From the NCBI GenBank assembly GCA_913058245.1, contig CAJXQJ010000006.1:124001-188000 (forward strand): a stretch of DNA of 64,000 nt, read 5' to 3'. Each line of letters opens with the position of its first letter. Position 1 is the stretch's first letter. Source of the DNA: an uncultured Colwellia sp. (lineage in GTDB: Bacteria; Pseudomonadota; Gammaproteobacteria; Enterobacterales; Alteromonadaceae). The notes below the pieces were generated by a model, which had not been told where the DNA came from, searched no databases, and worked only from the letters and a program-made list of their open reading frames with translations. A program made the translations under genes and the position numbers. This document shows, one piece after another, positions 1 to 64,000 of this stretch.

Positions 1-49
1 ACATAATATTTCAATAGTCTTGCAGTTATAATTTGATTTAAACAGCGTA

Positions 50-1120
50 TTACGGCGTTAAAGGTAACGAGAACTTAGCAATATTGCCAGCATTAAAGCC
101 AGTCATATCAACTGACGTGTCGTTGTAGTTAATTGCTACTAATTCAGGCTTACCAAGTGTCACATTAAAAGGTGCTTGTCCTGAAATTGTCATAACATAG
201 CCAGATTTTTTAACACCCCAAGCGACACGCTCTCCTGTTGCATCATAAATATTTACCCAACAATCACCAGAAAAAGTAAAAACTAACTCAGCTAATGTTG
301 GTACAACAGCGGTTTCAGCTGCATTTATTGTGGTGTTTTTTTGATTGCTTATGGCATCGGCCGCGGTAATATTTGGCGTATTTTCTAAACTTTCACCGCC
401 ACCGAGCTGGCTATCACTTACTTCATTCGCTGTATCGCTGTTAATTGGGTCAAGTAATTTTTGGCTTTGTTCAGCCGTATCTTCACTTATATTTTCAGTT
501 ATATTGGCAACGGGGAGCGAAGTTACTTGTTGGGCGGCTATTTGACTATTACTGTCAACTTCAGGAGTAGCTGAATTAATATCACGATTGGTATTGCTAG
601 AAGGATTACTTCCTACGTTAGTCGTATTAATAATAGCGTTACTGTTTTCATTAGCGGTAACAGCTGCTGGCTCTGCAGAAGGTGCCTGATACCACCAGAC
701 AACAGTTGCAGTAATTAATGCGACTAAAATTAGGTAAGTTATCCACATCAACATATTGTGCTCTGCTTGCTTTTCAGTACCTTTTGAAAAACTTTGCATT
801 TCAGCACATTGGCGTTGCGCAACACCTAACTGATCATAACTATTTAAAACATCATCTTGTGCAATATTGACTAATTTAGCGTAATTTTTCAGGTAACCTC
901 TATTAAACGCAGCAGGTAAACTCAAATCAAACTGCTCAGCTTCAATTTCTTGTACTAAGGTTTTACGAAAATTCAATTTATCCGCAACCTGTTGCTGGCT
1001 AAGACCCATAGATTTTCGGGCATCGCTTAGCATCCGGCCAGGACCGATAACTTCAATATCATCAGAAATTTCTGTCGATATTTCTTGTTCATTTTTCAAG
1101 ATGTGACTCTCTTGCTTCAT
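50..1120 (-). CDS. rodZ: RodZ-like cytoskeletal/cell-shape protein (HTH + TM + DUF4115)
   Basis: This is a bitopic inner-membrane protein of the RodZ family, which links MreB filaments to the elongation machinery. The N-terminal Cro/C1-type helix-turn-helix spans about residues 26-85 (SMGLSQQQVADKL). One membrane helix lies at about 122-145. A low-complexity Asn/Ser/Thr/Glu periplasmic linker follows, then a beta-rich DUF4115 domain at about 275-350 (FSGDCWVNIYDATGERVAWG). The 356-residue length fits the family. It sits 13 bp downstream of pilW, so rlmN-pilW-rodZ is probably one operon, as in many gammaproteobacteria. The role in shape is inferred from the family. Confidence 0.9.
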   Translation of the reverse strand: MKQESHILKNEQEISTEISDDIEVIGPGRMLSDARKSMGLSQQQVADKLNFRKTLVQEIEAEQFDLSLPAAFNRGYLKNYAKLVNIAQDDVLNSYDQLGVAQRQCAEMQSFSKGTEKQAEHNMLMWITYLILVALITATVVWWYQAPSAEPAAVTANENSNAIINTTNVGSNPSSNTNRDINSATPEVDSNSQIAAQQVTSLPVANITENISEDTAEQSQKLLDPINSDTANEVSDSQLGGGESLENTPNITAADAISNQKNTTINAAETAVVPTLAELVFTFSGDCWVNIYDATGERVAWGVKKSGYVMTISGQAPFNVTLGKPELVAINYNDTSVDMTGFNAGNIAKFSLPLTP

Positions 1121-1133
1121 TTAATTGTTACTC

Positions 1134-2480
1134 TTAACGCTTCGCCACTGATTTTGGATCAGCAAGATATAAAACATCACCAATTTTTAAGGTATATGGA
1201 CGACGCAATTTATTCCAGCGAGCAATACTTTTCATGACAATATTGTACTGTTTTGAAATAGAAAATAAGCTGTCACCTTTTTCAATAATATGAACAGGTA
1301 ACGACACCATTGCTACTTGCTTACGTTCTTCTTTAACGGGTATTGCTGCGCTTTTATCAATTAATTGTTCATTCTCATCTTTAACATCGACTTTAGCAGC
1401 CGTCTTAGCATCACTTGCGCTCGTTACACGACTGTCCTCTTTCACCGCTAAATTAACTTCAGTTTTTGCAGCCGATTTTTCTGCAAGTACTGATTTTTTA
1501 AGTTCAGTTTCCTGCTTCGCCGTTGGCATAACAGAATTAGCCATCAACGGTTTTAAACCACTTTTACTTAGCGATGCCGTATTTGTTTTCTTCGGCGCTT
1601 TTGGTGATAACACCACAACTCGCTTTTTGTTTGCGTCTTGTACACCACGAATTGATTTTTGATATTCCTTAGCTAATTTGTCCGCTTCAATCTGATAAAG
1701 TTCATTTAAAATGTATTGTTTGGCTTCAAATGAATTTGGAAACATTTTAACCAACATATTGCCGTAGTTTTTTGCCGTACGTCGATTTCCTTGTTTTTCA
1801 TAAACTTTAAACGCTAACGCTAGCGCATTAGCGCTGAAACGTCGGGTCGACTTTTCATATCGACGTAGGTAAGTTTGCGCTACGGTGTAGTCACTTTTCG
1901 CATATTGCAATTGAATCATTTGCAATAATGAGCTTGCACGATTAGGACTATGAGCAATCGCTTTTTCTAAATAATTTTGAGCTTTATCGAACTGCTTAGC
2001 TTTTAGCTGACACAAAGCTAAATTTTCGTAACTTTGCGCAACGAGAATATAGCTAGGAATAGCGATAGCTTTTAATATTTGCTTTTCTGCCGCTTGATAA
2101 TCTGCTTGGCGACAAAGAAAAACGCCATAGTTATTCAAAGTATCTGCATCTTGGCCATTTAGACTCAGCGCTTTTTCGTAGGCCGTTGTAGCTAATTTAG
2201 GTTCATCAACCGTTTCATAATAGTGAGCAAATGCAGTATAAACTTGCACTAAATTAGGTGAAAAGCGTTTAGCTTTTTCAAGATTTAACTTTGCCTGTTG
2301 AGTATTACCCATTTTCAAATAGCCAAGCCCTAACGATATTCGGGTCATGGCTATTTCATTATTATTTGAGTCGCTTTCAATTATTGGCGTGTCTTTATCA
2401 TTACCATAATTTTGTGTTACACAACCAGTTAATAAGCCAGTTGCCAGCAACACTGTACAAATAGGTGATAATTTATTCAT
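1134..2480 (-). CDS. pilW: Type IV pilus biogenesis lipoprotein PilW/PilF with C-terminal LysM
   Basis: This is a TPR lipoprotein of the PilF/PilW family, which assists multimerisation of the PilQ secretin in the outer membrane. The signal peptide ends in a lipobox LTGC with Cys20. TPR repeats occupy about residues 45-260. A Lys/Ala-rich linker follows, and a LysM peptidoglycan-binding domain sits at about 400-443 (EKGDSLFSISKQYN). Typical PilF proteins end after the TPRs at about 250 residues, so the linker and LysM are an extension that should tether the pilotin to peptidoglycan. Its position between rlmN and rodZ is the usual one. Confidence 0.88.
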   Translation of the reverse strand: MNKLSPICTVLLATGLLTGCVTQNYGNDKDTPIIESDSNNNEIAMTRISLGLGYLKMGNTQQAKLNLEKAKRFSPNLVQVYTAFAHYYETVDEPKLATTAYEKALSLNGQDADTLNNYGVFLCRQADYQAAEKQILKAIAIPSYILVAQSYENLALCQLKAKQFDKAQNYLEKAIAHSPNRASSLLQMIQLQYAKSDYTVAQTYLRRYEKSTRRFSANALALAFKVYEKQGNRRTAKNYGNMLVKMFPNSFEAKQYILNELYQIEADKLAKEYQKSIRGVQDANKKRVVVLSPKAPKKTNTASLSKSGLKPLMANSVMPTAKQETELKKSVLAEKSAAKTEVNLAVKEDSRVTSASDAKTAAKVDVKDENEQLIDKSAAIPVKEERKQVAMVSLPVHIIEKGDSLFSISKQYNIVMKSIARWNKLRRPYTLKIGDVLYLADPKSVAKR

Positions 2481-2524
2481 AATAAAAGAGAAGTCACTTA
2501 GTTAATAATGAGTTAAATTTGCAA

Positions 2525-3670
2525 TTAAACCATTTTTACTGAAATTGACTCAGCTTTCACCTCTTTTTTTCCAGCGCGTTTAGTTCTATCTAAAACATCA
2601 CCGGCGAGTTGGCCACATGCAGCGTCAATATCGTCACCACGAGTACGACGCGTGATCACCGTTAAACCGTAACTTTGCAGTACTTTATCAAAGCGATCAA
2701 TACGTGAATTGCTCGAACGTTTATATGGAGAACCTGGGTATGGATTAAATGGAATAAGGTTAATTTTACTCGGCAAATCTTTTAAGGCGCGCGCTAATTC
2801 ATGTGCTTGTTCAGTGCTGTCATTAACATGATCTAGCATGACATATTCAATAGTTGCCTGTTTATTTGCTTTCGAGCCATCGATATAACGTCCCGCGGCT
2901 GCTAAAAACTCTTCCAAAGGATACTTTTTATTAATTGGTACTAATTCATCACGCAGATCATTGTTTGGCGCGTGCACCGAAATAGCTAGTGCACAATCAA
3001 CTTTTTCTTTCAGCATATCTAACGCTGGTACCACACCTGAAGTACTTACTGTAACGCGACGCTTAGACAAACCATAACCTAGATCGTTAAGCATAGTATC
3101 GAGTGCAGGAATTAAATTCTTCATATTTAACAGTGGCTCACCCATGCCCATCATAACAATATTGGTTATCGGGCGCGTGCCAGCTATACGAGTTGCGCCA
3201 ATATCATTAGCAACTCGCCAAACTTGACCGATAATCTCGCTCATAGACAAGTTACGGTTAAAGCCTTGTTGAGCGGTTGAGCAAAATGTACATTCAAGTG
3301 CACAACCCACTTGTGACGAAACACACAAAGTTGCACGACCATTTTCAGGGATCCATACAGTTTCTACTTCTTGGCCACCCTCAAGACGCAATGCATATTT
3401 AATTGTACCATCATTAGACACTTGCTTTTCTGAAATTTCAGGCGCTTTAATTTCAGTATTACGTTGTAGTTTTTCTCGTAATTTTTTATTCAAGTTGGTC
3501 ATCAACTCAAAGTCGTCATACCCAAAGTGATAGATCCACTTCATAATTTGATCGGCGCGAAATGGCTTCTCGCCAATTGAAGTAAAATACTCACGCATGC
3601 CTTGATGATCAAAATTCAGTAAATTGATTTTAGTCTTTACTGGGGTTATTACTTCGGTTACGTCACTCAT
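2525..3670 (-). CDS. rlmN: Dual-specificity 23S rRNA A2503 / tRNA A37 C2-methyltransferase RlmN
   Basis: This is a radical-SAM methyltransferase that makes 2-methyladenosine at 23S rRNA A2503 and at A37 of some tRNAs. The 4Fe-4S motif CALECTFC (Cx3Cx2C) lies at about residues 123-130, and SAM-binding GMGEPLLN at about 175-182. A C-terminal Cys in DIDAACGQ is the methyl-carrying cysteine expected of the family. At 381 residues it is full length, with a short basic tail after the catalytic domain. It is the first gene of the likely rlmN-pilW-rodZ operon, with a 44-bp gap to pilW. Confidence 0.96.
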
Positions 3671-3829
3671 GATAAAAAGCTTCTCAAACTACAAAAATTA
3701 CAGAATAAATTGTACGCTTTTCGTACAAAACAAACAATTTAATGAATAGATATTAAACAAAAGTCAATGTTCTCAGTACCATGGTGTAATACAAAAACAT
3801 TCAATTTTATTTTGCCTTAAAATAGACAA

Positions 3830-3861
3830 AAGGATTTTACCGATTAAACAGTAAAATCCTT
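3830..3861 (-). terminator. Hairpin downstream of ndk
   Basis: Perfect 11-bp arms AAGGATTTTAC and GTAAAATCCTT surround a 10-nt loop. Read on the minus strand the stem is followed by TTTTGTCTATTTT. It fits an intrinsic terminator for ndk, which ends about 70 bp upstream, and it separates ndk from rlmN. Confidence 0.6.
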
Positions 3862-3927
3862 CAAATTAATTTTCAATTTACACTAAGCAGCCAATTAACT
3901 TAGCCGCTTATTATGTAAAGTTTAAAA

Positions 3928-4359
3928 TTAACGAGTACGTGGGCAAATTTCTTCATCAGCGAAGAAGTAAGCAATTTCACGTGCAGCTGATTCTAAAGCA
4001 TCAGAACCGTGAGCAGCATTTTCGTCGATGCTGTTAGCAAGGTCAGCACGGATAGTACCAGCTAAAGCTTCAGCTGGGTTAGTAGCACCCATGATTTCAC
4101 GGTTTTTAAGAACAGCGTTTTCGCCTTCTAAAACTTGAACCATAACTGGACCAGATGTCATGAATTCAACTAAAGCGCCAAAGAAAGGACGTTCGCTATG
4201 TTCAGCGTAAAAACCTTCAGCTTTTTCTTTTGATAAGTGAACCATTTTTGAAGCAACGATTTTTAAACCAGCAGTTTCAAAACGGTTGTAGATTTGACCA
4301 ATTACGTTTTTTGCAACTGCGTCAGGTTTTACGATAGAAAAAGTACGTTCGATAGCCAT
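3928..4359 (-). CDS. ndk: Nucleoside diphosphate kinase
   Basis: Ndk balances NTP and dNTP pools by passing the gamma-phosphate through a phosphohistidine. The 143-residue protein has the N-terminal [10 protein letters not shown] and the active-site segment [19 protein letters not shown], containing the catalytic His (about residue 118). The length is the family standard. It is a stand-alone gene with a hairpin downstream. The final residues EEICPRTR follow the usual family end. Confidence 0.97.
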
Positions 4360-4558
4360 GATAGCCCTCTCAATAAAATTAGAATTAAAATACGGTATAA
4401 ATTTTGGCGCGATTATAGACGAATTAAAACCAAATGCCTAGAGTTAACATTTTACCTACACATTAAAAGCGAACGCTTTCGCTCTAGAAAGCTTTTAACT
4501 TATTATCAATAGTTGCTTAACGTTAGATAGGTATAGCTCAGTTGCTTTTATTTTGTAC

Positions 4559-4587
4559 ATAAAAAACGCCCATATTAATGAGCGTTA
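4559..4587 (-). terminator. Intrinsic terminator of malic enzyme gene
   Basis: Arms AACGC and GCGTT, with an inner CAT/ATG pairing across a short bulge, are followed on the minus strand by a T run. The hairpin lies about 30 bp past the stop codon of the malic enzyme gene. Confidence 0.6.
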
Positions 4588-4616
4588 TTTAAGTTGATAG
4601 TTAAAATCGATTTCGC

Positions 4617-6311
4617 CTAAATACTTATGCGTCGATACTGACGATATTCTGGTGTCCAAAAGTTACGTTCAATTTTAGCTGTTAATTGTTCATCACTCAT
4701 TGGCAGTGCCAATTCCTGCTCGTACGCTACTTTAGCAACAGCAAAAGCTATCTTTTTACTTAAGTCTGCTATTTCAACAAGTGGCGGTAATAATTCACCT
4801 TCGCCAGTATTTGCCAGTGGCGATGCTTTCGCTAGCATTTCACTTGCCGCCATTAACATTTCATCAGTAATACGATTAATGTTGGCAGAAACCACGCCTA
4901 AACCAATGCCAGGAAAAACATAACTATTATTACATTGTGCAATTGGGAATAACTCACCTTTATATTCTACCGGTGCAAATGGGCTACCAGTTGCAATAAC
5001 CACTTCACCGTCGGTCCAGTTAATTACTTGTTCAGGCGTTGCTTCAACTTGGCGAATAGGATTACTTAATGGGAAAATAATCGGCTTATCACAATGCGCT
5101 TTCATTGACTTAATTACCGTTTCTGTAAATAAACCTGGTACGCCAGAAACGCCTATTAAAATGGTGGGTTTTGCGCCATGCATAACTTCAACTAGTGAGG
5201 CATAATCACCTTCAACTTGCCAAGCACTAACGTCACTTTGCTTTTGTACTAATTTTTCTTGGAAGTCACGCAGCCCTGACATACCTTCAGTTAGCAAACC
5301 GAAGCGGTCAACCATAAAAATTTGGCTACGAGCTTGTTGCTCAGAAATCCCTTCACTCACCATTTGTGAAATAATTTGCTCAGCAATACCACAACCAGCA
5401 GAGCCAGCGCCAACAAAGGCAACGCGTTGCTCACTTAACTTAACATTTTTAGTACGACAAGCGGCTAACAAGGTGCCAACGGTAACTGATGCAGTACCTT
5501 GAATATCATCATTAAAACAACATATTTCGTCACGATAGCGATTGAGTAGTGGCGTTGCATTTGGTTGCGCGAAGTCTTCAAATTGTAATAATACATGTGG
5601 CCAACGACGTTTAATGGCACAAATAAACATATCAAGGAATTCGTCATACTCTGCTTGTTCAATACGCGGATGACGCCAGCCCATATACATAGGGTCGTTA
5701 AGTAATTTTTCGTTATTGGTACCAACATCAAGCATAACGGGTAGAGTGTAAGCTGGGCTAATACCACCACAAGCGGTATATAGTGACAACTTACCAATAG
5801 GAATCCCCATGCCACCAATACCTTGGTCACCAAGGCCTAAAATTCGCTCTCCGTCAGTTACTACAATGACCTTTACTTTATTTTTAGTAGCATTACGCAG
5901 AATATCATCTAGTTGATGACGTTGATCATATGAAACGAAAAGCCCACGAGAACTGCGGTAAATATCAGAAAACTGTTCACAAGCATCGCCAACTGTTGGG
6001 GTATAAATAATTGGCATCATTTCAGCCAAGTGTGCTTGTACTAATTTAAAGAACAAGGTTTCATTATTGTCGTGTATCGCACGCAAATATATGTGTTTGT
6101 TTAAATTAGTTTGAAAACTACTATATTGCATATAAGCACGTTCGACTTGCTCATCAATAGATTCGAAGCGCGGCGGTAACAAACCAGTTAGATTAAAATG
6201 AGAACGCTCTTCCTCACTAAAGGCACTGCCTTTATTTAACAATGGTGTTTCAAGTAGGCTGGGACCTGCGTAAGGGATGTATAGTGGACGTTTATTTTTA
6301 TCTATGGTCAT
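4617..6311 (-). CDS. maeA: NAD-dependent malic enzyme
   Basis: This cytosolic enzyme decarboxylates L-malate to pyruvate with NAD+ and a divalent metal. Visible motifs are YTPTVG at about residues 104-109, the nucleotide/malate segment [17 protein letters not shown] at about 160-176, FNDDIQGT at about 266-273 and the Rossmann [12 protein letters not shown] at about 301-312. The length of 564 residues matches the SfcA/MaeA class rather than the longer MaeB fusion. The cofactor preference is inferred from this class. The gene stands alone, with its own terminator. Confidence 0.95.
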
Positions 6312-6469
6312 AGTTGAACTGGTTCTTTATATTTTAAGTGAATGGTGGAAATTCATCATAAGAATAATGATGTTCACATTATAGTCGAATAAACAGCTTT
6401 GAAAAGTGATATACGTCAATCACTAAGCATTAGTTACAAGCTGTTGCAAACTACTGGCGAATTTTTAGA

Positions 6470-6670
6470 CTAATCGACTTCTGAAATCCAAGCTAACTGA
6501 ATGGCTTCCAGCACTCTTTCTCCACAATGATTAGGATCATCATCAAAATTTTCCAGTGCTAAAACCCATTTCATTAATTCAGGGAAATGCAATTTTAACG
6601 GGTCAACATCAGGGTGTTCTTCAATTAGGTCTAATGCGATGTCTAGTGAATCGGTCCAGCGGTATCCCAT
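6470..6670 (-). CDS. iscX: Fe-S cluster assembly protein IscX
   Basis: IscX is a small acidic partner of IscS and an iron-dependent regulator of Fe-S assembly. The protein from the ATG at 6670 is 66 residues and begins MGYRWTDSLDIALDL, the usual family start. It carries the acidic LENFDDDPNHCGERVLEAIQLAW. GGAGAT just upstream on the minus strand is a good ribosome binding site and favours this start over an in-frame ATG 17 codons upstream. Unusually, no isc genes flank it here. Confidence 0.93.
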   Translation of the reverse strand: MGYRWTDSLDIALDLIEEHPDVDPLKLHFPELMKWVLALENFDDDPNHCGERVLEAIQLAWISEVD

Positions 6671-6696
6671 TTTTATCTCCTTGGTATTTGAAAATT

Positions 6697-6843
6697 TCAG
6701 TGAATAATAAGGCCAAACCATAAACTGTCAGCAATAAGCATTAAAATAAGCCATAAAATAATCATGCGTGACTTCCGGCAAAATTGGCAATCTGTGTGCC
6801 ACCATTGTTTAAACTGCGATTTATTCACTACCATTATCTTCAT
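6697..6843 (-). CDS. Possible small membrane protein with CxxC motif
   Basis: This is a 48-residue reading frame with a short basic N-terminus, an HTDCQFC motif and one hydrophobic helix of about 20 residues (MIILWLILMLIADSLWFGLI). It fills the gap between iscX and the DUF2164 gene and overlaps neither. A purine-rich AAGAAAAGAG precedes the ATG. I do not recognise a family. The hydrophobic helix and the clean gap favour a real gene, but the frame is short and could be chance. Confidence 0.3.
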   Translation of the reverse strand: MKIMVVNKSQFKQWWHTDCQFCRKSRMIILWLILMLIADSLWFGLIIH

Positions 6844-6915
6844 TAATTTGCTCTTTTCTTTAGTATAATGCAAACACACTAAACTATTCACTTGCTTGTA
6901 GAGGAAACCTGATTA

Positions 6916-7161
6916 ATGTCGACAATCAAATTTACCAATGCCGAGAAATCGCTATTGATAGATAAACTGCAAAATTACTTTTCCCGAGAATTAGACCAAG
7001 AACTCGGCCAATTTGACGCCGATTTTCTCCTCGATTTTTTCACTAAAGAGTTAGGCGCTGTATATTACAATCGCGGCTTATATGACGCTCAATCATTAAT
7101 GTCGACTAAAATAGAACTTATTGCTGAGCAAATTGTTGAGTTAGAATTACCAATATCTTAA
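6916..7161 (+). CDS. DUF2164 family protein
   Basis: This small protein of 81 residues matches the DUF2164 pattern: an N-terminal TNAEKSLLIDKLQNYF, then DADFLLDFFTKELGAVYYNRGLYDAQ. It is probably a cytosolic helical protein, and no function is established for the family. It precedes the NnrS gene by 95 bp on the same strand. GAGGAAA about 12 bp upstream of the ATG serves as the ribosome binding site. Confidence 0.85.
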   Translation: MSTIKFTNAEKSLLIDKLQNYFSRELDQELGQFDADFLLDFFTKELGAVYYNRGLYDAQSLMSTKIELIAEQIVELELPIS

Positions 7162-7256
7162 CTTTCTCAACCTATTCATTGTTATTTGATATACGGCAAA
7201 GTAATTATATTCAAATCACCTATGATGCCGCTAACACAAAATTAAGGGTTGTGCAG

Positions 7257-8462
7257 ATGATGCAAATTACCGACTTAAATAAAGAACAACAAATTACTCC
7301 GCTTTTTCGATTGGGTTTTCGCCCTTTTTTTCTTGCTGGCGCATTATTTAGTGTCATCGCTATTGTCTTGTGGCTATTAATGTATCGCGGCACCGTGAGT
7401 TTTATGCCATTAGGTGGTGGTTATTGGTGGCATATTCATGAAATGATTTTTGGCTTTGGCTGTGCCATTATCGCCGGCTTTTTATTAACAGCCGTGCAAA
7501 ACTGGACCGGACTACCTGGCGTACGAGGCAAGGTTTTAGCTGGGCTGTTTTTCTTGTGGTTAGTTGGCCGCATTGGCTTACTATTCCCTCATTTATTAGG
7601 CCCCGCATTTAGTACATTTTTGGATTTAGCATTTTTACCCTGTGTGGCATATATTTTAGGTAAACCTATTATTGCTATTAAACAGTATCGCAACTTGTTT
7701 TTTGTCCCTTTACTAACAATTTTCACTATTGCCAATGCAGAAATGCACGCAAGTATTTATTTTCCAGAAACAGTTTCAACCCAATATGCGGGCTATTCCG
7801 GAGTGATGTTGGTGACTCTACTTATTTCGGTAATGGCGGGGCGTGTTGCACCTATGTTTACTGCAAATGGTACGAAAACAACCAAAGCGACGCCAATTCC
7901 TTGGCTTGATAAATTAACCAATGGCTCACTTGCGGTGGTTACTATCTTATTATTGCTACACCCTGCTATCGGTATAAATAACTTTTATATTGGTGTAATC
8001 CTCGTTCTTGCTGGTATATTTCAAGCAATTCGTTGGTTAAGATGGCGCCCATGGATCACGTTAGGCGTGCCACTATTATGGTCTTTACACTTCTCAATTA
8101 AAGCCATGGCATTTGGTTTAACCTTACTTGGTCTGAGCTATTTAATCCCTGAAATACCGAGTAATCATATTTGGCACTTAATTACCGTTGGCGGTATTGG
8201 TGGTGTTATTTTGGCTATGATTTCACGTGTATCTTTAGGACATACAGGCAGAATTTTACAGCCGCCTAAATTAATGTCACTGGCATTTGCAGCTATGGTG
8301 CTAGCCAGTGTAATAAGAAGTTTTGGTCCATGGGGCTTACCAGAGAAAACCATGATGTTCATAGACATTAGTGGTTTCTTGTGGATAGTAAGCTTTACCT
8401 TGTTTGCTATTTTTTATGGTCCTATGTTATTAAAACCAAGAGAAGACGGACGCCCAGGATAA
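7257..8462 (+). CDS. nnrS: NnrS family heme/copper membrane protein
   Basis: NnrS proteins are polytopic membrane proteins linked to tolerance of nitric oxide and to denitrification gene sets. The frame is rich in hydrophobic helices (about 12) and has the family N-terminus PLFRLGFRPFFLAGALF, followed by GGGYWWHIHEMIFGFG with conserved His residues and later GRVAPMFT and SRVSLGHTGR. I place the start at the ATG at 7257, giving 401 residues, because the in-frame stretch upstream does not look like the family. No other denitrification genes are in the window. Confidence 0.9.
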   Translation: MMQITDLNKEQQITPLFRLGFRPFFLAGALFSVIAIVLWLLMYRGTVSFMPLGGGYWWHIHEMIFGFGCAIIAGFLLTAVQNWTGLPGVRGKVLAGLFFLWLVGRIGLLFPHLLGPAFSTFLDLAFLPCVAYILGKPIIAIKQYRNLFFVPLLTIFTIANAEMHASIYFPETVSTQYAGYSGVMLVTLLISVMAGRVAPMFTANGTKTTKATPIPWLDKLTNGSLAVVTILLLLHPAIGINNFYIGVILVLAGIFQAIRWLRWRPWITLGVPLLWSLHFSIKAMAFGLTLLGLSYLIPEIPSNHIWHLITVGGIGGVILAMISRVSLGHTGRILQPPKLMSLAFAAMVLASVIRSFGPWGLPEKTMMFIDISGFLWIVSFTLFAIFYGPMLLKPREDGRPG

Positions 8463-8516
8463 TTAAATACTTAAATGCTTCTTCAATAGCATTTTAGAAA
8501 GCATGAACTCCCTAAT

Positions 8517-8550
8517 GCCTTAATAATACATTTATTAAGGCGTTTTATTT
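8517..8550 (+). terminator. Intrinsic terminator after nnrS
   Basis: The 10-bp arms GCCTTAATAA and TTATTAAGGC enclose a 5-nt loop and are followed by GTTTTATTTTT on the plus strand, 55 bp past the nnrS stop. Confidence 0.75.
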
Positions 8551-8631
8551 TTATGCCTTAAGTATTTCTTATTCGATCAATTTAGCTATTTATTATAAGC
8601 TTGCGCTCTGATTCGCTACTGAGCAACTGCC

Positions 8632-9585
8632 ATGAAAGCCGTGTTTTTAGACCATCAAACCTTTAGCGCTAATGTTGACCTGACTGCGCTAAAAAATGTT
8701 GTTGATGAACTAACCCTATATACAACAACCTCTCCAGAGCAACTTATCTCTCGCTGTCTCAATGCTGAAATTATCCTAACCAATAAAGTGGTGCTCAACC
8801 GTGAAGTATTGGAACAATTACCTCATTTAAAGCTGGTTTGTATTACCGCAACAGGTATTAATAATGTTGATATAGACGCTGCTCGCGAACTTAACATTGC
8901 GGTGACCAATGTTAGTGGTTATGCCAAAAACTCTGTCGCACAATATGTATTTTCTCAACTGCTTGCGTACTTTAGTCAAATTGACCATCACAATAGCAAC
9001 TGTGCACAAGGCTTGTGGCAAAAAAGCTCAACATTTTGTTTACACAGTAATGGCAGTTCGGAGTTAGCAGGAAAGTCCATCGCCATAATAGGTAATGGCG
9101 CGTTGGGAAAGAAAGTTGCTGAAATAGCTGAAGTATTTGAGATGAACGTTATCATTGCAGAAAGGCCAAATGCTCAGCAAATTCGTGCCGGTCGTATGGC
9201 ATTTAATACTGCCATAGCGCAAGCCGATATCATAAGCTTACATTGCCCGCAAACTGCTGATACTGAGAATATGTTTAATGCTAAGGTTTTTAATCTTATG
9301 AAAAGCAGTGCGATATTGATTAATACTGCGCGAGGGGCGTTAATAAACAATAATGACCTGCTCAATGCCCTGAACAACAACCAACTTGCCTGCGCAATAT
9401 TAGATGTATTAGAACAAGAGCCGCCAGCAGAAAATCATATTTTGTTAGCGGCACAATCTGAAAAGTTAAAAATTACCGCTCATATTGCTTGGGCAAGCCA
9501 ACAGGCACAGCAATCGTTGATTGAAAATGTTGCTAAAAACATTACCGCCTTTAATAATAACGAGCAGATAAATCGCGTTGACTAA
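8632..9585 (+). CDS. D-2-hydroxyacid dehydrogenase (glycerate dehydrogenase-like)
   Basis: This is an NAD(P)-dependent oxidoreductase of the D-isomer 2-hydroxyacid dehydrogenase family, 317 residues. The Rossmann motif GNGALGKKVA lies at about residues 154-163. Catalytic segments are NTARGALI (Arg), LDVLEQEPP (Glu) and the TAHIAWAS His near the C-terminus. The overall layout resembles HprA-type glycerate/hydroxypyruvate reductases, but the substrate cannot be read from sequence. It is convergent with the DadA-like oxidase gene, with 20 bp between them. Confidence 0.87.
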   Translation: MKAVFLDHQTFSANVDLTALKNVVDELTLYTTTSPEQLISRCLNAEIILTNKVVLNREVLEQLPHLKLVCITATGINNVDIDAARELNIAVTNVSGYAKNSVAQYVFSQLLAYFSQIDHHNSNCAQGLWQKSSTFCLHSNGSSELAGKSIAIIGNGALGKKVAEIAEVFEMNVIIAERPNAQQIRAGRMAFNTAIAQADIISLHCPQTADTENMFNAKVFNLMKSSAILINTARGALINNNDLLNALNNNQLACAILDVLEQEPPAENHILLAAQSEKLKITAHIAWASQQAQQSLIENVAKNITAFNNNEQINRVD

Positions 9586-9605
9586 GCATTCATAAAATCA
9601 GTTAC

Positions 9606-10943
9606 TTAAAACCACTGATCTTTAATTTTACCGTAATGAAAATACCCCCATTGCCCAACTCTACGTAACGGTGCAAATGGAAATTTCGGCAATGCTTTAT
9701 TATAAAGTGGTAAATTAGGCACTGGTTTTTCTGCTACTTTCTCTGCTAAACGCTTACCAGCTTGCACAGAAAATGATACGCCACTGCCACAATAACCCAT
9801 GCTATAAAAAACCGATTGCTGCTGATTTTGATAAATATGCGGCAAGTCATCTAATGCCATACAAATCCACCCCGACCACGCATAATTAGTTTTAATATTT
9901 GCTAACGCAGGAAAGCTAGTTTTCAATACCGAAAGTAAACGTTGGGCATAATATGGATCGTCGGCACTTTTACCCGTAATAGCACCACGGCCACCAAAGA
10001 GAATACGGTTATCAGGCAATTTTCGGTAATAATACTTTAAGGCGCGAGTATCCATCACCACATTCGATGTTAAAAAGTTACAAGCAGCCAACTGAGCTTC
10101 AGTTAACGGCTCAGTGACTATTATTTGTGAAAGTACGGGTAAAGTTCTATTAGTGGTTAATGAATGGAAATTTTTCGGTGTATAACCGTTGGTGGCAATC
10201 ACAACTTTTTGCGCACTTAACGTGCCATTAGGTGTTTTAAGCAGTTGTTTATTACCTTGTTCTTCCCAGCTCTCGACAGGAGAAGCACAGTGAATTTTAG
10301 CCCCCGCTTGTTGTGCTAGTTTTTGGTAACCCCAAGCTAACTTAAGCGGATTTAAGCCAAAGCCATCTTGATAACGTATAGCACCATAGGCATTACGATC
10401 ATCCATATATTGTTGACGAACATCATTTTTTGATAGTATTTCGACATCATAGCCAAACATATTTTGCTGTAATTTAGCTAAGGCTATTAGTTCTTGTAGC
10501 TTACTAGGCTTGTGGGCGACCTTAATGTAACCTGCATTTTGCTTATCACAATCGATTCCTTCGTCAATTAAGGCATTTACCGTGGCGACTCCTTCCGACA
10601 TTTCATTGTAAATGCCACGCATGACCTCCTCGCCCCACTGCTTTGCCATTTGACTATAAGATTTACGTCCAGAAGATTTTAAAATAAAGCCAGCATTACG
10701 ACCACTACAGCCCCAAGCACTTTGGTTAGCTTCTAAAACATGAGCCTTAATGCCATGCTCCCGTGCCAAATGTAATGCACAAGACAAACCGGTATACCCT
10801 GCGCCAATAATCGCTACATCAACATCGAAATCAACACTTATCGCACCATCATGTTCGGGGGCGATTCCTGAAATACTCGCCCAGTAACTGTCAGGATAGG
10901 CTTGATTACAGCCCGGCGATAAATCATGCAAAGGATCGTACAT
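9606..10943 (-). CDS. FAD-dependent amine/D-amino-acid oxidoreductase (DadA/PuuB/OrdL type)
   Basis: This is a flavoprotein of the DAO family with an N-terminal dinucleotide fold VAIIGAGYTGLSCALHLARE at about residues 44-63, then EANQSAWGCSGRNAGF. The C-terminal DLPHIYQNQQQSVFYSMGYCGSGVS contributes FAD binding. From the ATG at 10943 it is 445 residues. The best family match is gamma-glutamylputrescine oxidase/glycine oxidase-like enzymes; the true amine substrate is unknown. A second in-frame ATG lies four codons upstream. No puu operon is adjacent. Confidence 0.82.
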   Translation of the reverse strand: MYDPLHDLSPGCNQAYPDSYWASISGIAPEHDGAISVDFDVDVAIIGAGYTGLSCALHLAREHGIKAHVLEANQSAWGCSGRNAGFILKSSGRKSYSQMAKQWGEEVMRGIYNEMSEGVATVNALIDEGIDCDKQNAGYIKVAHKPSKLQELIALAKLQQNMFGYDVEILSKNDVRQQYMDDRNAYGAIRYQDGFGLNPLKLAWGYQKLAQQAGAKIHCASPVESWEEQGNKQLLKTPNGTLSAQKVVIATNGYTPKNFHSLTTNRTLPVLSQIIVTEPLTEAQLAACNFLTSNVVMDTRALKYYYRKLPDNRILFGGRGAITGKSADDPYYAQRLLSVLKTSFPALANIKTNYAWSGWICMALDDLPHIYQNQQQSVFYSMGYCGSGVSFSVQAGKRLAEKVAEKPVPNLPLYNKALPKFPFAPLRRVGQWGYFHYGKIKDQWF

Positions 10944-11010
10944 TTTCACTTCCAAATTTGGCTAAAATGGTTATACCTATTTGATTAATTAATTACCCTC
11001 TTAATGAGAA

Positions 11011-11113
11011 TTAAAAGGTTTAGAGGCAAAGCATTGATTTTAAGCAATGGCCATTCCCTTGCTCAAATCAATAACGCCGCATATAAACCTTTTAAACTCA
11101 CCCTTTGGGAGTT
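11011..11113. other. Large intergenic hairpin plus a second small stem-loop
   Basis: Nested complementary segments run through this gap: 12-bp perfect outer arms at 11011-11022 and 11084-11095, GGC/GCC inside, ATTGATTT at 11033-11040 with AAATCAAT at 11065-11072, and AGCAA with TTGCT around an 11-nt loop. A second stem AACTC/GAGTT follows at 11095-11113. There is no T run on either strand that would make an ordinary terminator of the large stem. It lies between two divergent genes. It may be a structured RNA or an intergenic repeat; nothing shows which. Confidence 0.5.
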
Positions 11114-11322
11114 CAGTAGTAAGCTGATAACTGCTCAAAATGAAGAAAATATAGAGTGACTATGTTTAAATCATTTTACTTGTTCTAAGCTCACTACTGT
11201 GACTTTAAGTTGAGCAATTAATTATTCAACTTGGTATTGTGCTGCTTGGTGCAATACAAAGGGCTAAAGTATCTCAGAAAATGCAGTATAATGCTGCAAC
11301 CGCACACGGAAAAATCAACTTT

Positions 11323-11889
11323 ATGAGCATCAAGCTAACTTATCAACAATTACAACCTAACGACTTTAATAAGGTTATTCAACTCGCCACCCAAGTTCAC
11401 GGTGAAGGCTATCTTGATAGTGAGAGCATGCAAGCTTGGTATGACAAAGGAATTAAAAACGGCATTAACACGGGTTTTGTTGTATATCATCAGTCACATT
11501 TAGTCGGTTTTCGAATAACCTACGCGGTTCAGCAATGGCAGATTGACGAATGGTGCTCGCCGGAATTATGGCCAGTAGCTGCGGAACAGGTCTGTTACTT
11601 TAAATGTAATACCGTTGATGAAAACTATCGTGGTCATGGTATTGGTGGTGAATTGTTAAAACGTTCAATTGCTGCAGCTAAACAACAAGGCGCAAAAGCT
11701 GGTGTGAGCCATTTGTGGAAACAAAGCCCTGGCAATAGTGCAGTAAAATATTTTACTAAGTGTGGTGGAGTATTAATTAAAGAGCATCCAGATCGGTGGC
11801 GAGAACTCAGTTTAACTGGTTATGAATGTCCAGTTTGTCATAATAATTGCCATTGTGAGGCCGCCGAAATGATGGTGGTTTTTGATTAG
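11323..11889 (+). CDS. GNAT family N-acetyltransferase with C-terminal Cys cluster
   Basis: This is a 188-residue acetyltransferase of the GNAT fold from the ATG at 11323. The acetyl-CoA loop is NYRGHGIGGELLKRSIAAAKQQG (RGHGIGGE). The last 20 or so residues hold CPVCHNNCHC, a C-x2-C-x3-C-x-C cluster that could bind a metal; this is not part of the core GNAT fold. The in-frame upstream extension of 28 codons lacks family character. The substrate is unknown. A strong inverted repeat follows the gene. Confidence 0.8.
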   Translation: MSIKLTYQQLQPNDFNKVIQLATQVHGEGYLDSESMQAWYDKGIKNGINTGFVVYHQSHLVGFRITYAVQQWQIDEWCSPELWPVAAEQVCYFKCNTVDENYRGHGIGGELLKRSIAAAKQQGAKAGVSHLWKQSPGNSAVKYFTKCGGVLIKEHPDRWRELSLTGYECPVCHNNCHCEAAEMMVVFD

Positions 11890-11910
11890 CTGCGTTTATG
11901 CAGTATGTGG

Positions 11911-11937
11911 TATCGGCTATCAAAGTGATAGCCGATA
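11911..11937. terminator. Bidirectional hairpin between convergent genes
   Basis: Perfect 12-bp arms TATCGGCTATCA and TGATAGCCGATA flank a 3-nt loop between the GNAT gene and the convergent aminotransferase gene. There is no T run, but its position fits termination for both strands. Confidence 0.5.
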
Positions 11938-11967
11938 AAGCTAGAAAGCAGCTCGACAATGCATGAC

Positions 11968-13500
11968 TTAACCAAAAAGTTTACGTAAAATAGACGGATT
12001 TTCGACCGTCTTTACCGATGCTGCTCTTTCTTCGCTTGATAGCGGGTTAAACTCAGATAAGTTTGGAAACTCAACTGACAAACTGTAATGCTCATAGTCA
12101 CCAGTTGCAGGATTGAATCGATACTCTTTGCTCCATGCAGCTAAATTCTCAGTAACTTTATTTATGGCGTCAACAACAAAAGTCACTTCTTTATCTGAGG
12201 TTGTTGGGTGAAATGAAGCACGTATCCAACCTGGCTTTTCAGCAAAGTCACCCGAGTCGATTTGCTCCGTAATTTTTGACGATGTATCCTGATCAACGTT
12301 TAGTAAAATATGACCATAAGTACCTGCACACGAGCAACCACCGCGAGTTTGTACACCAAACTTATCATTAAGCAAGCGTACGATTAAGTTATGATGCGCG
12401 CCACGTACGTAAAAAGAGACAATTGCTAGGCGATCTCGAATATTCGGTTCAAGCATCACAACCTGATCATTTTTAGCTAATGTATCCATAACATAATGGG
12501 TAATTTCAGCTTCACGTTGATGAATATTTTCAACACCCATAGCATCTTTTAATTTGATCGCTAAAGCTGTTTTAATACATTGCAAGAAGCCCGGAGTACC
12601 GCCATCTTCACGCATTTCAATATTATTAAAAAAGCTATGCTTTCCCCATGGATTAGTCCAAGTTACCGTGCCACCACCCGGATGATCTGGCACTTTATTT
12701 TTATATAGAACCTTATTAAACACCAACACTCCTGAACTGCCTGGTCCACCTAAAAATTTATGCGGTGAAAAATAGATCGCATCTAATGCTTGCTTTGGGT
12801 TACTTGGGTGCATATCAATATCGACATACGGCGCTGATGCAGCAAAATCAACAAAACATAAACCACCGTGTTTATGCATTATTTCAGCGAGTTGATAGTA
12901 AGGTGTTTTAATGCCCGTAACATTTGAACAAGCAGAAAACGAACCGATTTTAACTTTTCGATCTTGGTATTTCTCTAGTAGCACTTCAAGATGCTCTAAC
13001 GACGGTAGGCCATTACTATCGGGGTCAACAATTTCCAAGGTTACATCACACTCATACCAGGATGTTTGATTCGAGTGGTGTTCCATATGAGTTATGAAAA
13101 CTACTGGTCGTTCACTTTCGGAAAATTGAACTTGCTCTTGCATACGTTCAGGAATACGTAAACCTAAAATGCGTTGAAATTTATTAACCACTGCAGTCAT
13201 GCCTGCGCCAGCGGTGATTAACACATCGTTTTCGCATGCATTAACATGACGTTTAATAATGTGCTGAGCATCATGATAGGCATTAGTCATTGCACTACCA
13301 GTTAAATTGGTTTCGGTATGTGTATTGGCAACATATGGGCCAAGTTCATTACTTAGGTAATTTTCAATCGGTTGATACAATCGACCACTAGCTGTCCAGT
13401 CGGCATAAATTATATCTAATGTATTACCATTAATATTGTGACTTAAATTTTGCCCGATAACGTTTTTTCGAAATGGTAAAAAATATTCTTCTAAAGACAT
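11968..13500 (-). CDS. Class-V PLP aminotransferase / cysteine desulfurase-like enzyme
   Basis: This is a PLP enzyme of the aminotransferase class V (NifS/Csd-like) fold, 510 residues from the ATG at 13500. Key parts are TAGAGMTAVVNK at about residues 95-106, HMEHHSNQTSWYE, and FSPHKFLGGPGSSG with the Schiff-base Lys. A late QTRGGCSCAGTYGH loop contains two cysteines where cysteine desulfurases carry the persulfide Cys. It is longer than IscS/SufS (about 400). The substrate is uncertain, since relatives include selenocysteine lyases and isopenicillin-N epimerase-like enzymes. The longer in-frame start adds 29 unrelated residues. Confidence 0.82.
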   Translation of the reverse strand: MSLEEYFLPFRKNVIGQNLSHNINGNTLDIIYADWTASGRLYQPIENYLSNELGPYVANTHTETNLTGSAMTNAYHDAQHIIKRHVNACENDVLITAGAGMTAVVNKFQRILGLRIPERMQEQVQFSESERPVVFITHMEHHSNQTSWYECDVTLEIVDPDSNGLPSLEHLEVLLEKYQDRKVKIGSFSACSNVTGIKTPYYQLAEIMHKHGGLCFVDFAASAPYVDIDMHPSNPKQALDAIYFSPHKFLGGPGSSGVLVFNKVLYKNKVPDHPGGGTVTWTNPWGKHSFFNNIEMREDGGTPGFLQCIKTALAIKLKDAMGVENIHQREAEITHYVMDTLAKNDQVVMLEPNIRDRLAIVSFYVRGAHHNLIVRLLNDKFGVQTRGGCSCAGTYGHILLNVDQDTSSKITEQIDSGDFAEKPGWIRASFHPTTSDKEVTFVVDAINKVTENLAAWSKEYRFNPATGDYEHYSLSVEFPNLSEFNPLSSEERAASVKTVENPSILRKLFG

Positions 13501-13715
13501 GGTTAAATGCTCATCAATCCTGCGATAAAAACATACTAGCAGTATCGAACTTATCCGCAATAAAAATCCATCAAAAGCGAAAAACAAGCAATTTGTATCT
13601 CATTAACAATCATTATTTAAATATATAATCTCATTTGACGTCATTTTAATAACTTAAACGAAAATTATTTTTATAAACATTGAAATAACGAAATAATATT
13701 TCAAAAGTTGTGACT

Positions 13716-14408
13716 TTAATCACATAACTTCCAATCAATATTGGCTTTATTTTGTTCACTAAGCCAATGATTCGCTTTAGAAAAGTGCTGACAACCAAAA
13801 AAACCTCGATATGCTGATAATGGCGATGGGTGAGGACCCTTTAACACTAGATGCTTTTCAGAATCAATGTTTTTGCCTTTCTTTTGCGCATGACTGCCCC
13901 ACAGCATAAAAACACAACCGGGGTTTTGTTCATTTAACGCAGCAATAACTTTATCGGTAAAGACTTCCCAGCCCAGCTTTGCATGGGAATGTGCTTGCCC
14001 CTGCTTAACCGTTAATACCGTATTGAGTAATAATACTCCTTGCTGTGCCCAATCCATTAAGTAGCCATGCTGTGGTGCGACAAAGCCTGAAATATCTTGA
14101 GTTAACTCTTTATAAATATTGACTAAAGACGGTGGCACTTTTATTCCTTCACGAACAGAGAACGCTAAACCGTGTGCTTGCGAGTCGCCATTACTGCCAA
14201 CGCCGTGATATGGGTCTTGTCCCAAAATAACAACTTTAACATCTGGCAAATCAACACTAGCAAAGGCATTAAAAACATCTTCATCACTTGGAAAAATGAT
14301 GTCACCATTTTTTCGCTGTTGCTCAATCTCACTAGTTAAGGTTTGAAAATATTCTTGTTGTTGCTCATTCGCTATTATTGTTTGCCAATATGGCTTCAGC
14401 TTTGTCAT
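13716..14408 (-). CDS. ung: Uracil-DNA glycosylase
   Basis: Ung removes uracil from DNA as the first step of base excision repair. The 230-residue protein from the ATG at 14408 has the catalytic GQDPYHG motif with the Asp, and the DNA-intercalation loop [21 protein letters not shown] containing the catalytic His. The usual N-terminus ([13 protein letters not shown]) supports this start; in-frame ATG codons upstream lie beyond a 9A/7C homopolymer run and add no family sequence. It is a stand-alone gene. Confidence 0.95.
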
Positions 14409-14592
14409 TCTGTTTCTCATTAAATTTTTTTTTGGGGGGGTTACAACTTTAAAAAGTCGTATCATCAAAAATTGCACTGCCATTATAATCCACATTCAAA
14501 AGCCAAGTATCACTTTAAGTAGATAAAACCGCCGAGTGCAATGCAATGGCTTAATGATAGTCAGGAACGATATTCATCAAACACATGAACAT

Positions 14593-14617
14593 AAAAAAGG
14601 CAGTAATCACTGCCTTT
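14593..14617 (-). terminator. Terminator of the thr operon
   Basis: Arms AAAGGCAGT and ACTGCCTTT surround a 4-nt loop and are followed on the minus strand by a T run (CTTTTTTATG). It lies about 40 bp after the thrC stop. Confidence 0.8.
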
Positions 14618-14655
14618 AATCATATCAATTTGAAAGTCTGTTTAAAAAACAACCA

Positions 14656-15942
14656 TTAACTTAATAAATAAGCTCTCAATTCTGAAAACTCAATAGAAGC
14701 TGTTGTTGAAAGAATAGTTTCGCTAGCACAATCAGCTAGCTCCTTTGGTAAACCAATTGGCTGCCCTAAGGTACTTTCAACAATTTCTTTAAATTTCGCA
14801 GGGTGTGCGGTACCTAAGAACACGCCAAACTCATCATCAAGTGCATTATACTGCAACGCTTTATAGGCTACTGCCGCGTGGGGCTCACTTATATAACCTA
14901 GCTTTGCTAATTGAATCATGGTCATTTGGGTTTGTTCTTCATCAATTGAAACAGAGCTAACACAATCTTTATCAACTAGACCTGTTTTTAACATATGCTC
15001 AACCCGTGGCCAATTGTTCGGGTTGCTGACATCCATGGCATTGGAAATAGTTGCAACCGTTTCATTTGGTGACCACTCCCCTGTTTGTAAATAGCGTGGA
15101 ACAGTATCATTAGCATTTGTTGCGGCAATAAATCGTTTAATCGGTAAACCTAAAGCTTTTGCGAAAAGCCCTGCAGTTAAGTTACCAAAGTTACCACTAG
15201 GAATAGAAAACACAATATCATTTAAGGCACCACACCCTTTTTGACGATAAAGCTGAGCAACAGCTTCAAAGTAGTAACAAATTTGCGCTAATAAACGGCT
15301 AATATTAATTGAATTAGCGGAATTTAATCCGATAGTTTCTTTTAGCTCTTGATCATCAAAAGACTGCTTAACTAATGCTTGGCAATCATCAAATGTCCCT
15401 TCCACTGCAACCGTTTTAATATTGCCACCAAGCGTCGTGAACATTTTTTCCTGCAGCAAACTAATCTTTCCTTTTGGATATAAAATAACGACTTCAATAT
15501 TATCAATATCATGAAAAGCATGAGCAACTGCCGCCCCCGTATCGCCTGAAGTTGCAGTTAAGATTGTGATTTTTTTACCTTGGCTAAAAGCTTGTAAACA
15601 TTTAGCCATAAAGCGTGCGCCAAAGTCTTTAAATGCCAAAGTTGGCCCATGAAAAAGCTCTAATATTGCTCTATCTTCACTTATTGCTTGTGTTTGCGCT
15701 GGAAAATTAAAAGCGTCTGTCACTATCGCTTTTAATTGTGATTCACTCAGATCATCACTAACAAATGGATGAAGTACTTTGACACTGCGCTCAACTAATG
15801 GCAACGCGAGCAACTCTTCAATGTTATCGAAGCTTGGTATAGATTCTGGGAAGAATAGTCCTTGATTACGACCTAAACCCTGCTTTACTGCCCCAGCAAA
15901 GCTAACTTGTTCATCATTTTCTTTTAAGTTATAAAATTTCAC
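14656..15942 (-). CDS. thrC: Threonine synthase
   Basis: ThrC converts O-phospho-L-homoserine to threonine with PLP, the last step of the pathway. The PLP lysine sits in TLAFKDFGARF (about residues 99-109), and the phosphate-binding loop is TATSGDTGAAV. At 428 residues it is full length. The start is a GTG at 15942 with AGGA 9 bp upstream. It is third in thrA-thrB-thrC, 57 bp after thrB, and is followed by a strong terminator. Confidence 0.97.
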   Translation of the reverse strand: MKFYNLKENDEQVSFAGAVKQGLGRNQGLFFPESIPSFDNIEELLALPLVERSVKVLHPFVSDDLSESQLKAIVTDAFNFPAQTQAISEDRAILELFHGPTLAFKDFGARFMAKCLQAFSQGKKITILTATSGDTGAAVAHAFHDIDNIEVVILYPKGKISLLQEKMFTTLGGNIKTVAVEGTFDDCQALVKQSFDDQELKETIGLNSANSINISRLLAQICYYFEAVAQLYRQKGCGALNDIVFSIPSGNFGNLTAGLFAKALGLPIKRFIAATNANDTVPRYLQTGEWSPNETVATISNAMDVSNPNNWPRVEHMLKTGLVDKDCVSSVSIDEEQTQMTMIQLAKLGYISEPHAAVAYKALQYNALDDEFGVFLGTAHPAKFKEIVESTLGQPIGLPKELADCASETILSTTASIEFSELRAYLLS

Positions 15943-15999
15943 GCTTAAATTCCTGTATTAAAATGTTAATTTCGGTTTATGCCAAAAATAACTATGCCG

Positions 16000-16974
16000 T
16001 TACGTTAAACTAACGGCACCTTGGGTGTCTGGTTGGCAAACATGAACAAAGCCTTCACTTTTACCGTTTGCTAATGTTTGCAAATAATTGGCTGTGAGCC
16101 ATTGAGCAAATTGTATTGCCTTAGCTTTATCATCGGTAACACAAAATAATGTAGGTCCAGATCCAGAAATACCCACAGCTAGAGCGCCATTTTCCTTAAG
16201 GTAATGCACTGCGTCACTGTAACCTGGTAACAATTTTGCTCGGTATGGCTCGGCAACGACGTCTACTAAAACTGCATGGGCTAACGACTTGTCCTGTCGA
16301 TGGCAAGCATCAACAAAAGTTGCAAGGTTTTGCCCAAAATTAATAAGTTCAGCCCGAGAGTATTTATCGGGCAGAATATCCCTTGCTGCCTTTGTTGATA
16401 CTTCAATACCAGGATAGGCCATTACGTAATAACAATCATCAAACGAGGGCAGTTTATGAGCAATAACATTTTGATCTTGAACCATTAATTGCATACCGCC
16501 AAGAAAGCAAGGCGCAACATTATCGTAATGAAGGCTACCACTAATTTTTGCTTCCATTTGCCCCATCATTTTTAAAAGTAGTTTCTCTTCAAAACTAAAT
16601 TGATGATATTTTTCATAAAAAGCATTAAGTCCAGCTAACGCTGCTACAACAGAGCAAGCACTTGAACCTAAACCACTACCAACTGGCATGCGTTTTTCTA
16701 AGGTTAACTTCACCTTGGCAATATCTTGCTTATGCTCGAGTAATTGCTGGTTAAATAATAATAAACAATGCCAAACAATATTATCAGTAACTTTGCCGGG
16801 TAGTTTTTTCGCAAAGTCGCCAATAACGACTAATGAGTCTTCATCATTACTGTGTGTGACAGTAACCACATCTCCTAATAAAGTACCATCGATTGGTTTA
16901 ACCGCTAGCCCCAAGACGTCAAACCCAACATTAACATTGCCTATTGATGCTGGGGCAAATACTGAAACACTCAT
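16000..16974 (-). CDS. thrB: Homoserine kinase
   Basis: ThrB is a GHMP-family kinase that phosphorylates L-homoserine. The N-terminus [19 protein letters not shown] and the ATP loop [13 protein letters not shown] (about residues 88-100) are diagnostic. A C-terminal [10 protein letters not shown] motif is also present. The ATG at 16974 overlaps the thrA stop in an ATGA arrangement, so translational coupling is expected. The length is 324 residues. Confidence 0.97.
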
Positions 16975-19430
16975 GAATGCTGCTGCTCCCATGCTAAAGT
17001 TCTTAATAGATCACCGAAAACTCCTGCTGCTGTAACTGCGGCACCAGCACCGTATCCTCTCAATACAAATGGCAAAGGTTGATAATAACGGCTATGAATA
17101 GCCAAGGCATTTTCACCGTCTTTAATACTAAATAGTGGGTGTTCTTGACCAACAGCTTCAATGGAAACCTGACATTGACCGTCAATAATATTACCTATGT
17201 AACGTAAAACCTTTCCTTCATTTTTAGCAGCATTAATACGCTGAGCAAAGCTTTCATCTAATTTCGATAAGTTATTCATGAAGGTTGTAATATCACCGCT
17301 AGCGTCAAAATCATCTGCAAGTACAGAGTCAACTTTAATATCATTAAGTTCTAGTTCCATGCCAGCTTCTCTCGCCATGATCAATAGTTTACGTGCTACG
17401 TCCATACCACTTAAGTCATCACGAGGATCAGGCTCAGTAAAACCTTGCTCTTTCGCTAATGCTGTTGCCTGCGACAAGGTCATTCCTTCATCTAACTTAC
17501 CGAATATATAGGATAAGGAGCCAGATAGTACACCTTCAAAACGCTGTAATTCATCACCGGCTTTCAATAGATTTTGCAATGTGTCGATTACAGGTAGGCC
17601 TGCCCCCACCGTTGTTTCATATAAAAAGCGTCGATTAGTTTTTTGTGCTGCAGCTCTTAACGCTTGGTAATACTGCCAAGTGTCTGTATTCGCTTTTTTG
17701 TTAGGCGTAACGACATTAAAACCTTCTTCTAGGTACTGAACATAATTCAACGCCAATTCTTCGTTAGACGTACAATCAACTAAGACAGGGTTAATTAAAT
17801 GATTTTCACGCACAAACGCCTTAATATTTTCGACACTAATAGATTGTGTTTTTTGTTCAAAAGTTGATTGCCAATCTTCAACCGCGATACCGTTAGAGTT
17901 AAAAACCATACCTTTACTGTTTGCTAGGCCATAAACAGTTAAAGCAATATTATCCGCTTTTAGCTGAGGTTGTTGTCGAGCAATTTGCGCTAGAAGTTCA
18001 CTACCAACGACACCGCAACCAACTAAAAATACATCAATAGTTTGCTTATGCGAGAAAAAGTTTTGATGGCTCACTTTCATAGCATCAGTGCATTTTCTAC
18101 TCTCAATAACAACAGAAATGCTGCGTTCAGAAGAGTCTTGCGCTATGGCCACCACATTCACACGAGCTTGTGCTAGTGATGCAAAAAATTTCGCTGCAAC
18201 ACCTTGTTGATGGTGCATACCATCCCCAACTAGGGAAACAATTGATAACTCATTCGTTAAATTTAATGGCTCTAATAAACCGTTAAGTAATTCGAGTTCA
18301 AATTCAGCTTGTAAGCTTTGTTTTGCACGATGCGCATCAACAGAGTAAATACAGAAACTAATACAATACTCGCTAGAAGATTGGCTGATCAGCACAAGAG
18401 AAATGTTTTCCCGGCTCATTGTAGCAAATACCCTGCTAGCCATACCCACCATGCCTTTCATACCAGGACCAGAAACATTAACCATAGTTAAATTATCAAG
18501 GTTTGATATTGCTTTAACTTGCTTTTTTTGATTGTTTTCATTGGCAATTAAGGTACCCGGCGCATCAGGGTTACCCGTATTTTTAATTAAGCAAGGGATA
18601 TGATGTTGGGCAATTGGACCAATTGTTTTGGGGTGTAAGACACTAGCACCAAAATAAGATAACTCCATTGCTTCTTGGTATGACAAATAATCTAGTAATT
18701 TGGCTTCCTTGATTAAGCGTGGATCAGCATTGTAAACACCATCAACATCAGTCCAAATTTCACAGTATTGTGCATCACTACATACCGCTAATACGGCAGC
18801 GGAATAATCTGAACCATTTCTTCCCAATGTTGTTACATCGCCTTTACTGTCTACGCCAATAAACCCTGGCATTAAAGCTACTGTATTGAGTTCAGAGTAT
18901 ACGTGTTGAAATTTATCTTTACAGAGCACTAAGTCAGCAACAGCATTTAATGCGACATCATTCGTGTGTAAAAACTTTTCAGGTTCAATTGTACTCACTT
19001 CAATGCCGTCAACTGCTAATACTGAATGTAGTAATGCCACACTTAAACGTTCTCCGATACTGATAATACGAGCTCTTACATGCTCTGGGCAGAAAGAAAG
19101 CAAGGTTGCGCCATGAAGGTAACGACTTAATTGCTGCTCCCAATTTGCTAGCGTTTGCTCGCTATGTTGATGACAAAAACCAGGCAATGAAGCCGATAAG
19201 TCATTGATAATATTTTCAATTGCGTGCTTAAAGTGCTGTAAATCATTAGTGAGTTTATCTTGATCAGAAATATTTTCTGCCATAGCTACAAGGTGATTTG
19301 TAACTCCTTGTGGTGCTGAAACCACAACAGCAACTTTTGATGAATGAGCTTTGCTTTTTATAATATTAGCGACATCAATAAACCGTTGAGCTGTTGCTAA
19401 TGATGAGCCACCAAACTTTAATACACGCAT
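16971..19430 (-). CDS. thrA: Bifunctional aspartokinase I / homoserine dehydrogenase I
   Basis: This fused enzyme catalyses the first and third steps of threonine synthesis. The aspartokinase domain starts with [12 protein letters not shown] and extends to about residue 285. Two ACT regulatory domains, expected to sense threonine, lie at about 315-455. The homoserine dehydrogenase domain begins near residue 463 with [13 protein letters not shown]. From the ATG at 19430 it is 819 residues, close to E. coli ThrA. AGGGG precedes the start. The upstream leader and attenuator make control by Thr/Ile tRNA charging likely. Confidence 0.97.
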
Positions 19431-19446
19431 TTCTACCCCTTTAAAA

Positions 19447-19481
19447 CGAAAAAAGCCCGTAACCTTTTGGGTCACGGGCTT
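19447..19481 (-). terminator. thr operon attenuator hairpin
   Basis: Arms AAGCCCGT and ACGGGCTT, with inner ACC/GGT pairing, are followed on the minus strand by TTTTTTCG. The hairpin lies between the leader peptide stop (19506) and the thrA start (19430), exactly where an attenuation terminator belongs. Confidence 0.85.
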
Positions 19482-19505
19482 GATAAAATTAGTAAGTTTT
19501 ACACG

Positions 19506-19577
19506 TCAGCCAATGACCACCATCCCAGTGAGGGTGGTAGTGATAATAATAATGGTGTGGCGTAGTGAAATAATCAT
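19506..19577 (-). CDS. thrL: thr operon leader peptide
   Basis: This 23-codon frame starts with an ATG at 19577 and ends with TGA at 19506. It encodes seven Ile and five Thr, including the run IIIITTT at residues 9-15. That is the signature of a thr leader peptide: ribosome stalling at Thr or Ile codons would prevent formation of the downstream terminator. It is followed 25 bp later by the attenuator hairpin and then thrA. The leader start has only a weak AGG-type binding site. I could not place the operon promoter with confidence. Confidence 0.88.
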   Translation of the reverse strand: MIISLRHTIIIITTTLTGMVVIG

Positions 19578-19660
19578 AGATATAAAGTGCCTGATGTGTA
19601 ATTTACTGTCAACATTTTTTTATGAATAAAAAGAACTAATATATGTATAAAATCTAAAAC

Positions 19661-19689
19661 ATTTGAATATTTTGATTATATATTCAAAT
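19661..19689 (-). terminator. AT-rich hairpin at the 3' end of the GGDEF gene
   Basis: Perfect 10-bp arms ATTTGAATAT and ATATTCAAAT surround a 9-nt loop and overlap the last codons of the diguanylate cyclase gene. It is followed on the minus strand by GTTTTAGATTTT. It is a weak terminator candidate separating the signalling operon from thrL. Confidence 0.4.
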
Positions 19690-20628
19690 TTCAACAGCTT
19701 CTTTGGCAAGACAAACACGATTGCGGCCCGTTGCTTTGGCTTGATATAATGCAGTATCAGCATTACTAATTAAATCTTCATAACGCGAGTCATCACTATC
19801 AATCACGGCAACACCAATACTAGCAGTAACGCTAATACGTCTATCTTGGTGGTTTATAGCGCTTTTCGCTATCGCTTGGCGAATACGCTCCGCAACTTCC
19901 TCAGCACCTTCTAAGTCAGTATTAGGCAAAATAACTGCAAACTCTTCGCCACCATAACGACCAAATAAATCTCCCATACGCAGTAATTTATCAATTGTTT
20001 TAGCCGTTTCAATTAGCACCATATCTCCACCTTGATGACCAAAGGTATCGTTAAGTAATTTAAAATGATCTAAATCTAACATCACAAGTGCTAAATCATG
20101 CTGGTAACGGCGAGCACGCGAAAACTCTTTTGCTAAACATTCTTCCCAATGCTTTCGGTTGAATGCTTGAGTTAAACCATCAATACGGTTCGATATAGCG
20201 AGTTCTTCCAACGCTTTATTAAGTTGGGTTTGGTAATGACAAACATCAGTAACATCTTCAATCAAAATACAAATACGCTCAACATCACCTTCAACTTCTA
20301 CAGGCAAAAATGTACAGTTTTGTGCCATAAAATGACTATCAGTAGTAATTGGCCGAGAATGTGACAGTTCGAATAAATGATGTCGTTGCTCCCAGCCACA
20401 AAATGACTGAGTTTTTAATTGCACAACGCTAGATAATTTACGTTCTAGCCAGCGTCGAGGCAATTCAGGAAAAACGGTAAAAACACTCTTTCCTTCAACA
20501 TGGTTATCTTCTTTATTGGCATGTACCTGTAAAAATCGATTCCACATAATAATGTTGTAATTATTATCTAGAATTAAAATTCCGGTATTCAATCGATTTG
20601 AAATATTTATACAAAGTTCATCAAGCAT
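19684..20628 (-). CDS. PAS-GGDEF diguanylate cyclase
   Basis: This is predicted to make c-di-GMP. An N-terminal PAS-like sensor (about residues 1-125; RLNTGILILDNNYNIIMWNRF) is followed by a short coiled region. The GGDEF domain at about 150-310 has the intact active site RYGGEEF and an RxxD inhibitory site (RMGD) five residues before it, so product inhibition is likely. The ATG at 20628 lies three bases inside a GTG at 20631 that touches the upstream stop (TAGTGATG); either may start. It is third in an operon with a CheC-like phosphatase and a CheY-like receiver. Confidence 0.9.
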   Translation of the reverse strand: MLDELCINISNRLNTGILILDNNYNIIMWNRFLQVHANKEDNHVEGKSVFTVFPELPRRWLERKLSSVVQLKTQSFCGWEQRHHLFELSHSRPITTDSHFMAQNCTFLPVEVEGDVERICILIEDVTDVCHYQTQLNKALEELAISNRIDGLTQAFNRKHWEECLAKEFSRARRYQHDLALVMLDLDHFKLLNDTFGHQGGDMVLIETAKTIDKLLRMGDLFGRYGGEEFAVILPNTDLEGAEEVAERIRQAIAKSAINHQDRRISVTASIGVAVIDSDDSRYEDLISNADTALYQAKATGRNRVCLAKEAVEI

Positions 20629-20630
20629 CA

Positions 20631-21239
20631 CTAAAAATCTTCCAATATTCGATCAATAACCGCTTTAATATTGTTGATAGCTTCTTCCGGGATCAGCAAT
20701 ACCATGTCGCAATTAAAAGAATAATCAGTTACTTGATAACTAATACGAACTTTTAGTGCTAGGTCCCAATTGAACGATTGTTGATTTAAATGCTCAGATA
20801 TAGTGCCTTGATTCGCTGATAGCAATCGTGGGGCACTATACGACATTTGATTATCTATTTGACTTGCAAAAACATTCAGAAATGTTGTTGTTAAAATAGA
20901 ACTTAAATCAATAATTTGCTCGTCGAAGGTTAGTTCATCGGCTTCATAGCCAAGTAAATCGGCTAAACGATGTGAGTCTTGTGGCTGATACATAAGTAAC
21001 GCTTCGCCACGTATGCCTTCATAACCAAAGAAACCTTGGCTTACTACCGCTGTAGCTTTTAAGTCTTGATTTAAGGTTTCAAATAAATGCTCAGATTTTA
21101 CTTGTTCAATGCTCGGTACTTTTAAATAAACAAAGGTGTCTAAATAACGAGCAAGCTGGTCACTTGCTTGCCCCATGGCAACATTAATCAGTTCTTGAAG
21201 GCAATCTTGCTGGTCTTCAGTTAAATCAAAGGAACTCAT
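20631..21239 (-). CDS. CheC/CheX-like chemotaxis phosphatase
   Basis: This 202-residue protein resembles the CheC/CheX/FliY phosphatase fold that dephosphorylates CheY-type receivers. The first helix carries DCLQELINVAMGQASDQLA, matching the D/S-x3-E-x2-N active-site pattern. The pseudo-symmetric second site (ILTTTFLNVF) keeps the Asn but not the Glu. It starts in an ATGA overlap with the receiver gene and abuts the GGDEF gene. The likely partner is the adjacent receiver. Confidence 0.78.
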   Translation of the reverse strand: MSSFDLTEDQQDCLQELINVAMGQASDQLARYLDTFVYLKVPSIEQVKSEHLFETLNQDLKATAVVSQGFFGYEGIRGEALLMYQPQDSHRLADLLGYEADELTFDEQIIDLSSILTTTFLNVFASQIDNQMSYSAPRLLSANQGTISEHLNQQSFNWDLALKVRISYQVTDYSFNCDMVLLIPEEAINNIKAVIDRILEDF

Positions 21240-21601
21240 AGTAAACCGTGTAACTGTAAATTTTCGTTGAGAGTAGTTTGTTGAACAGGTTTACGTAAAA
21301 ACGCTTTCGCACCAAGTTCTAAAACTCGGCTTTGCATTTCAGGTTGAATATCAGCGGAAATAACAAAAACAGGCAGTGAAATATTTTCATCTTGCATAGC
21401 TTGCAATACACCTAAGCCGTCAATAACCGGCATAGTAAGATCAAGAAAAAGTACATCCATACTTTGGCTGCGTAATATTTCTAGTGCTTCTTCACCATTT
21501 TTGGCAAGCTGCACATTATTTGATAGGCTTTCTGGGAGGCTTCTTAAAACTTGCTTACGAGCCAAGTTAGAGTCATCACAAATAAGAACATTCGTGCTCA
21601 T
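21236..21601 (-). CDS. Single-domain CheY-like response regulator
   Basis: This is a receiver-only protein of 121 residues. The acidic pocket DD is at residues 9-10, the phospho-acceptor Asp is in VLFLDLTMPVIDG (about 54), and the conserved Lys is in FLRKPV (about 104). There is no output domain. It is the first gene of a three-gene operon whose second gene is a CheC-like phosphatase and third a GGDEF enzyme. A phosphorylation signal feeding c-di-GMP output is the natural reading, but the cognate kinase is not in the window. Confidence 0.92.
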   Translation of the reverse strand: MSTNVLICDDSNLARKQVLRSLPESLSNNVQLAKNGEEALEILRSQSMDVLFLDLTMPVIDGLGVLQAMQDENISLPVFVISADIQPEMQSRVLELGAKAFLRKPVQQTTLNENLQLHGLL

Positions 21602-22162
21602 TTGACAGCTAATCCTTTATTATTTTTTTTATTAAGGCTTAATTTACCTTAATTTAACCTCGCTGTTAATTACTAATAACAATAAATTTGCTGTTTTTTT
21701 CAACTTTTTCACTTTAAAACATGTACAGATATCACATTTTTAATTTTGCATTTAGCCAATAACACGAACATTAATATCTATCTTGTCGATATATGTCGTA
21801 AAATTTTCAATAATACTGATTTAGGCATAAGTACATATTTTTGTATTAAAATCCAAAAAACATTAGATAATTAGTTGCATTATAAATTCACCAGTAATTC
21901 AAAAAATGCAATAGACATTAATGCTGATAATAAATAAATACTCATGGCTTTTAAACTATATTTGCTCTGCTTCATATTATTCCCTGTAACTTATATATAC
22001 TAGATTTGAAATAGGGTTTCATCCGGAAAATGATTTCCAAACAAAACACTTACTTATAGAAAGCAGGTTTTGTACCAATAATATAAAATAAAAGTTATAG
22101 AGGACGTTCGCTCAAGTGCTAAAACGCTTAATATTACAGCTAGATTACCGTTTGGACTAAAT
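21602..22162. other. Long AT-rich intergenic region
   Basis: This is about 560 bp between the receiver gene and the metallopeptidase gene. It is strongly AT-rich. Apart from the 31-codon minus-strand frame listed separately, I see no gene, repeat or clear terminator. It should contain the promoter of the receiver-CheC-GGDEF operon, which I cannot place. Confidence 0.5.
21880..21975 (-). CDS. Possible 31-residue membrane peptide
   Basis: This is a short minus-strand frame with ATG at 21975 and TAA at 21880. A very good ribosome binding site (CAGGGA, 6 nt before the ATG) precedes it. The peptide begins with a basic stretch (MKQSKYSLKAM) followed by about 18 hydrophobic residues (SIYLLSALMSIAFFELLV), the layout of a single-span small membrane protein. 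It stands alone in a 560-bp gap. No family is recognised, and it may be chance. Confidence 0.35.
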   Translation of the reverse strand: MKQSKYSLKAMSIYLLSALMSIAFFELLVNL

Positions 22163-22876
22163 TCAGCTCCAAGTAAAAGCAGGTTGATTTTTTTTCATCC
22201 AAGCTTTTGCTAAATGCATATCTGGACAATGGTTTTCTACTAACTGCCAAAATTTTGTCGAGTGATTCAAATACTTAAGATGGCATAACTCATGAACAAT
22301 GACATAATCAACAACCCAAGGTGGTAGCATTTTAAGTAAGCAGTTAAAACTTAACTCTCCTCGATTGTTACAACTACCCCAGCGAGACTTATATTTGCGC
22401 ACCTTAAAAGATGTAGCTATTAATGACGTTTGCTCATACAGCGCTGGTAATTTAAGCGTAAGGTAATAGCAAACTTCACTATTAAACCATTCCTCAATCA
22501 ATAACTTAACTTTTGCAGATATATCCTCCTTGCTAAATGATTGTTGCTGATATTTCGCAGGGATATAAACAGAAATGAAACCTTCAGCACTATTACACCG
22601 TACTGACATTTTTCCATAATCAACAACAATCTTATGAGGTAAGCCGTCAATATAAACAAGATCACCATTATTGAAGTTATTAACAGCTATCTGCGCTGAC
22701 GCTTGTTGTTGAGAAACTTTATCTTTAATCCACAACGACTTCGACTGAACAAAATTGTCAATATAGGATAACTCTATATTTTGAGGCGCTCTTACGATAA
22801 GTTTTGCAGCCTTTATTTGTAATGCTACAGTCTTACGACGAGAACTTCTTATTAATTGATATTTCAAAGAACACAA
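22163..22876 (-). CDS. YgjP-like (DUF45/M48-type) zinc metallopeptidase
   Basis: This 237-residue protein has the zinc site HELCHLKYLNHS (HExxH plus a downstream His) at about residue 195 and the typical upstream KYKSRWGSCNNRGELSFN of the YgjP-like family. No signal peptide is visible. The frame opens at a TTG (22876), and another TTG three codons later is equally possible; neither has a strong binding site. The physiological substrate of the family is unknown. It lies 52 bp downstream of yebG on the same strand. Confidence 0.82.
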   Translation of the reverse strand: MCSLKYQLIRSSRRKTVALQIKAAKLIVRAPQNIELSYIDNFVQSKSLWIKDKVSQQQASAQIAVNNFNNGDLVYIDGLPHKIVVDYGKMSVRCNSAEGFISVYIPAKYQQQSFSKEDISAKVKLLIEEWFNSEVCYYLTLKLPALYEQTSLIATSFKVRKYKSRWGSCNNRGELSFNCLLKMLPPWVVDYVIVHELCHLKYLNHSTKFWQLVENHCPDMHLAKAWMKKNQPAFTWS

Positions 22877-22928
22877 CCAAACTCAAATCAATACTTCGCG
22901 TTAACTGCAAAAACTGGCCAATTGACAA

Positions 22929-23327
22929 CTATGCAGCGCTTTTATCTTTAGCTGCGGCTTTCTTAGTTGTCGTTTTTGTAGTTGCAGCTTTCGTTTTAGG
23001 TTCAGCTTTAGTCACTTTATTGGCTTCACTAACATCAACTTTTCCAGACGCATTTTTAGCTTTATCTACCACAGCGGCCTTACTGGTTTGTACTTTCGCT
23101 TTTTTAGCTTGCAAAGCAATTAATACACTTTCACGATTTTGTGCTAAATACACGCTAAGCTCTTCACGCATATCTTCAGATAGCTCAACCGGTGCCTGTT
23201 CAAACATTTCAGACAAGTTATCTGCCATATCAAGCATTTTATCGTACTCATCTGCGGCTTTCTTATCCATAAATGTTTCTACCTCCACACCATGTCTTAT
23301 CACGACGAATCGACTTTCAACTGCCAT
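22929..23327 (-). CDS. yebG: YebG-like SOS-regulated DNA-damage protein
   Basis: Residues 1-75 follow E. coli YebG closely in pattern: MAVESRFVVIRHGVEVETFMDKKAADEYDKMLDMADNL begins the conserved domain. The last 50 or so residues are a Lys/Ala/Thr-rich low-complexity tail, which may bind nucleic acid. YebG is a LexA-controlled protein of unclear role, and here a perfect LexA-type box lies 105 bp upstream of the start. That site supports both the identity and the SOS control. Total length is 132 residues. Confidence 0.88.
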   Translation of the reverse strand: MAVESRFVVIRHGVEVETFMDKKAADEYDKMLDMADNLSEMFEQAPVELSEDMREELSVYLAQNRESVLIALQAKKAKVQTSKAAVVDKAKNASGKVDVSEANKVTKAEPKTKAATTKTTTKKAAAKDKSAA

Positions 23328-23431
23328 TATTATCCCTTACCTTACTGTTTTAAACGTCACCACTTATCATACCGTACAAAAAACATACGACAAAACAATA
23401 TCATTTAATCGCTGGCTTTAGCCATATAACA

Positions 23432-23447
23432 CTGTTCATACGTACAG
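23432..23447 (-). promoter_or_regulatory. LexA (SOS) box upstream of yebG
   Basis: The sequence CTGTTCATACGTACAG is a perfect match to the gammaproteobacterial LexA consensus CTGT-N8-ACAG, 105 bp before the yebG start. A promoter-like TTGTCG-N16-TATGAT lies between it and the gene, so the exact geometry of repression is uncertain. Confidence 0.75.
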
Positions 23448-23784
23448 CATCATACGTTATTTAAGATAAATTACCAGAAAATAATAATTACATCATTGAT
23501 ACTGAGCAAATTTCATGTTTTTTATCGCGCGATGCATTACTGCGCCGAAGCTGAAACTATCTCGAATTGTCACTGAATGTAAGAATTAATGTTATTAAAA
23601 TGAATAGAAAAAGCTATTAAACCTAACAAATCGCAATAAAAACAATATCTTCTATTTCATATGCAATATTTGTTTCTCAACTAATTTTTACATTCGCTCA
23701 TCTCATTATTACAACTTTTTCCTCAATTTAAGTAACTATTACTATGAACAAAGAAAATAAATAATGTTAATTACGGAGAGCACT
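23448..23784. other. Intergenic region, no gene seen
   Basis: This is about 340 bp between the LexA box of yebG and the DUF3718 gene. I find no convincing open frame or hairpin. The only functional element visible is the ribosome binding site GGAGAG just before the DUF3718 start. Confidence 0.5.
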
Positions 23785-24135
23785 ATGAATAAATTTAAAT
23801 CACTAACCACAACAGCCATCGTTTGTTCAACTTTGACGGTTATAAGCTTTAGTAGTAATGCAATGGATAAACAAATTGAATCAGCACTTATTGACGTTTG
23901 TAAGTCAACATTAACTGATAGTGTTGCTAAGTTTCATAGAACTGCTAAATCTTATAACCTGAAAGAAAAAACCGTTGCTTTAAAAGTGATGTGTAATGGC
24001 AATGATATTATTGATTTCGCCCAAAAATATGGTGCATACAAAACCGCAGCTCGTTTAGAGCGCAGTGTGAGTGGCCATGTTGATATTATTGATGTCGCTA
24101 AAGTTGAAAAAATTAACGTGAATTTTGAACTGTAG
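23785..24135 (+). CDS. DUF3718 family exported protein
   Basis: This is a 116-residue small periplasmic protein with an N-terminal signal peptide (MNKFKSLTTTAIVCSTLTVISFSSNA, cleavage after SNA). The mature part carries two cysteines (VCKST and VMCNGN) that could form a disulfide, matching DUF3718 proteins common in Alteromonadales. GGAGAG at 23775-23780 fixes the ATG at 23785 rather than the one seven codons upstream. Function unknown. Confidence 0.82.
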   Translation: MNKFKSLTTTAIVCSTLTVISFSSNAMDKQIESALIDVCKSTLTDSVAKFHRTAKSYNLKEKTVALKVMCNGNDIIDFAQKYGAYKTAARLERSVSGHVDIIDVAKVEKINVNFEL

Positions 24136-24253
24136 AAATTAAGTTAGGGATATTAAAGGCAAATGATTAATCAACATCACAGGTACTCTGTTTTTTATTT
24201 AAGAGTACCTAGTTGATTGCATTGCTTCAATGATAAAAATAGCAGGGATTTTA

Positions 24254-25639
24254 CTAGTTTAATTCACGTACTCTAAATGAACGTCCTTTTACTTTACCAT
24301 GCGTTAATTTATTTAATGCCTTTCTAGCAACCATTTTCTCCACAGCAATATAGGCCCAATTTGCGCCTAACTGAATTTTCCCTAACTGTTCAAATGCAAG
24401 ACCATTTTCTCCAGTTAAAGCACCAACAATATCACCAGGGCGAACTTTTTGCTTCTTTCCGCCATCAATTTGTATCGTAGTCATTTTAGGTAGGAACACA
24501 GAGCTTTGTAATACTTTACTATCAGGTAATATTTCGGCTTCTATAGTACGCTCCAAGTAATCTTCCAATAAACCAACTTTATAGCGTTCTTTATCATTAA
24601 ATAATGAGAATGCATAACCGGTGCTACCTGCACGACCAGTACGACCAACTCGATGAATATGTACCTCACTGTCATGAGCAATATGATAATTAAATACTGC
24701 GTCAAGTGATTCAATATCAAGACCTCGAGCCGCTACATCTGTAGCCACCAAAATAGAAGCACTTTTATTGGCAAAGCGCACTAATGTTTGGTCTCTATCG
24801 CGCTGCTCTAAATCGCCATGTAAGGCAACGACACCAAAACCGTCATTTGCTAATTTATCGGCAACACTTTGTGTTTCTTTTTTAGTATTACAAAAAATGA
24901 CACTCGACTCAGGTTTATGTGTTAACAACAGTAAGCGAATTGCCGTTAAACGTTGTTCATCATTTTCTACATGATAGAAATGCTGAGAAATACTATTACT
25001 TGCGTGAGTAGACTCAACTTTCACGACTTTAGGTGCTTGCAAGTATTGATTAGCAATCGCTTGAATTTGTTTAGGGAACGTAGCACTAAAAAGCAAGGTT
25101 TGTCGTTGCGATGGAATATGGCTAATAATGTTATCTAATGCCGTTTGAAAGCCCATTTCTAGCATACGGTCTGCTTCATCTAATACTAAAGTATCAACAT
25201 TTTCTAACGATAAAGTACCACGTCCTAAATGATCTTCAATGCGCCCTGGCGTACCAACAATAATATGTGCACCATGTTCCAAAGAGCCAACTTGTGGACC
25301 AAATGGCATACCACCACATAAAGTTAGTACTTTAATATTGTGAATTGCTCTAGCAAGTTTTCTTATTTCTTTCGCGACTTGATCAGCTAACTCACGAGTA
25401 GGGCATAAAACTAAAGTCTGGATCCTAAATTTTTTCACTTGTAGCTTATTTAACAAACCTAAGCCAAAAGCTGCTGTTTTCCCCGAGCCAGTCTTACCTT
25501 GAGCAATAATGTCTTGGCCAGATAAAATAGCCGGTAAACTTTGCGCCTGTATGTCAGTCATCGACTGATAGCCCAGCGTGCTTAAATTATCTAAAATCGC
25601 AGTTTGTAAGGGTAATGATGAGAAGTTGCTGTCACTCAA
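24254..25639 (-). CDS. dbpA: DEAD-box ATP-dependent RNA helicase DbpA
   Basis: DbpA remodels 23S rRNA helix 92 during 50S assembly. Helicase motifs are readable: AQGKTGSGKTAAFGL (Walker A, about residues 46-60), PTRELA, VLDEADRMLEMGF (DEAD), FSATFPK, and HIHRVGRTGRAG (motif VI). The C-terminal 75 residues (DGGKKQKVRPGDIVGALTGENG) form the DbpA-type RNA-binding domain, which separates it from RhlE or SrmB. The length is 461 residues, the family norm. It is a stand-alone gene. Confidence 0.95.
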   Translation of the reverse strand: MSDSNFSSLPLQTAILDNLSTLGYQSMTDIQAQSLPAILSGQDIIAQGKTGSGKTAAFGLGLLNKLQVKKFRIQTLVLCPTRELADQVAKEIRKLARAIHNIKVLTLCGGMPFGPQVGSLEHGAHIIVGTPGRIEDHLGRGTLSLENVDTLVLDEADRMLEMGFQTALDNIISHIPSQRQTLLFSATFPKQIQAIANQYLQAPKVVKVESTHASNSISQHFYHVENDEQRLTAIRLLLLTHKPESSVIFCNTKKETQSVADKLANDGFGVVALHGDLEQRDRDQTLVRFANKSASILVATDVAARGLDIESLDAVFNYHIAHDSEVHIHRVGRTGRAGSTGYAFSLFNDKERYKVGLLEDYLERTIEAEILPDSKVLQSSVFLPKMTTIQIDGGKKQKVRPGDIVGALTGENGLAFEQLGKIQLGANWAYIAVEKMVARKALNKLTHGKVKGRSFRVRELN

Positions 25640-25894
25640 GGGAAGGATCCTAGTGTCGTAAATTTAATGGCGCACATTTTACACCGTTTCAATAACGCAA
25701 AGACAGCTTTAAGTCACATATACTGTGAATTAAGTTTATTTTAAATTTCATGTTAATAATTCTGTCGATGATCAACAAGCAAATTGAGAACTGAATAACA
25801 CGGCTTTCAAGCGACTTTAACTTATTGACAAAGAGTAGTATTTCATTAAAGCTGTGCCCGCTAGATAACGCTTCATATTGGCCCATTTATTAAA

Positions 25895-26617
25895 CTAATT
25901 TTGTAATAGTTTTATCAGTTGCAATGCCAAAAACTGTGGTGACTCTAAAGGCAGCATATGGCCAGTATTTACTACTTTCTCAAGCGCCATATTATTAGCG
26001 CTATTAACTTGGTTTAATAGCTGATTACTATCAACCAAGCTATCTGCATCACCCGTTAAAAATATAATCGGTACCGGTAACTTTGATAATTGCACTAAAA
26101 GTGAAGGACGTTTCATAGAAACCGCAAGTTGGTGTAGTAAAACCTCAACACCCAGATCACGGTCCATCGCAATAATTTCAGCTCGAATTGTTGAAAAGCT
26201 ATCGAGTGAAGTATGCTTAATTTTTGGGTGCAATAAATCTTCAATACGCTTATTTGGAATACCTGTGTAACCGCGTTTTTCAATCCACACTATGGTTCTA
26301 TGGCGCTGTCTTATTTCAAGCTCAGGTAAATCTTTTGGTAAATTAGAAACAATGACTAGGTGCTGTATCAAAAGAGGGTGCTGCACCGCAATCGCGCTAG
26401 CAATATAGCCGCCTAAAGAAAACCCAACTAATATTGCATCGTTCACGACTATTTTAGCGGCCATTTTTGCAACGACTTCCTCCATATTCCCTGAAGTAGG
26501 TATTGGCAAATGTACTAGTTTGCACTTGCCATCATAATGCTCCTTTATTTGCTGCCAAGTCGGTTGCCAAAGACGTTCATTACACATAGTCCCTGGGATA
26601 AAATATATTGTTTTCAC
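25895..26617 (-). CDS. Alpha/beta hydrolase
   Basis: This 240-residue serine hydrolase fold has the nucleophile elbow GFSLGGYIA (GxSxG) at about residues 87-95, an Asp in LTGDADSLV and the catalytic His in NTGHMLPLE near the C-terminus. The start is a GTG at 26617 with AGGA 10 bp upstream. It resembles BioH/pimeloyl-type small esterases only in general layout, so no substrate is assigned. It follows moeA on the same strand by about 35 bp and may be co-transcribed. Confidence 0.85.
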   Translation of the reverse strand: MKTIYFIPGTMCNERLWQPTWQQIKEHYDGKCKLVHLPIPTSGNMEEVVAKMAAKIVVNDAILVGFSLGGYIASAIAVQHPLLIQHLVIVSNLPKDLPELEIRQRHRTIVWIEKRGYTGIPNKRIEDLLHPKIKHTSLDSFSTIRAEIIAMDRDLGVEVLLHQLAVSMKRPSLLVQLSKLPVPIIFLTGDADSLVDSNQLLNQVNSANNMALEKVVNTGHMLPLESPQFLALQLIKLLQN

Positions 26618-26651
26618 AAGCTAATTTATCCTCAATGACCTGATTGTTAAA

Positions 26652-27887
26652 TTAAGCATAAAAGCGCTCGAATAAACGTACATCAACCATTTCGCCAGCA
26701 CTTACTCGTCCTTGTTCTGAAGGCAATACAATATAACAATTAGCAAAAGCAATACTTGTTAAAATACCAGAGCCTTGGCTACCAGTGCTTGCAACTATCA
26801 TTTCGCCTTGCGCATTTTGCGATAAAACTCCTCGTTGAAAATCCATGCGTCCGGGAGATTTTCTCAAGTCAGATAAAGCCTTTGCTTTTAACATTTTAAC
26901 TGGCCCACCATGGCAACTCTGCAACTTCATGAGGGCAGGCATTGCTAGCAAATCAGCAGTTACCATCGCAGATACCGGGTTGCCAGGTAAGCCGAAAAAG
27001 TAACTATTAGGTAGTTTACCAAAAGCGAATGGCTTACCTGGTTTCATCGCTATTTTCCAAAAAGCGATTTCGCCAATTTGTTCAAGTACCATTTTGGTGT
27101 AATCAGCATCACCAACCGAGACACCACCTGATGAAATTACTGCATCTGCTTGTTCATCGGCTTTGATGAATGCTTGACGAATAGCTTCCTCGTCATCCTC
27201 GATAACACCAAAATCGATAATATCAACATTCAAATTTTGCAACATACCAGTTAAGGCGTAACTATTGCTCTCATAAATGTCACCATTACCTAAAGGTTGT
27301 CCTAAAGTTTTTAGTTCATCACCCGTGGCAATTAACGCTACGGTTAATTTGCGAAATACGGTTAATTCAATAATTCCCAAAGATGCCAAAACGCCAATAT
27401 CAATTGCGGATAATCGTCGACCTTTAGCGAAAACAATATGGCCTTTTGCGATGTCCTCACCTGCATAACGTACATGATCACCTTGTTTACGCTTCTCTAG
27501 AAATCGAACACTTTCACCATCTGCATGACAATTTTCCTGCATTTCAACCGTATCACAGCCCTCAGGTAGCTTAGCGCCGGTCATAATACGTATACATTCG
27601 CCTTTTTGGCAGCTACCTTCAAATGGTTGTCCAGCCATAGAGCGCCCAGCCAGCGTTAAGTATTCTTGGGAGCTTAAGCTTTCATAGGCAAAGGCATAAC
27701 CATCCATTGCTGAATTATTGTGTGGTGGTACATTCATAGGGCTTGCAACATCACTAGCAAGCACTCTTCCTAAACCTTGTTTTAAGGTAATTGTTTCAAC
27801 ATCAGTTACCGGCGAAATAGCAGAAAGCATTGTTTCTAATGCTTGTGAAAATGGCATTAATCCAGGGGCAGAACAACAATCAACCAT
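26652..27887 (-). CDS. moeA: Molybdopterin molybdenumtransferase
   Basis: MoeA inserts molybdate into adenylylated molybdopterin to form Moco. Family motifs include VPPHNNSAMDGYAF at about residues 57-70, ATGDELK, SSGGVSVGDADY, MKPGKPFAFG and GLPGNPVSAMV. From the ATG at 27887, preceded by GGAAGAG, it is 411 residues. It diverges from moaA across a 305-bp region that carries an FNR-like site, so both arms may respond to low oxygen. Confidence 0.96.
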   Translation of the reverse strand: MVDCCSAPGLMPFSQALETMLSAISPVTDVETITLKQGLGRVLASDVASPMNVPPHNNSAMDGYAFAYESLSSQEYLTLAGRSMAGQPFEGSCQKGECIRIMTGAKLPEGCDTVEMQENCHADGESVRFLEKRKQGDHVRYAGEDIAKGHIVFAKGRRLSAIDIGVLASLGIIELTVFRKLTVALIATGDELKTLGQPLGNGDIYESNSYALTGMLQNLNVDIIDFGVIEDDEEAIRQAFIKADEQADAVISSGGVSVGDADYTKMVLEQIGEIAFWKIAMKPGKPFAFGKLPNSYFFGLPGNPVSAMVTADLLAMPALMKLQSCHGGPVKMLKAKALSDLRKSPGRMDFQRGVLSQNAQGEMIVASTGSQGSGILTSIAFANCYIVLPSEQGRVSAGEMVDVRLFERFYA

Positions 27888-28002
27888 AATAAACTCTTCC
27901 AATTCTAATTGTGCTTTTTCAAATTACCACTCAGGTAATTCAAAATTTAATTTGCTAACTTTTGAAGTCAAATAAAGCTAATCTAGGTCTTTATCTGTTA
28001 TA

Positions 28003-28016
28003 TTGATCATAATCAT
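28003..28016 (+). promoter_or_regulatory. FNR-like site upstream of moaA
   Basis: TTGATCATAATCAT matches the FNR consensus TTGAT-N4-ATCAA with one mismatch. A TATAAA at 28038-28043 sits at the spacing expected for a class II FNR-activated promoter (site centred near -41.5). E. coli moaA is FNR-activated, which makes the site plausible. Confidence 0.5.
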
Positions 28017-28060
28017 ACTATGCTTGTGATTATATGATATAAATTAATAAATTATTGAAT

Positions 28061-28190
28061 TTCGCCGAGCTATCTTAGCTAACCCTGCCAAATATGGCAG
28101 ATATGCTGATTTAGCCGTAAACCAAGTTTTATTTAAGAGTTTACCAGGGTTAACAAGGAAACTTGTTAACCTCCCGACATTGGAAAGGTG
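28061..28190 (+). ncRNA. Moco riboswitch (RF01055-type) in the moaA leader
   Basis: The moaA leader contains CCGAGC at 28064-28069, a CTGCCA/TGGCAG stem (28085-28100), a GTAAAC/GTTTAC stem (28117-28144), a 9-bp stem closed by a GAAA tetraloop (28149-28170), and CTCCCGACATTGGAAAGGTG running into the ribosome binding site. The CCGAGC and CCTCCCGAC...GGAAAGGTG elements match what I recall of the Moco RNA motif, placed as in E. coli moaA. If right, it would lower moaA translation when Moco is plentiful. Confidence 0.78.
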
Positions 28191-28192
28191 AC

Positions 28193-29164
28193 ATGTTAAC
28201 AGACAACTTCGGACGTAAGTTTTATTACTTACGTCTATCTATCACTGACGTTTGTAATTTTCGTTGTAACTATTGTTTACCTGACGGTTATAAATGTGAT
28301 CATGATAGAAAATTTCTTACACTACCTGAAATCACGCGACTTACTTCCGCCTTTGCCGAAATGGGCACAGAAAAAATTCGTATAACTGGTGGTGAGCCGT
28401 CATTACGTAAAGATTTACCCGATATTATTGCTCAATGTAAGCAAACGCCAGGCATTAAAAAAGTCGCCATTACTAGTAATGGTTTTAAGCTACCAGAGCA
28501 TTTGCCCGCCTGGCTAGATGCTGGCATTGACGCAATAAACATCAGTATTGATAGCCTAGACCCCCGTCATTTCCATGCAATTACTGGTCACGATAAACTT
28601 CAGCATATTCTTAAGGGCATTGATATGGCACTTGCTGAAGGTAGTACAAATATTAAAGTAAACACGGTATTGATGCGTGAATATAATGGTTATGATATTG
28701 CCAGTTATCTGGCGTGGCTAAAAGACACCCCTGTAACATTGCGCTTTATTGAACTAATGCAAACAGGTGATAATCAAGCATTCTTTGATGCTCAACACGT
28801 TCAAGGCTCTCGTATTAAACAAAACTTAATTCTTGATGGCTGGTTGCCAGTTATAAATGACAAAGCGGCCGGACCTGCACAAGAGTTTTATCACCCAGAT
28901 TACGCCGGAAAAATTGGCCTGATCATGCCTTATTCAAAAGACTTTTGTAGTAGTTGCAATCGTTTACGTGTCAGCTCATTAGGTAAATTGCATTTATGTT
29001 TATTTACTGAACAAGGGCTATCACTAAAAGATTATTTACAAGACGATAATACTGAGCCTTTAAAGAGCGCGATTGCTGGCATGATGACAGATAAAAAGCA
29101 GACCCACTTTTTACATGAAAAATTAACCGGTGCTACCAAAAATCTAGCAATGTTGGGCGGCTAA
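28193..29164 (+). CDS. moaA: GTP 3',8-cyclase MoaA
   Basis: MoaA is the radical-SAM enzyme that starts Moco synthesis, converting GTP to 3',8-cH2GTP. The N-terminal cluster motif is CNFRCNYC (Cx3Cx2C, about residues 21-28). The C-terminal cluster is CSSCNRLR with a later Cys in LHLCLF. The C-terminal Gly-Gly, needed by MoaA, is present. The ATG at 28193 follows GGAAAGGTG and gives 323 residues. It is the first gene of the cluster and overlaps mobA by one base (TAATG). moaC, moaD and moaE are absent from the window. Confidence 0.95.
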   Translation: MLTDNFGRKFYYLRLSITDVCNFRCNYCLPDGYKCDHDRKFLTLPEITRLTSAFAEMGTEKIRITGGEPSLRKDLPDIIAQCKQTPGIKKVAITSNGFKLPEHLPAWLDAGIDAINISIDSLDPRHFHAITGHDKLQHILKGIDMALAEGSTNIKVNTVLMREYNGYDIASYLAWLKDTPVTLRFIELMQTGDNQAFFDAQHVQGSRIKQNLILDGWLPVINDKAAGPAQEFYHPDYAGKIGLIMPYSKDFCSSCNRLRVSSLGKLHLCLFTEQGLSLKDYLQDDNTEPLKSAIAGMMTDKKQTHFLHEKLTGATKNLAMLGG

Positions 29165-29814
29165 TGAACAACGACAAGCTATTTTTTCAATCTTGCCTTG
29201 GTGTAGTGTTAGCAGGCGGTAAGTCATCACGTATGGGCCAAGACAAAGCTCAATTACAACGAAACCAGCAAGATATGTTGAGCTATAGTAAATCCCTACT
29301 TACTGCAGCAGGAAGCTCGCAAGTTGTTATAAGTGGCGATGAACATGGCATTAGCGATATAATCACTAATATTGGCCCACTTGGTGGCATTCAAAGTATA
29401 GTAAGCCAGTTTAAGCCAAAAGCACTATTAATATTACCTGTTGATTTACCCTTAATGACTGCCCCTGAACTTGCTCGCTTAAAACAAATAGGTGAACTAA
29501 GCCAAAGCGCCTGCTTTTTTGCTGATAATTATTTGCCATTATACTTACCGGTAAATGCCTTTGTTGAACAATTTTTTCAACAACCATTAATGACAAAAAA
29601 GCTCATTCAACCGTTGAGCGAAAGCAAAAATAACAAATCAAAAACTAATAGTAGTCGTGGTCTATCGGGGCCGTCTGTTAGAAGTTTGTTAAATCAAATC
29701 CCCCATAAAGTTATTCAAGCGAAAGATAACAATAGCTTATTTAATACCAATACGCCTGAGCAATGGCAACAGGCGCAACACTTACTCTCTTTGCAAAGGA
29801 AAACCCATGTCTAG
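29164..29814 (+). CDS. mobA: Molybdenum cofactor guanylyltransferase MobA
   Basis: MobA adds GMP to molybdopterin to make the bis-MGD cofactor of the DMSO reductase family. The nucleotide motif LAGGKSSRMGQDK is at about residues 16-28, and the Asp-containing PVDLPLM follows. It is 216 residues, normal for MobA, with a slightly Ser/Asn-rich segment near residue 160. Its start overlaps the moaA stop, and its end overlaps moaB by 8 bp, so the three are tightly coupled. Confidence 0.92.
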   Translation: MNNDKLFFQSCLGVVLAGGKSSRMGQDKAQLQRNQQDMLSYSKSLLTAAGSSQVVISGDEHGISDIITNIGPLGGIQSIVSQFKPKALLILPVDLPLMTAPELARLKQIGELSQSACFFADNYLPLYLPVNAFVEQFFQQPLMTKKLIQPLSESKNNKSKTNSSRGLSGPSVRSLLNQIPHKVIQAKDNNSLFNTNTPEQWQQAQHLLSLQRKTHV

Positions 29815-30328
29815 TATTCATTGTGGCGACAGCTTCTTACCGTTAAATATTGCCGTATTAACCGTTTCAGATACACGTGAAGAACATAACGACACTTCAG
29901 GCCAAGCACTTGTTGAGCGCCTGCAAGCAGCTGGTCATAAATTAGCAGCAAAAGAAATTTCTAAAGACGACGTATACCAATTACGCGCAATAGTGTCTAA
30001 ATGGATTGCCGATGAAAATGTACAAATCATTTTAACCACCGGCGGTACCGGCTTTACTGCTAGAGACAATACTCCCGAAGCCTTATTACCTTTATTTGAT
30101 AAAAACATTGAAGGCTTTGGCGAAGTATTTAGAACCATTTCACTAGAAGAGATCGGCACTTCAACTATACAATCTCGCGCTTTCGGCGGTATGGCCAACC
30201 GTACTGTTATATTATCAGTTCCGGGTTCAACCAATGCCTGTAAAACTGCATGGGACAAACTCATTGTTGAGCAGCTTGATGCCAGTCACAGACCTTGTAA
30301 CTTTGTACCACATTTGAACTTTAAATAA
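29807..30328 (+). CDS. moaB: Molybdenum cofactor biosynthesis protein MoaB
   Basis: This molybdopterin-binding fold protein of the MoaB/MogA family probably adenylylates molybdopterin before MoeA acts. Motifs are LTVSDTREEHNDTSG at about residues 18-32, TTGGTGFTARDNTPEA at about 76-91 and SVPGSTNACK near 140. At 173 residues it is the MoaB class. It overlaps mobA by 8 bp. Confidence 0.93.
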   Translation: MSSIHCGDSFLPLNIAVLTVSDTREEHNDTSGQALVERLQAAGHKLAAKEISKDDVYQLRAIVSKWIADENVQIILTTGGTGFTARDNTPEALLPLFDKNIEGFGEVFRTISLEEIGTSTIQSRAFGGMANRTVILSVPGSTNACKTAWDKLIVEQLDASHRPCNFVPHLNFK

Positions 30329-30352
30329 TTTGGTCAAAGCTCTTTAAGTACA

Positions 30353-31174
30353 ATGACAAAACTGTTGGAAAAGCGATTATCGCGAAATGTATTTATCGTT
30401 CTTTTATTCTGGTTAGTTGTATTAACTAACCAGGTGTTCGCTAAAAATATTAACTTACAAGAAACACCACTTCGCATCGCCGTTGCGGCTAACTTTGCGC
30501 CAACGCTCAAGCACTTACTCAATAGTTACCCCAATAAAAATAAAATTAAATATCAAATAATAAGTGCCGCAACGGGCACGCTCTATCAACAAATTAACCA
30601 CGGCGCACCGTTTGATCTTTATCTAGCAGCCGACAGTAATCGTCCAAAAAAATTAGAACAAGCACAACTTATTGTACCTAATAGCCGTAAGTCTTATGCA
30701 TTTGGGCAATTAGCCTTGTGGTCTGCAAGCACAAACTTTTCTGATTTAGCGCAGCTTAATGAGTTTTCTGGCTATTTAGCCATCGCAAACCCAGAAACAG
30801 CACCTTATGGCAAAGCAGCAAAACAAGTATTAGAATATTTAGCTCTGTGGTCAAAACAAAAACAGCGTTTAGTCACTGGTATTAATATCAACCAAACCTT
30901 TCAGCAAGTTAGAAGCCAAGCAGTACCTGCGGGTATAGTGGCATTAAGCCAGTTGAAAATTAATAACCTTAACGGCTTGGTTATTCCGAGTACACATTAT
31001 CAGCCAATAGCACAGCAATTAGTTATCTTGAAAGCGAGTAAACAGGTCACCAACGCACAGGAAATAAGCCGCTATTTACTTAGCGCGCAAAGCCAACAAA
31101 TATTACATGAACTAGGTTATTTGCCAGTTCCCGATAGCAATTATCCAACAATAACTAATGGGAATGGCGCGTAA
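30353..31174 (+). CDS. modA: Molybdate ABC transporter substrate-binding protein
   Basis: ModA is the periplasmic molybdate-binding protein. The signal peptide is at residues 1-31 (LLFWLVVLTNQVFA, cleavage after VFA). The mature part begins with RIAVAANFAPTLKHLL and contains SAATGTLYQQINHGAPFDLYLAAD, which supplies the ligand Ser and Thr contacts. The length is 273 residues. It starts 24 bp after moaB, and the next start (modB) lies within 2 bp of its stop. Confidence 0.93.
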   Translation: MTKLLEKRLSRNVFIVLLFWLVVLTNQVFAKNINLQETPLRIAVAANFAPTLKHLLNSYPNKNKIKYQIISAATGTLYQQINHGAPFDLYLAADSNRPKKLEQAQLIVPNSRKSYAFGQLALWSASTNFSDLAQLNEFSGYLAIANPETAPYGKAAKQVLEYLALWSKQKQRLVTGININQTFQQVRSQAVPAGIVALSQLKINNLNGLVIPSTHYQPIAQQLVILKASKQVTNAQEISRYLLSAQSQQILHELGYLPVPDSNYPTITNGNGA

Positions 31175-31175
31175 T

Positions 31176-31910
31176 ATGCTCACTCATACTGCAGATATAT
31201 TAGCGTTAACAACAACACTTAAAATGGCAGCGGTTACCACGTTCATTTTACTCATCATTGGCACCCCACTGGCGTGGTGGTTAGCGAATATGAAAAGTCG
31301 CTTCAAGGTGTTATTTGAAGCCATTGTCGCCCTCCCCCTAGTTCTGCCACCAACAGTATTAGGCTTTTATTTATTACTAGCATTTTCGCCTCAGTCGTTA
31401 CCTGGCCAACTTTGGCAAACAACAACAGGTAACCAATTAGCATTTAGTTTTAGTGCCATAGTTATTGGCTCTGTGCTTTATTCATTGCCGTTTGTTGTAC
31501 AACCACTACAAAAAGCCTTTGAACAACTCGGAGACCATTATTTGGAAGCTGCTGCAATGTTAGGTGCTGGCCCTGCTGATCGATTTTTCTCTATTGTTGT
31601 TCCATTAACTAAAGCCAGCTTTATTACTGCAACAGCACTTGGTTTTGCTCATACCGTTGGCGAATTTGGTGTGGTATTAATGATTGGTGGTAACATTCCA
31701 GGCGAAACTCGTGTGCTATCAATTGCTTTGTTCGACCATGTTGAAGCATTTAACTACAGTAATGCTCACCTATTATCGGCGGGGTTATTAATTTCATCGT
31801 TACTGTTACTGTCTTTTGTTTATTTATTAGGGGGAAAATATGGCAGAAAAAACAGCAATAAATCCCCCAAAACGTTAGCAAAAGTTAAAAATAAGCATGT
31901 AAACTCATGA
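31176..31910 (+). CDS. modB: Molybdate ABC transporter permease
   Basis: This is the inner-membrane permease, about five transmembrane helices. The ABC-contact loop EAAAMLGAGPADRFFSIVVPL (EAA motif) lies at about residues 125-145. I place the start at the ATG at 31176, giving 244 residues; an upstream ATG at 31158 overlapping modA is also possible. Its stop overlaps the modC start (ATGA). Confidence 0.93.
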   Translation: MLTHTADILALTTTLKMAAVTTFILLIIGTPLAWWLANMKSRFKVLFEAIVALPLVLPPTVLGFYLLLAFSPQSLPGQLWQTTTGNQLAFSFSAIVIGSVLYSLPFVVQPLQKAFEQLGDHYLEAAAMLGAGPADRFFSIVVPLTKASFITATALGFAHTVGEFGVVLMIGGNIPGETRVLSIALFDHVEAFNYSNAHLLSAGLLISSLLLLSFVYLLGGKYGRKNSNKSPKTLAKVKNKHVNS

Positions 31911-33061
31911 GTAAAAATCTCACACAAAGCCTGCCAGGCAAAGCACTAAATTTAACAATAACAACAAACATTAGCTTTGAGCAATTTAACTTATCGGTAA
32001 ACGAAGAGCTTACGCTCGCTGGTATTACAGGAATATTTGGCGAGTCAGGCTCAGGTAAGTCAACACTATTGCGCATTATAGCTGGGCTAGAAAAAAGGGC
32101 TGACGGACAACTAAATTTTAACGGCAAAGAACTACAAAACAGCAAAAAAAGACACTTTACAAAGCCAGAGCACAGAAATATAGGCCTTATTTTTCAAGAT
32201 AGTCGACTTTTTCCACATCTAAGTGTATTAGAAAACTTAACCTATGCGGTTAAACGTAAACACCAACCCGTGCTTAGCATGGAAAAAATTCTCCAATTAA
32301 CTCAATTGACTGAACTGCAACATCAGAATGTGACACGGTTATCTGGCGGTGAAAAGCAACGAGTATCTCTTGCTAGAGCATTATTAGCTGAACCTGAATT
32401 ACTGCTACTTGACGAGCCATTTAGCGCCTTAGATAAAAAAACAAAAGCGCAAATGCTGCAAATTGTAAAAACCATTCAGCAACAACTTGATATGCCTATG
32501 CTATATGTCAGTCACAGTATCAGTGAATTACAATTTATTGCCAAGCAACTGATAGTTATGTCAGACGGCAGCATTGGATATATAGCACCAACTCATCAAG
32601 CCATTCATCAGCTAAATAGCCATGAAGATATCGCCGTAAAAACAAGTTTATCATTAACAATTACTGAGCATTTACCTAAGTTCGGCCTCAGCCAATTAGC
32701 ATTTTCAGCGAAAAGCTCAGACAACCATATTTATTTGCCCTTGCTTCAGCAAGATCAGCAACAATCTACAATTGGTCAGCTTTTGCCCTGCATTATTTAT
32801 GCCCGAGACATCAGTATTAGCACCACTAAGCCAGAGCACAGCTCTATTGTTAATCAATTGCCTGGTACCATCACAGAAATAAAGCAAGGTATAACGAGCG
32901 CGTTAGTTAAAGTGCAATGCGCACAGCAAGAATTTTACGCACAAATCAGTTTATGGTCAGCAACACGTATGGCATTAACTTTAAATTCGCAGGTTTATAT
33001 TCAATTTAAGGCCAATGCGGTTCATAGCTTTCATTCAACGGAGTCCGAAAACCATGCTTAG
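31907..33061 (+). CDS. modC: Molybdate ABC transporter ATP-binding protein
   Basis: This ATPase of the molybdate importer has Walker A GESGSGKST (about residues 45-53), signature LSGGEKQRVSLARALL (about 144-159) and Walker B LLLLDEPFSALD (about 164-175). The C-terminal third (about 280-375) is a TOBE/Mop-like regulatory domain. The length is 384 residues. It overlaps modB upstream and moeB by 8 bp downstream. Confidence 0.95.
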   Translation: MSKNLTQSLPGKALNLTITTNISFEQFNLSVNEELTLAGITGIFGESGSGKSTLLRIIAGLEKRADGQLNFNGKELQNSKKRHFTKPEHRNIGLIFQDSRLFPHLSVLENLTYAVKRKHQPVLSMEKILQLTQLTELQHQNVTRLSGGEKQRVSLARALLAEPELLLLDEPFSALDKKTKAQMLQIVKTIQQQLDMPMLYVSHSISELQFIAKQLIVMSDGSIGYIAPTHQAIHQLNSHEDIAVKTSLSLTITEHLPKFGLSQLAFSAKSSDNHIYLPLLQQDQQQSTIGQLLPCIIYARDISISTTKPEHSSIVNQLPGTITEIKQGITSALVKVQCAQQEFYAQISLWSATRMALTLNSQVYIQFKANAVHSFHSTESENHA

Positions 33062-33806
33062 CCCAGAAGAGCTGCTTCGCTATAGCCGACAAACTATGCT
33101 GAAAAGCATAGGAGAGCAAGGTCAACAAAATTTAAAAAATGCCAAAGTATTAATTGTTGGTGTTGGCGGATTAGGTAACCCTGTTAGTTTATATTTAAAT
33201 GCAGCTGGCATTGGCACCATATATCTAGTCGACGGCGACAGTATTGATATTAGTAATTTACCTCGGCAAATTCTTTTTACCGAATCACACCTTTCACAAG
33301 GTAAAGCCGATATTGCCGCGGAAGTACTTCAGCAGCAAAATAGCACAACCACTGTCGAAGTGTTAGATGAAATGCTTGATGAGGAACTCGCCGACTATTA
33401 CTTTCCTTTGGTCGATTTAGTGCTCGATTGCACTGACAATATTGCCACTCGCTATTTAATAAACCAAAAATGTTTAGCGCACAAAAAGCCATTAATTATT
33501 GGCGCAGCAACAGGTTTCGATGGCCAATATATGTTTGTTGATCCTAATGCTAACGACAGTGCTTGTTATCAATGCTTGTTTCCACAAAGCAAAAAAGCCC
33601 CGGAGAATAATTGCCAAACGCTTGGTATACTCGGGCCCATTCTCGCTATTGTTGGTGGCGTTCAAGCATTACAAGCAATTAAGTTTCTCGCTGGCAATAA
33701 CATCGATACCAACCAATTAAATATTTTTGACGGTTTAAGTAATTCTTGGCAAAAATTAACGGTCAAAAAACAGCAGCAATGCACTGCATGCTCTTCACTG
33801 CAATAA
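33054..33806 (+). CDS. moeB: Molybdopterin-synthase adenylyltransferase-like ThiF/MoeB protein
   Basis: This E1-like enzyme activates the C-terminal Gly of MoaD or a ThiS-type carrier by adenylylation. Motifs are GVGGLGNPVSLYLNAAGIG (ATP fold), the NLPRQILF segment, the Asp of LVLDCTDNIATRYL, and two CxxC zinc pairs (CYQC and CTAC). From the ATG at 33054 it is 250 residues. ThiF is the alternative, but its position at the end of the moa-mod operon favours MoeB. It is followed by a strong terminator. Confidence 0.87.
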   Translation: MLSPEELLRYSRQTMLKSIGEQGQQNLKNAKVLIVGVGGLGNPVSLYLNAAGIGTIYLVDGDSIDISNLPRQILFTESHLSQGKADIAAEVLQQQNSTTTVEVLDEMLDEELADYYFPLVDLVLDCTDNIATRYLINQKCLAHKKPLIIGAATGFDGQYMFVDPNANDSACYQCLFPQSKKAPENNCQTLGILGPILAIVGGVQALQAIKFLAGNNIDTNQLNIFDGLSNSWQKLTVKKQQQCTACSSLQ

Positions 33807-33819
33807 TCTAACGCCAAAC

Positions 33820-33853
33820 AAAAAGCCCTCATATTGGAGGGCTTTTTGTTTTT
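33820..33853 (+). terminator. Terminator of the moa-mod-moeB operon
   Basis: Perfect arms AAAAGCCCTC and GAGGGCTTTT around a 6-nt loop are followed by TGTTTTTT, 14 bp past the moeB stop. Confidence 0.88.
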
Positions 33854-33887
33854 TGCATATATATTAGAATTTCAGCTATTACATAGG

Positions 33888-34061
33888 CTATTTAAAGAGC
33901 CCCATATTTCTATCAGTAACAGCTTCGCGCCAACCACCAAGCCATTCAGACTTAGCATTATTATTTTGATATGGACAATTTTCCTTGGTTCTACCTGAGA
34001 GGCCTGCTTGATAACCGTTTGAATACGCTCTGCCTAACTTATCTCTTTTCTGTCTTCTCAT
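33888..34061 (-). CDS. rmf: Ribosome modulation factor
   Basis: RMF dimerises 70S ribosomes into inactive 100S particles in stationary phase. The 57-codon frame starts at the ATG at 34061 and reads MRRQKRDKLGRAYSNGYQAG, then LSGRTKENCPYQ and SEWLGGWREAVTDR. This matches the E. coli RMF layout (MKRQKRDR...GYQAG...CPYQ...WLGGWREA). It is convergent with moeB, with the operon terminator between them. An AT-rich 280-bp region upstream should hold its promoter. Confidence 0.95.
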   Translation of the reverse strand: MRRQKRDKLGRAYSNGYQAGLSGRTKENCPYQNNNAKSEWLGGWREAVTDRNMGLFK

Positions 34062-34343
34062 GAATCACACCTTTAACCATTTGATAATTATTAATAATAT
34101 ATTCATCTTTCGGTCGAAAATTAACTTCAGTCGACAATTAATTTAAGATCAGTTTATTTATGAAAGCAAGCTAGCTACCACCTGAAAATTGTAACTTTAA
34201 AAAAGTTTTATAACGAAAAAACATGTTGATAAAGCAATCAAAAAAACTAAGTAATACAAAACAAATTGTTACAAAAACTAGGTATAACCAACAGATATTA
34301 AAAGTGTATATACAATAACAATTCAGTTTAAATAATAATGAGA

Positions 34344-34565
34344 TTAATCCCGTAATAACGGCCGTAACATTTCTTCTAAACCATTAAGTTTAACTTCATA
34401 AATCAGCGCTAATTGCTCTCCTAATTTCCCCTCAGGAAACCCTTTTGAGTGAAACCAAACTAAGTAAGGCTCAGGTAGTTGAAGTAGTTTTCTCCCACTG
34501 TACTTTCCAAACGGCATTACTTGATTTACTGCAGCTAATAGATCTGCGTTATTTGCTATCGACAT
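34344..34565 (-). CDS. DUF3820 family protein
   Basis: This small cytosolic protein of 73 residues has the family core MPFGKYSGRKLLQLPEPYLVWFHSKGFPEGKLGEQL. The role of the family is not established; some members are annotated as putative quorum-sensing-regulated factors. The gene stands alone in an AT-rich region, and the ATG at 34565 is its only plausible start. Confidence 0.85.
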   Translation of the reverse strand: MSIANNADLLAAVNQVMPFGKYSGRKLLQLPEPYLVWFHSKGFPEGKLGEQLALIYEVKLNGLEEMLRPLLRD

Positions 34566-34740
34566 TATTTACTCATTATTTTACAGCTGGGGTTTAGAGT
34601 ACAGTCTTTTTGAGCTTGCTCATTTCAGTGCTTTTAATTTTACCGCGATCTTGACATAAAATTGTCATAAGCATTCCTTATAATTCCGCGCAACTTAGGC
34701 GGTATCAAGATGATACCCAAACTTGCTTCAGGGAACTTTT

Positions 34741-35856
34741 ATGTCAATTGTTAGGAAACGCAACGCCGGTCAAAAAGCTTATATTCCAGGGAACGCTCGC
34801 GATAATCAATATATTTTGGCTGAATTTACCTTATCAGATCAACTGCTTTCACAACTATCGCCACAGTTAAGTAATGACAACTATTATGACGTCTATCAAA
34901 GCCTTGCAGATTTACTATTTACATTAAGTAATGACTTTGCCATCAGTAACAGCTTACTTGTCGCCAACGACAAATTGGTTCGGGTTAGATACAGCCAAGA
35001 AATGCATCAATGGCAAACTAATCAGCAAATTATTTTTTACTATGATCCGTTACAGCATGTATTACAAAACTCATTTTTCGATGCCAATGTTAGAGCTAAA
35101 AAAATCACTTTAGTATTTTTAGCGTCGGGAACAGATATTCGCTCTGGTGCGGCAAATTTTCACCAACGAGTAAGAAATTTACTAGAGAATTTTGCCCAAC
35201 AAGTACAAATACCATTGGCAGCTATTCGTATGCGAGATCACCAGCATCTTACCTACGATATTTTTGCTAAAAATAAAGGCTGTAACAATAGCCAAGCACA
35301 TAAATTTAGACCTATTAAGCAACGATACGCCAGCCAAGACGTTGCATTAACTGCTAATCTATCGTCAATTACTTATGCAGTTATCAACTTAACATTGAAT
35401 CATAGAATTTCGCAGCTGGTTGATATAGATGCAAATTCTGCTGATCCATACAATCCACTTTATACCTACCTAACCGATACATTCTCACTCGTTGCTAAGC
35501 AATTTAATTTAAACAATGGCGCATTAATCGCTAACGGTTTAGTACCCATTATTCGCCATAGTTTGCACGAAATTGTTTCTAAGGTTGGCGAATTACAAAT
35601 GCTAGGGTACAACCCTAAACAAAGCCCTTGCGGTATTGTAAGCAAATGGAAAGCCGATGAATTAGTTAACAATGTACAGTTAATTTTTGTTGCGAACTTC
35701 TCTAATGGGGAAGAGCAAAATTATGCGAAGTTTGTTAATCAGATAGAACAAGCTATGCGCTTATTTGCCACTGAACTAGAGATTCCCACCGATAAAGATG
35801 AACTCACTTTACGCTTTCATCAACATGTTGCCTATAACTTGTTAAAAGACGAATAA
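34741..35856 (+). CDS. DUF3083 family protein
   Basis: This 371-residue protein from the ATG at 34741 has a good ribosome binding site CAGGGA. The sequence (MSIVRKRNAGQKAYIPGNARDNQYILAEF) matches the DUF3083 family known from Alteromonadales and Shewanella-type genomes. No enzymatic motif, signal peptide or membrane span is seen. The two halves look weakly repeated (each has a YxxxxDxF-x-L segment), which suggests an internal duplication. Function unknown. Confidence 0.78.
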   Translation: MSIVRKRNAGQKAYIPGNARDNQYILAEFTLSDQLLSQLSPQLSNDNYYDVYQSLADLLFTLSNDFAISNSLLVANDKLVRVRYSQEMHQWQTNQQIIFYYDPLQHVLQNSFFDANVRAKKITLVFLASGTDIRSGAANFHQRVRNLLENFAQQVQIPLAAIRMRDHQHLTYDIFAKNKGCNNSQAHKFRPIKQRYASQDVALTANLSSITYAVINLTLNHRISQLVDIDANSADPYNPLYTYLTDTFSLVAKQFNLNNGALIANGLVPIIRHSLHEIVSKVGELQMLGYNPKQSPCGIVSKWKADELVNNVQLIFVANFSNGEEQNYAKFVNQIEQAMRLFATELEIPTDKDELTLRFHQHVAYNLLKDE

Positions 35857-36182
35857 TTTTCCAACAAACCATTGGAGAAACAAAACTAGCTGCTGTCCAT
35901 TATACTATGCCATGTTAACGACTAGCATGGCTTAGCTACCGCACTTAATCTCTCCAGCTAACTACTTCAGCTTAACCGTCTCCACCGATATTCACTGCAA
36001 TCTCAAAGTAAGAAGCGCCATTCTGATTACTCCAACCATAAATCGAGCTAAGTTGACGTAAAAACATATAGACATCTAAATGGCTGAGTGCTACATTTGA
36101 CAAATAGAGCTTTGGACGTCTAAAAGTCTTTAAAGAAAACAAGCAAATTTCGAATACCATTATCACTAGAGGAAAATTAACA
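35857..36182. other. Intergenic region, one weak hairpin
   Basis: This is about 325 bp between the DUF3083 gene and msrA. A GCCATG/CATGGC stem with an 11-nt loop near 35910-35932 may serve as a terminator for the DUF3083 gene but has no T run. AGAGGAAAATTAAC just before 36183 is the msrA ribosome binding region. I see nothing else. Confidence 0.45.
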
Positions 36183-36725
36183 ATGAGCATTGAAACAATA
36201 ACGTTAGGCGCAGGATGCTTTTGGTGTATAGAAAACATTTTCTCTCGAATTAACGGTGTAAAATCTGTGATCAGTGGTTATGCTGACGGCAACATTGCCA
36301 ACCCAAGTTATCAGCAAGTCTCCACCGGTAATACAAATTATGCCGAGGTTGTGCAACTAACCTTTGATAATAGTCAGCTCTCTCTTGAAGACGTTTTTAC
36401 CGTGTTCTTTGCTATTCATGATCCGACAACACTAAACCGTCAAGGTGATGATATTGGCAGTCAGTACCGTTCTACCATATTAACCCACAATGAAAAACAG
36501 CGAATAGCAGCCAAGAAAAAAATTGCACAGCTAACAGCTGAAGCGCTTTTTAATAACCCTATCGTAACGGCAATAAAACCAGTTAATAATTTTCATAGTG
36601 CTGAAAGTTACCATCAAGATTACTATTCTAACAATCCTGACAACCAGTACTGCCAATTAGTGGTTGCACGAAAAATTCAAAAATTCCTACAAGACTTTTC
36701 ATATCTACTTAAAGAAGCTGCTTAA
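36183..36725 (+). CDS. msrA: Peptide-methionine (S)-S-oxide reductase
   Basis: MsrA repairs oxidised methionine in proteins. The catalytic GAGCFWCIE is at residues 10-18. The family segments SGYADGNIANPSYQQVSTGNTNYAEVV and FFAIHDPTTLNRQGDDIGSQYRS follow. The length is 180 residues, the short class without MsrB fusion. A second Cys near the C-terminus (QYCQLVV) may be the recycling cysteine. It is convergent with cnoX, sharing a hairpin. Confidence 0.95.
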   Translation: MSIETITLGAGCFWCIENIFSRINGVKSVISGYADGNIANPSYQQVSTGNTNYAEVVQLTFDNSQLSLEDVFTVFFAIHDPTTLNRQGDDIGSQYRSTILTHNEKQRIAAKKKIAQLTAEALFNNPIVTAIKPVNNFHSAESYHQDYYSNNPDNQYCQLVVARKIQKFLQDFSYLLKEAA

Positions 36726-36783
36726 CTAATAGCATTAACAATAGTTTTCACTTTACTTTCAATTCGGTTAATTTTCTTCAGCC

Positions 36784-36813
36784 AAAAAAAACGCCCTTTA
36801 GATTGGGCGTTTA
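36784..36813. terminator. Shared terminator of msrA and cnoX
   Basis: Arms AAACGCCC and GGGCGTTT surround an 8-nt loop. The minus strand then reads into eight T, making a strong terminator for cnoX; the plus side has only a short T run for msrA. Confidence 0.8.
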
Positions 36814-36860
36814 TAGTTAAGTCATTTACAGCAAATATATGGCATAAAAGCCTTATTAAG

Positions 36861-37706
36861 TTAGTACATTAAGGTATACAGCTTACGTCGATATTTATTA
36901 GCCAACGCATCGCCATCTGGTAGCGACTTTAAAATATCTAATAATAAGTCTTTACTAGTAACATCCGAGCCATCTTTTTGCACTAGACGAAAAAGAATAA
37001 CTAAAGCATCTTCATGGCGATTAACTTGGCTATATTGCGCCGCAAGCTGATGTTGCACATCAATATTTTCTGGTTCGCTGATCAATTGTTGCTCTAATGC
37101 TTTAATTTCAGGGGAGTCAGCCGCTTGACTAGCGAGTTCAAGTTTCGACATTAACGACTGATAGTAGCTGTCTTGATCTATCATTTTAATACTAGCAAGC
37201 AGTGACTCAGCCTCACTAATTTTTCCAGTTTGTATATATACATCAGCCAATACTAATTTAATGTCTGCACGTTCACTATCAAGCTGATGCGCTTGAGTGA
37301 TTAATTTAAAAGCGTCATTGGCATTATTCTCAGTTAACAAGTTTACTGCTTGTTTTAATAGTAAATCTTGCTCTTTAGGTAAGTACTTTGCCAAAAATTC
37401 ATTAATGGTTTCATCTGTTTGTGGCCCAGACAAACCATCAAGTGGTTGACCTTCTTTTACTAATATTGCTGTCGGCAAGCCTTGAATACCAAACTGTTGA
37501 GCTATTTGCCCTTGGGTTTCACAATCAACCGTGGCAAATATTATTACATCACTTTGATCAGCCAAAGCATTAGCAAGTTTATCGCGTAATTCTAAACTTT
37601 CTGGAATTTGTTGAGCCCAAAAATCAACCAAAACAAGCTTGGTTTTAGACTCTTCAAGGACAACTTGTTGGAAATTTTCAAGGGTGATAGCAAGCGAATT
37701 CGTCAT
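36861..37706 (-). CDS. cnoX: Chaperedoxin CnoX/YbbN-like thioredoxin-TPR protein
   Basis: CnoX proteins hold unfolded clients under oxidative stress and pass them to GroEL/DnaK. An N-terminal thioredoxin fold spans about residues 1-110 (VLVDFWAQQIPESLELRDKL), followed by TPR repeats at about 115-280. The active-site position reads QIPE, so both redox cysteines of a normal CxxC are absent. The ATG at 37706 gives 281 residues, near E. coli YbbN. Any activity must be redox-independent or use other cysteines (VDCETQ). Confidence 0.87.
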   Translation of the reverse strand: MTNSLAITLENFQQVVLEESKTKLVLVDFWAQQIPESLELRDKLANALADQSDVIIFATVDCETQGQIAQQFGIQGLPTAILVKEGQPLDGLSGPQTDETINEFLAKYLPKEQDLLLKQAVNLLTENNANDAFKLITQAHQLDSERADIKLVLADVYIQTGKISEAESLLASIKMIDQDSYYQSLMSKLELASQAADSPEIKALEQQLISEPENIDVQHQLAAQYSQVNRHEDALVILFRLVQKDGSDVTSKDLLLDILKSLPDGDALANKYRRKLYTLMY

Positions 37707-37886
37707 CAAGGTAGTTCCAATTTAATTTTATATATGCCAGTTAACTTGGGGGCAAAAGTCATCGTAAACAAGTTTCATGGCTAAATAATTATGATAGCCG
37801 ACAATTGGTTGCTAGTATTTATCATAGCTTCATTTAATATTTCCCTATAATTTAAATAATCATCGAGTATTGATACGAGAAACTTT

Positions 37887-38495
37887 ATGCCGAAAAATAC
37901 CGCCATCGACCAATATATTAGTCAGCAACAGCCTTTTGCTCAGGAAATAATGTCTCAGTTACGTGATGTCATTCACACAGCTTCTCCTGAAATGTCAGAA
38001 GCTATTAAATGGCGACATCCTTGTTTTGAAAATAGCGGTCTTGTTTGTGCTATGGCAGCATTTAAACAGCATGTCACTTTTTCTTTTTTTAAAGGTAAAC
38101 TACTTGACGATAGCGCCGGTATTTTTTCAAAAAATGATAATAATGAATTAACTTCACTTAAATTTAAAAGCTTGAGCGAAATACCAGCAAACGACATTTT
38201 AATTAGCTATGTGCAACAAGCAATTGCATTAAACTCAACACAAAAACCTGAAAAGAAAAAATCAGTTCGTAAAAACAAAGCTGACTTAGTAATCCCCGAT
38301 TACTTCAGTGCTGCATTAGCAGATAACCAAGCAGCAGAAGATGTATTCAATAACTTTAGCTATTCAAAGCAAAAGGATTATATTGAGTGGCTCACGTCAG
38401 CAAAAAGAGAGGCAACCCGAAACTCACGCTTAGCAACAGCAATAGCTTGGATAGCAGAAGGTAAGTCACGGAACTGGAAATATGAAAATTGTTAA
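37887..38495 (+). CDS. DUF1801/YdeI family protein
   Basis: This 202-residue protein starts with a DUF1801 domain (IMSQLRDVIHTASPEMSEAIKWRHPCFE, then VTFSFFKGKLLDD). It ends with a YdeI-type C-terminal helical segment (FNNFSYSKQKDYIEWLTSAKREATRNSRLATAIAWIAEGKSRNWKYE). The family is cytosolic, and bacterial members have been tied to resistance to cationic peptides without a known mechanism. It is a stand-alone gene with no clear partner. Confidence 0.82.
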   Translation: MPKNTAIDQYISQQQPFAQEIMSQLRDVIHTASPEMSEAIKWRHPCFENSGLVCAMAAFKQHVTFSFFKGKLLDDSAGIFSKNDNNELTSLKFKSLSEIPANDILISYVQQAIALNSTQKPEKKKSVRKNKADLVIPDYFSAALADNQAAEDVFNNFSYSKQKDYIEWLTSAKREATRNSRLATAIAWIAEGKSRNWKYENC

Positions 38496-38744
38496 AGTAA
38501 AAATTAAAAAACACTTTCAAAAACTACCTAACAACAAATAAAAACAACGATGTGATAACAAGAAGAAGTATGTAATAAATCAGTGTTCAAACTTTTTTCA
38601 GAGATAAAACGCGGCTGGTGATATAAAATTGAATGCTATAATTAAAACTCAGCTGGTATTTATACGTGAGAGCCTTAAAATTCATGATATTAAATATTAG
38701 TTCTATTAATTCTCATTTTACCAAGAAAAATATGGCAGTTTTCT

Positions 38745-39728
38745 ATGCTTAAATGCTTTTTTCTACTTACTCTTTTAATATACAGCAGTGCAGCTTTAAG
38801 TGCTCGTTTGCCAGCAAAAAATTATGAAAATCAAGAAAGAACTATCACATTACCACTTAATAATTGGGCGAGTCAGCGAGTTATTTCGAAAGCGCTAGGC
38901 GCTATGGTGCAATCACTTGGCGAACGTGTTGAGTACAAAAATATCAGTTCAACAGACCAATGGGGGGCACTGCGCAAGGGACTTGTACATATTCAGCTAG
39001 AAGTATGGCAAGTATCGATGGCTAAAGACTTCGAACGCATGGTGCAAAAAAAATACATCCTTGATGCGGGTACGCATCAGGCAATTGGAAAAGAGGATTG
39101 GTGGTACCCTGATTATGTAGAAGATATTTGTCCTGGACTACCTGACTGGCAAGCAATGAATGCTTGTGCAGAAGTTTTTGCTAATAAAGGTTCTAACGGT
39201 AAGGGTGTATATTATGCTGGACCTTGGGACTATGGTGATGGCGATATTATTCGTGCATTGCATTTAGACTTTATCATTCATCGCTTTGAAAACGATACTC
39301 AAGTTTGGCGTAAACTTGCACAGGCAACAAAACATCAACAACCAATAATGTTACTAAATTGGACGCCTAATTGGACTGACAGTAAAATTAAAGGCAAATT
39401 TGTTAAATTCCCTGCCTACCATCCCGATTGTGAAACCAAAGCAAACTGGGGTCTGAATAAACATAGGTTAAAAGATTGTGCTAACCCAAGTAATGGCTGG
39501 TTAAAAAAAGCTGTTTGGCCACATTTAGAAGAATACTCACCATGTGTTTTTCAATTGGTAAAAAATATCAATTTATCCACGGCCATGATTGCCGATGCCT
39601 CAGCATTAAGAGTTGCAGAAAACCATAGCGAAGATTACGCAGCTAAACTTTGGATAAAAAAATATCACGCAGAGGCCAGTAAGTGGCTGCCATCATCTTG
39701 CAGTAATACCTTTAATAATCAGAGTTAA
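38745..39728 (+). CDS. Glycine-betaine/proline-type ABC substrate-binding protein (OpuAC family), orphan
   Basis: This 327-residue exported protein has a signal peptide MLKCFFLLTLLIYSSAALSA. The mature part follows the OpuAC/ProX quaternary-amine binding fold: NNWASQRVISKALGAMVQSLG, then tryptophan-rich loops (DWWYPDYVEDICPGLPDW, GPWDYGDGD, LLNWTPNWTD) that would form the aromatic cage. Several Cys pairs are present. No permease or ATPase gene is adjacent, so it is an orphan binding protein or serves a distant transporter. The ligand is inferred from the fold only. Confidence 0.82.
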   Translation: MLKCFFLLTLLIYSSAALSARLPAKNYENQERTITLPLNNWASQRVISKALGAMVQSLGERVEYKNISSTDQWGALRKGLVHIQLEVWQVSMAKDFERMVQKKYILDAGTHQAIGKEDWWYPDYVEDICPGLPDWQAMNACAEVFANKGSNGKGVYYAGPWDYGDGDIIRALHLDFIIHRFENDTQVWRKLAQATKHQQPIMLLNWTPNWTDSKIKGKFVKFPAYHPDCETKANWGLNKHRLKDCANPSNGWLKKAVWPHLEEYSPCVFQLVKNINLSTAMIADASALRVAENHSEDYAAKLWIKKYHAEASKWLPSSCSNTFNNQS

Positions 39729-39730
39729 AA

Positions 39731-39760
39731 AACGGACAAAAACCTCGGTTTTTATCCGTC
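39731..39760. terminator. Hairpin between convergent genes
   Basis: ACGGACAAAAACC and GGTTTTTATCCGT pair around a 2-nt loop with one mismatch. It lies between the binding-protein gene and the convergent acyl-CoA dehydrogenase gene and may terminate both. Confidence 0.6.
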
Positions 39761-39777
39761 AGCGAGTTTGTTCTAAA

Positions 39778-40932
39778 TTACATATTCTGCAATAAGTCGC
39801 GAGCAATAATCACCTTTTGAATTTCGCTAGTGCCTTCATAAATAGAAGTCACACGTACATCACGCGCCATACGCTCTAGTGGATACTCCTTAATATAACC
39901 TGCGCCACCCATTAATTGTAAAGCGTCATAACAGGCTTTATTGGCATTTTCAGTAGCAAATAATTTCGCCATTGATGCGGCTGGGCCGAATGGCTGGCCT
40001 TGCTCTTTAGTGTAAGCTGCCTGCATTAATAGTAAGCGTGCAGCTTCCATTTCAGTATAACGCTCGGCTAATTTCCACTGTAAGCCTTGGAAGTTCGAAA
40101 TAGACTGACCAAATTGTTTACGTTCAACAATATAGGCTTTGGCATAATCAAGAGCTGCAAGGCCAACACCTAAGGCTAAAGAGCCAATACCGATACGACC
40201 ACCAGCAAGTTCTCCGACAGCGACACCAAAACCTTTATTTTCAGTGCCCATTAACGCTGATGCAGGCACTCGGCAATTATCAAAATGTACTTCATTCGTG
40301 GGTGAGGCTTTCTGGCCCATTTTATCTTCAGCTTTACCTATGGTCATGCCCGGTGTACCAGCTTCAACGATAAAACATGAAATGCCCTTGCCTTTTTTCG
40401 CATCTGGATCCGTAACCGCCCAAACAACAAAAACATCAGCAAATGAACCACTGGTAATATAAAGCTTACTACCACTAATAATGTAGTCATCACCATCTTT
40501 AACAGCTTGCGTTTTCATGCCCGCAGGGTCTGAGCCCGCTGTAGCTTCAGTTAAACAAAAGCCACCAGCACGATATTCGCCACTACAAATTTTTGGCAAA
40601 TAGTTTTGTTTTTGTTCTTCATTACCAACCGCTTGAATAACTTCTGCAACCATATTAGTTACTGATGTAGTAACTGCTGTTGAGGCACAAGCTCGCGCAA
40701 GCTCAGTAATCGCCAAACTAAAAGCAACACTACCAGCTTCTACGCCACCGTACTCTGCTTTAATATTTAAACCCATAAAACCAAGTTCGGTTAATTGTGC
40801 TAAGTTCTTTAAAAACAATGTTTGGTCCATTGTTTCATCAAGCTCTGCGGCAACTGGCGCAAGTTCACTTTCAGCAAACTTTTTCGCCATATCTTGAATC
40901 ATCATTTGTTCTTCAGTTAAAGACAAATCCAT
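39778..40932 (-). CDS. Acyl-CoA dehydrogenase
   Basis: This FAD enzyme oxidises an acyl-CoA to the trans-2-enoyl-CoA. From the ATG at 40932 it has 384 residues. FAD-binding FCLTEATAGSD (about 124-134) and LYITSG are present, and the C-terminal RDVRVTSIYEGTSEIQKVIIARDLL contains the catalytic Glu in the position used by short/branched-chain classes. No beta-oxidation partners are adjacent. Chain-length preference cannot be read. Confidence 0.9.
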   Translation of the reverse strand: MDLSLTEEQMMIQDMAKKFAESELAPVAAELDETMDQTLFLKNLAQLTELGFMGLNIKAEYGGVEAGSVAFSLAITELARACASTAVTTSVTNMVAEVIQAVGNEEQKQNYLPKICSGEYRAGGFCLTEATAGSDPAGMKTQAVKDGDDYIISGSKLYITSGSFADVFVVWAVTDPDAKKGKGISCFIVEAGTPGMTIGKAEDKMGQKASPTNEVHFDNCRVPASALMGTENKGFGVAVGELAGGRIGIGSLALGVGLAALDYAKAYIVERKQFGQSISNFQGLQWKLAERYTEMEAARLLLMQAAYTKEQGQPFGPAASMAKLFATENANKACYDALQLMGGAGYIKEYPLERMARDVRVTSIYEGTSEIQKVIIARDLLQNM

Positions 40933-41093
40933 CAACACTCTCACTTCTTATCGGGTGAATATCTACCATACTTAATTTAAAGCTAAGTTTAACTAGAGTG
41001 ACAAAAAAGCCCAATAGTCCCTTAGTACTGCGTAGATAAAATAATACTAACTGCACCAAACTATGTTGTAGCTAATATAAGATTATTTTTTAT

Positions 41094-41117
41094 AACAAAA
41101 ACGCGCCTAAGCGCGTT
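41094..41117 (-). terminator. Terminator of the folB-folK-uppP operon
   Basis: Arms AACGCGC and GCGCGTT surround a 4-nt loop and are followed on the minus strand by a T run (TTTTTG), 25 bp past the uppP stop. Confidence 0.75.
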
Positions 41118-41141
41118 GCAAAATTGACTATATTGTAGCAA

Positions 41142-41954
41142 TTATCCAAGTACAAACCAAAGCAGACCAGCACCCAGAACTAAACGGTATATAACAAACG
41201 GCATCATACCGAGCTTGCCCACTAAAATCAGAAAATAGTGAATACAAGCATAAGCACTAAAAAATGCTAAAACACTACCTAGACCTAGCGTACTCCAATC
41301 AACTGGCTCAGCGGATGTAATTAATTTATATGTTAAATATCCACCAGTCATAATAATTGCAGGAATCGATAATAAAAACGAAAAACGTGCGGCATTCTCT
41401 TTGCTTAGCCCCAGCATCATACCTAAGGTCATGGTAATACCAGAACGTGATGTGCCCGGAATTAATGCTAATGCTTGTGCTAAACCAATAATCATTGCAC
41501 CTTTAAAGCCCAGCTTTTCAACACTAACATTCTCTTTCGCTTTAATATCGGCAAAACCTAGTAATACACCGAAAACTAAAGTAGTAATGGCAATTACAGC
41601 TGCTGAGCGTAAGTTTTCTTCGATAAAGTCCTTACCTAATAAACCAACGATGCCTAATGGAATAGATGCCAGTAAAATCCACCACGCAAGTTTACCGTCA
41701 AAGCTATTGGTATTTTTTTCGGGACCAATACCAACGGTACCAAACCAAGCGACAGCCATACTGCCAACTTCCTTACGAAAATAAAGTACCACAGCCAACA
41801 AGGTACCTACATGCAATGCTACATCAAGCGCTTGTCCTTGATCTTGCCAACCAAAAACAGCTGAAGGCAGAATTAAATGCGCAGAACTTGAAATCGGTAA
41901 AAATTCCGTCAAGCCTTGTATTAGCGCTAATATAAAAACGTCGATGGTACTCAT
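41142..41954 (-). CDS. uppP: Undecaprenyl-diphosphatase UppP (BacA)
   Basis: This polytopic membrane enzyme recycles undecaprenyl diphosphate to the monophosphate carrier for peptidoglycan. It has the family motifs GLTEFLPISSSAHL (about residues 14-27) and ALALIPGTSRSGITMTLGMMLG (about 160-181), with the catalytic Glu, Ser and Arg. The length is 270 residues with about eight membrane helices. It follows folK by 6 bp. Confidence 0.96.
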   Translation of the reverse strand: MSTIDVFILALIQGLTEFLPISSSAHLILPSAVFGWQDQGQALDVALHVGTLLAVVLYFRKEVGSMAVAWFGTVGIGPEKNTNSFDGKLAWWILLASIPLGIVGLLGKDFIEENLRSAAVIAITTLVFGVLLGFADIKAKENVSVEKLGFKGAMIIGLAQALALIPGTSRSGITMTLGMMLGLSKENAARFSFLLSIPAIIMTGGYLTYKLITSAEPVDWSTLGLGSVLAFFSAYACIHYFLILVGKLGMMPFVIYRLVLGAGLLWFVLG

Positions 41955-41960
41955 ACTACT

Positions 41961-42464
41961 TTATATCCCTATTTTTTCTGACCACGATAATGGCACTTTA
42001 CTTAATTTTTGTTGATTTTTTTCGTATTGTTGCCACATTTTCTGATAACTTTCGCCAGTAACTGGGTGTGAAAGCTTTCCGGCAATTTCGGCAAGTGGCC
42101 ATAGCACAAAAGCATTTTTGCTTATTTCATCACGGGGGATTTGAGCGGGCTGTTCAGCGACGATGTTGTCATACAATAATAAATCTAAATCTAATGTTCT
42201 TGGGCTAAATTTTTTAGCATTTTCGAGGCGACCATTATCATATTCAATTGCTCGTAACTCGCGTGTAACTTCAGCCAAAGATAATTCGGTTGTTGCACCT
42301 ATTACCATATTATAAAAAGGCTTACCGGCAAAACCAACCGCCTCACTTTCAAATAAGGATGACAACGTCAACGGGCTGAACAATTTAGCTAAAGCATCAA
42401 GGCCTTTTTCAACATGGTATTGACGATTAATATTACTACCCAATGAAATATAGATTTCAGCCAT
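41961..42464 (-). CDS. folK: 6-hydroxymethyl-7,8-dihydropterin pyrophosphokinase
   Basis: FolK transfers pyrophosphate from ATP to hydroxymethyldihydropterin in folate synthesis. The N-terminus YISLGSNI, central ESEAVGFAGKPFYN, RTLDLDLLLYDN (metal Asp pair) and the later IPRDEISKNAFVLWPLAEI match the family. The length is 167 residues. Its ATG overlaps the folB stop (TAATG). Confidence 0.96.
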   Translation of the reverse strand: MAEIYISLGSNINRQYHVEKGLDALAKLFSPLTLSSLFESEAVGFAGKPFYNMVIGATTELSLAEVTRELRAIEYDNGRLENAKKFSPRTLDLDLLLYDNIVAEQPAQIPRDEISKNAFVLWPLAEIAGKLSHPVTGESYQKMWQQYEKNQQKLSKVPLSWSEKIGI

Positions 42465-42835
42465 TAGCTAGACTTACCATTAATCGCTTGGCCACGTTCT
42501 ATTTCAACACCAACCGTCGTGGCATTATGCACAGCATTTGGCTTCATTAATTTCAATTTTAACCATGGGATGTGATATTGCGCCATTAAAAACGTTGCAA
42601 TACGTTCAGCAAGTGTTTCAATTAAATCAACTGGGTTGTCATTAGCAAACTTAACAAGCTCTTCAGATATTGCCGCGTAATCGAGTGTCTTATCAAGTTC
42701 ATCATTTTCAGCAGCGATGGCAGTATTCCACCCCATGGCGAGATCAACCACTAAAGTTTGCTTAATTTCTTTTTCCCATTGATAAAACCCTATGGTTGTT
42801 TGAAAGGTTAACCCCTCAATATAAACTTTATCCAC
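42464..42835 (-). CDS. folB: Dihydroneopterin aldolase
   Basis: FolB forms hydroxymethyldihydropterin from dihydroneopterin. The 123-residue protein has IEGLTFQTTIGFYQWEKEIKQTL and the C-terminal KLMKPNAVHNATTVGVEIERG, with the catalytic Lys-Pro segment. It is the first gene of folB-folK-uppP. Confidence 0.95.
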   Translation of the reverse strand: MDKVYIEGLTFQTTIGFYQWEKEIKQTLVVDLAMGWNTAIAAENDELDKTLDYAAISEELVKFANDNPVDLIETLAERIATFLMAQYHIPWLKLKLMKPNAVHNATTVGVEIERGQAINGKSS

Positions 42836-43112
42836 GCTAAACCCTTTAAATACCCAACAATTGTTAAGGAGATTGCTATAACTTTACTGAGCAAAAACCA
42901 CGTATGTCTTGCTTTACAAAATAAATGGCGAGTTTACCTGTGTAGGCCTAGAAAAACTAGTAAACAACACGCTACAATGTTGAAAATCTGTTATTTATTA
43001 TATTAAGCAGTTTTGCAAAAAATCAGATATATTCCCAAGCAGTATGGTTTGTAAACCATCCTCTTGAATATAAAAAGGATTTATTATCAGTAGTTTACTT
43101 ATTACATTGCTC

Positions 43113-43685
43113 ATGATGATTTTGGCTTACTTAGTAGGTTCAATTTCTAGTGCCATTTTACTTTGTAAACTTTTCCGCCTGCCCGACCCTCGTACTGCCG
43201 GCTCTCACAACCCTGGAGCCACTAATGTTTTACGTATTAGTAATAAATTTATTGCTGCTCTAGTATTATTTTTTGATATTTTAAAAGGCACTTTGCCTGT
43301 TTGGGGTGGATACTTTTTAGGTTTAGAACCACTTTATTTGGGCATTATTGCGGTAGCGGCATGTTTAGGACATATGTACCCGATATTTTTTCAATTTTCT
43401 GGAGGTAAGGCCGTTGCAACAGCATTTGGCGTACTATTGCCTATTGGCTTAGATTTAGGCGGACTATTAGTTTTAACTTGGCTATTGGTGGCGAAAACAA
43501 CACGGTATTCCAGTTTAGCGGCAATTGTAACGGTTTCACTGGCACCACTTTATACTTGGCTGTTAAAACCAATATACGTTTACCCTGTACTCATGCTGTC
43601 AGGGTTGATCATCTTCCGTCACAAGGAAAATATTGTCAGACTTATTAAAGGCACAGAAAGCAAAATATCTTTCAGTAAAAAATAA
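43113..43685 (+). CDS. plsY: Glycerol-3-phosphate acyltransferase PlsY
   Basis: PlsY acylates glycerol-3-phosphate from acyl-phosphate in the inner membrane. The protein has the catalytic GSISSA motif near its N-terminus, [40 protein letters not shown], and five hydrophobic spans. From the ATG at 43113 it has 190 residues, but this leaves a first membrane helix shorter than usual. In-frame codons upstream to about 43083 read as a hydrophobic N-terminus after an AAAAAGGA binding site, with no ATG; a TTG lies at 43107. The true start may be non-AUG. Confidence 0.92.
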
Positions 43686-43716
43686 GCACTTTCTCTAATC
43701 TAAAAATAAATAACTT

Positions 43717-44766
43717 TTATACTGGTGGTAAGGTATCCAAAGGCCAGCGTGGCGTAGCTTTAAATGTTAAATCGCTATCAACACCTGATTTCAAACGTTG
43801 TAACCCTGCATAAGCTATCATAGCGCCATTATCAGTACAAAATTCAGGTCTAGGGTAGAAAACTTCACCACCAAGCTTTTTAGTGATTTCCGCTAATTTT
43901 TCTCTTAATACACTATTGGCACTAACACCACCAGCAATCACCAGACGATTGAGCCCACACTGCTTTAATGCACGCTTACATTTTATTGCCAAGGTATCAA
44001 CTACCGCTTCTTGGAAGGCATATGCTATATCAGCTTGCGTTTGTGCTTTTTGCTCAGGCGTTAACGTTTCGCTGTCTTCTTTTCGAATAGTATTAGCTGC
44101 AAATGTTTTCAAGCCGCTAAAACTAAAATTTAGGCCTGGCTTATCAGTCATTGGACGTGGAAACTTATAACGCCCTTTTCTACCCGCTTCCGCCATTTTT
44201 GCCAGCACAGGGCCACCGGGGTAATCTAAACCTAATAGTTTTGCTGTTTTATCAAAAGCTTCACCAGCGGCATCATCAACCGACTCACCTAATAATTCAT
44301 ACTTCCCGATACCATCAACACGCACTAGCATGGTATGACCGCCAGAAACGAGTAATGCGACAAATGGAAAATCAGGCACATTATCTTCTAGCATAGGGGC
44401 AAGTAAATGTCCTTCCATATGATGCACTGGTACGGCTGGCAAATCCCAACCATAAGCTAAACTTCGGCCGATAGAACACCCAACTAATAATGCTCCGACA
44501 AGCCCTGGCCCCGCAGTATATGCAACACCGTCTAAATCAGCAGGGGTTAAATTAGCGTCAGACAAGACCTCTTTGATAAGCGGGATAGTTTTACGAACAT
44601 GATCACGTGAAGCCAACTCTGGTACTACACCACCGTAATCAGCGTGAACAGCAATTTGACTATATAGTCTGTGTGCAACAATTCCTTCAGGTAAATCACC
44701 TTGGCCGTCATCGTAAATTGCAATGCCGGTTTCATCACAGGAGGTTTCAATACCTAAAATTCGCAT
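43717..44766 (-). CDS. tsaD: tRNA N6-threonylcarbamoyltransferase TsaD
   Basis: TsaD makes t6A37 in tRNAs reading ANN codons, with TsaB/TsaE and TsaC. The N-terminus [18 protein letters not shown], metal-binding [10 protein letters not shown] (about residues 110-119), [13 protein letters not shown] and NSVLREKL are typical. The length is 349 residues. It is divergent from rpsU, the conserved gammaproteobacterial arrangement. Confidence 0.97.
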
Positions 44767-45133
44767 AATTTTTACCTAAAAGCCTTACGTCAAAATAGAA
44801 AATAGACAGATCGTATTAAGATTACGTTTACTGTTGTCACTTTGCCGAGATTCTACCTAGCGGCTGGCAAACTTTCAATTTATAGCGTCAAAGATATTAA
44901 AATACTTCATTTGTTATGCACCATTCATAAAAATACGATGGTTATTCCCCTCTTTTCATCGACAAATAACGTAGCGAGCAGATAATTAACTGAAAACACC
45001 ATTACTGCTTTACATTGTTATATCGTTCGCATTAGAATACGTCACCAATTTTTGAATAGAGCGGATGAAGATAAGGCAATTGGCCGAAGTCATTCATCGA
45101 TTTATATAGATACATACTAAGGTAATACAGTAC
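44767..45133 (+). promoter_or_regulatory. tsaD-rpsU divergent region with rpsU promoter
   Basis: This is a 367-bp region between tsaD and rpsU. TTTACA at 45009-45014 and TAGAAT at 45033-45038, spaced 18 bp, form a plausible sigma-70 promoter about 95 bp before rpsU. TAAGGT precedes the rpsU ATG. I see no other gene or strong hairpin in the rest. Confidence 0.55.
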
Positions 45134-45349
45134 ATGCCAGTAATTAAAGTAAGAGAAAACGAACCATTTGACGTTGCACTACGTCGTTTCAAACGTTCAT
45201 GTGAAAAAGCAGGTATTCTTTCTGAAGTTCGCCGTCGCGAGTCTTACGAAAAGCCAACTTGGGAACGTAAGCGTAAAAAAGCAGCAGCAGTAAAACGTGC
45301 AGCTAAAAAAGTTTCTCGTGAGAACGCTCGCCGCGTTCGCATGTACTAA
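45134..45349 (+). CDS. rpsU: 30S ribosomal protein S21
   Basis: This basic 71-residue S21 ([26 protein letters not shown]) binds near the 3' end of 16S rRNA and helps initiation. The sequence is almost the family consensus. It is the first gene of the macromolecular synthesis operon, followed 53 bp later by yqeY, then dnaG and rpoD. Confidence 0.98.
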
Positions 45350-45402
45350 GATTTCTTAGTATTTTATAAGTCAACTGAGTTAACTTAAGAGAAAATAAAA
45401 TC

Positions 45403-45849
45403 ATGAGTCTACTTAGCCAGCTTAAAGATGAAATGAAAATTGCCATGCGTGCCAAAGACAAAGTTCGTCTTGGCGTAATTCGTATGGCATTATCTGCAGT
45501 TAAACAGGCAGAAATCGATCACAATACTGAAGCAAGCGATGAGAATATTATTGCGGTGATAACCAAAATGGTTAAACAACGTAAAGAATCTATCAAAATG
45601 TTTAGTGAAGGTGGTCGCGATGAATTAGCAGCTAATGAAGCTGCAGAAGTTGTCGCTTTAGAAGATTTTTTACCACAACCGTTAACTACAGATGAAATTG
45701 AGCAACTGATTGCAAAAGCAATTACCGATACTGGTGCAGCCTCAATGGCAGACATGGGTAAAGTAATGGCGGTATTAAAACCGTTAATGCAAGGTAAAGC
45801 AGACTTAGGCGCAGTAAGCGGCCAAGTTAGAGCAGCCCTCAACAGTTAA
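45403..45849 (+). CDS. yqeY: GatB/YqeY domain protein
   Basis: This 148-residue protein (LSQLKDEMKIAMRAKDKVRLGVIRMALSAVKQAEID) is of the YqeY family, which shares the C-terminal tRNA-binding tail domain of GatB. A role in aminoacyl-tRNA metabolism is assumed but not shown. It sits between rpsU and dnaG, an insertion seen in many gammaproteobacteria but not E. coli. A terminator-like hairpin follows it. Confidence 0.93.
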   Translation: MSLLSQLKDEMKIAMRAKDKVRLGVIRMALSAVKQAEIDHNTEASDENIIAVITKMVKQRKESIKMFSEGGRDELAANEAAEVVALEDFLPQPLTTDEIEQLIAKAITDTGAASMADMGKVMAVLKPLMQGKADLGAVSGQVRAALNS

Positions 45850-45885
45850 TCAAATATGCTATTGAGCAACTTGCTCAAAAATACT

Positions 45886-45920
45886 AAACCGCGACTGCTT
45901 AGGCCTCGCGGTTTTATTTT
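45886..45920 (+). terminator. Terminator between yqeY and dnaG
   Basis: AAACCGCG and CGCGGTTT pair around a 13-nt loop and are followed by a T-rich stretch (TATTTTAAC). It may partly terminate within the operon, a known device for lowering dnaG relative to rpsU. A second small stem (TTGAGC/GCTCAA) precedes it at 45862-45878. Confidence 0.7.
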
Positions 45921-45997
45921 AACTAGCGTGCAAAAATCCACTATTTTACCTAGCTTATTTGTGTAAAATAGAACTTTACTTCGACCAATAGGCAGTT

Positions 45998-47755
45998 ATG
46001 GCAGGCATGATCCCTCGACAATTTATTGATGACTTATTGGCTCGTGCCGATATTGTTGAATTAATTGACTCGCGTGTGCCATTAAAGAAAGCCGGTAAAA
46101 ATTATCAAGCTTGTTGCCCATTCCATACCGAAAAGTCACCTTCTTTTAGTGTCAGTCAAGACAAGCAATTTTATCACTGTTTCGGCTGCGGAGAACACGG
46201 TAACGCCATTTCATTTTTAATGGAATTTGACCGTTTAGAGTTTCCAGATGCCGTAGAAGAGCTTGCTTCGCATTACAATATGGACGTACCACGCGAGCAA
46301 TCAAACCGTACTCCTGCCCAGCAAAAACAAGATCAAAAAGTTTACCTGCAAAAACAAGATGATTACGAGCTGATGGCACAAATCAGCCGCTTCTTTCAGC
46401 AACAATTAAAATCAGCAGAAGATAAAGATGTTGCCATTAACTACTTAAAAGGTCGTGGTTTAAGTGGTGAAATTGTCAAACGGTTTGGTATCGGTTATAT
46501 CAGCGATGCATGGGACGGCATGATGAAAGTATTTGGCCGTAGCAGCCAAATCAATCAACAATTAGTTGATTTAGGTATGGCGATTCAAGGCGATAAAAAC
46601 CGACCATACGATAGATTTAGAGGCAGAATACAATTCCCAATCCGTGATAAACGTGGTCGCGTTATTGGATTTGGTGGCCGAGTACTGGGCGATGGTACAC
46701 CCAAATACCTAAACTCACCGGAAACCAGAATTTATCATAAAGGCCAAGAACTCTATGGCTTATATGAAGCAAAGCAAGCAAGCAAACAATTAACTAGATT
46801 AGTTGTAGTTGAAGGTTATATGGATGTTGTGGCCCTTGCACAACATGGCGTTGATTACGCTGTAGCATCTCTTGGTACCGCAACTACCCCTGAGCAATTA
46901 CAAACATTGTTTCGAACAGTAAAAGAAGTTATCTGTTGCTACGACGGTGATAGAGCCGGACGTGATGCAGCATGGCGAGCCATGGACAATGCTTTGCCGA
47001 TGATTCAAGACGGCTATAGCTTGAAGTTTGTTTTCTTACCAGATGGCGAAGATCCTGATTCCCTAATTAGAGAACAAGGTCAAACTGCTTTCGAAAATAT
47101 ATTAGACAAAGCGACACCATTATCACAATTTTTATTCGACCACCTATTATCACAACTTGATATGTCATCAGCGGAAGGCAAAGGCGCAGCAGTTGGTGCC
47201 TTCCAACCCTACTTAGCTAAACTACCAGAAAGTAACCTTAAAGACGCGATTGTCACTAAGTTGGCGAATCAGTTTGGCGCAAACAATGAAATGCAGTTAA
47301 AAAAATTGCAGCAAAGTTTTACCCAAAAAGACAACAATAAACCCAAATCAGGTAAAACTAAAATAACACCAGTAAGACTGGCTATTGCATTATTACTAGA
47401 GCATCCCCATATAGTAGAAGTATTACCAGACCCAGCAATTTTACAGCAATTAAATATGCCGGGAATTCCACTATTGAACCAGCTTTTAGCGCTGTGTAAA
47501 CAAAATTCAAAAGTGAATAGTGCGCAATTGATTGAACACTTTAGGGGCCAGGAAGCCGGAAAACAGTTAACGAAGTTGATGTGTTTAGAGCATCATGTTG
47601 AACCAGAAAATGCAGAAAGTATGTTTCTTGACTTAATTGAGAACTTTTTAAATGTTTTTATTGAGCAAAGAACAGAACAATTACTGGAAAAAGAACGTAA
47701 CGGCGGCTTAAATAAAACCGAGAAGCAAGAACTACACGGTTTACTAAGCGCATAA
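45998..47755 (+). CDS. dnaG: DNA primase
   Basis: DnaG makes RNA primers at the replication fork. An N-terminal zinc finger CPFHTEKSPSF...FHCFGCG-type (CCPFH and CFGCG) lies at about residues 39-65. The TOPRIM core contains VVVEGYMDVVAL and CYDGDRAGRDAAW at about 265-325. The C-terminal 150 residues bind DnaB. At 585 residues it is full length. It is in the rpsU-dnaG-rpoD operon. Confidence 0.97.
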   Translation: MAGMIPRQFIDDLLARADIVELIDSRVPLKKAGKNYQACCPFHTEKSPSFSVSQDKQFYHCFGCGEHGNAISFLMEFDRLEFPDAVEELASHYNMDVPREQSNRTPAQQKQDQKVYLQKQDDYELMAQISRFFQQQLKSAEDKDVAINYLKGRGLSGEIVKRFGIGYISDAWDGMMKVFGRSSQINQQLVDLGMAIQGDKNRPYDRFRGRIQFPIRDKRGRVIGFGGRVLGDGTPKYLNSPETRIYHKGQELYGLYEAKQASKQLTRLVVVEGYMDVVALAQHGVDYAVASLGTATTPEQLQTLFRTVKEVICCYDGDRAGRDAAWRAMDNALPMIQDGYSLKFVFLPDGEDPDSLIREQGQTAFENILDKATPLSQFLFDHLLSQLDMSSAEGKGAAVGAFQPYLAKLPESNLKDAIVTKLANQFGANNEMQLKKLQQSFTQKDNNKPKSGKTKITPVRLAIALLLEHPHIVEVLPDPAILQQLNMPGIPLLNQLLALCKQNSKVNSAQLIEHFRGQEAGKQLTKLMCLEHHVEPENAESMFLDLIENFLNVFIEQRTEQLLEKERNGGLNKTEKQELHGLLSA

Positions 47756-47828
47756 AATTAATATAGTTGTACTATATTTAAACAAATAGAAGCACAGTTT
47801 TTCGCTGGTAATATAGTAAACATTTCGC

Positions 47829-47834
47829 TATAAT
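47829..47834 (+). promoter_or_regulatory. Possible internal promoter -10 before rpoD
   Basis: A perfect TATAAT lies 53 bp before the rpoD ATG in the dnaG-rpoD gap. The best -35 candidate 17 bp upstream is weak (TGGTAA-like). Internal rpoD promoters are known in E. coli; this one is a guess from the hexamer. Confidence 0.35.
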
Positions 47835-47886
47835 TTCCGGCTTACTGTTGTATTTTTGATAGCCATAAATAGGTGGACACTCGTCA

Positions 47887-49731
47887 ATGGATCAAGCCCC
47901 ACAATCTAGACTTAAAGAGTTAATAACCAAAGGTAAAGAGCAAGGTTATTTAACTTTTGCAGAAGTTAACGATCATCTCCCTCAGGATATTATCGATTCC
48001 GATCAAGTTGAAGACATCATTCGAATGATTAACGACATGGGTATTCAGGTGTTTGAAAACGCACCGGATAACGACACGTTAATGATGAGTGAAGCAAACA
48101 CTGATGAAGATGCAGCTGAAGCTGCAGCACAAGCGCTTGCAACTGTCGAAAGTGAAATCGGTCGCACTACTGACCCTGTACGTATGTATATGCGTGAAAT
48201 GGGTACAGTTGAACTTCTAACACGTAAAGGCGAAATTGTAATCGCTAAACGTATTGAAGAAGGTATCAAAGAAGTACAACGCAGTGTTTCTGAATACCCG
48301 CCAGCAATTAATTATTTGCTAGAGCAATGGGATAACTTTGAAGCTGAAGAAGTTCGCTTAAGCGACATTATTGTTGGTTTCCTTGACCCTGACGCTGAAG
48401 ATGAAGAAATTCCTGCTGCGGCAACTCACATCGGTTCTGAACTTTCTAAAGAAGATTTAGAAGACGAAGATGATGATAAGTCAGATGATGATGAAGACGA
48501 GGAAGAAGAAGATACTGGTCCTTGTCCAGAAGAAGCACGTGAGAAATTCAACTCGCTACGCGAAGCTTACGAAAATGCCAATAAAGTAATTGACGCTAAA
48601 GGTCGCGGCCATGCTGATGCACAAGTAGCAATTGACGCCTTAGCTGAAGTATTTAAAGAATTCCGCATTGTGCCGAAAGTATTTGATCGTCTTGTTAAAA
48701 ACATGCGTAGCGTTATGGATCGCTTGCGTGTTCAAGAACGTTTAATCATGAAGCATTGTGTTGTTGGCGCTGGTATGCCAAAAGCAACCTTCATCAAAAT
48801 TTTCCCAGGTAATGAAACCTCGAAAGATTGGTTTGAAGCGCAAAAAGCGGCAGGTGAGCCACACTCTAAGCGTATGGCTGACATTGAACTTGATGTTGAA
48901 CGCTGTATCTACAAGTTGAACATGTTGGAAGAAGAAACTTACCTAAATGTTCATGGCATTAAAGATATCAACCGTCGTATGTCAATCGGTGAAGCGAAAG
49001 CTCGTCGTGCGAAGAAAGAAATGGTTGAAGCTAACTTACGTCTTGTAATTTCCATTGCGAAAAAATACACCAACCGTGGTTTACAATTCTTGGATTTAAT
49101 TCAAGAAGGTAACATTGGCTTAATGAAAGCCGTTGACAAGTTTGAATACCGTCGTGGTTACAAATTCTCAACTTATGCAACATGGTGGATTCGTCAAGCA
49201 ATTACCCGTTCAATTGCCGACCAAGCACGTACAATACGTATTCCGGTACATATGATTGAAACGATTAATAAACTTAACCGTATTTCACGTCAAATGTTAC
49301 AAGAAATGGGCCGTGAACCAACACCTGAAGAATTAGCTGAACGCATGATAATGCCAGAAGACAAAATTCGTAAAGTGTTGAAAATTGCTAAAGAGCCTAT
49401 TTCAATGGAAACACCAATTGGTGACGATGAAGATTCGCACTTAGGTGACTTTATTGAAGATGGCAGCGGCGAATTACCTGTTGATTCTGCAACATCTGAA
49501 AACTTGAAAGATGCAACGCACGAAGTATTGGCTGGTTTGACCGCTCGTGAAGCAAAAGTTTTAAGAATGCGCTTCGGTATTGACATGAATACTGATCACA
49601 CTTTAGAAGAAGTAGGTAAGCAGTTTGACGTAACACGTGAGCGTATTCGTCAAATTGAAGCAAAAGCGTTACGTAAATTACGTCACCCTTCTCGTTCTGA
49701 GCAACTGAAAAGCTTCTTAGACGGCGAGTAA
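47887..49731 (+). CDS. rpoD: RNA polymerase primary sigma factor RpoD
   Basis: This is sigma-70, 614 residues. Region 1.1 occupies about residues 1-80. The non-conserved region holds a strongly acidic run at about 190-215. Region 2 contains [20 protein letters not shown], and region 4 the [29 protein letters not shown]. It is the last gene of the macromolecular synthesis operon, followed by a strong terminator. Confidence 0.98.
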
Positions 49732-49781
49732 GCTTAGTGAATTAATCGATGTGATACTGTTATTCACATCAATATGAACAT

Positions 49782-49810
49782 AAAATCCAGCGTATAGCTG
49801 GATTTTTTTT
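49782..49810 (+). terminator. Terminator of rpoD
   Basis: AAAATCCAGC and GCTGGATTTT pair around a 4-nt loop and run into eight T, about 50 bp past the rpoD stop. Confidence 0.9.
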
Positions 49811-49849
49811 ACCTGAATTCTACCTGTCGAATGAAAATTATATAATGGC

Positions 49850-51007
49850 TTAGCGCTCAATTGCATGTTTAGCTGAAGTTAAAAACTCTTGGTCCGTCAA
49901 GGTGTGCAAAAACGCTATCAAGTCTTGCTTCTCCTCCAGTGTTAGCTCAAACCCTTTTACAAACTGGCTCTTAAAACGATTAGCTCGTCCATCGCCCTGA
50001 TATATTCCTTGCTCAATATTCCGGCCACCTGCGGCATAAATGTCAATTACATCCGATAACGTTGCTACACTGCCATCATGCATGTAAGGAGCGCTGTATT
50101 CGATATTACGTAGCGTTGGCGCTCTAAATCGGCCATCGTCTTTCGCTAAGGTAGAAATTTCTGCTAGTCCGGTATCATTTGTTGGATAACCACCCTGCTG
50201 ATTTTTGCCAACCACATTGTAAAGACCGGTATTATGAAATGGCCGGCGATCAATTAGTTGCTGCTCATGGCCTGTTGATTGGGTAAAATTAAAACCGCCA
50301 TGGCAATGATGGCACTCTAAGCGCTCAGAAAAAAATAAATTCATGCCACGAATTGCTGACTCAGAAATGGCGCTGTCATCACCCAAATAAGCATATTGAT
50401 CAAATGGCGAATTTAATGAAATAAGGCTACGTATGTAACTCGCTAATGCTTTCACTATAAGCTCATAACTTATTGCTTGGTTCGGGAACGCTTGTTGAAA
50501 AAGTTGCTGATATTTCTCATTCTGAAAACGTGCTAATACTTCTTCTTCATGCCCGGTAATACCTAGTTCGACTGGATCTTCTCCAAACATAGGTAATAAA
50601 ATTTGTCGCTCTAAAGTTGTGATTCCATCATGCGCCCACGTGAGGGTCTTATTATATGCAATATTGACTAACGCTGGAGCATTACGTCTATGTATACCGC
50701 CAGTTGAGCCTATTGATACCGCCCGACTTTCTGCAAAAGCAAGCTTTTGCAAATGGCAACTTTCACATGACTGCTGCTGATTTGCCGATAAGTTTTTGTC
50801 AAAAAAAAGCGCCTTGCCGAGCACCACTTTTTCGTTACTCATCGGGTTGTTCTCTGGTACTTGCGGCTTAGGAAATCCATCCAATAGCGGCCATTGATAC
50901 GCTGCCTGTTTGTTATTCGAATAGTCACAACTTAGTAAGCAACAACTTATCAAGATGAAAAACAGAACACTTTTTACCTTATTCAACTTCACTTCCTTTA
51001 ACATCAT
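49850..51007 (-). CDS. MbnH-like di-heme cytochrome c peroxidase/MauG family protein
   Basis: This exported di-heme protein of the bacterial cytochrome c peroxidase/MauG fold has two CxxCH sites, CESCHLQ (about residue 80) and CHHCHGG (about 235). A lipoprotein signal peptide ends LLSC. It is paired with the upstream four-Cys MbnP-like gene, an arrangement called the metallo-mystery pair, in which MbnH is known to oxidise a Trp of MbnP to kynurenine. I therefore call it MbnH-like rather than a detoxifying peroxidase. The ATG at 51007 overlaps the partner gene; a TTG at 50986 after AAGGA is an alternative start. Confidence 0.82.
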   Translation of the reverse strand: MMLKEVKLNKVKSVLFFILISCCLLSCDYSNNKQAAYQWPLLDGFPKPQVPENNPMSNEKVVLGKALFFDKNLSANQQQSCESCHLQKLAFAESRAVSIGSTGGIHRRNAPALVNIAYNKTLTWAHDGITTLERQILLPMFGEDPVELGITGHEEEVLARFQNEKYQQLFQQAFPNQAISYELIVKALASYIRSLISLNSPFDQYAYLGDDSAISESAIRGMNLFFSERLECHHCHGGFNFTQSTGHEQQLIDRRPFHNTGLYNVVGKNQQGGYPTNDTGLAEISTLAKDDGRFRAPTLRNIEYSAPYMHDGSVATLSDVIDIYAAGGRNIEQGIYQGDGRANRFKSQFVKGFELTLEEKQDLIAFLHTLTDQEFLTSAKHAIER

Positions 51008-51851
51008 TTATAGCTCGCTTTGTAGAAAACGTGCCATATTTATGCTGAACACTCAGAGGCTTATTGTATGTCGCCAAATTATTAAATAATTGCAAGCAGC
51101 TTTCGTTGTCACGCTCTGATTGACAATTAGCTTTTGACGACATTTCAACGTTATGCAATAAATGTGCTAAATTAAAGTTGAGTATTAATGCTTTACTATC
51201 TAGTTCATCAACAGGCAATTCAAACTCAAAGGTATTAGGGTAAAGGCACTTTTGTTTTGGTGGTCGCATAACACTTGCGGCTTTACAACCAGAAGAACCA
51301 AGGTGAAATATCCATTGATCGTCAACTGATGCAAACTCGGCTCTAATAAATTTATGGCCTGTTTGCCAAACCCAAAACATTGACGGTAAATTTAGTGGAC
51401 TTTGCTGACTAACCGGATTTAAGTGGTTAACATCAAACGGTACTCCTACAGTAAACTTAACTGAGCGAACTTTAGAAATATCAACATTATTTTCAAATAT
51501 GATTGACCAATACTCTGCATCATTTTTTTGAGAATGCTGTTTTTTTTCACGACAATTGGTACCTAAAAGCACAGTGTTAGAATTTTGAAATGCGTTTTTG
51601 GTTAATTGTAAATGTTGCCACCCTTGCCCTTCAACTTCGATTTCAATATCACTAAGGAAAAATTGCAATTGTTCAATAAACCACGCCTCGCCACTATTTT
51701 TAGGGTCAAAGGTTGATTTACAGCCCAAGATGTTTTCATGCCATTGCAAATTCACTTTAATTTGTTGTACGGGGGAAGTGTTGATAAAAAAGAAATAGCC
51801 TGTACAACAAATAATGAAAAAGATAATAACAGTAATTTTTTTTGCTAACAT
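50979..51851 (-). CDS. MbnP-like copper-binding protein (metallo-mystery pair four-Cys protein)
   Basis: This 290-residue exported protein begins with an uncleaved or lipid-free N-terminal hydrophobic helix (residues 4-24). The mature part has the beta-sandwich pattern of MbnP: ENILGCKSTF, FIEQLQFFLSDIEIEV, GTNCRE, PSMFWVWQTGHKFIRAEF, GSSGCKAASV, KCLYP, then FELPVDELDSKALILNFNLAHLL. The spaced cysteines and the WxWQxGHK segment match the family that carries a kynurenine-based copper site. It overlaps the MbnH-like gene by 29 bp, so the two are translationally coupled. Confidence 0.8.
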   Translation of the reverse strand: MLAKKITVIIFFIICCTGYFFFINTSPVQQIKVNLQWHENILGCKSTFDPKNSGEAWFIEQLQFFLSDIEIEVEGQGWQHLQLTKNAFQNSNTVLLGTNCREKKQHSQKNDAEYWSIIFENNVDISKVRSVKFTVGVPFDVNHLNPVSQQSPLNLPSMFWVWQTGHKFIRAEFASVDDQWIFHLGSSGCKAASVMRPPKQKCLYPNTFEFELPVDELDSKALILNFNLAHLLHNVEMSSKANCQSERDNESCLQLFNNLATYNKPLSVQHKYGTFSTKRAINDVKGSEVE

Positions 51852-52004
51852 AAAACCTACAAAAACACTCTATAAACCAATGATTATAAATGAAAATACT
51901 TAAAACAAAGATAAATCCGCATTAGCTAAAAAGCAATGATTTAAAATACTATTCAAATAATGTAAAGTGCATATATAACATTTTATTAACATAAGGACTA
52001 TCTG

Positions 52005-54761
52005 ATGTTGCGAATAACATGGATATTTGTCATTACAGCGGCAATTTTTAATAGTCAGCTAACATTTGCCCATACTGAACATGATAAAGCACGTTTTGTC
52101 GCTGAAAATGGTAAAGATACTGGGAAATGTGATCAGGTACTAAGGCCTTGTAAGAGCATTGCCTATGCTGTTCAGCAAGCGAGTAAAGGCGATAAAATAC
52201 TCGTTGCCGCTGGCATATATACCATTACTAGCGAAGATGATCTATTCTATTTTAAAAGTGGTTTAGTTCCTATTAACGGCGGCTACAATCGATTCGATCA
52301 CTTTCAAAGCCAAAGCCCTCAGTCAAACGTTACGACTATTGTTGGTGTACCTTCTGAAATGCGTGCTGAAATAGAGAGAATGGGCTTTGCTGTTGCTGTA
52401 GATGGCAAATATAGCCTACAAAGTAAAACACTTAAGACTAAAATCGCCAGTTACAACGAAATGGGGAAATCACATGGAGCTGAGCAATGCATAAATAATA
52501 TTGCTGGTGTATTCGAGTGCGCTAATATTGACTTACTTGCTCATATGCCACTCAATAATTTTTCATCAAGACCAGGAGAAGCAAACGATATTTGGGGGCA
52601 CGTTGATTTAAACACAGGTTTAGAATATGCAATTATAGGGTTACAAAATGGTATATCCGTTGTAAACGTTTCTGATCCTGAAAACCCAAAAGAGGTCGGC
52701 ACTATCGACGGTGCAATCAGCACATGGCGTGATATTAAAGTATATCAATACTTTGACGAATCGCTTGATCTTTGGCGAGCATATGCATACGCAACTGTAG
52801 ATAGAAGTAATCAATTTGTTTCGGTAATCAGTCTCAATAATCTACCTGAAACTATAAACTTAGTCGAAAATAACTTCTCTGTAAGTAATGCTCATAATGT
52901 TTATATCTCTAATGTTGATCACTCTTTAAACATAGCTCTTGCAGATATGACTCCGAGTTTACAATTAGTTGGCTCAAATAAGTCTGGCGGAGCCTTCCGA
53001 AACTACTCTCTTGAAGACCCTAATACCATTTCGCTAACATCAACTAACTCAGCAGGTGACGGATATACGCATGATGGTGCATCTATTGTAATTAAAGACG
53101 AACGTAAAACGACAGAGTGTGCAGAGTCAGAAAAAAATTGTACAGTATTCATTGATTTTCAGGGCCGCGTAAATTCAACACAAGAAGACGTAATTAAACT
53201 GTGGAACATATCAGATCCAAGCAATTCAAAATTATTAAGCTCTGCTAGTTACAATGACATTTCTGTCGCTAATCAATATATTCATTCTGGTTGGGCAACT
53301 GAGGATAATAATTTCTTTCTAGCTCATGATGAGTTTGACGAAGGGAATGGTGGCTTAAATACAACAATTCGTATTTTTTCAATCGAAGAATTAAAAAAAC
53401 CACAACAAGTCGGAACATGGACAGGAACAACAAAATCCATTGACCACAATGGATTTGTACGCGGTAACCGATACTATATGTCCAATTATATGAAGGGCTT
53501 AACTGTTTTAGATATTTCGGATCCTTCAACCCCTTTGGAAGTAGGTAACTTTGACACATATACAACAGGAAATCATGCAAGTTATAATGGTGCATGGGGC
53601 GTATATCCATTCCTTCCTTCAGGTAATATTTTAGTTAGTGACATTACTGGCGGCTTATTTATATTAAAAGATAATACTCTAGGCTCAACACAAGGGACTA
53701 TATCGTTTAATCAAGCAGAAGCATCTGTAAATCAAGGACAAAACTTACAAGTTGATGTATATCGCAATGATCCTTCAGATAGTGCTTCTAGTGTTGCAGT
53801 GTCGTACGAACTTCTGCCTGGTAGCGCAATACAAGAGCAAGACTATACCCATGTATCAGGTACATTAACTTGGAACAATAATGAAGATGGCGTTCAATCA
53901 TTTACAATTCCTGTTGCTGCAGAAGGGAATACTACAGAACTCCAAGAAGTTTTCTTTGTTCGTTTGTTTGATCCTCGAAATGGTGCAACTCTATCTTCTC
54001 CATCTTACTTAAAAGTCAATATTGATGGAGCAATAAATAGCGGTAAAGTAGGATTTACGCTTTCGGAAATCGCAGTGTCGGAAAATCAAGGCACGCTAAA
54101 TATAGACGTAGCTAGAAATGGTAGTAGCTCCGGAGAGGTTGTTGTTAACTATAGCTTACGCAATGTTAGCGCAGAAACAGGACTTGATATTGAAGCTATA
54201 GCAGGAACACTAACATGGCAAGACGGTAACAGTGAAAATAAAACGATAACACTAACATTGATAAATGATAGCGAAACCGAAGAGGACGAAACTATAGAGT
54301 TAGTTCTTGATTCAACTGACCCAAATATTCTAGGCGCAAGTGACGTAATTACCATCACAATAAATGACGATGATAGTAATACTGCGCCTGCAGTCACTCT
54401 TACTGAAGACAGAGAAGAGAATACAGGCGCAACAGTGACAGTTACCGCTACCGCGTCAGATAATGAAAATGACCCTCTTACCTACAATTGGCAACAAACT
54501 TCAGGTACAGCAGTAACATTGAATAACGCTGACACTCTATCAGTAAATTTTGTTGCACCGGCAGCGGCTGGCACCATTGAATTGTCTTTCACCGCCACAG
54601 ATTCAAAAGGATTATCAACCAGCAGCACAATCACACTAACAATTGTTTCACCACCGGTAGTAAGCCCAGCACCAACAACGACCTCGTCATCAGGCGGTGG
54701 TGCAATAGTTTATTTACTGCTTTTACTAATACCAATGCTTTTACGCAGACGAATAAAATAG
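52005..54761 (+). CDS. Choice-of-anchor B family secreted protein with Calx-beta domains and GlyGly-CTERM-like anchor
   Basis: This large secreted protein of 918 residues has a signal peptide MLRITWIFVITAAIFNSQLTFA. Residues about 25-130 look like a pectate-lyase/DUF1565-type beta-helix start (GKCDQVLRPCKSIAYAVQQASKGDKILVAAG). About 165-560 is the choice-of-anchor B beta-propeller with LVIVD-type repeats (GIYPC-like GVFECANIDLLAHM, NDIWGHVD, VVNVSDPENPKEVG). Two Calx-beta domains follow at about 570-790, then an Ig/cadherin-like domain. The end, SSSGGGAIVYLLLLLIPMLLRRR, is a GlyGly-CTERM-type sorting signal. It diverges from the MbnP/MbnH pair. Confidence 0.8.
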   Translation: MLRITWIFVITAAIFNSQLTFAHTEHDKARFVAENGKDTGKCDQVLRPCKSIAYAVQQASKGDKILVAAGIYTITSEDDLFYFKSGLVPINGGYNRFDHFQSQSPQSNVTTIVGVPSEMRAEIERMGFAVAVDGKYSLQSKTLKTKIASYNEMGKSHGAEQCINNIAGVFECANIDLLAHMPLNNFSSRPGEANDIWGHVDLNTGLEYAIIGLQNGISVVNVSDPENPKEVGTIDGAISTWRDIKVYQYFDESLDLWRAYAYATVDRSNQFVSVISLNNLPETINLVENNFSVSNAHNVYISNVDHSLNIALADMTPSLQLVGSNKSGGAFRNYSLEDPNTISLTSTNSAGDGYTHDGASIVIKDERKTTECAESEKNCTVFIDFQGRVNSTQEDVIKLWNISDPSNSKLLSSASYNDISVANQYIHSGWATEDNNFFLAHDEFDEGNGGLNTTIRIFSIEELKKPQQVGTWTGTTKSIDHNGFVRGNRYYMSNYMKGLTVLDISDPSTPLEVGNFDTYTTGNHASYNGAWGVYPFLPSGNILVSDITGGLFILKDNTLGSTQGTISFNQAEASVNQGQNLQVDVYRNDPSDSASSVAVSYELLPGSAIQEQDYTHVSGTLTWNNNEDGVQSFTIPVAAEGNTTELQEVFFVRLFDPRNGATLSSPSYLKVNIDGAINSGKVGFTLSEIAVSENQGTLNIDVARNGSSSGEVVVNYSLRNVSAETGLDIEAIAGTLTWQDGNSENKTITLTLINDSETEEDETIELVLDSTDPNILGASDVITITINDDDSNTAPAVTLTEDREENTGATVTVTATASDNENDPLTYNWQQTSGTAVTLNNADTLSVNFVAPAAAGTIELSFTATDSKGLSTSSTITLTIVSPPVVSPAPTTTSSSGGGAIVYLLLLLIPMLLRRRIK

Positions 54762-54772
54762 GCAAATTTTCT

Positions 54773-54809
54773 ACTTGAACGATTAGGATAAGCGACTAAT
54801 CGTTCAAGT
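54773..54809 (+). terminator. Hairpin after the choice-of-anchor B gene
   Basis: Perfect 14-bp arms ACTTGAACGATTAG and CTAATCGTTCAAGT surround a 9-nt loop, 12 bp after the stop codon. There is no T run afterwards, so it may act as a stabilising 3' structure as well as a terminator. Confidence 0.55.
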
Positions 54810-54854
54810 ATTAAACTATCAGATTCATTTCTCAGGTTTTTTACCTTTTTAGTG

Positions 54855-54883
54855 GTGACAACAAAATAAAAAATGCTTATACT
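54855..54883 (+). promoter_or_regulatory. Promoter of tRNA-Ile2
   Basis: GTGACA and TATACT are spaced by exactly 17 bp and followed by a GC-rich discriminator (TCTCGCCGC), typical of stable-RNA promoters under stringent control. It is about 50 bp before the tRNA. Confidence 0.65.
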
Positions 54884-54934
54884 TCTCGCCGCTTTTAGTT
54901 AACCTTCCTCGGTTAATCAGCAAAAGTAAAAGAT

Positions 54935-55011
54935 GGCCCCTTAGCTCAGTTGGTTAGAGCATCCGACTCATAATCGGCAGGTCCCCTGTTCAAGTCAGGG
55001 AGGGGCCACCA
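54935..55011 (+). tRNA. ileX: tRNA-Ile2 (CAU anticodon, lysidine-modified)
   Basis: The 77-nt sequence folds as a tRNA: acceptor GGCCCCT/AGGGGCC, D-stem GCTC/GAGC, anticodon loop CTCATAA (CAT at 54969-54971), T-arm CCCTG-TTCAAGT-CAGGG, and an encoded CCA. The acceptor stem with C4 and C5 matches E. coli ileX rather than elongator Met tRNA (GGCTACG), so I read it as tRNA-Ile2 for AUA codons, needing TilS. The first anticodon-stem pair is a T-C mismatch. Everything to its right looks accessory. Confidence 0.9.
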
Positions 55012-55606
55012 TTTTTCTTATAATATCAAATTCTTACCCGTAAAAATTCACCTGACGTTTTGTTAAAATCTTTTAATGCTATGTCTGTGCTATAACTTAA
55101 TGACATTATAAAAATCATGTGAATTATTTTGATAATTTTCGAATAAAATAATTTAAATAAATATTTAATCCTACGGCCTCAAAATATAGATAAACCAATA
55201 TCTACTTTTCAAGAGCAAGAATCACTCAAACAGCAAAGTAAATATAAGTTGTATTCAAGGATAAAGGCATTGATAAAATTATTAAAAATTTCGAGAACGA
55301 AATTCAGTAACTTTTCCTAATAATGAAACTGAAAATTGACAATAAATCTTAGCTTCATTAACTGTAATTCGTGGTGGTTATATAACAATCAAGTAGTGCA
55401 AAAACCAAGCAACAGTAATACTAAAGGCAGAGGAGAATTCAAATTTTAATCTGCTCTGCTGAAATTTATCACTGCAATAGGTGAGTTAAAATCTTAGAGT
55501 TTTAGTTAAAAAAACTACATACTAGAAACTATGGTAATATTTATTATAGTTTCTAGTATGTGAATCATTGATTAGCAGTGCACTGATGTTATTTAAATAT
55601 AAATTC
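55012..55606. other. Long AT-rich region next to the tRNA, no gene seen
   Basis: This is about 595 bp with stop codons in all frames at short intervals. The only structure I find is the 15-bp inverted repeat at 55518-55560, listed separately. It may be decayed integrated DNA, but no repeat of the tRNA 3' end was found. Confidence 0.5.
55518..55560. repeat. 15-bp perfect inverted repeat
   Basis: CATACTAGAAACTAT and ATAGTTTCTAGTATG flank a 13-nt loop. It lies about 47 bp past the end of the SnoaL-like gene on the minus strand and has no T run, so it is either an unusual terminator or the end of a small mobile element. Confidence 0.6.
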
Positions 55607-56044
55607 TCAAGTTGTCTCTATAACACCAAGTTGCAATGCTGCTTTAAGCGCATCCTCTTCACCTATCTCCTCTAAAGTTTTTCCGTCTTCAACTTTGAAA
55701 ATGGTCATACCTGAAAAATTAATGCTTTTGCCTGAATTTTTATCTAATTTACCAGCGGGGAGATCCGAAAACTCAGGCCCTGTATGAGTCCCTCCCTCCT
55801 GCCATCGCCCGAAGACATAGTTTTTATCGGCTAGTATTTCACCAACAACTTCAAATGCGAGATCAGGAAATGCAGCACGCAATCTACCAAGCATCCCCTT
55901 AATATCTTCAATACCGTGAAGTCGTCCGTGAATTGGGTATTGCATCACAATTTCATCAGCTGCAAGCTCATCTATTACTGATGGGCTATATGTCTCTCCC
56001 CATACAGCATTAAACCACTTTTCGACTATACGTTTATTATTCAT
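55607..56044 (-). CDS. SnoaL-like / NTF2-fold ester-cyclase family protein
   Basis: This 145-residue protein from the ATG at 56044 has the NTF2-like fold of SnoaL-type polyketide cyclases and related hydratases: NKRIVEKWFNAVWGE, FPDLAFEVVGEILADKNYVFGRWQEGGTHTG, ISFSGMTIFKVEDGKTLEE-like INFSGMTIFKVEDGK. Many such proteins have unknown substrates. It lies between the tRNA and a broken dps gene with no obvious operon. Confidence 0.8.
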   Translation of the reverse strand: MNNKRIVEKWFNAVWGETYSPSVIDELAADEIVMQYPIHGRLHGIEDIKGMLGRLRAAFPDLAFEVVGEILADKNYVFGRWQEGGTHTGPEFSDLPAGKLDKNSGKSINFSGMTIFKVEDGKTLEEIGEEDALKAALQLGVIETT

Positions 56045-56203
56045 TTCATACTCCATGCTTTTAATTAGCTCTTAGCATAATAAGTCTAGCTATGAAAAAA
56101 ACTCCGATTCTGGCGCTCGAAAAATTAAACATAAAAATACCTATTTCTTAGTCAGCTTTTTACAACTTCGCTGAAATAACGAGTATGAATTGACCGAATA
56201 TAT

Positions 56204-56230
56204 AATAAAAAGCCAACATTTATGTTGGCT
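56204..56230 (-). terminator. Terminator of the dps remnant
   Basis: AGCCAACAT and ATGTTGGCT pair around a 2-nt apex and are followed on the minus strand by TTTTTATTATA, about 22 bp beyond the dps stop. Confidence 0.75.
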
Positions 56231-56251
56231 ATGAAAATACTTTACGAGGGA

Positions 56252-56638
56252 CTACAATGTTGCTCTTAACATCCAAGCTGTTTTTTCATGGACACGCATT
56301 CGATCAGACACAAGAGAAGCAGAAGATTCATCGCCTACTGCCTGCGCTATGCTTAATGCCGATCTGCAGGTTTTTACAATTTGTTCATGTCCGTTAGTCA
56401 AAATCTTTAGCATATTTACAACTGCTGGCACTCCTTCAGTTTCTTGTATGGAGCTAAAAGCACTAAACTCTCGGTAAGTCGCTGGAGCGGGAAAACCAAG
56501 CGTTCGAATTCTTTCAGCTATTTCATCAACAGCTGTCCAAAGCTCATTATATTGCTCTTCAAACATTAGATGCAATTCTCTAAAATGTGGCCCAGTTACA
56601 TTCCAGTGAAAGTGTAGTGGTAGAGTGATTTTGGCCAC
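56252..56638 (-). pseudogene. dps: dps, 5'-truncated by an IS end
   Basis: From [36 protein letters not shown] onward this is a Dps ferritin: the ferroxidase His and acidic residues and the normal end [13 protein letters not shown] are present. The N-terminal 30-45 residues, including the first helix start and DNA-binding tail, are missing. Instead the frame opens at a GTG inside the terminal repeat of the adjacent IS remnant and reads MAKITLPL before entering dps. A shortened protein could be made, but a working 12-mer is unlikely. Confidence 0.85.
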
Positions 56639-56688
56639 CTAATTAGAGGATGTTATGATCAATTTCATAGCAGAATTAGGTATAGAAA

Positions 56689-57113
<425 letters not shown>

Positions 57114-57121
57114 CCACTACA

Positions 57122-57693
57122 AAATAAGGTGAACTCCTTTACTTCGCTACCATAGGCACTTTGAATGTGGGCACCCATTAGTTGAGTGGCACGTTCTAAT
57201 TTGTTTAACATCCCATTGATTGCAGCGTGTTCAGTATTCACTTGACTAACTTGCTGTTTAGAGTGCACCCAAGATTCACGTTCTGAATTCCATTTAACAT
57301 GATAAAGCCCCGGAAACTCTCCACTGGTACCATCACCCTCATTAACCACATCAACAGTTTCAACATTATCTAGACTAATTATTTTAGCCTTATCAACATT
57401 TTCCCCGCCTTCTTTTTTAGCGCCATTATTACTGGTTTCTGTATCATCTGATTTGCTAAAACCTCCAGCTGAAACACTACCTGAACCTTCAATTAGACGG
57501 AACTATAAACTTTACAATGACTACCTCCACGCGTTTCAGTACACTCAGCATACCCACTTGGGTCAACCCCGGCCAATGGATTGTTGCGAATATAACTATA
57601 TGGATTAACACCTTGCGTGTCTTCAAAATTCATCATCAGCGGGTCAACACTCATGAAACGACCCAGGTTATAATCATACACCCGCCCGTTCAT
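57122..57693 (-). pseudogene. Orphan Rhs tip 1, frameshifted and truncated by the IS
   Basis: The first 50 codons from the ATG at 57693 are the conserved Rhs core end ([19 protein letters not shown], then [20 protein letters not shown]). The frame stops at TAA near 57493, but the neighbouring frame continues ([19 protein letters not shown]) through KIISLDNVETVDVV into PGLYHVKWNSERESWVHSK and ends in the IS right end at 57121. So it is one gene with a single frameshift and a lost C-terminus. The upstream Rhs repeats are absent. The toxin class is not recognisable. Confidence 0.78.
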
Positions 57694-57702
57694 ATGAACG
57701 GG
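57685..57702. repeat. 18-bp palindrome, copy 1, at the Rhs tip start
   Basis: CCCGTTCATATGAACGGG is a perfect palindrome spanning the first ATG of tip 1. An identical copy is at the start of tip 2 (61985-62002). The similarity extends about 120 bp into each tip and weakly upstream (CACTAT-A/G-ATTA on the plus strand). Confidence 0.9.
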
Positions 57703-57756
57703 GAAGCACTATAATTAAAACCTCAACAGAAGAGATAAACTTTAAAGAACAATTGG

Positions 57757-57799
57757 TTAACACTAACCTTAAAAGTTAATATTAACCACATAGTGTTAA
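57757..57799. repeat. Inverted repeat between Rhs tip 1 and the Fic gene
   Basis: TTAACACTA and TAGTGTTAA flank 25 bp that include a smaller stem (AACC...GGTT-like). It lies about 75 bp past the Fic stop on the minus strand and may end its transcript, though no T run follows. Confidence 0.45.
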
Positions 57800-57872
57800 T
57801 GATGTAAACGATTTAAAATAAGAATTACATAAGGGTATATCGACAGATACTAGCATGATAAAACTAAATTTT

Positions 57873-59294
57873 TTAGTTTGCGCTTTTCCACTGAATAAAC
57901 ATTTTCTCAGTGATCCCTAACCCAATAATTGAGCCTTCATGCAGTTGCGCAAGATCGCTGAGTGTCATACTGATAAACTTATCTTCTGATGGAATATTAT
58001 TATCTATACAGAATTGTTCAAGATATTGAGTAGCCGCGACCTCATCAAGTTTTTGGCGAATAATATAACCCATCGCAATTTTTCTACTGCTTCGGTGCTG
58101 TATACGGTAAGTATCAATTTCACCCAATGATTCAGTTACGGCATCGTACTGCTCACAAGAACGTAAATAGGCCCATTCAAAAAGCTCAAGCGCAGGCTCA
58201 ACTTGATTCGTCTCATAGAAATACAGCAAGGACTTAAAGTAATCTTCTTGTGGTACATCAATAAAACTCAGTGGACACAAGTTATGTTGAATAAAAGGAA
58301 TATTACAAGACAGTCGAGCCGTACGCTTGTTTACATCTTCAAAGGCTTGTAAGTACGACAGGTGCAGTAATAAAAAGAAGCTCTTTTCAAATGGATTTTC
58401 AATTTTGTCCGCTTTACGCAGGATAAGTGATAAATATTCTTCTAATTGGTGAGGGTTGCTCAATGGTGTATAGGCTGACTGGCTAATACCCACTTCAACT
58501 TCTCTAATCTTCCCGCAAGCGTTTGGGTTCGCTAGCAAGTCTTGTGATAATAATGCATGAATATTTCTGATTGTAATTGGAATAAGTACAATTTCTACTG
58601 CACTTTCAATTAAGAACTCAATCGCTTCCTTGTGATTCATGATCATCACAGTTTCTTTGTGAACCTTACCTTCGGCAGTTAAGCCTTGCTCTATCAGCTT
58701 TTGCGTATCAAGCTTTGAATAGGTATTTCCTTCTAATCGGCTTGAGTTATAAGACAGATCGATTAACAGTCGTTGACTAATTTTTTTAGCATATGTACCT
58801 GCGACTAATTGCTCATTAAACCGCTTACCAGCTTCATACAATCGAATTTTCACTGTATCAGGCACGTACTGAGTTTGATTTGGAATATAGTTATTGACTA
58901 ACGAAAATTGATAACTCGATCTTTTTCTAGCATAAGAAGGTGTATCAAAATAGCCTAATAAGGACATCACATCACTCGAAAAAATAGGATGCTTGTCATT
59001 ATTTTCGCTTTTTGTCCTTACATTTTGCCCAGAAGTGTCCTCACCCGGCACCTTAGAGACACTTTCTGGTACATTTTTGTCCTTATCAACATAGTACTTA
59101 GTATGGCTTTTCTCCCCACCAGATAACAGTAACCCTTCTTCAACCATCGACCATATACGTCTTTGCAAGGTTTTCTTGTTAATAGAGAGAGGAAGTGTTT
59201 TCTCTATTTCGCCTAGACTCATAGGCTCACCTATTTCAGCAATATGGGCTAAAATTGATGACTTTTCTTGTTCAAGAAGTGCTTTTTTACTCAT
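57873..59294 (-). CDS. Winged-helix/Fic family protein with degenerate catalytic motif
   Basis: This 473-residue protein starts with a winged HTH (about residues 10-68; KKTLQRRIWSMVEEGLLLSGG), then a polar linker and a Fic fold at about 175-385. A class II-type inhibitory motif SSRLEG (S/T-x3-E-G) lies at about 184-189. The catalytic loop at 316-324 reads QAFEDVNKR, so the usual HxFx(D/E)GN(G/K)R has Gln for His and Val for Gly. AMPylation activity is therefore doubtful. A DNA-binding regulator or an altered enzyme is likelier. The upstream repeat array suggests it controls its own gene. Confidence 0.85.
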   Translation of the reverse strand: MSKKALLEQEKSSILAHIAEIGEPMSLGEIEKTLPLSINKKTLQRRIWSMVEEGLLLSGGEKSHTKYYVDKDKNVPESVSKVPGEDTSGQNVRTKSENNDKHPIFSSDVMSLLGYFDTPSYARKRSSYQFSLVNNYIPNQTQYVPDTVKIRLYEAGKRFNEQLVAGTYAKKISQRLLIDLSYNSSRLEGNTYSKLDTQKLIEQGLTAEGKVHKETVMIMNHKEAIEFLIESAVEIVLIPITIRNIHALLSQDLLANPNACGKIREVEVGISQSAYTPLSNPHQLEEYLSLILRKADKIENPFEKSFFLLLHLSYLQAFEDVNKRTARLSCNIPFIQHNLCPLSFIDVPQEDYFKSLLYFYETNQVEPALELFEWAYLRSCEQYDAVTESLGEIDTYRIQHRSSRKIAMGYIIRQKLDEVAATQYLEQFCIDNNIPSEDKFISMTLSDLAQLHEGSIIGLGITEKMFIQWKSAN

Positions 59295-59463
59295 AACTTA
59301 AGGACAAAATTAATAAAATTGTCCTTATAATACGCCTTTAAAGGACAAAAAACAAATCTTTAAGGACAAAACCAGTGACCTAAAAGACATTTTCATACAC
59401 ATTTTGTCCTTACAAGGTGGAAAACAGATAAATTAAGGACAGTTTTATATTTTTCTGTCCTTA
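59011..59463. repeat. Array of nine TAAGGACA-type motifs (candidate operators)
   Basis: Copies of TAAGGACAAA or its complement occur at 59011, 59076, 59299, 59318, 59340, 59361, 59403, 59434 and 59454 (10 bp each, core AAGGACA in all). Seven lie in 165 bp upstream of the Fic gene and two inside its coding sequence. Pairs 59299/59318 and 59434/59454 face each other as inverted repeats; the latter has 10-bp perfect arms. Spacings are irregular, which argues against simple iterons. Binding by the gene's own winged helix is the obvious hypothesis. Confidence 0.85.
59326..59360 (-). promoter_or_regulatory. Predicted promoter of the Fic gene
   Basis: On the minus strand TTGTTT and TATTAT are separated by 17 bp, about 35 bp before the Fic ATG. 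One repeat copy fills the spacer and another begins directly after the -10, so a protein bound there would block RNA polymerase. Confidence 0.5.
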
Positions 59464-59503
59464 AGAAGAAAAAACAACTTAAGTTATAGGGGAAATAATC
59501 CGC

Positions 59504-59545
59504 CAAGCCTTGATTTAATCACTAGGTGGATTTCTAAGAGGGTGA
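59504..59545 (+). repeat. Direct-repeat copy flanking the rve fragment, left
   Basis: The sequence TTGATTTAATCACT followed by AGGTGGATTT and GGTGATTAAG is partly repeated on the right of the transposase fragment (60239-60275: TTGATTTAATTACT, GAGTGGATTAAGG). Each copy can also fold on itself (TTAATCAC/GTGATTAA on the left). Confidence 0.45.
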
Positions 59546-59599
59546 TTAAGCGAAATGTAAAGATTGGGGTTCCGTACCGCAGGATGAAACTTCTGATAA

Positions 59600-60160
59600 T
59601 CCTCACTCATCTTCTTCACAGCAATTAATCAAACATGGGGAATGGATTTAACCACCGTGAATATTAATGGCAGACAGCAATTGATATTAGGCATTATTGA
59701 CCATGGCTCTCGTGCTTTACTGTGTTTACAAGAAATGAAGACTAAGCATTCTCTAGTAATTATCAGAGAATTGGTTCAAGCAATAAAACTATACGGTTTT
59801 CCTAAACAAATCAGATCGGATAATGAGCGTTGTTTTACATCAAAACTCATCATCTTATCGCTTAAATTACTGTTAATTAAACATCAAACAACAGACGTTG
59901 CTCGCCCATGGAAAAATGGTCGTATTGAGCGCTGTTTTGGTAGTTTTAAACAAAAGTGGCGACTGGCTAATTTGAGTAGCACACTATATCTTCAAACTGA
60001 ACTTGGCCATTATCAAACTTGGTACAACTCAATCAGACCACATAGCAACCTTGATGAACGAACTCCTGCTGAGGTTTATCAAAATACGGTCCCAAAAGGT
60101 AACCCTATTCGAGCAAACGCGTGGAATGGTATTTTAACGGGATATTACTTTCCTGATTAA
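59600..60160 (+). pseudogene. Truncated DDE (rve) transposase, IS3-type orfB
   Basis: The open frame begins without a start near 59600 and reads into the integrase core: NQTWGMDLTTV (first Asp), IRSDNERCFTS (second Asp), WKNGRIERCFGSFK (Glu). The C-terminus (PHSNLDERTPAEVYQN...GILTGYYFPD) is complete. The N-terminal 80-120 residues are missing, and upstream frames have stops. The ATG at 59642 gives a 172-residue product but is internal to the family. It is a different element from the IS3 remnant at 56.6 kb. Confidence 0.82.
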
Positions 60161-60194
60161 CGACAAGCTTGAAGAGTTAAACAGCGTAATCCAA

Positions 60195-60371
60195 ATCGTT
60201 CGGAGTAAACGAGGCTTTCTTGTGGTTCATTGCTAAAAGCTTGATTTAATTACTCATCGATAGAGTGGATTAAGGTAATGTTTTTAAGTTTTTTGCTCAT
60301 AAGTGATAAAGGAAATCAGCCTACTTATAGAAAATAGGCTGTAATTAACCACAAATAATGGTCCGAACGAT
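60195..60371. repeat. 177-bp element bounded by inverted repeats
   Basis: ATCGTTCGGA at 60195-60204 is complementary to TCCGAACGAT at 60362-60371. Inside each arm a second matching block occurs (TTGTGGTT on the left, AACCACAA on the right). Between them lie a CAGCCT/AGGCTG stem (60316-60340) and the right copy of the direct repeat. No frame is open. It resembles a MITE or a structured RNA. Confidence 0.6.
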
Positions 60372-60417
60372 GCGAACGGGACATCTTGATCAGCTTTATC
60401 TTTTGGCAACAATATTA

Positions 60418-61008
60418 CTAACAGTGACAGTCCTTGTTAACTTTCTCTAGCTTCCAGTACATTACATAATCAGCATTTAAAGGAAGTAAAATACTTTCTC
60501 CATTTTTTAGTTTAATCTCTTTAATCACTTCTTTATCTATTTCGCTTTTAGCTTTTTCTTTTACGAGCATAGTATTACCTGTAATATCTGTCACATTCGA
60601 CCAGGGTAAAATAAATATTGGCTTATATGGTAGATCAGTATTGTAAAAAACAACCCCTTCACTATTATTTTGTGTCCTGTAAAAATCAGTAAATTTATCG
60701 ATCATACCTAGCCCAATTAACCAAGCCTCATTATCAATATTCAAAGACCTAATATTTTTGGAATATGGATTAACTTGAGAATCAATAAAAACATGATTTT
60801 CTACTAAATATTTAAGCTTTTCCTTTGTAACATAGTGCATTGGTCCCACAAAGCGCCAATACACAATAATAAATACAATTACAGCTATTATAATTCCTAT
60901 AAGCATACTTTGGAAAACTAACGCAAAACCGAACCCTACAATAGAACTCAATATTATAGAAAAAATTTTAGCCAAGATTGTTTTGTAAATAATTACTACC
61001 TGTTCCAT
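60418..61008 (-). CDS. Membrane protein of unknown family, candidate immunity protein for Rhs tip 2
   Basis: This 196-residue protein has two adjacent transmembrane helices at about residues 9-55 (FSIILSSIVGFGFALVFQSMLIGIIIAVIVFIIVYW), then a soluble C-terminal part rich in charged residues and ending KDCHC. The ATG at 61008 lies 4 bp after the stop of the Rhs tip, with AAAGAAG as binding site inside the toxin's last codons. This tight coupling is typical of toxin-immunity pairs. I recognise no family, so immunity is inferred from position only. Confidence 0.6.
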   Translation of the reverse strand: MEQVVIIYKTILAKIFSIILSSIVGFGFALVFQSMLIGIIIAVIVFIIVYWRFVGPMHYVTKEKLKYLVENHVFIDSQVNPYSKNIRSLNIDNEAWLIGLGMIDKFTDFYRTQNNSEGVVFYNTDLPYKPIFILPWSNVTDITGNTMLVKEKAKSEIDKEVIKEIKLKNGESILLPLNADYVMYWKLEKVNKDCHC

Positions 61009-61012
61009 ATGA

Positions 61013-61993
61013 TCACTTCTTTGCTACGCCCTGCAACATTATTGGTGGTTCAGAATTATACCACCTATGTAAATAGTTATTTAAATTTCGAATTGAAGGA
61101 GGGTTGGATGGCATTATAGGAGATTTCATAGGGTATCCTACTTTATTTGCGCAAAATATCATTGCTCCGCAAAAGACACCGTACATATGTTTATCAAACT
61201 CTTTTCGTTTTGTTGCTGTAAGTCCTTTGTAACCATCAGAAAACCCTTGAAGAAAATTACCAAGTCTCCGTGCAAAAAGGTTATTTGACTTAGCCAACCT
61301 CAAAGTTGCAAGAGATACTATGGTCGGTATAGATTCGCCAACTGCACCCAATAGCATGTGCGTGAACGGATGATCCATTAATGATTTATCACCGCCAGCA
61401 CTAGTCCAATCATCATAGCCCTGGCCTGAGTTATGCACGCCTCGCATAGCGCCCCAAGCACCGTCAGGTCCACCAACATAAATACTGGTTTGTCTCCAAT
61501 TATATACATTACCATCGCTATCTGTTCCAGAAACAGATCGTCCTTCTGAAGGCGTTGTTGGAGAGGACTTTGAAATTTCTGCTTGGGAGCCAATATCATA
61601 ACTAGCAGAAGCCCCAACACCTGCCTTAAAGTTGCCACCCGCTACAATAGCTGACTCAGCTTTACCATTAGAGTAATTCACAGAATTAGATGTAAAGCTA
61701 CCATTATTCATTACAGTAGTAGAAGTAACATTAGTTACTTCACCAGTAGCATCATCTGTCACAGTACTGGTTGTCTTTGTACCTGTCTTCTTTTTAATAC
61801 GTGAGCCTGTTACATACTCTTTGATGTCCTTCGTTTCTTCTTCAATTGCATAGCCTGTGGGATCAGTTCCTGCTAAAGGGTTATTCATAATATAGCTATA
61901 AGGGTTCATGCCTTGACTGTTACCCACATCTTGAATGAGAGGGTCAACACTCAAGAAACGTCCAAGGTTATAATCGTACACCCGCCCGTTCAT
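61013..61993 (-). CDS. Orphan Rhs tip 2 with C-terminal domain of unknown type
   Basis: The frame of 326 residues starts with the Rhs core end ([39 protein letters not shown], about residues 1-50). A Ser/Thr/Gly-rich linker follows at about 55-160. The variable C-terminus (about 165-326: NWRQTSIYVGGPDGAWGAMRG, HPFTHMLLGAVGESIPTIVSLATLRLA, GVFCGAMIFCANKVGYP) has a hydrophobic patch and two close cysteines. The long YD-repeat shell is absent, so it is an orphan tip module. The start codon sits in an 18-bp palindrome with no ribosome binding site. Confidence 0.75.
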   Translation of the reverse strand: MNGRVYDYNLGRFLSVDPLIQDVGNSQGMNPYSYIMNNPLAGTDPTGYAIEEETKDIKEYVTGSRIKKKTGTKTTSTVTDDATGEVTNVTSTTVMNNGSFTSNSVNYSNGKAESAIVAGGNFKAGVGASASYDIGSQAEISKSSPTTPSEGRSVSGTDSDGNVYNWRQTSIYVGGPDGAWGAMRGVHNSGQGYDDWTSAGGDKSLMDHPFTHMLLGAVGESIPTIVSLATLRLAKSNNLFARRLGNFLQGFSDGYKGLTATKRKEFDKHMYGVFCGAMIFCANKVGYPMKSPIMPSNPPSIRNLNNYLHRWYNSEPPIMLQGVAKK

Positions 61994-62002
61994 ATGAACG
62001 GG
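61985..62002. repeat. 18-bp palindrome, copy 2, at the Rhs tip start
   Basis: This is identical to 57685-57702. In a full-length Rhs gene this stretch would encode the residues around HMNGRV and would be internal to the gene. Confidence 0.9.
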
Positions 62003-62094
62003 TAGACACTATGATTAGCTATTACCTTTGTTTACAGGTAAATCTGAGTTAAAACTAACAATTAAAAGACATAAACTTTTAACTGTTTTTCAAA

Positions 62095-63342
62095 TTATGA
62101 AGTTGTTATAAGCTGCCTTGTCGTATATCTGTTATATGTAAACGGAATCAGAATAAGTAAAGTACCAACAAGAAGACATACCCAACCGAACATCTCAAGG
62201 TATGAGTTTCCACCGCTAAAATAACTTACAGCATGGTTAGCTAGAGCTGATGCAAACAAGTGAATAGCAAAGCTTGTACTAATTAATGGTTTAAAGCACA
62301 TCTTCGCTATAATCGACATGAAAATTATTTGCCCTAAAACCTCTGCAACACCATGCAAAACCAGCACTAATATAATAATTTTCTTAACATTCCACTCATT
62401 AGAAATACTGTAGTTCAATAAAAACCAACTAAGAGAAAATATTAAAAAGCTAGCAGCAACTTTATACCAAGAATTAATGCTAAACTTCCACCAAATAATA
62501 GTACATAGGATAGAAGAAAGTATCACGACGATACTGCTTAGTAGGTAGCCAATACTATTCATCTCCTCAGAATGAAAGTCATAAAGTATCCCTGTGCCTA
62601 CTTCAAAATATGTCCAAAATAATACGGCTAAAGCTGAGGTGAGGATAACTATTCCAATACCAGAGAAGAAGCTAGCATTTTTCTCTTTAGTTTTGATATT
62701 CGAACATTTGCTTTCAGATGAAAAGTGTTTATTTTTAATTAGTATAATCATAAAAGCAGCCATGGCAATAACTGCGGCAGTATTAAATCCAGTAGACCAA
62801 CCCATTTGTTCACCAACAACTCCAACGATAAGAGGACTTAATGCCGCACCGAAGTTGATAACTAAATATTGGCCAGTAAAAACACTATCAAGTTTTTCCG
62901 GGAATTTTTGAAACTGTTGTGTGATCATCGTAGGTATACTGGGTTTAAAGAGCCCTGCACCTATTGCGATGATACCTGCTGCATAATATATAGTTTCATT
63001 ATCGGTGAAGCCCAAAGCTACATATCCAAGTACCATTAATGTGATGCCAATTAATGTAGAAATGTATGCGCCAAAAAGAAAGTCAGCACACAAGCCCCCT
63101 ATGATTAAAGCTAAATATGTGTACATGGTGAATTCACCATAAAGCTCTAATGCCTGATCTGTTGACCAGCCCATTCCTCCTGCACTTTGATCTACTAAGA
63201 AAAGAATAAATATGGCCCTAAAACCATAATATGCCATTCTTTCCAAACAATTAGCTAATAAAAGCCATGCAACACCTGTTTTAGGCGAATCATTTACTTC
63301 ACTCAATTTACTATCCTTATTTACACAAACATTTGAATGCAC
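62095..63342 (-). CDS. POT/PTR-family MFS transporter
   Basis: This 415-residue protein has about 12 hydrophobic segments. ANCLERMAYYGFRAIFILFL at about residues 31-50 corresponds to the ExxER(F)xYYG motif of proton-dependent oligopeptide transporters. GLFKPSIPTMITQQF (about 130-144) and FTGQYLVINFGAALSPLIVG also fit. The protein is shorter than classical DtpA-type carriers (about 500), with reduced central loops. The start is a GTG at 63342. The substrate is unknown; it lies just upstream of the Rhs tip and 22 bp after the TPR gene on the same strand. Confidence 0.78.
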   Translation of the reverse strand: MHSNVCVNKDSKLSEVNDSPKTGVAWLLLANCLERMAYYGFRAIFILFLVDQSAGGMGWSTDQALELYGEFTMYTYLALIIGGLCADFLFGAYISTLIGITLMVLGYVALGFTDNETIYYAAGIIAIGAGLFKPSIPTMITQQFQKFPEKLDSVFTGQYLVINFGAALSPLIVGVVGEQMGWSTGFNTAAVIAMAAFMIILIKNKHFSSESKCSNIKTKEKNASFFSGIGIVILTSALAVLFWTYFEVGTGILYDFHSEEMNSIGYLLSSIVVILSSILCTIIWWKFSINSWYKVAASFLIFSLSWFLLNYSISNEWNVKKIIILVLVLHGVAEVLGQIIFMSIIAKMCFKPLISTSFAIHLFASALANHAVSYFSGGNSYLEMFGWVCLLVGTLLILIPFTYNRYTTRQLITTS

Positions 63343-63364
63343 TTAGCCAATTAAAACTAAAAAT

Positions 63365-64000
63365 TTAATCAAGAGAAACTTTAATCTTTGCAATTAAGTT
63401 GTCAACTTTACTTGCATAAGGGCTTGCATAACTTTTGAAAATAGCATGACTGGACTTTAAGTGTTCAAGAGCTTTGAGTGGTTGGGCTAGCTTATAATAA
63501 GCTTCACCTATATTGTACAATGCAAAAGCTTTTTCAATACCATAGTTTCCCGCATCAAATACGTATAGTGCTTTTTCCGAGTACTCCAATGCGTCACGGT
63601 AAGCCCTTTGTTTCATAACTTGGGATTCAAAAAAACCTTTTAGTAATAGTGAACCAACATTGTTATTTGTAACCGCGATATCCCTCGCTTCTTTTGATCC
63701 AAAAAAATTAGCGGTTCTAATAGACAGGGCGTTTTCATACATTTTTATGGATTTAGCATAGTCTTTCGTAAACTCAAATAGTAGCCCTTTGAGACCATAC
63801 AAATCTCCTTGGTATTCTGAATTTCCTCTTAAACCTTTATCTGCTTTCTCTAAGTGACTCTCGGCTTTCACCAACAATGTATCATCTGGTTTATCTTCAA
63901 GTTGACTCTGATAAATATCCAAATAGGTAGAAGCTAAATTGTAATGGAGCTTTGATTGGAATATATCGGAGTTATAGGAATCACTATTTGCTGTTAAGCC
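63365..64000 (-). CDS. TPR-repeat protein, N-terminus beyond the window
   Basis: This is a tetratricopeptide-type helical repeat protein. The frame is open to the window end, so the gene begins to the right of 64000; a TTG at 63922 is merely internal. Repeats are visible at the A-x-x-x-Y-x-x-A-L pattern (SIKMYENALSIRT, DALEYSEKALYVF, AFALYNIGEAYYKL, ALEHLKSSHAIF). At least 211 residues are present. It ends 22 bp before the transporter gene and may share its transcript. Confidence 0.8.
   Translation of the reverse strand, partial: GLTANSDSYNSDIFQSKLHYNLASTYLDIYQSQLEDKPDDTLLVKAESHLEKADKGLRGNSEYQGDLYGLKGLLFEFTKDYAKSIKMYENALSIRTANFFGSKEARDIAVTNNNVGSLLLKGFFESQVMKQRAYRDALEYSEKALYVFDAGNYGIEKAFALYNIGEAYYKLAQPLKALEHLKSSHAIFKSYASPYASKVDNLIAKIKVSLD

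What the first reader, a model, noticed from the sequence alone, without database searches (positions are those of the whole stretch)
59011..59463. Nine-copy TAAGGACA array wrapped around the promoter of a wHTH-Fic gene
Seven copies lie in a 165-bp non-coding stretch and two continue into the gene. One copy fills the predicted -35/-10 spacer and another follows the -10. Two pairs form inverted repeats. The product has an N-terminal winged helix. The parsimonious reading is autorepression by the Fic protein through a multi-site operator that extends into its own coding region. I know no described Fic regulator with this site.
Basis: partly seen in the sequence, partly recalled or inferred. Interest (0 to 1): 0.72.

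Follow-up and report, generated by a model that had tools for sequence, protein, structure and literature searches.

The report
Self-targeting operator array of Fic gene
A sporadic bacterial Fic-family gene carries around and inside itself a helically phased row of short DNA sites, most likely read by its own DNA-binding domain to switch the gene off; many relatives keep such a row but with their own version of the site.

Summary
The array is real: 9 exact TAAGGACA in the window (1.7 expected), all at 58959-59463. The gene (57873-59294, minus) encodes an N-terminal winged helix, a disordered linker and a Fic domain with Gln in place of the catalytic His. Relatives carry arrays around their own start, often with a clade-specific sequence: 44 of 79 loci at p<=0.01 against 1 of 79 control stretches. 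In 28 of 34 non-redundant loci one site lies inside the 17-bp spacer of a TTGNNN-TANNNT promoter, and sites are phased at about two helical turns. In some clades further copies sit in linker-coding DNA beyond synonymous expectation. Of 473 protein columns, wing residue 65 best predicts the base before GGACA, with two independent co-changes on a Fic-only tree. Best reading: autorepression by the gene's own winged helix, through promoter occlusion plus intragenic operators. Autorepressing HTH-Fic proteins are known (CccR); this family, its intragenic sites and its diversified addresses did not appear in the paper searches made. Binding and repression are not shown experimentally.

The parts
57873..59294 (-). 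Solitary winged-helix/Fic gene, 473 aa
   Evidence: ORF; Pfam Fic E 3.2e-10; AlphaFold2 model mean pLDDT 87
59070..59294 (-). Codons 1-75: winged helix (helices 3-21, 27-33, recognition helix 40-52, wing strands 57-59 and 66-68)
   Evidence: Model; of 39 N-terminal segments 15 match HTH_12 and 14 match HTH_20 at E<=0.1, the window's own best being HTH_20 at 0.0029, under the curated cut-off; profile match to solved wHTH proteins, best TtgV E 7.2e-4
59100..59102 (-). Codon 65 (Thr), wing residue that co-varies with the base before GGACA
   Evidence: Best of 473 columns, Fisher 3.8e-7; tree
58977..59087 (-). Codons 70-106: inter-domain linker (residues 77-99 disordered in the model) that hosts most intragenic sites
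   Evidence: pLDDT under 50 at residues 77-99; sites concentrate at coding nt 180-360
58725..58745 (-). Inhibitory-helix motif SSRLEGN (class II Fic)
   Evidence: Alignment
58302..58574 (-). Fic domain (Pfam PF02661, residues 241-331)
58314..58349 (-). Fic active-site motif QAFEDVNKRTAR, Gln where the catalytic His is expected
   Evidence: Gln in 16 of 16 distinct full-length profile-found members, own gene included
59350..59355 (-). Predicted -35 TTGTTT
   Evidence: not called by the strict scan
59327..59332 (-). Predicted -10 TATTAT, 17-bp spacer
   Evidence: not called by the strict scan
59456..59463 (-). TAAGGACA site, -169 from the start codon
59434..59441 (+). TAAGGACA site, -147
59405..59412 (-). 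TAAGGACA site, -118
59361..59368 (+). TAAGGACA site, -74, just upstream of -35
59340..59347 (+). AAAGGACA site, -53, inside the -35/-10 spacer
59320..59327 (-). TAAGGACA site, -33, overlapping the last base of -10
59299..59306 (+). TAAGGACA site, -12, where a ribosome-binding site would lie
59078..59085 (-). Intragenic TAAGGACA, coding nt 209 (encodes DKDK)
59036..59043 (-). Intragenic near-copy TGAGGACA, coding nt 251 (encodes GEDT)
59013..59020 (-). Intragenic TAAGGACA, coding nt 274 (encodes VRTK)
58994..59001 (-). Intragenic weak copy TAATGACA, coding nt 293 (an exact TAAGGACA lies at the same place in L001)
58959..58966 (+). Intragenic TAAGGACA, antisense, coding nt 328 (encodes MSLL)

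Best explanation
The gene encodes a one-component autorepressor. Its N-terminal winged helix, held in a dimer or higher oligomer by the Fic part, binds a row of ~8-bp half-sites (core GGACA here) placed about two helical turns apart around its own promoter. One site lies inside the -35/-10 spacer, one overlaps the -10 edge and one covers the ribosome-binding region, so occupancy excludes RNA polymerase. A second cluster is written into the codons of the disordered linker; its first copy is 221 bp (about 21 helical turns) from the -12 site, and it strengthens repression by looping or by blocking elongation. The Fic domain has the class II inhibitory motif but Gln in place of the catalytic His; it most likely serves as an oligomerising module that senses a nucleotide or partner and releases the repressor, rather than as a standard AMP transferase. 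Shown here: the array, its recurrence in relatives, promoter position, phasing, excess over synonymous expectation in some clades, and co-variation with the wing. Inferred: binding, repression, looping, oligomerisation, the sensing role.
For: Own-motif array around the start in 44 of 79 homologue loci at p<=0.01, control 1 of 79 (near-identical pairs not removed). Later sets, tested upstream only with mononucleotide shuffles: 8 of 10 distinct profile-found relatives and 9 of 12 viral-contig or plasmid relatives at p<=0.01. A site inside the 17-bp spacer of TTGNNN-17-TANNNT in 28 of 34 non-redundant loci, 27 of them at offset 2 or 3 (mononucleotide shuffles mean 0.7, max 4). Distances between neighbouring sites of 70 bp or less: 71 of 130 at 18-23 bp, resultant 0.66 at 10.5 bp. 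Linker-coding copies 33 against 3.85 under synonymous shuffling in 53 loci. Intragenic sites in 34 loci: 99 of 167 in the three 60-nt bins from nt 180; those in nt 180-345 fall in five frame/orientation classes. Wing residue 65 is the best of 473 columns for predicting the base before GGACA. No other comparable cluster in the held part of the own genome. No constant partner gene found.
Against: No binding, footprint or expression data. In one search, 16 of 47 loci at >=46% identity and 19 of 32 below 46% do not reach p<=0.01. L084, the same sequence as L022, gives p 0.455 when only -250..+50 is tested. The sigma-70 scan did not call the promoter, the promoter pattern was framed after looking at the sequences, and six of 34 loci lack it (L011, L012, L015, L026, L036, L046). 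With correction for descent there are only two independent residue/base co-changes, too few for a significant sign test. L018 breaks the residue-65 rule, though its motif is weak. Intragenic copies of the upstream word were found in 16 of 53 loci and in 37 there were none, so that part is not general. The nt-328 site may partly reflect conserved V/M-S-Y/L residues. The own genome is 66.9% complete, so unseen targets are possible. The sites could in principle serve activation.
Confidence: 0.82

Rival explanations
1. The protein binds its own array but as an autoactivator or dual regulator rather than a plain repressor.
For: Sites also lie upstream of -35 (-74 and beyond), where activators bind; L016 and L079 have long upstream arrays.
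Against: A site inside the spacer in 28 of 34 loci and sites over the start region are the usual layout of a repressor (established knowledge).
Confidence: 0.08
2. The array is read by some other host or plasmid protein (a nucleoid or partition factor, or a replication initiator as for iterons), and the Fic gene is merely its neighbour.
For: 20-22-bp spacing resembles iteron spacing (recalled); some relatives sit on plasmids.
Against: The array goes with the Fic gene across many genomes with no constant neighbour found, its sequence changes with the Fic protein's own wing residue, and in some clades copies lie in the gene itself.
Confidence: 0.05
3. The inverted pair at -33/-12 acts as an RNA hairpin over the ribosome-binding region.
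For: Predicted hairpin of 9 pairs, z -1.79, 11 of 200 shuffles as good; in L003 both arms carry the same change.
Against: Weak z-score; sites upstream of the predicted promoter are not transcribed from it; several clades lack the pair.
Confidence: 0.03
4. The intragenic copies are a by-product of coding constraint or of descent; only the upstream array works.
For: The nt-328 copy coincides with conserved residues; 37 of 53 loci have no linker copy of their upstream word.
Against: 33 copies against 3.85 with the protein sequence held fixed (24 against about 2.96 when L005, L007, L082, L083, L085 and L086 are left out, summed by hand); five frame/orientation classes and many peptides.
Confidence: 0.15

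Closest known systems
CccR of Yersinia pseudotuberculosis (PMC9755527, passages read)
   Same: Fic protein with an HTH domain that represses its own promoter; class II inhibitory motif
   Different: CccR has its HTH at the C-terminus, a catalytic His (His192), two 10-bp boxes AGATAATCAT separated by 26 bp, no intragenic sites described in the passages read, and is a T6SS effector
SoFic (3eqx; PMC12249575, start of abstract and passages read)
   Same: Class II Fic protein reported to work as a single protein; PADLOC SoFic model matches here at E 8.2e-8
   Different: Intact catalytic-pocket His (H194/H198); winged helix at the C-terminus of the S. oneidensis structure (PMC2686095 passage); AS1 antitoxin encoded downstream in E. 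coli H397
CbFic2 of Coxiella burnetii (PMC10628234, passages read)
   Same: Fic enzyme with a winged helix that binds DNA
   Different: Discussed in the passages as possibly sequence-nonspecific; catalytically active; no own-promoter sites described in the passages read
Phd-Doc toxin-antitoxin operon (recalled; PMC13034048 seen only as a search listing)
   Same: Fic-fold protein and autoregulation through operator sites
   Different: DNA binding is by a separate antitoxin; no partner gene was found here
PADLOC candidate PDC-S04
   Same: Best defence-library match, E 3.2e-13 over the Fic part
   Different: The three PDC-S04 models cover only residues 168-373; the winged helix is not in the match

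Membership tests
Fic/Fido fold proteins | Fic domain fold and sequence | tested here: met
   Pfam PF02661 41.1 bits, cut-off 24; Foldseek to FICD E 1.8e-8
Fic/Fido fold proteins | Catalytic motif HPFx(D/E)GN(G/K)R with His | tested here: not met
   QAFEDVNKRTAR in the window; Gln in 16 of 16 distinct full-length profile-found members; one locus, L026, has His
Class II Fic (N-terminal inhibitory helix) | (S/T)xxxE(G/N) motif before the Fic core | tested here: met
   SSRLEGN; S184, S185, L187, E188, G189, N190 invariant in 44 rows
CccR-type HTH-Fic autorepressors | HTH fused to Fic in one chain | tested here: met
   Winged helix in the model and by profile
CccR-type HTH-Fic autorepressors | C-terminal HTH | tested here: not met
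   The winged helix found is N-terminal, residues 3-68
CccR-type HTH-Fic autorepressors | Binds and represses own promoter | not testable with these tools
   Inferred from site placement and co-variation
SoFic anti-phage proteins | Catalytic His and C-terminal winged helix | tested here: not met
Type II toxin-antitoxin (Phd-Doc) | Adjacent antitoxin gene | tested here: not met
   No constant neighbour: the most widespread family of ORFs of 80 aa or more was in 6 loci; among ORFs of 20-110 aa in 600-bp flanks the widest was shared by 4 of 41 loci and is tRNA-like

The most novel reading that the evidence does not exclude
A widespread family of one-gene regulators, often on mobile DNA, in which a Fic domain that has lost its catalytic His is the sensor or trigger, and each lineage has evolved a private DNA address (winged helix plus operator array, in some clades partly stored inside its own disordered linker codons). 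Private addresses would let co-resident copies ignore each other while a resident copy silences an incoming copy of the same type, like phage immunity groups; entry into a naive cell or a phage or plasmid signal would release a burst of the protein.
Probability: 0.25. Interest if true: 0.82.

Novelty: new variant of a known kind. Interest (0 to 1): 0.64.

Why it matters
It gives Fic proteins with Gln instead of His, which are hard to place as enzymes, a testable role as self-targeting transcription factors. It offers a natural series of paired winged-helix sequences and operators for reading out DNA specificity (wing residue 65 against the base before GGACA). It is also a case in which a disordered linker appears to be shaped by operator DNA under it, so protein and regulatory DNA share the same bases. 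If the private-address reading is right, it would describe a new kind of exclusion system on mobile elements.

Tried and rejected
Iteron or partition-site reading: rejected as main reading because the array goes with the gene and its wing residue, and no constant neighbour was found. RNA hairpin: weak. Toxin-antitoxin pair: no partner found, also among short ORFs; the most shared short downstream ORF (L018, L021, L028, L031) looked like spurious translation of a tRNA gene (recalled pattern), and ARAGORN finds tRNA-Arg genes there in L018, L021 and L031, none in L028, whose stretch holds masked bases. Regulon elsewhere: in the lists I see no other cluster of three or more TAAGGACA within 500 bp in G000, G198 or G257; searches show a few isolated AGGACA pairs elsewhere in G000 (C6:65695, C11:63061, C1:223276, C12:63950, C12:80275). 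The lists for G071 and G144 were cut at 100 of 140 and 100 of 169 places, for G144 before its Fic contig, so these two are incomplete. G000 is 66.9% complete. Conservation of Gln in the loci is biased because QAFEDVNK was one of the search peptides; I relied on profile-found relatives instead. Gln at this place is not unique to the family: low-scoring other Fic proteins L094-L096, L105, L106, L130, L133 and L135 have it too. Defence-island context: neighbours include helicase, restriction, methylase, Argonaute-type and Cas1-type matches (only the 25 widest of 110 and 191 families are shown), but without a control I draw no enrichment claim. Strict sigma-70 scan: none found. The test of residue 65 against the motif with correction for descent has two independent pairs and cannot reach significance. 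Paper searches: the listings and abstract starts that I saw describe neither this family nor intragenic operators in a Fic gene; only open-licence PMC papers are searchable.

Full report
What is there. The window holds nine exact TAAGGACA, all between 58959 and 59463, where 1.73 are expected in the whole 64 kb; the held genome (66.9% complete) has 35 in 2.96 Mb. Near-copies AAAGGACA (59340), TGAGGACA (59036) and TAATGACA (58994) lie among them. They surround the start of a minus-strand gene, 57873-59294, 473 aa. Its C-terminal part is a Fic domain (Pfam E 3.2e-10; Foldseek best matches FICD, then 3cuc and SoFic). An AlphaFold2 model from 44 family members (mean pLDDT 87) shows an N-terminal three-helix winged helix (recognition helix 40-52, wing 57-68), a disordered stretch (77-99), then the Fic part. 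Of 39 N-terminal segments, 15 match HTH_12 and 14 match HTH_20 at E<=0.1. The inhibitory motif SSRLEGN is nearly invariant, and the active-site motif is QAFEDVNKRTAR, Gln where the catalytic His stands in ordinary Fic enzymes. Among members found by profile rather than by a peptide containing this Gln, 16 of 16 distinct full-length ones (own gene included, score 500 or more) have Gln; HPFxDGNGR appears only at scores of 87 or less, in other Fic families, some of which have Gln too. One locus, L026, has His.

Relatives carry arrays. Eighty loci were fetched from genome contigs and more from whole-genome searches. In most homologues of 46% identity or more, AGGACA-type copies gather upstream of the start and between coding nt ~205 and ~345, while L011, L012, L015, L016 and L042 have none. 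Counting words without a preset motif showed why: clades have their own motif, such as TAAGGACA, AATGGACA, ATTGGACA, AAAGGACA, ATAGGACA, TAGGGACA, TAAGGTCA, TTGGGACA, TTGTGACA, TTGCGCCA and TCGCGCCA. Against 200 dinucleotide shuffles each, 44 of 79 loci reach p<=0.01 in -200..+360, against 1 of 79 for a stretch of the same length in the Fic-coding part; by identity, 31 of 47 (>=46%) and 13 of 32 (<46%). These loci include near-identical pairs. Later sets, tested on upstream sequence with mononucleotide shuffles, agree: 8 of 10 distinct profile-found loci and 9 of 12 viral-contig or plasmid loci at p<=0.01. L120, L121, L142, L143 and L145 do not reach that level, nor do L084 (0.455) and L086 (0.020).

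Placement. In 28 of 34 non-redundant loci there is TTGNNN-17-TANNNT with a site in the spacer, in 27 at offset 2 or 3 from the -35 hexamer; mononucleotide shuffles give a mean of 0.7 and a maximum of 4. L011, L012, L015, L026, L036 and L046 lack it. In the window this is TTGTTT (59355-59350), TTTGTCCTTTAAAGGCG, TATTAT (59332-59327); the next site overlaps the -10 edge and another lies at -12. I framed this pattern after looking at the sequences, and the strict consensus scanner finds no promoter. Of 130 distances of 70 bp or less between neighbouring sites, 71 are 18-23 bp, 17 are 29-31 and 22 are 39-44; the resultant length at a 10.5-bp period is 0.66. Related loci are not independent. A Bdellovibrio-type relative (L077) instead has two palindromes, TATTGGGACA-N5-TGTCCCAATA.

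Inside the gene. With the motif taken from upstream sequence only, the linker-coding stretch (nt 180-345) holds 33 copies in 53 loci, against 3.85 when synonymous codons are shuffled within each gene with the protein kept; nt 360 to the end hold 8. The copies fall in 16 of the 53 loci. Leaving out six near-duplicates gives 24 against about 2.96 (summed by hand). In 34 loci, 99 of 167 coding-region sites fall in the three 60-nt bins from nt 180 and at most 15 in any other bin; the 91 in nt 180-345 occupy five frame/orientation classes and many peptides. In the window the copies encode DKDK, GEDT, VRTK, NNDK and (antisense) MSLL. In these clades the linker thus looks shaped by DNA-level selection. 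Clades such as L011/L012/L016, L032 and L077 lack the intragenic cluster.

Who reads the sites. Counting NGGACA by its first base in 36 non-redundant loci: wing Arg at position 65 with T-majority in 8, Arg with A/G-majority in 1 (L018, weak motif), other residues with A/G-majority in 26, one tie with no sites (Moritella), and none with another residue and T-majority. Scanning all 473 columns over 35 of these loci, residue 65 is the best predictor (p 3.8e-7) and the next is 1.7e-5. On a tree built from the Fic part only, the Arg/T state appears in two separate clades; L017, with Thr and an A motif, is placed next to L018 in one of them on a weakly supported branch (96/67). Parsimony needs three changes of the residue and two of the motif; there are two independent pairs on starred branches, so the corrected sign test cannot be significant. 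This is the pattern expected if the gene's own winged helix reads the array.

Scope. In the held part of the own genome and in two other carriers I see no comparable second cluster, only isolated pairs; two further carriers had truncated lists. No neighbour gene is constant, large or small. Relatives lie on plasmids of Aromatoleum, Thiothrix, Allorhizobium and Undibacterium beside integrase, recombinase, transfer or HipA genes, on eight viral contigs and, in four of 38 loci scanned, within about 1.1 kb of a tRNA-Arg gene. The gene is sporadic: 44 of 394 genomes of the order have any match, other Fic families included. PADLOC's closest models are candidate PDC-S04 (3.2e-13) and SoFic (8.2e-8), both over the Fic part only.

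Mechanism. Best supported: autorepression by promoter occlusion through cooperative binding of phased half-sites, with an intragenic cluster whose first copy lies 221 bp (about 21 turns) from the -12 site, for looping or elongation block. The Fic part probably oligomerises and senses a ligand; the missing His argues against ordinary AMP transfer. Steps beyond site conservation are inference.

Relation to known systems. CccR (PMC9755527, passages) is a Fic protein with a C-terminal HTH that represses its own promoter through AGATAATCAT boxes 26 bp apart and has a catalytic His. SoFic (PMC12249575, start of abstract and passages) is a class II anti-phage Fic with its His. CbFic2 (PMC10628234, passages) binds DNA, perhaps without sequence preference. 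The Fido survey (PMC2686095, passages) noted HTH-Fic fusions and suggested that they may regulate fic expression. In what I read, none of these combines an N-terminal winged helix, Gln, phased arrays and intragenic operators. I therefore call it a new variant of a known kind.

Noticed in passing
window 59642-60160 (+): 172-aa ORF resembling the integrase-core part of an insertion-sequence transposase (recalled likeness, not searched) just upstream of the array; perhaps a relic of insertion beside the gene.
   Followed up: no
window 57493-57693 and 61013-61993 (-): Two ORFs starting [13 protein letters not shown], an RHS-repeat core-like motif (recalled, not searched), flank the Fic gene and the transposase-like ORF, as if the segment had inserted between RHS tips.
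   Followed up: no
L018 4404-4480, L021 4434-4510, L031 4491-4567, L020 5394-5470: tRNA-Arg genes lie within about 1.1 kb downstream of the Fic gene in four relatives, suggesting an island end.
   Followed up: partly
L003 upstream, -33 and -12 sites: Both arms of the inverted pair carry the same G-to-A change (TAAAGACA / TGTCTTTA), as if symmetry is selected.
   Followed up: no
G000 whole genome: TAAGGACA is rarer (35) than the same word read backwards (93) in the own genome; the same direction holds in G198 (66 and 202) and G257 (62 and 129).
   Followed up: no
L016 -236 to -68; L079 -241 to -47: Long regular arrays upstream: nine sites in alternating orientation every 20/22 bp in L016, and twelve in one orientation, mostly 20 bp apart, in L079.
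   Followed up: partly
window 59294-59327: By eye, no Shine-Dalgarno-like sequence before the start codon in the window and its nearest relatives; an operator copy lies where it would be.
   Followed up: no
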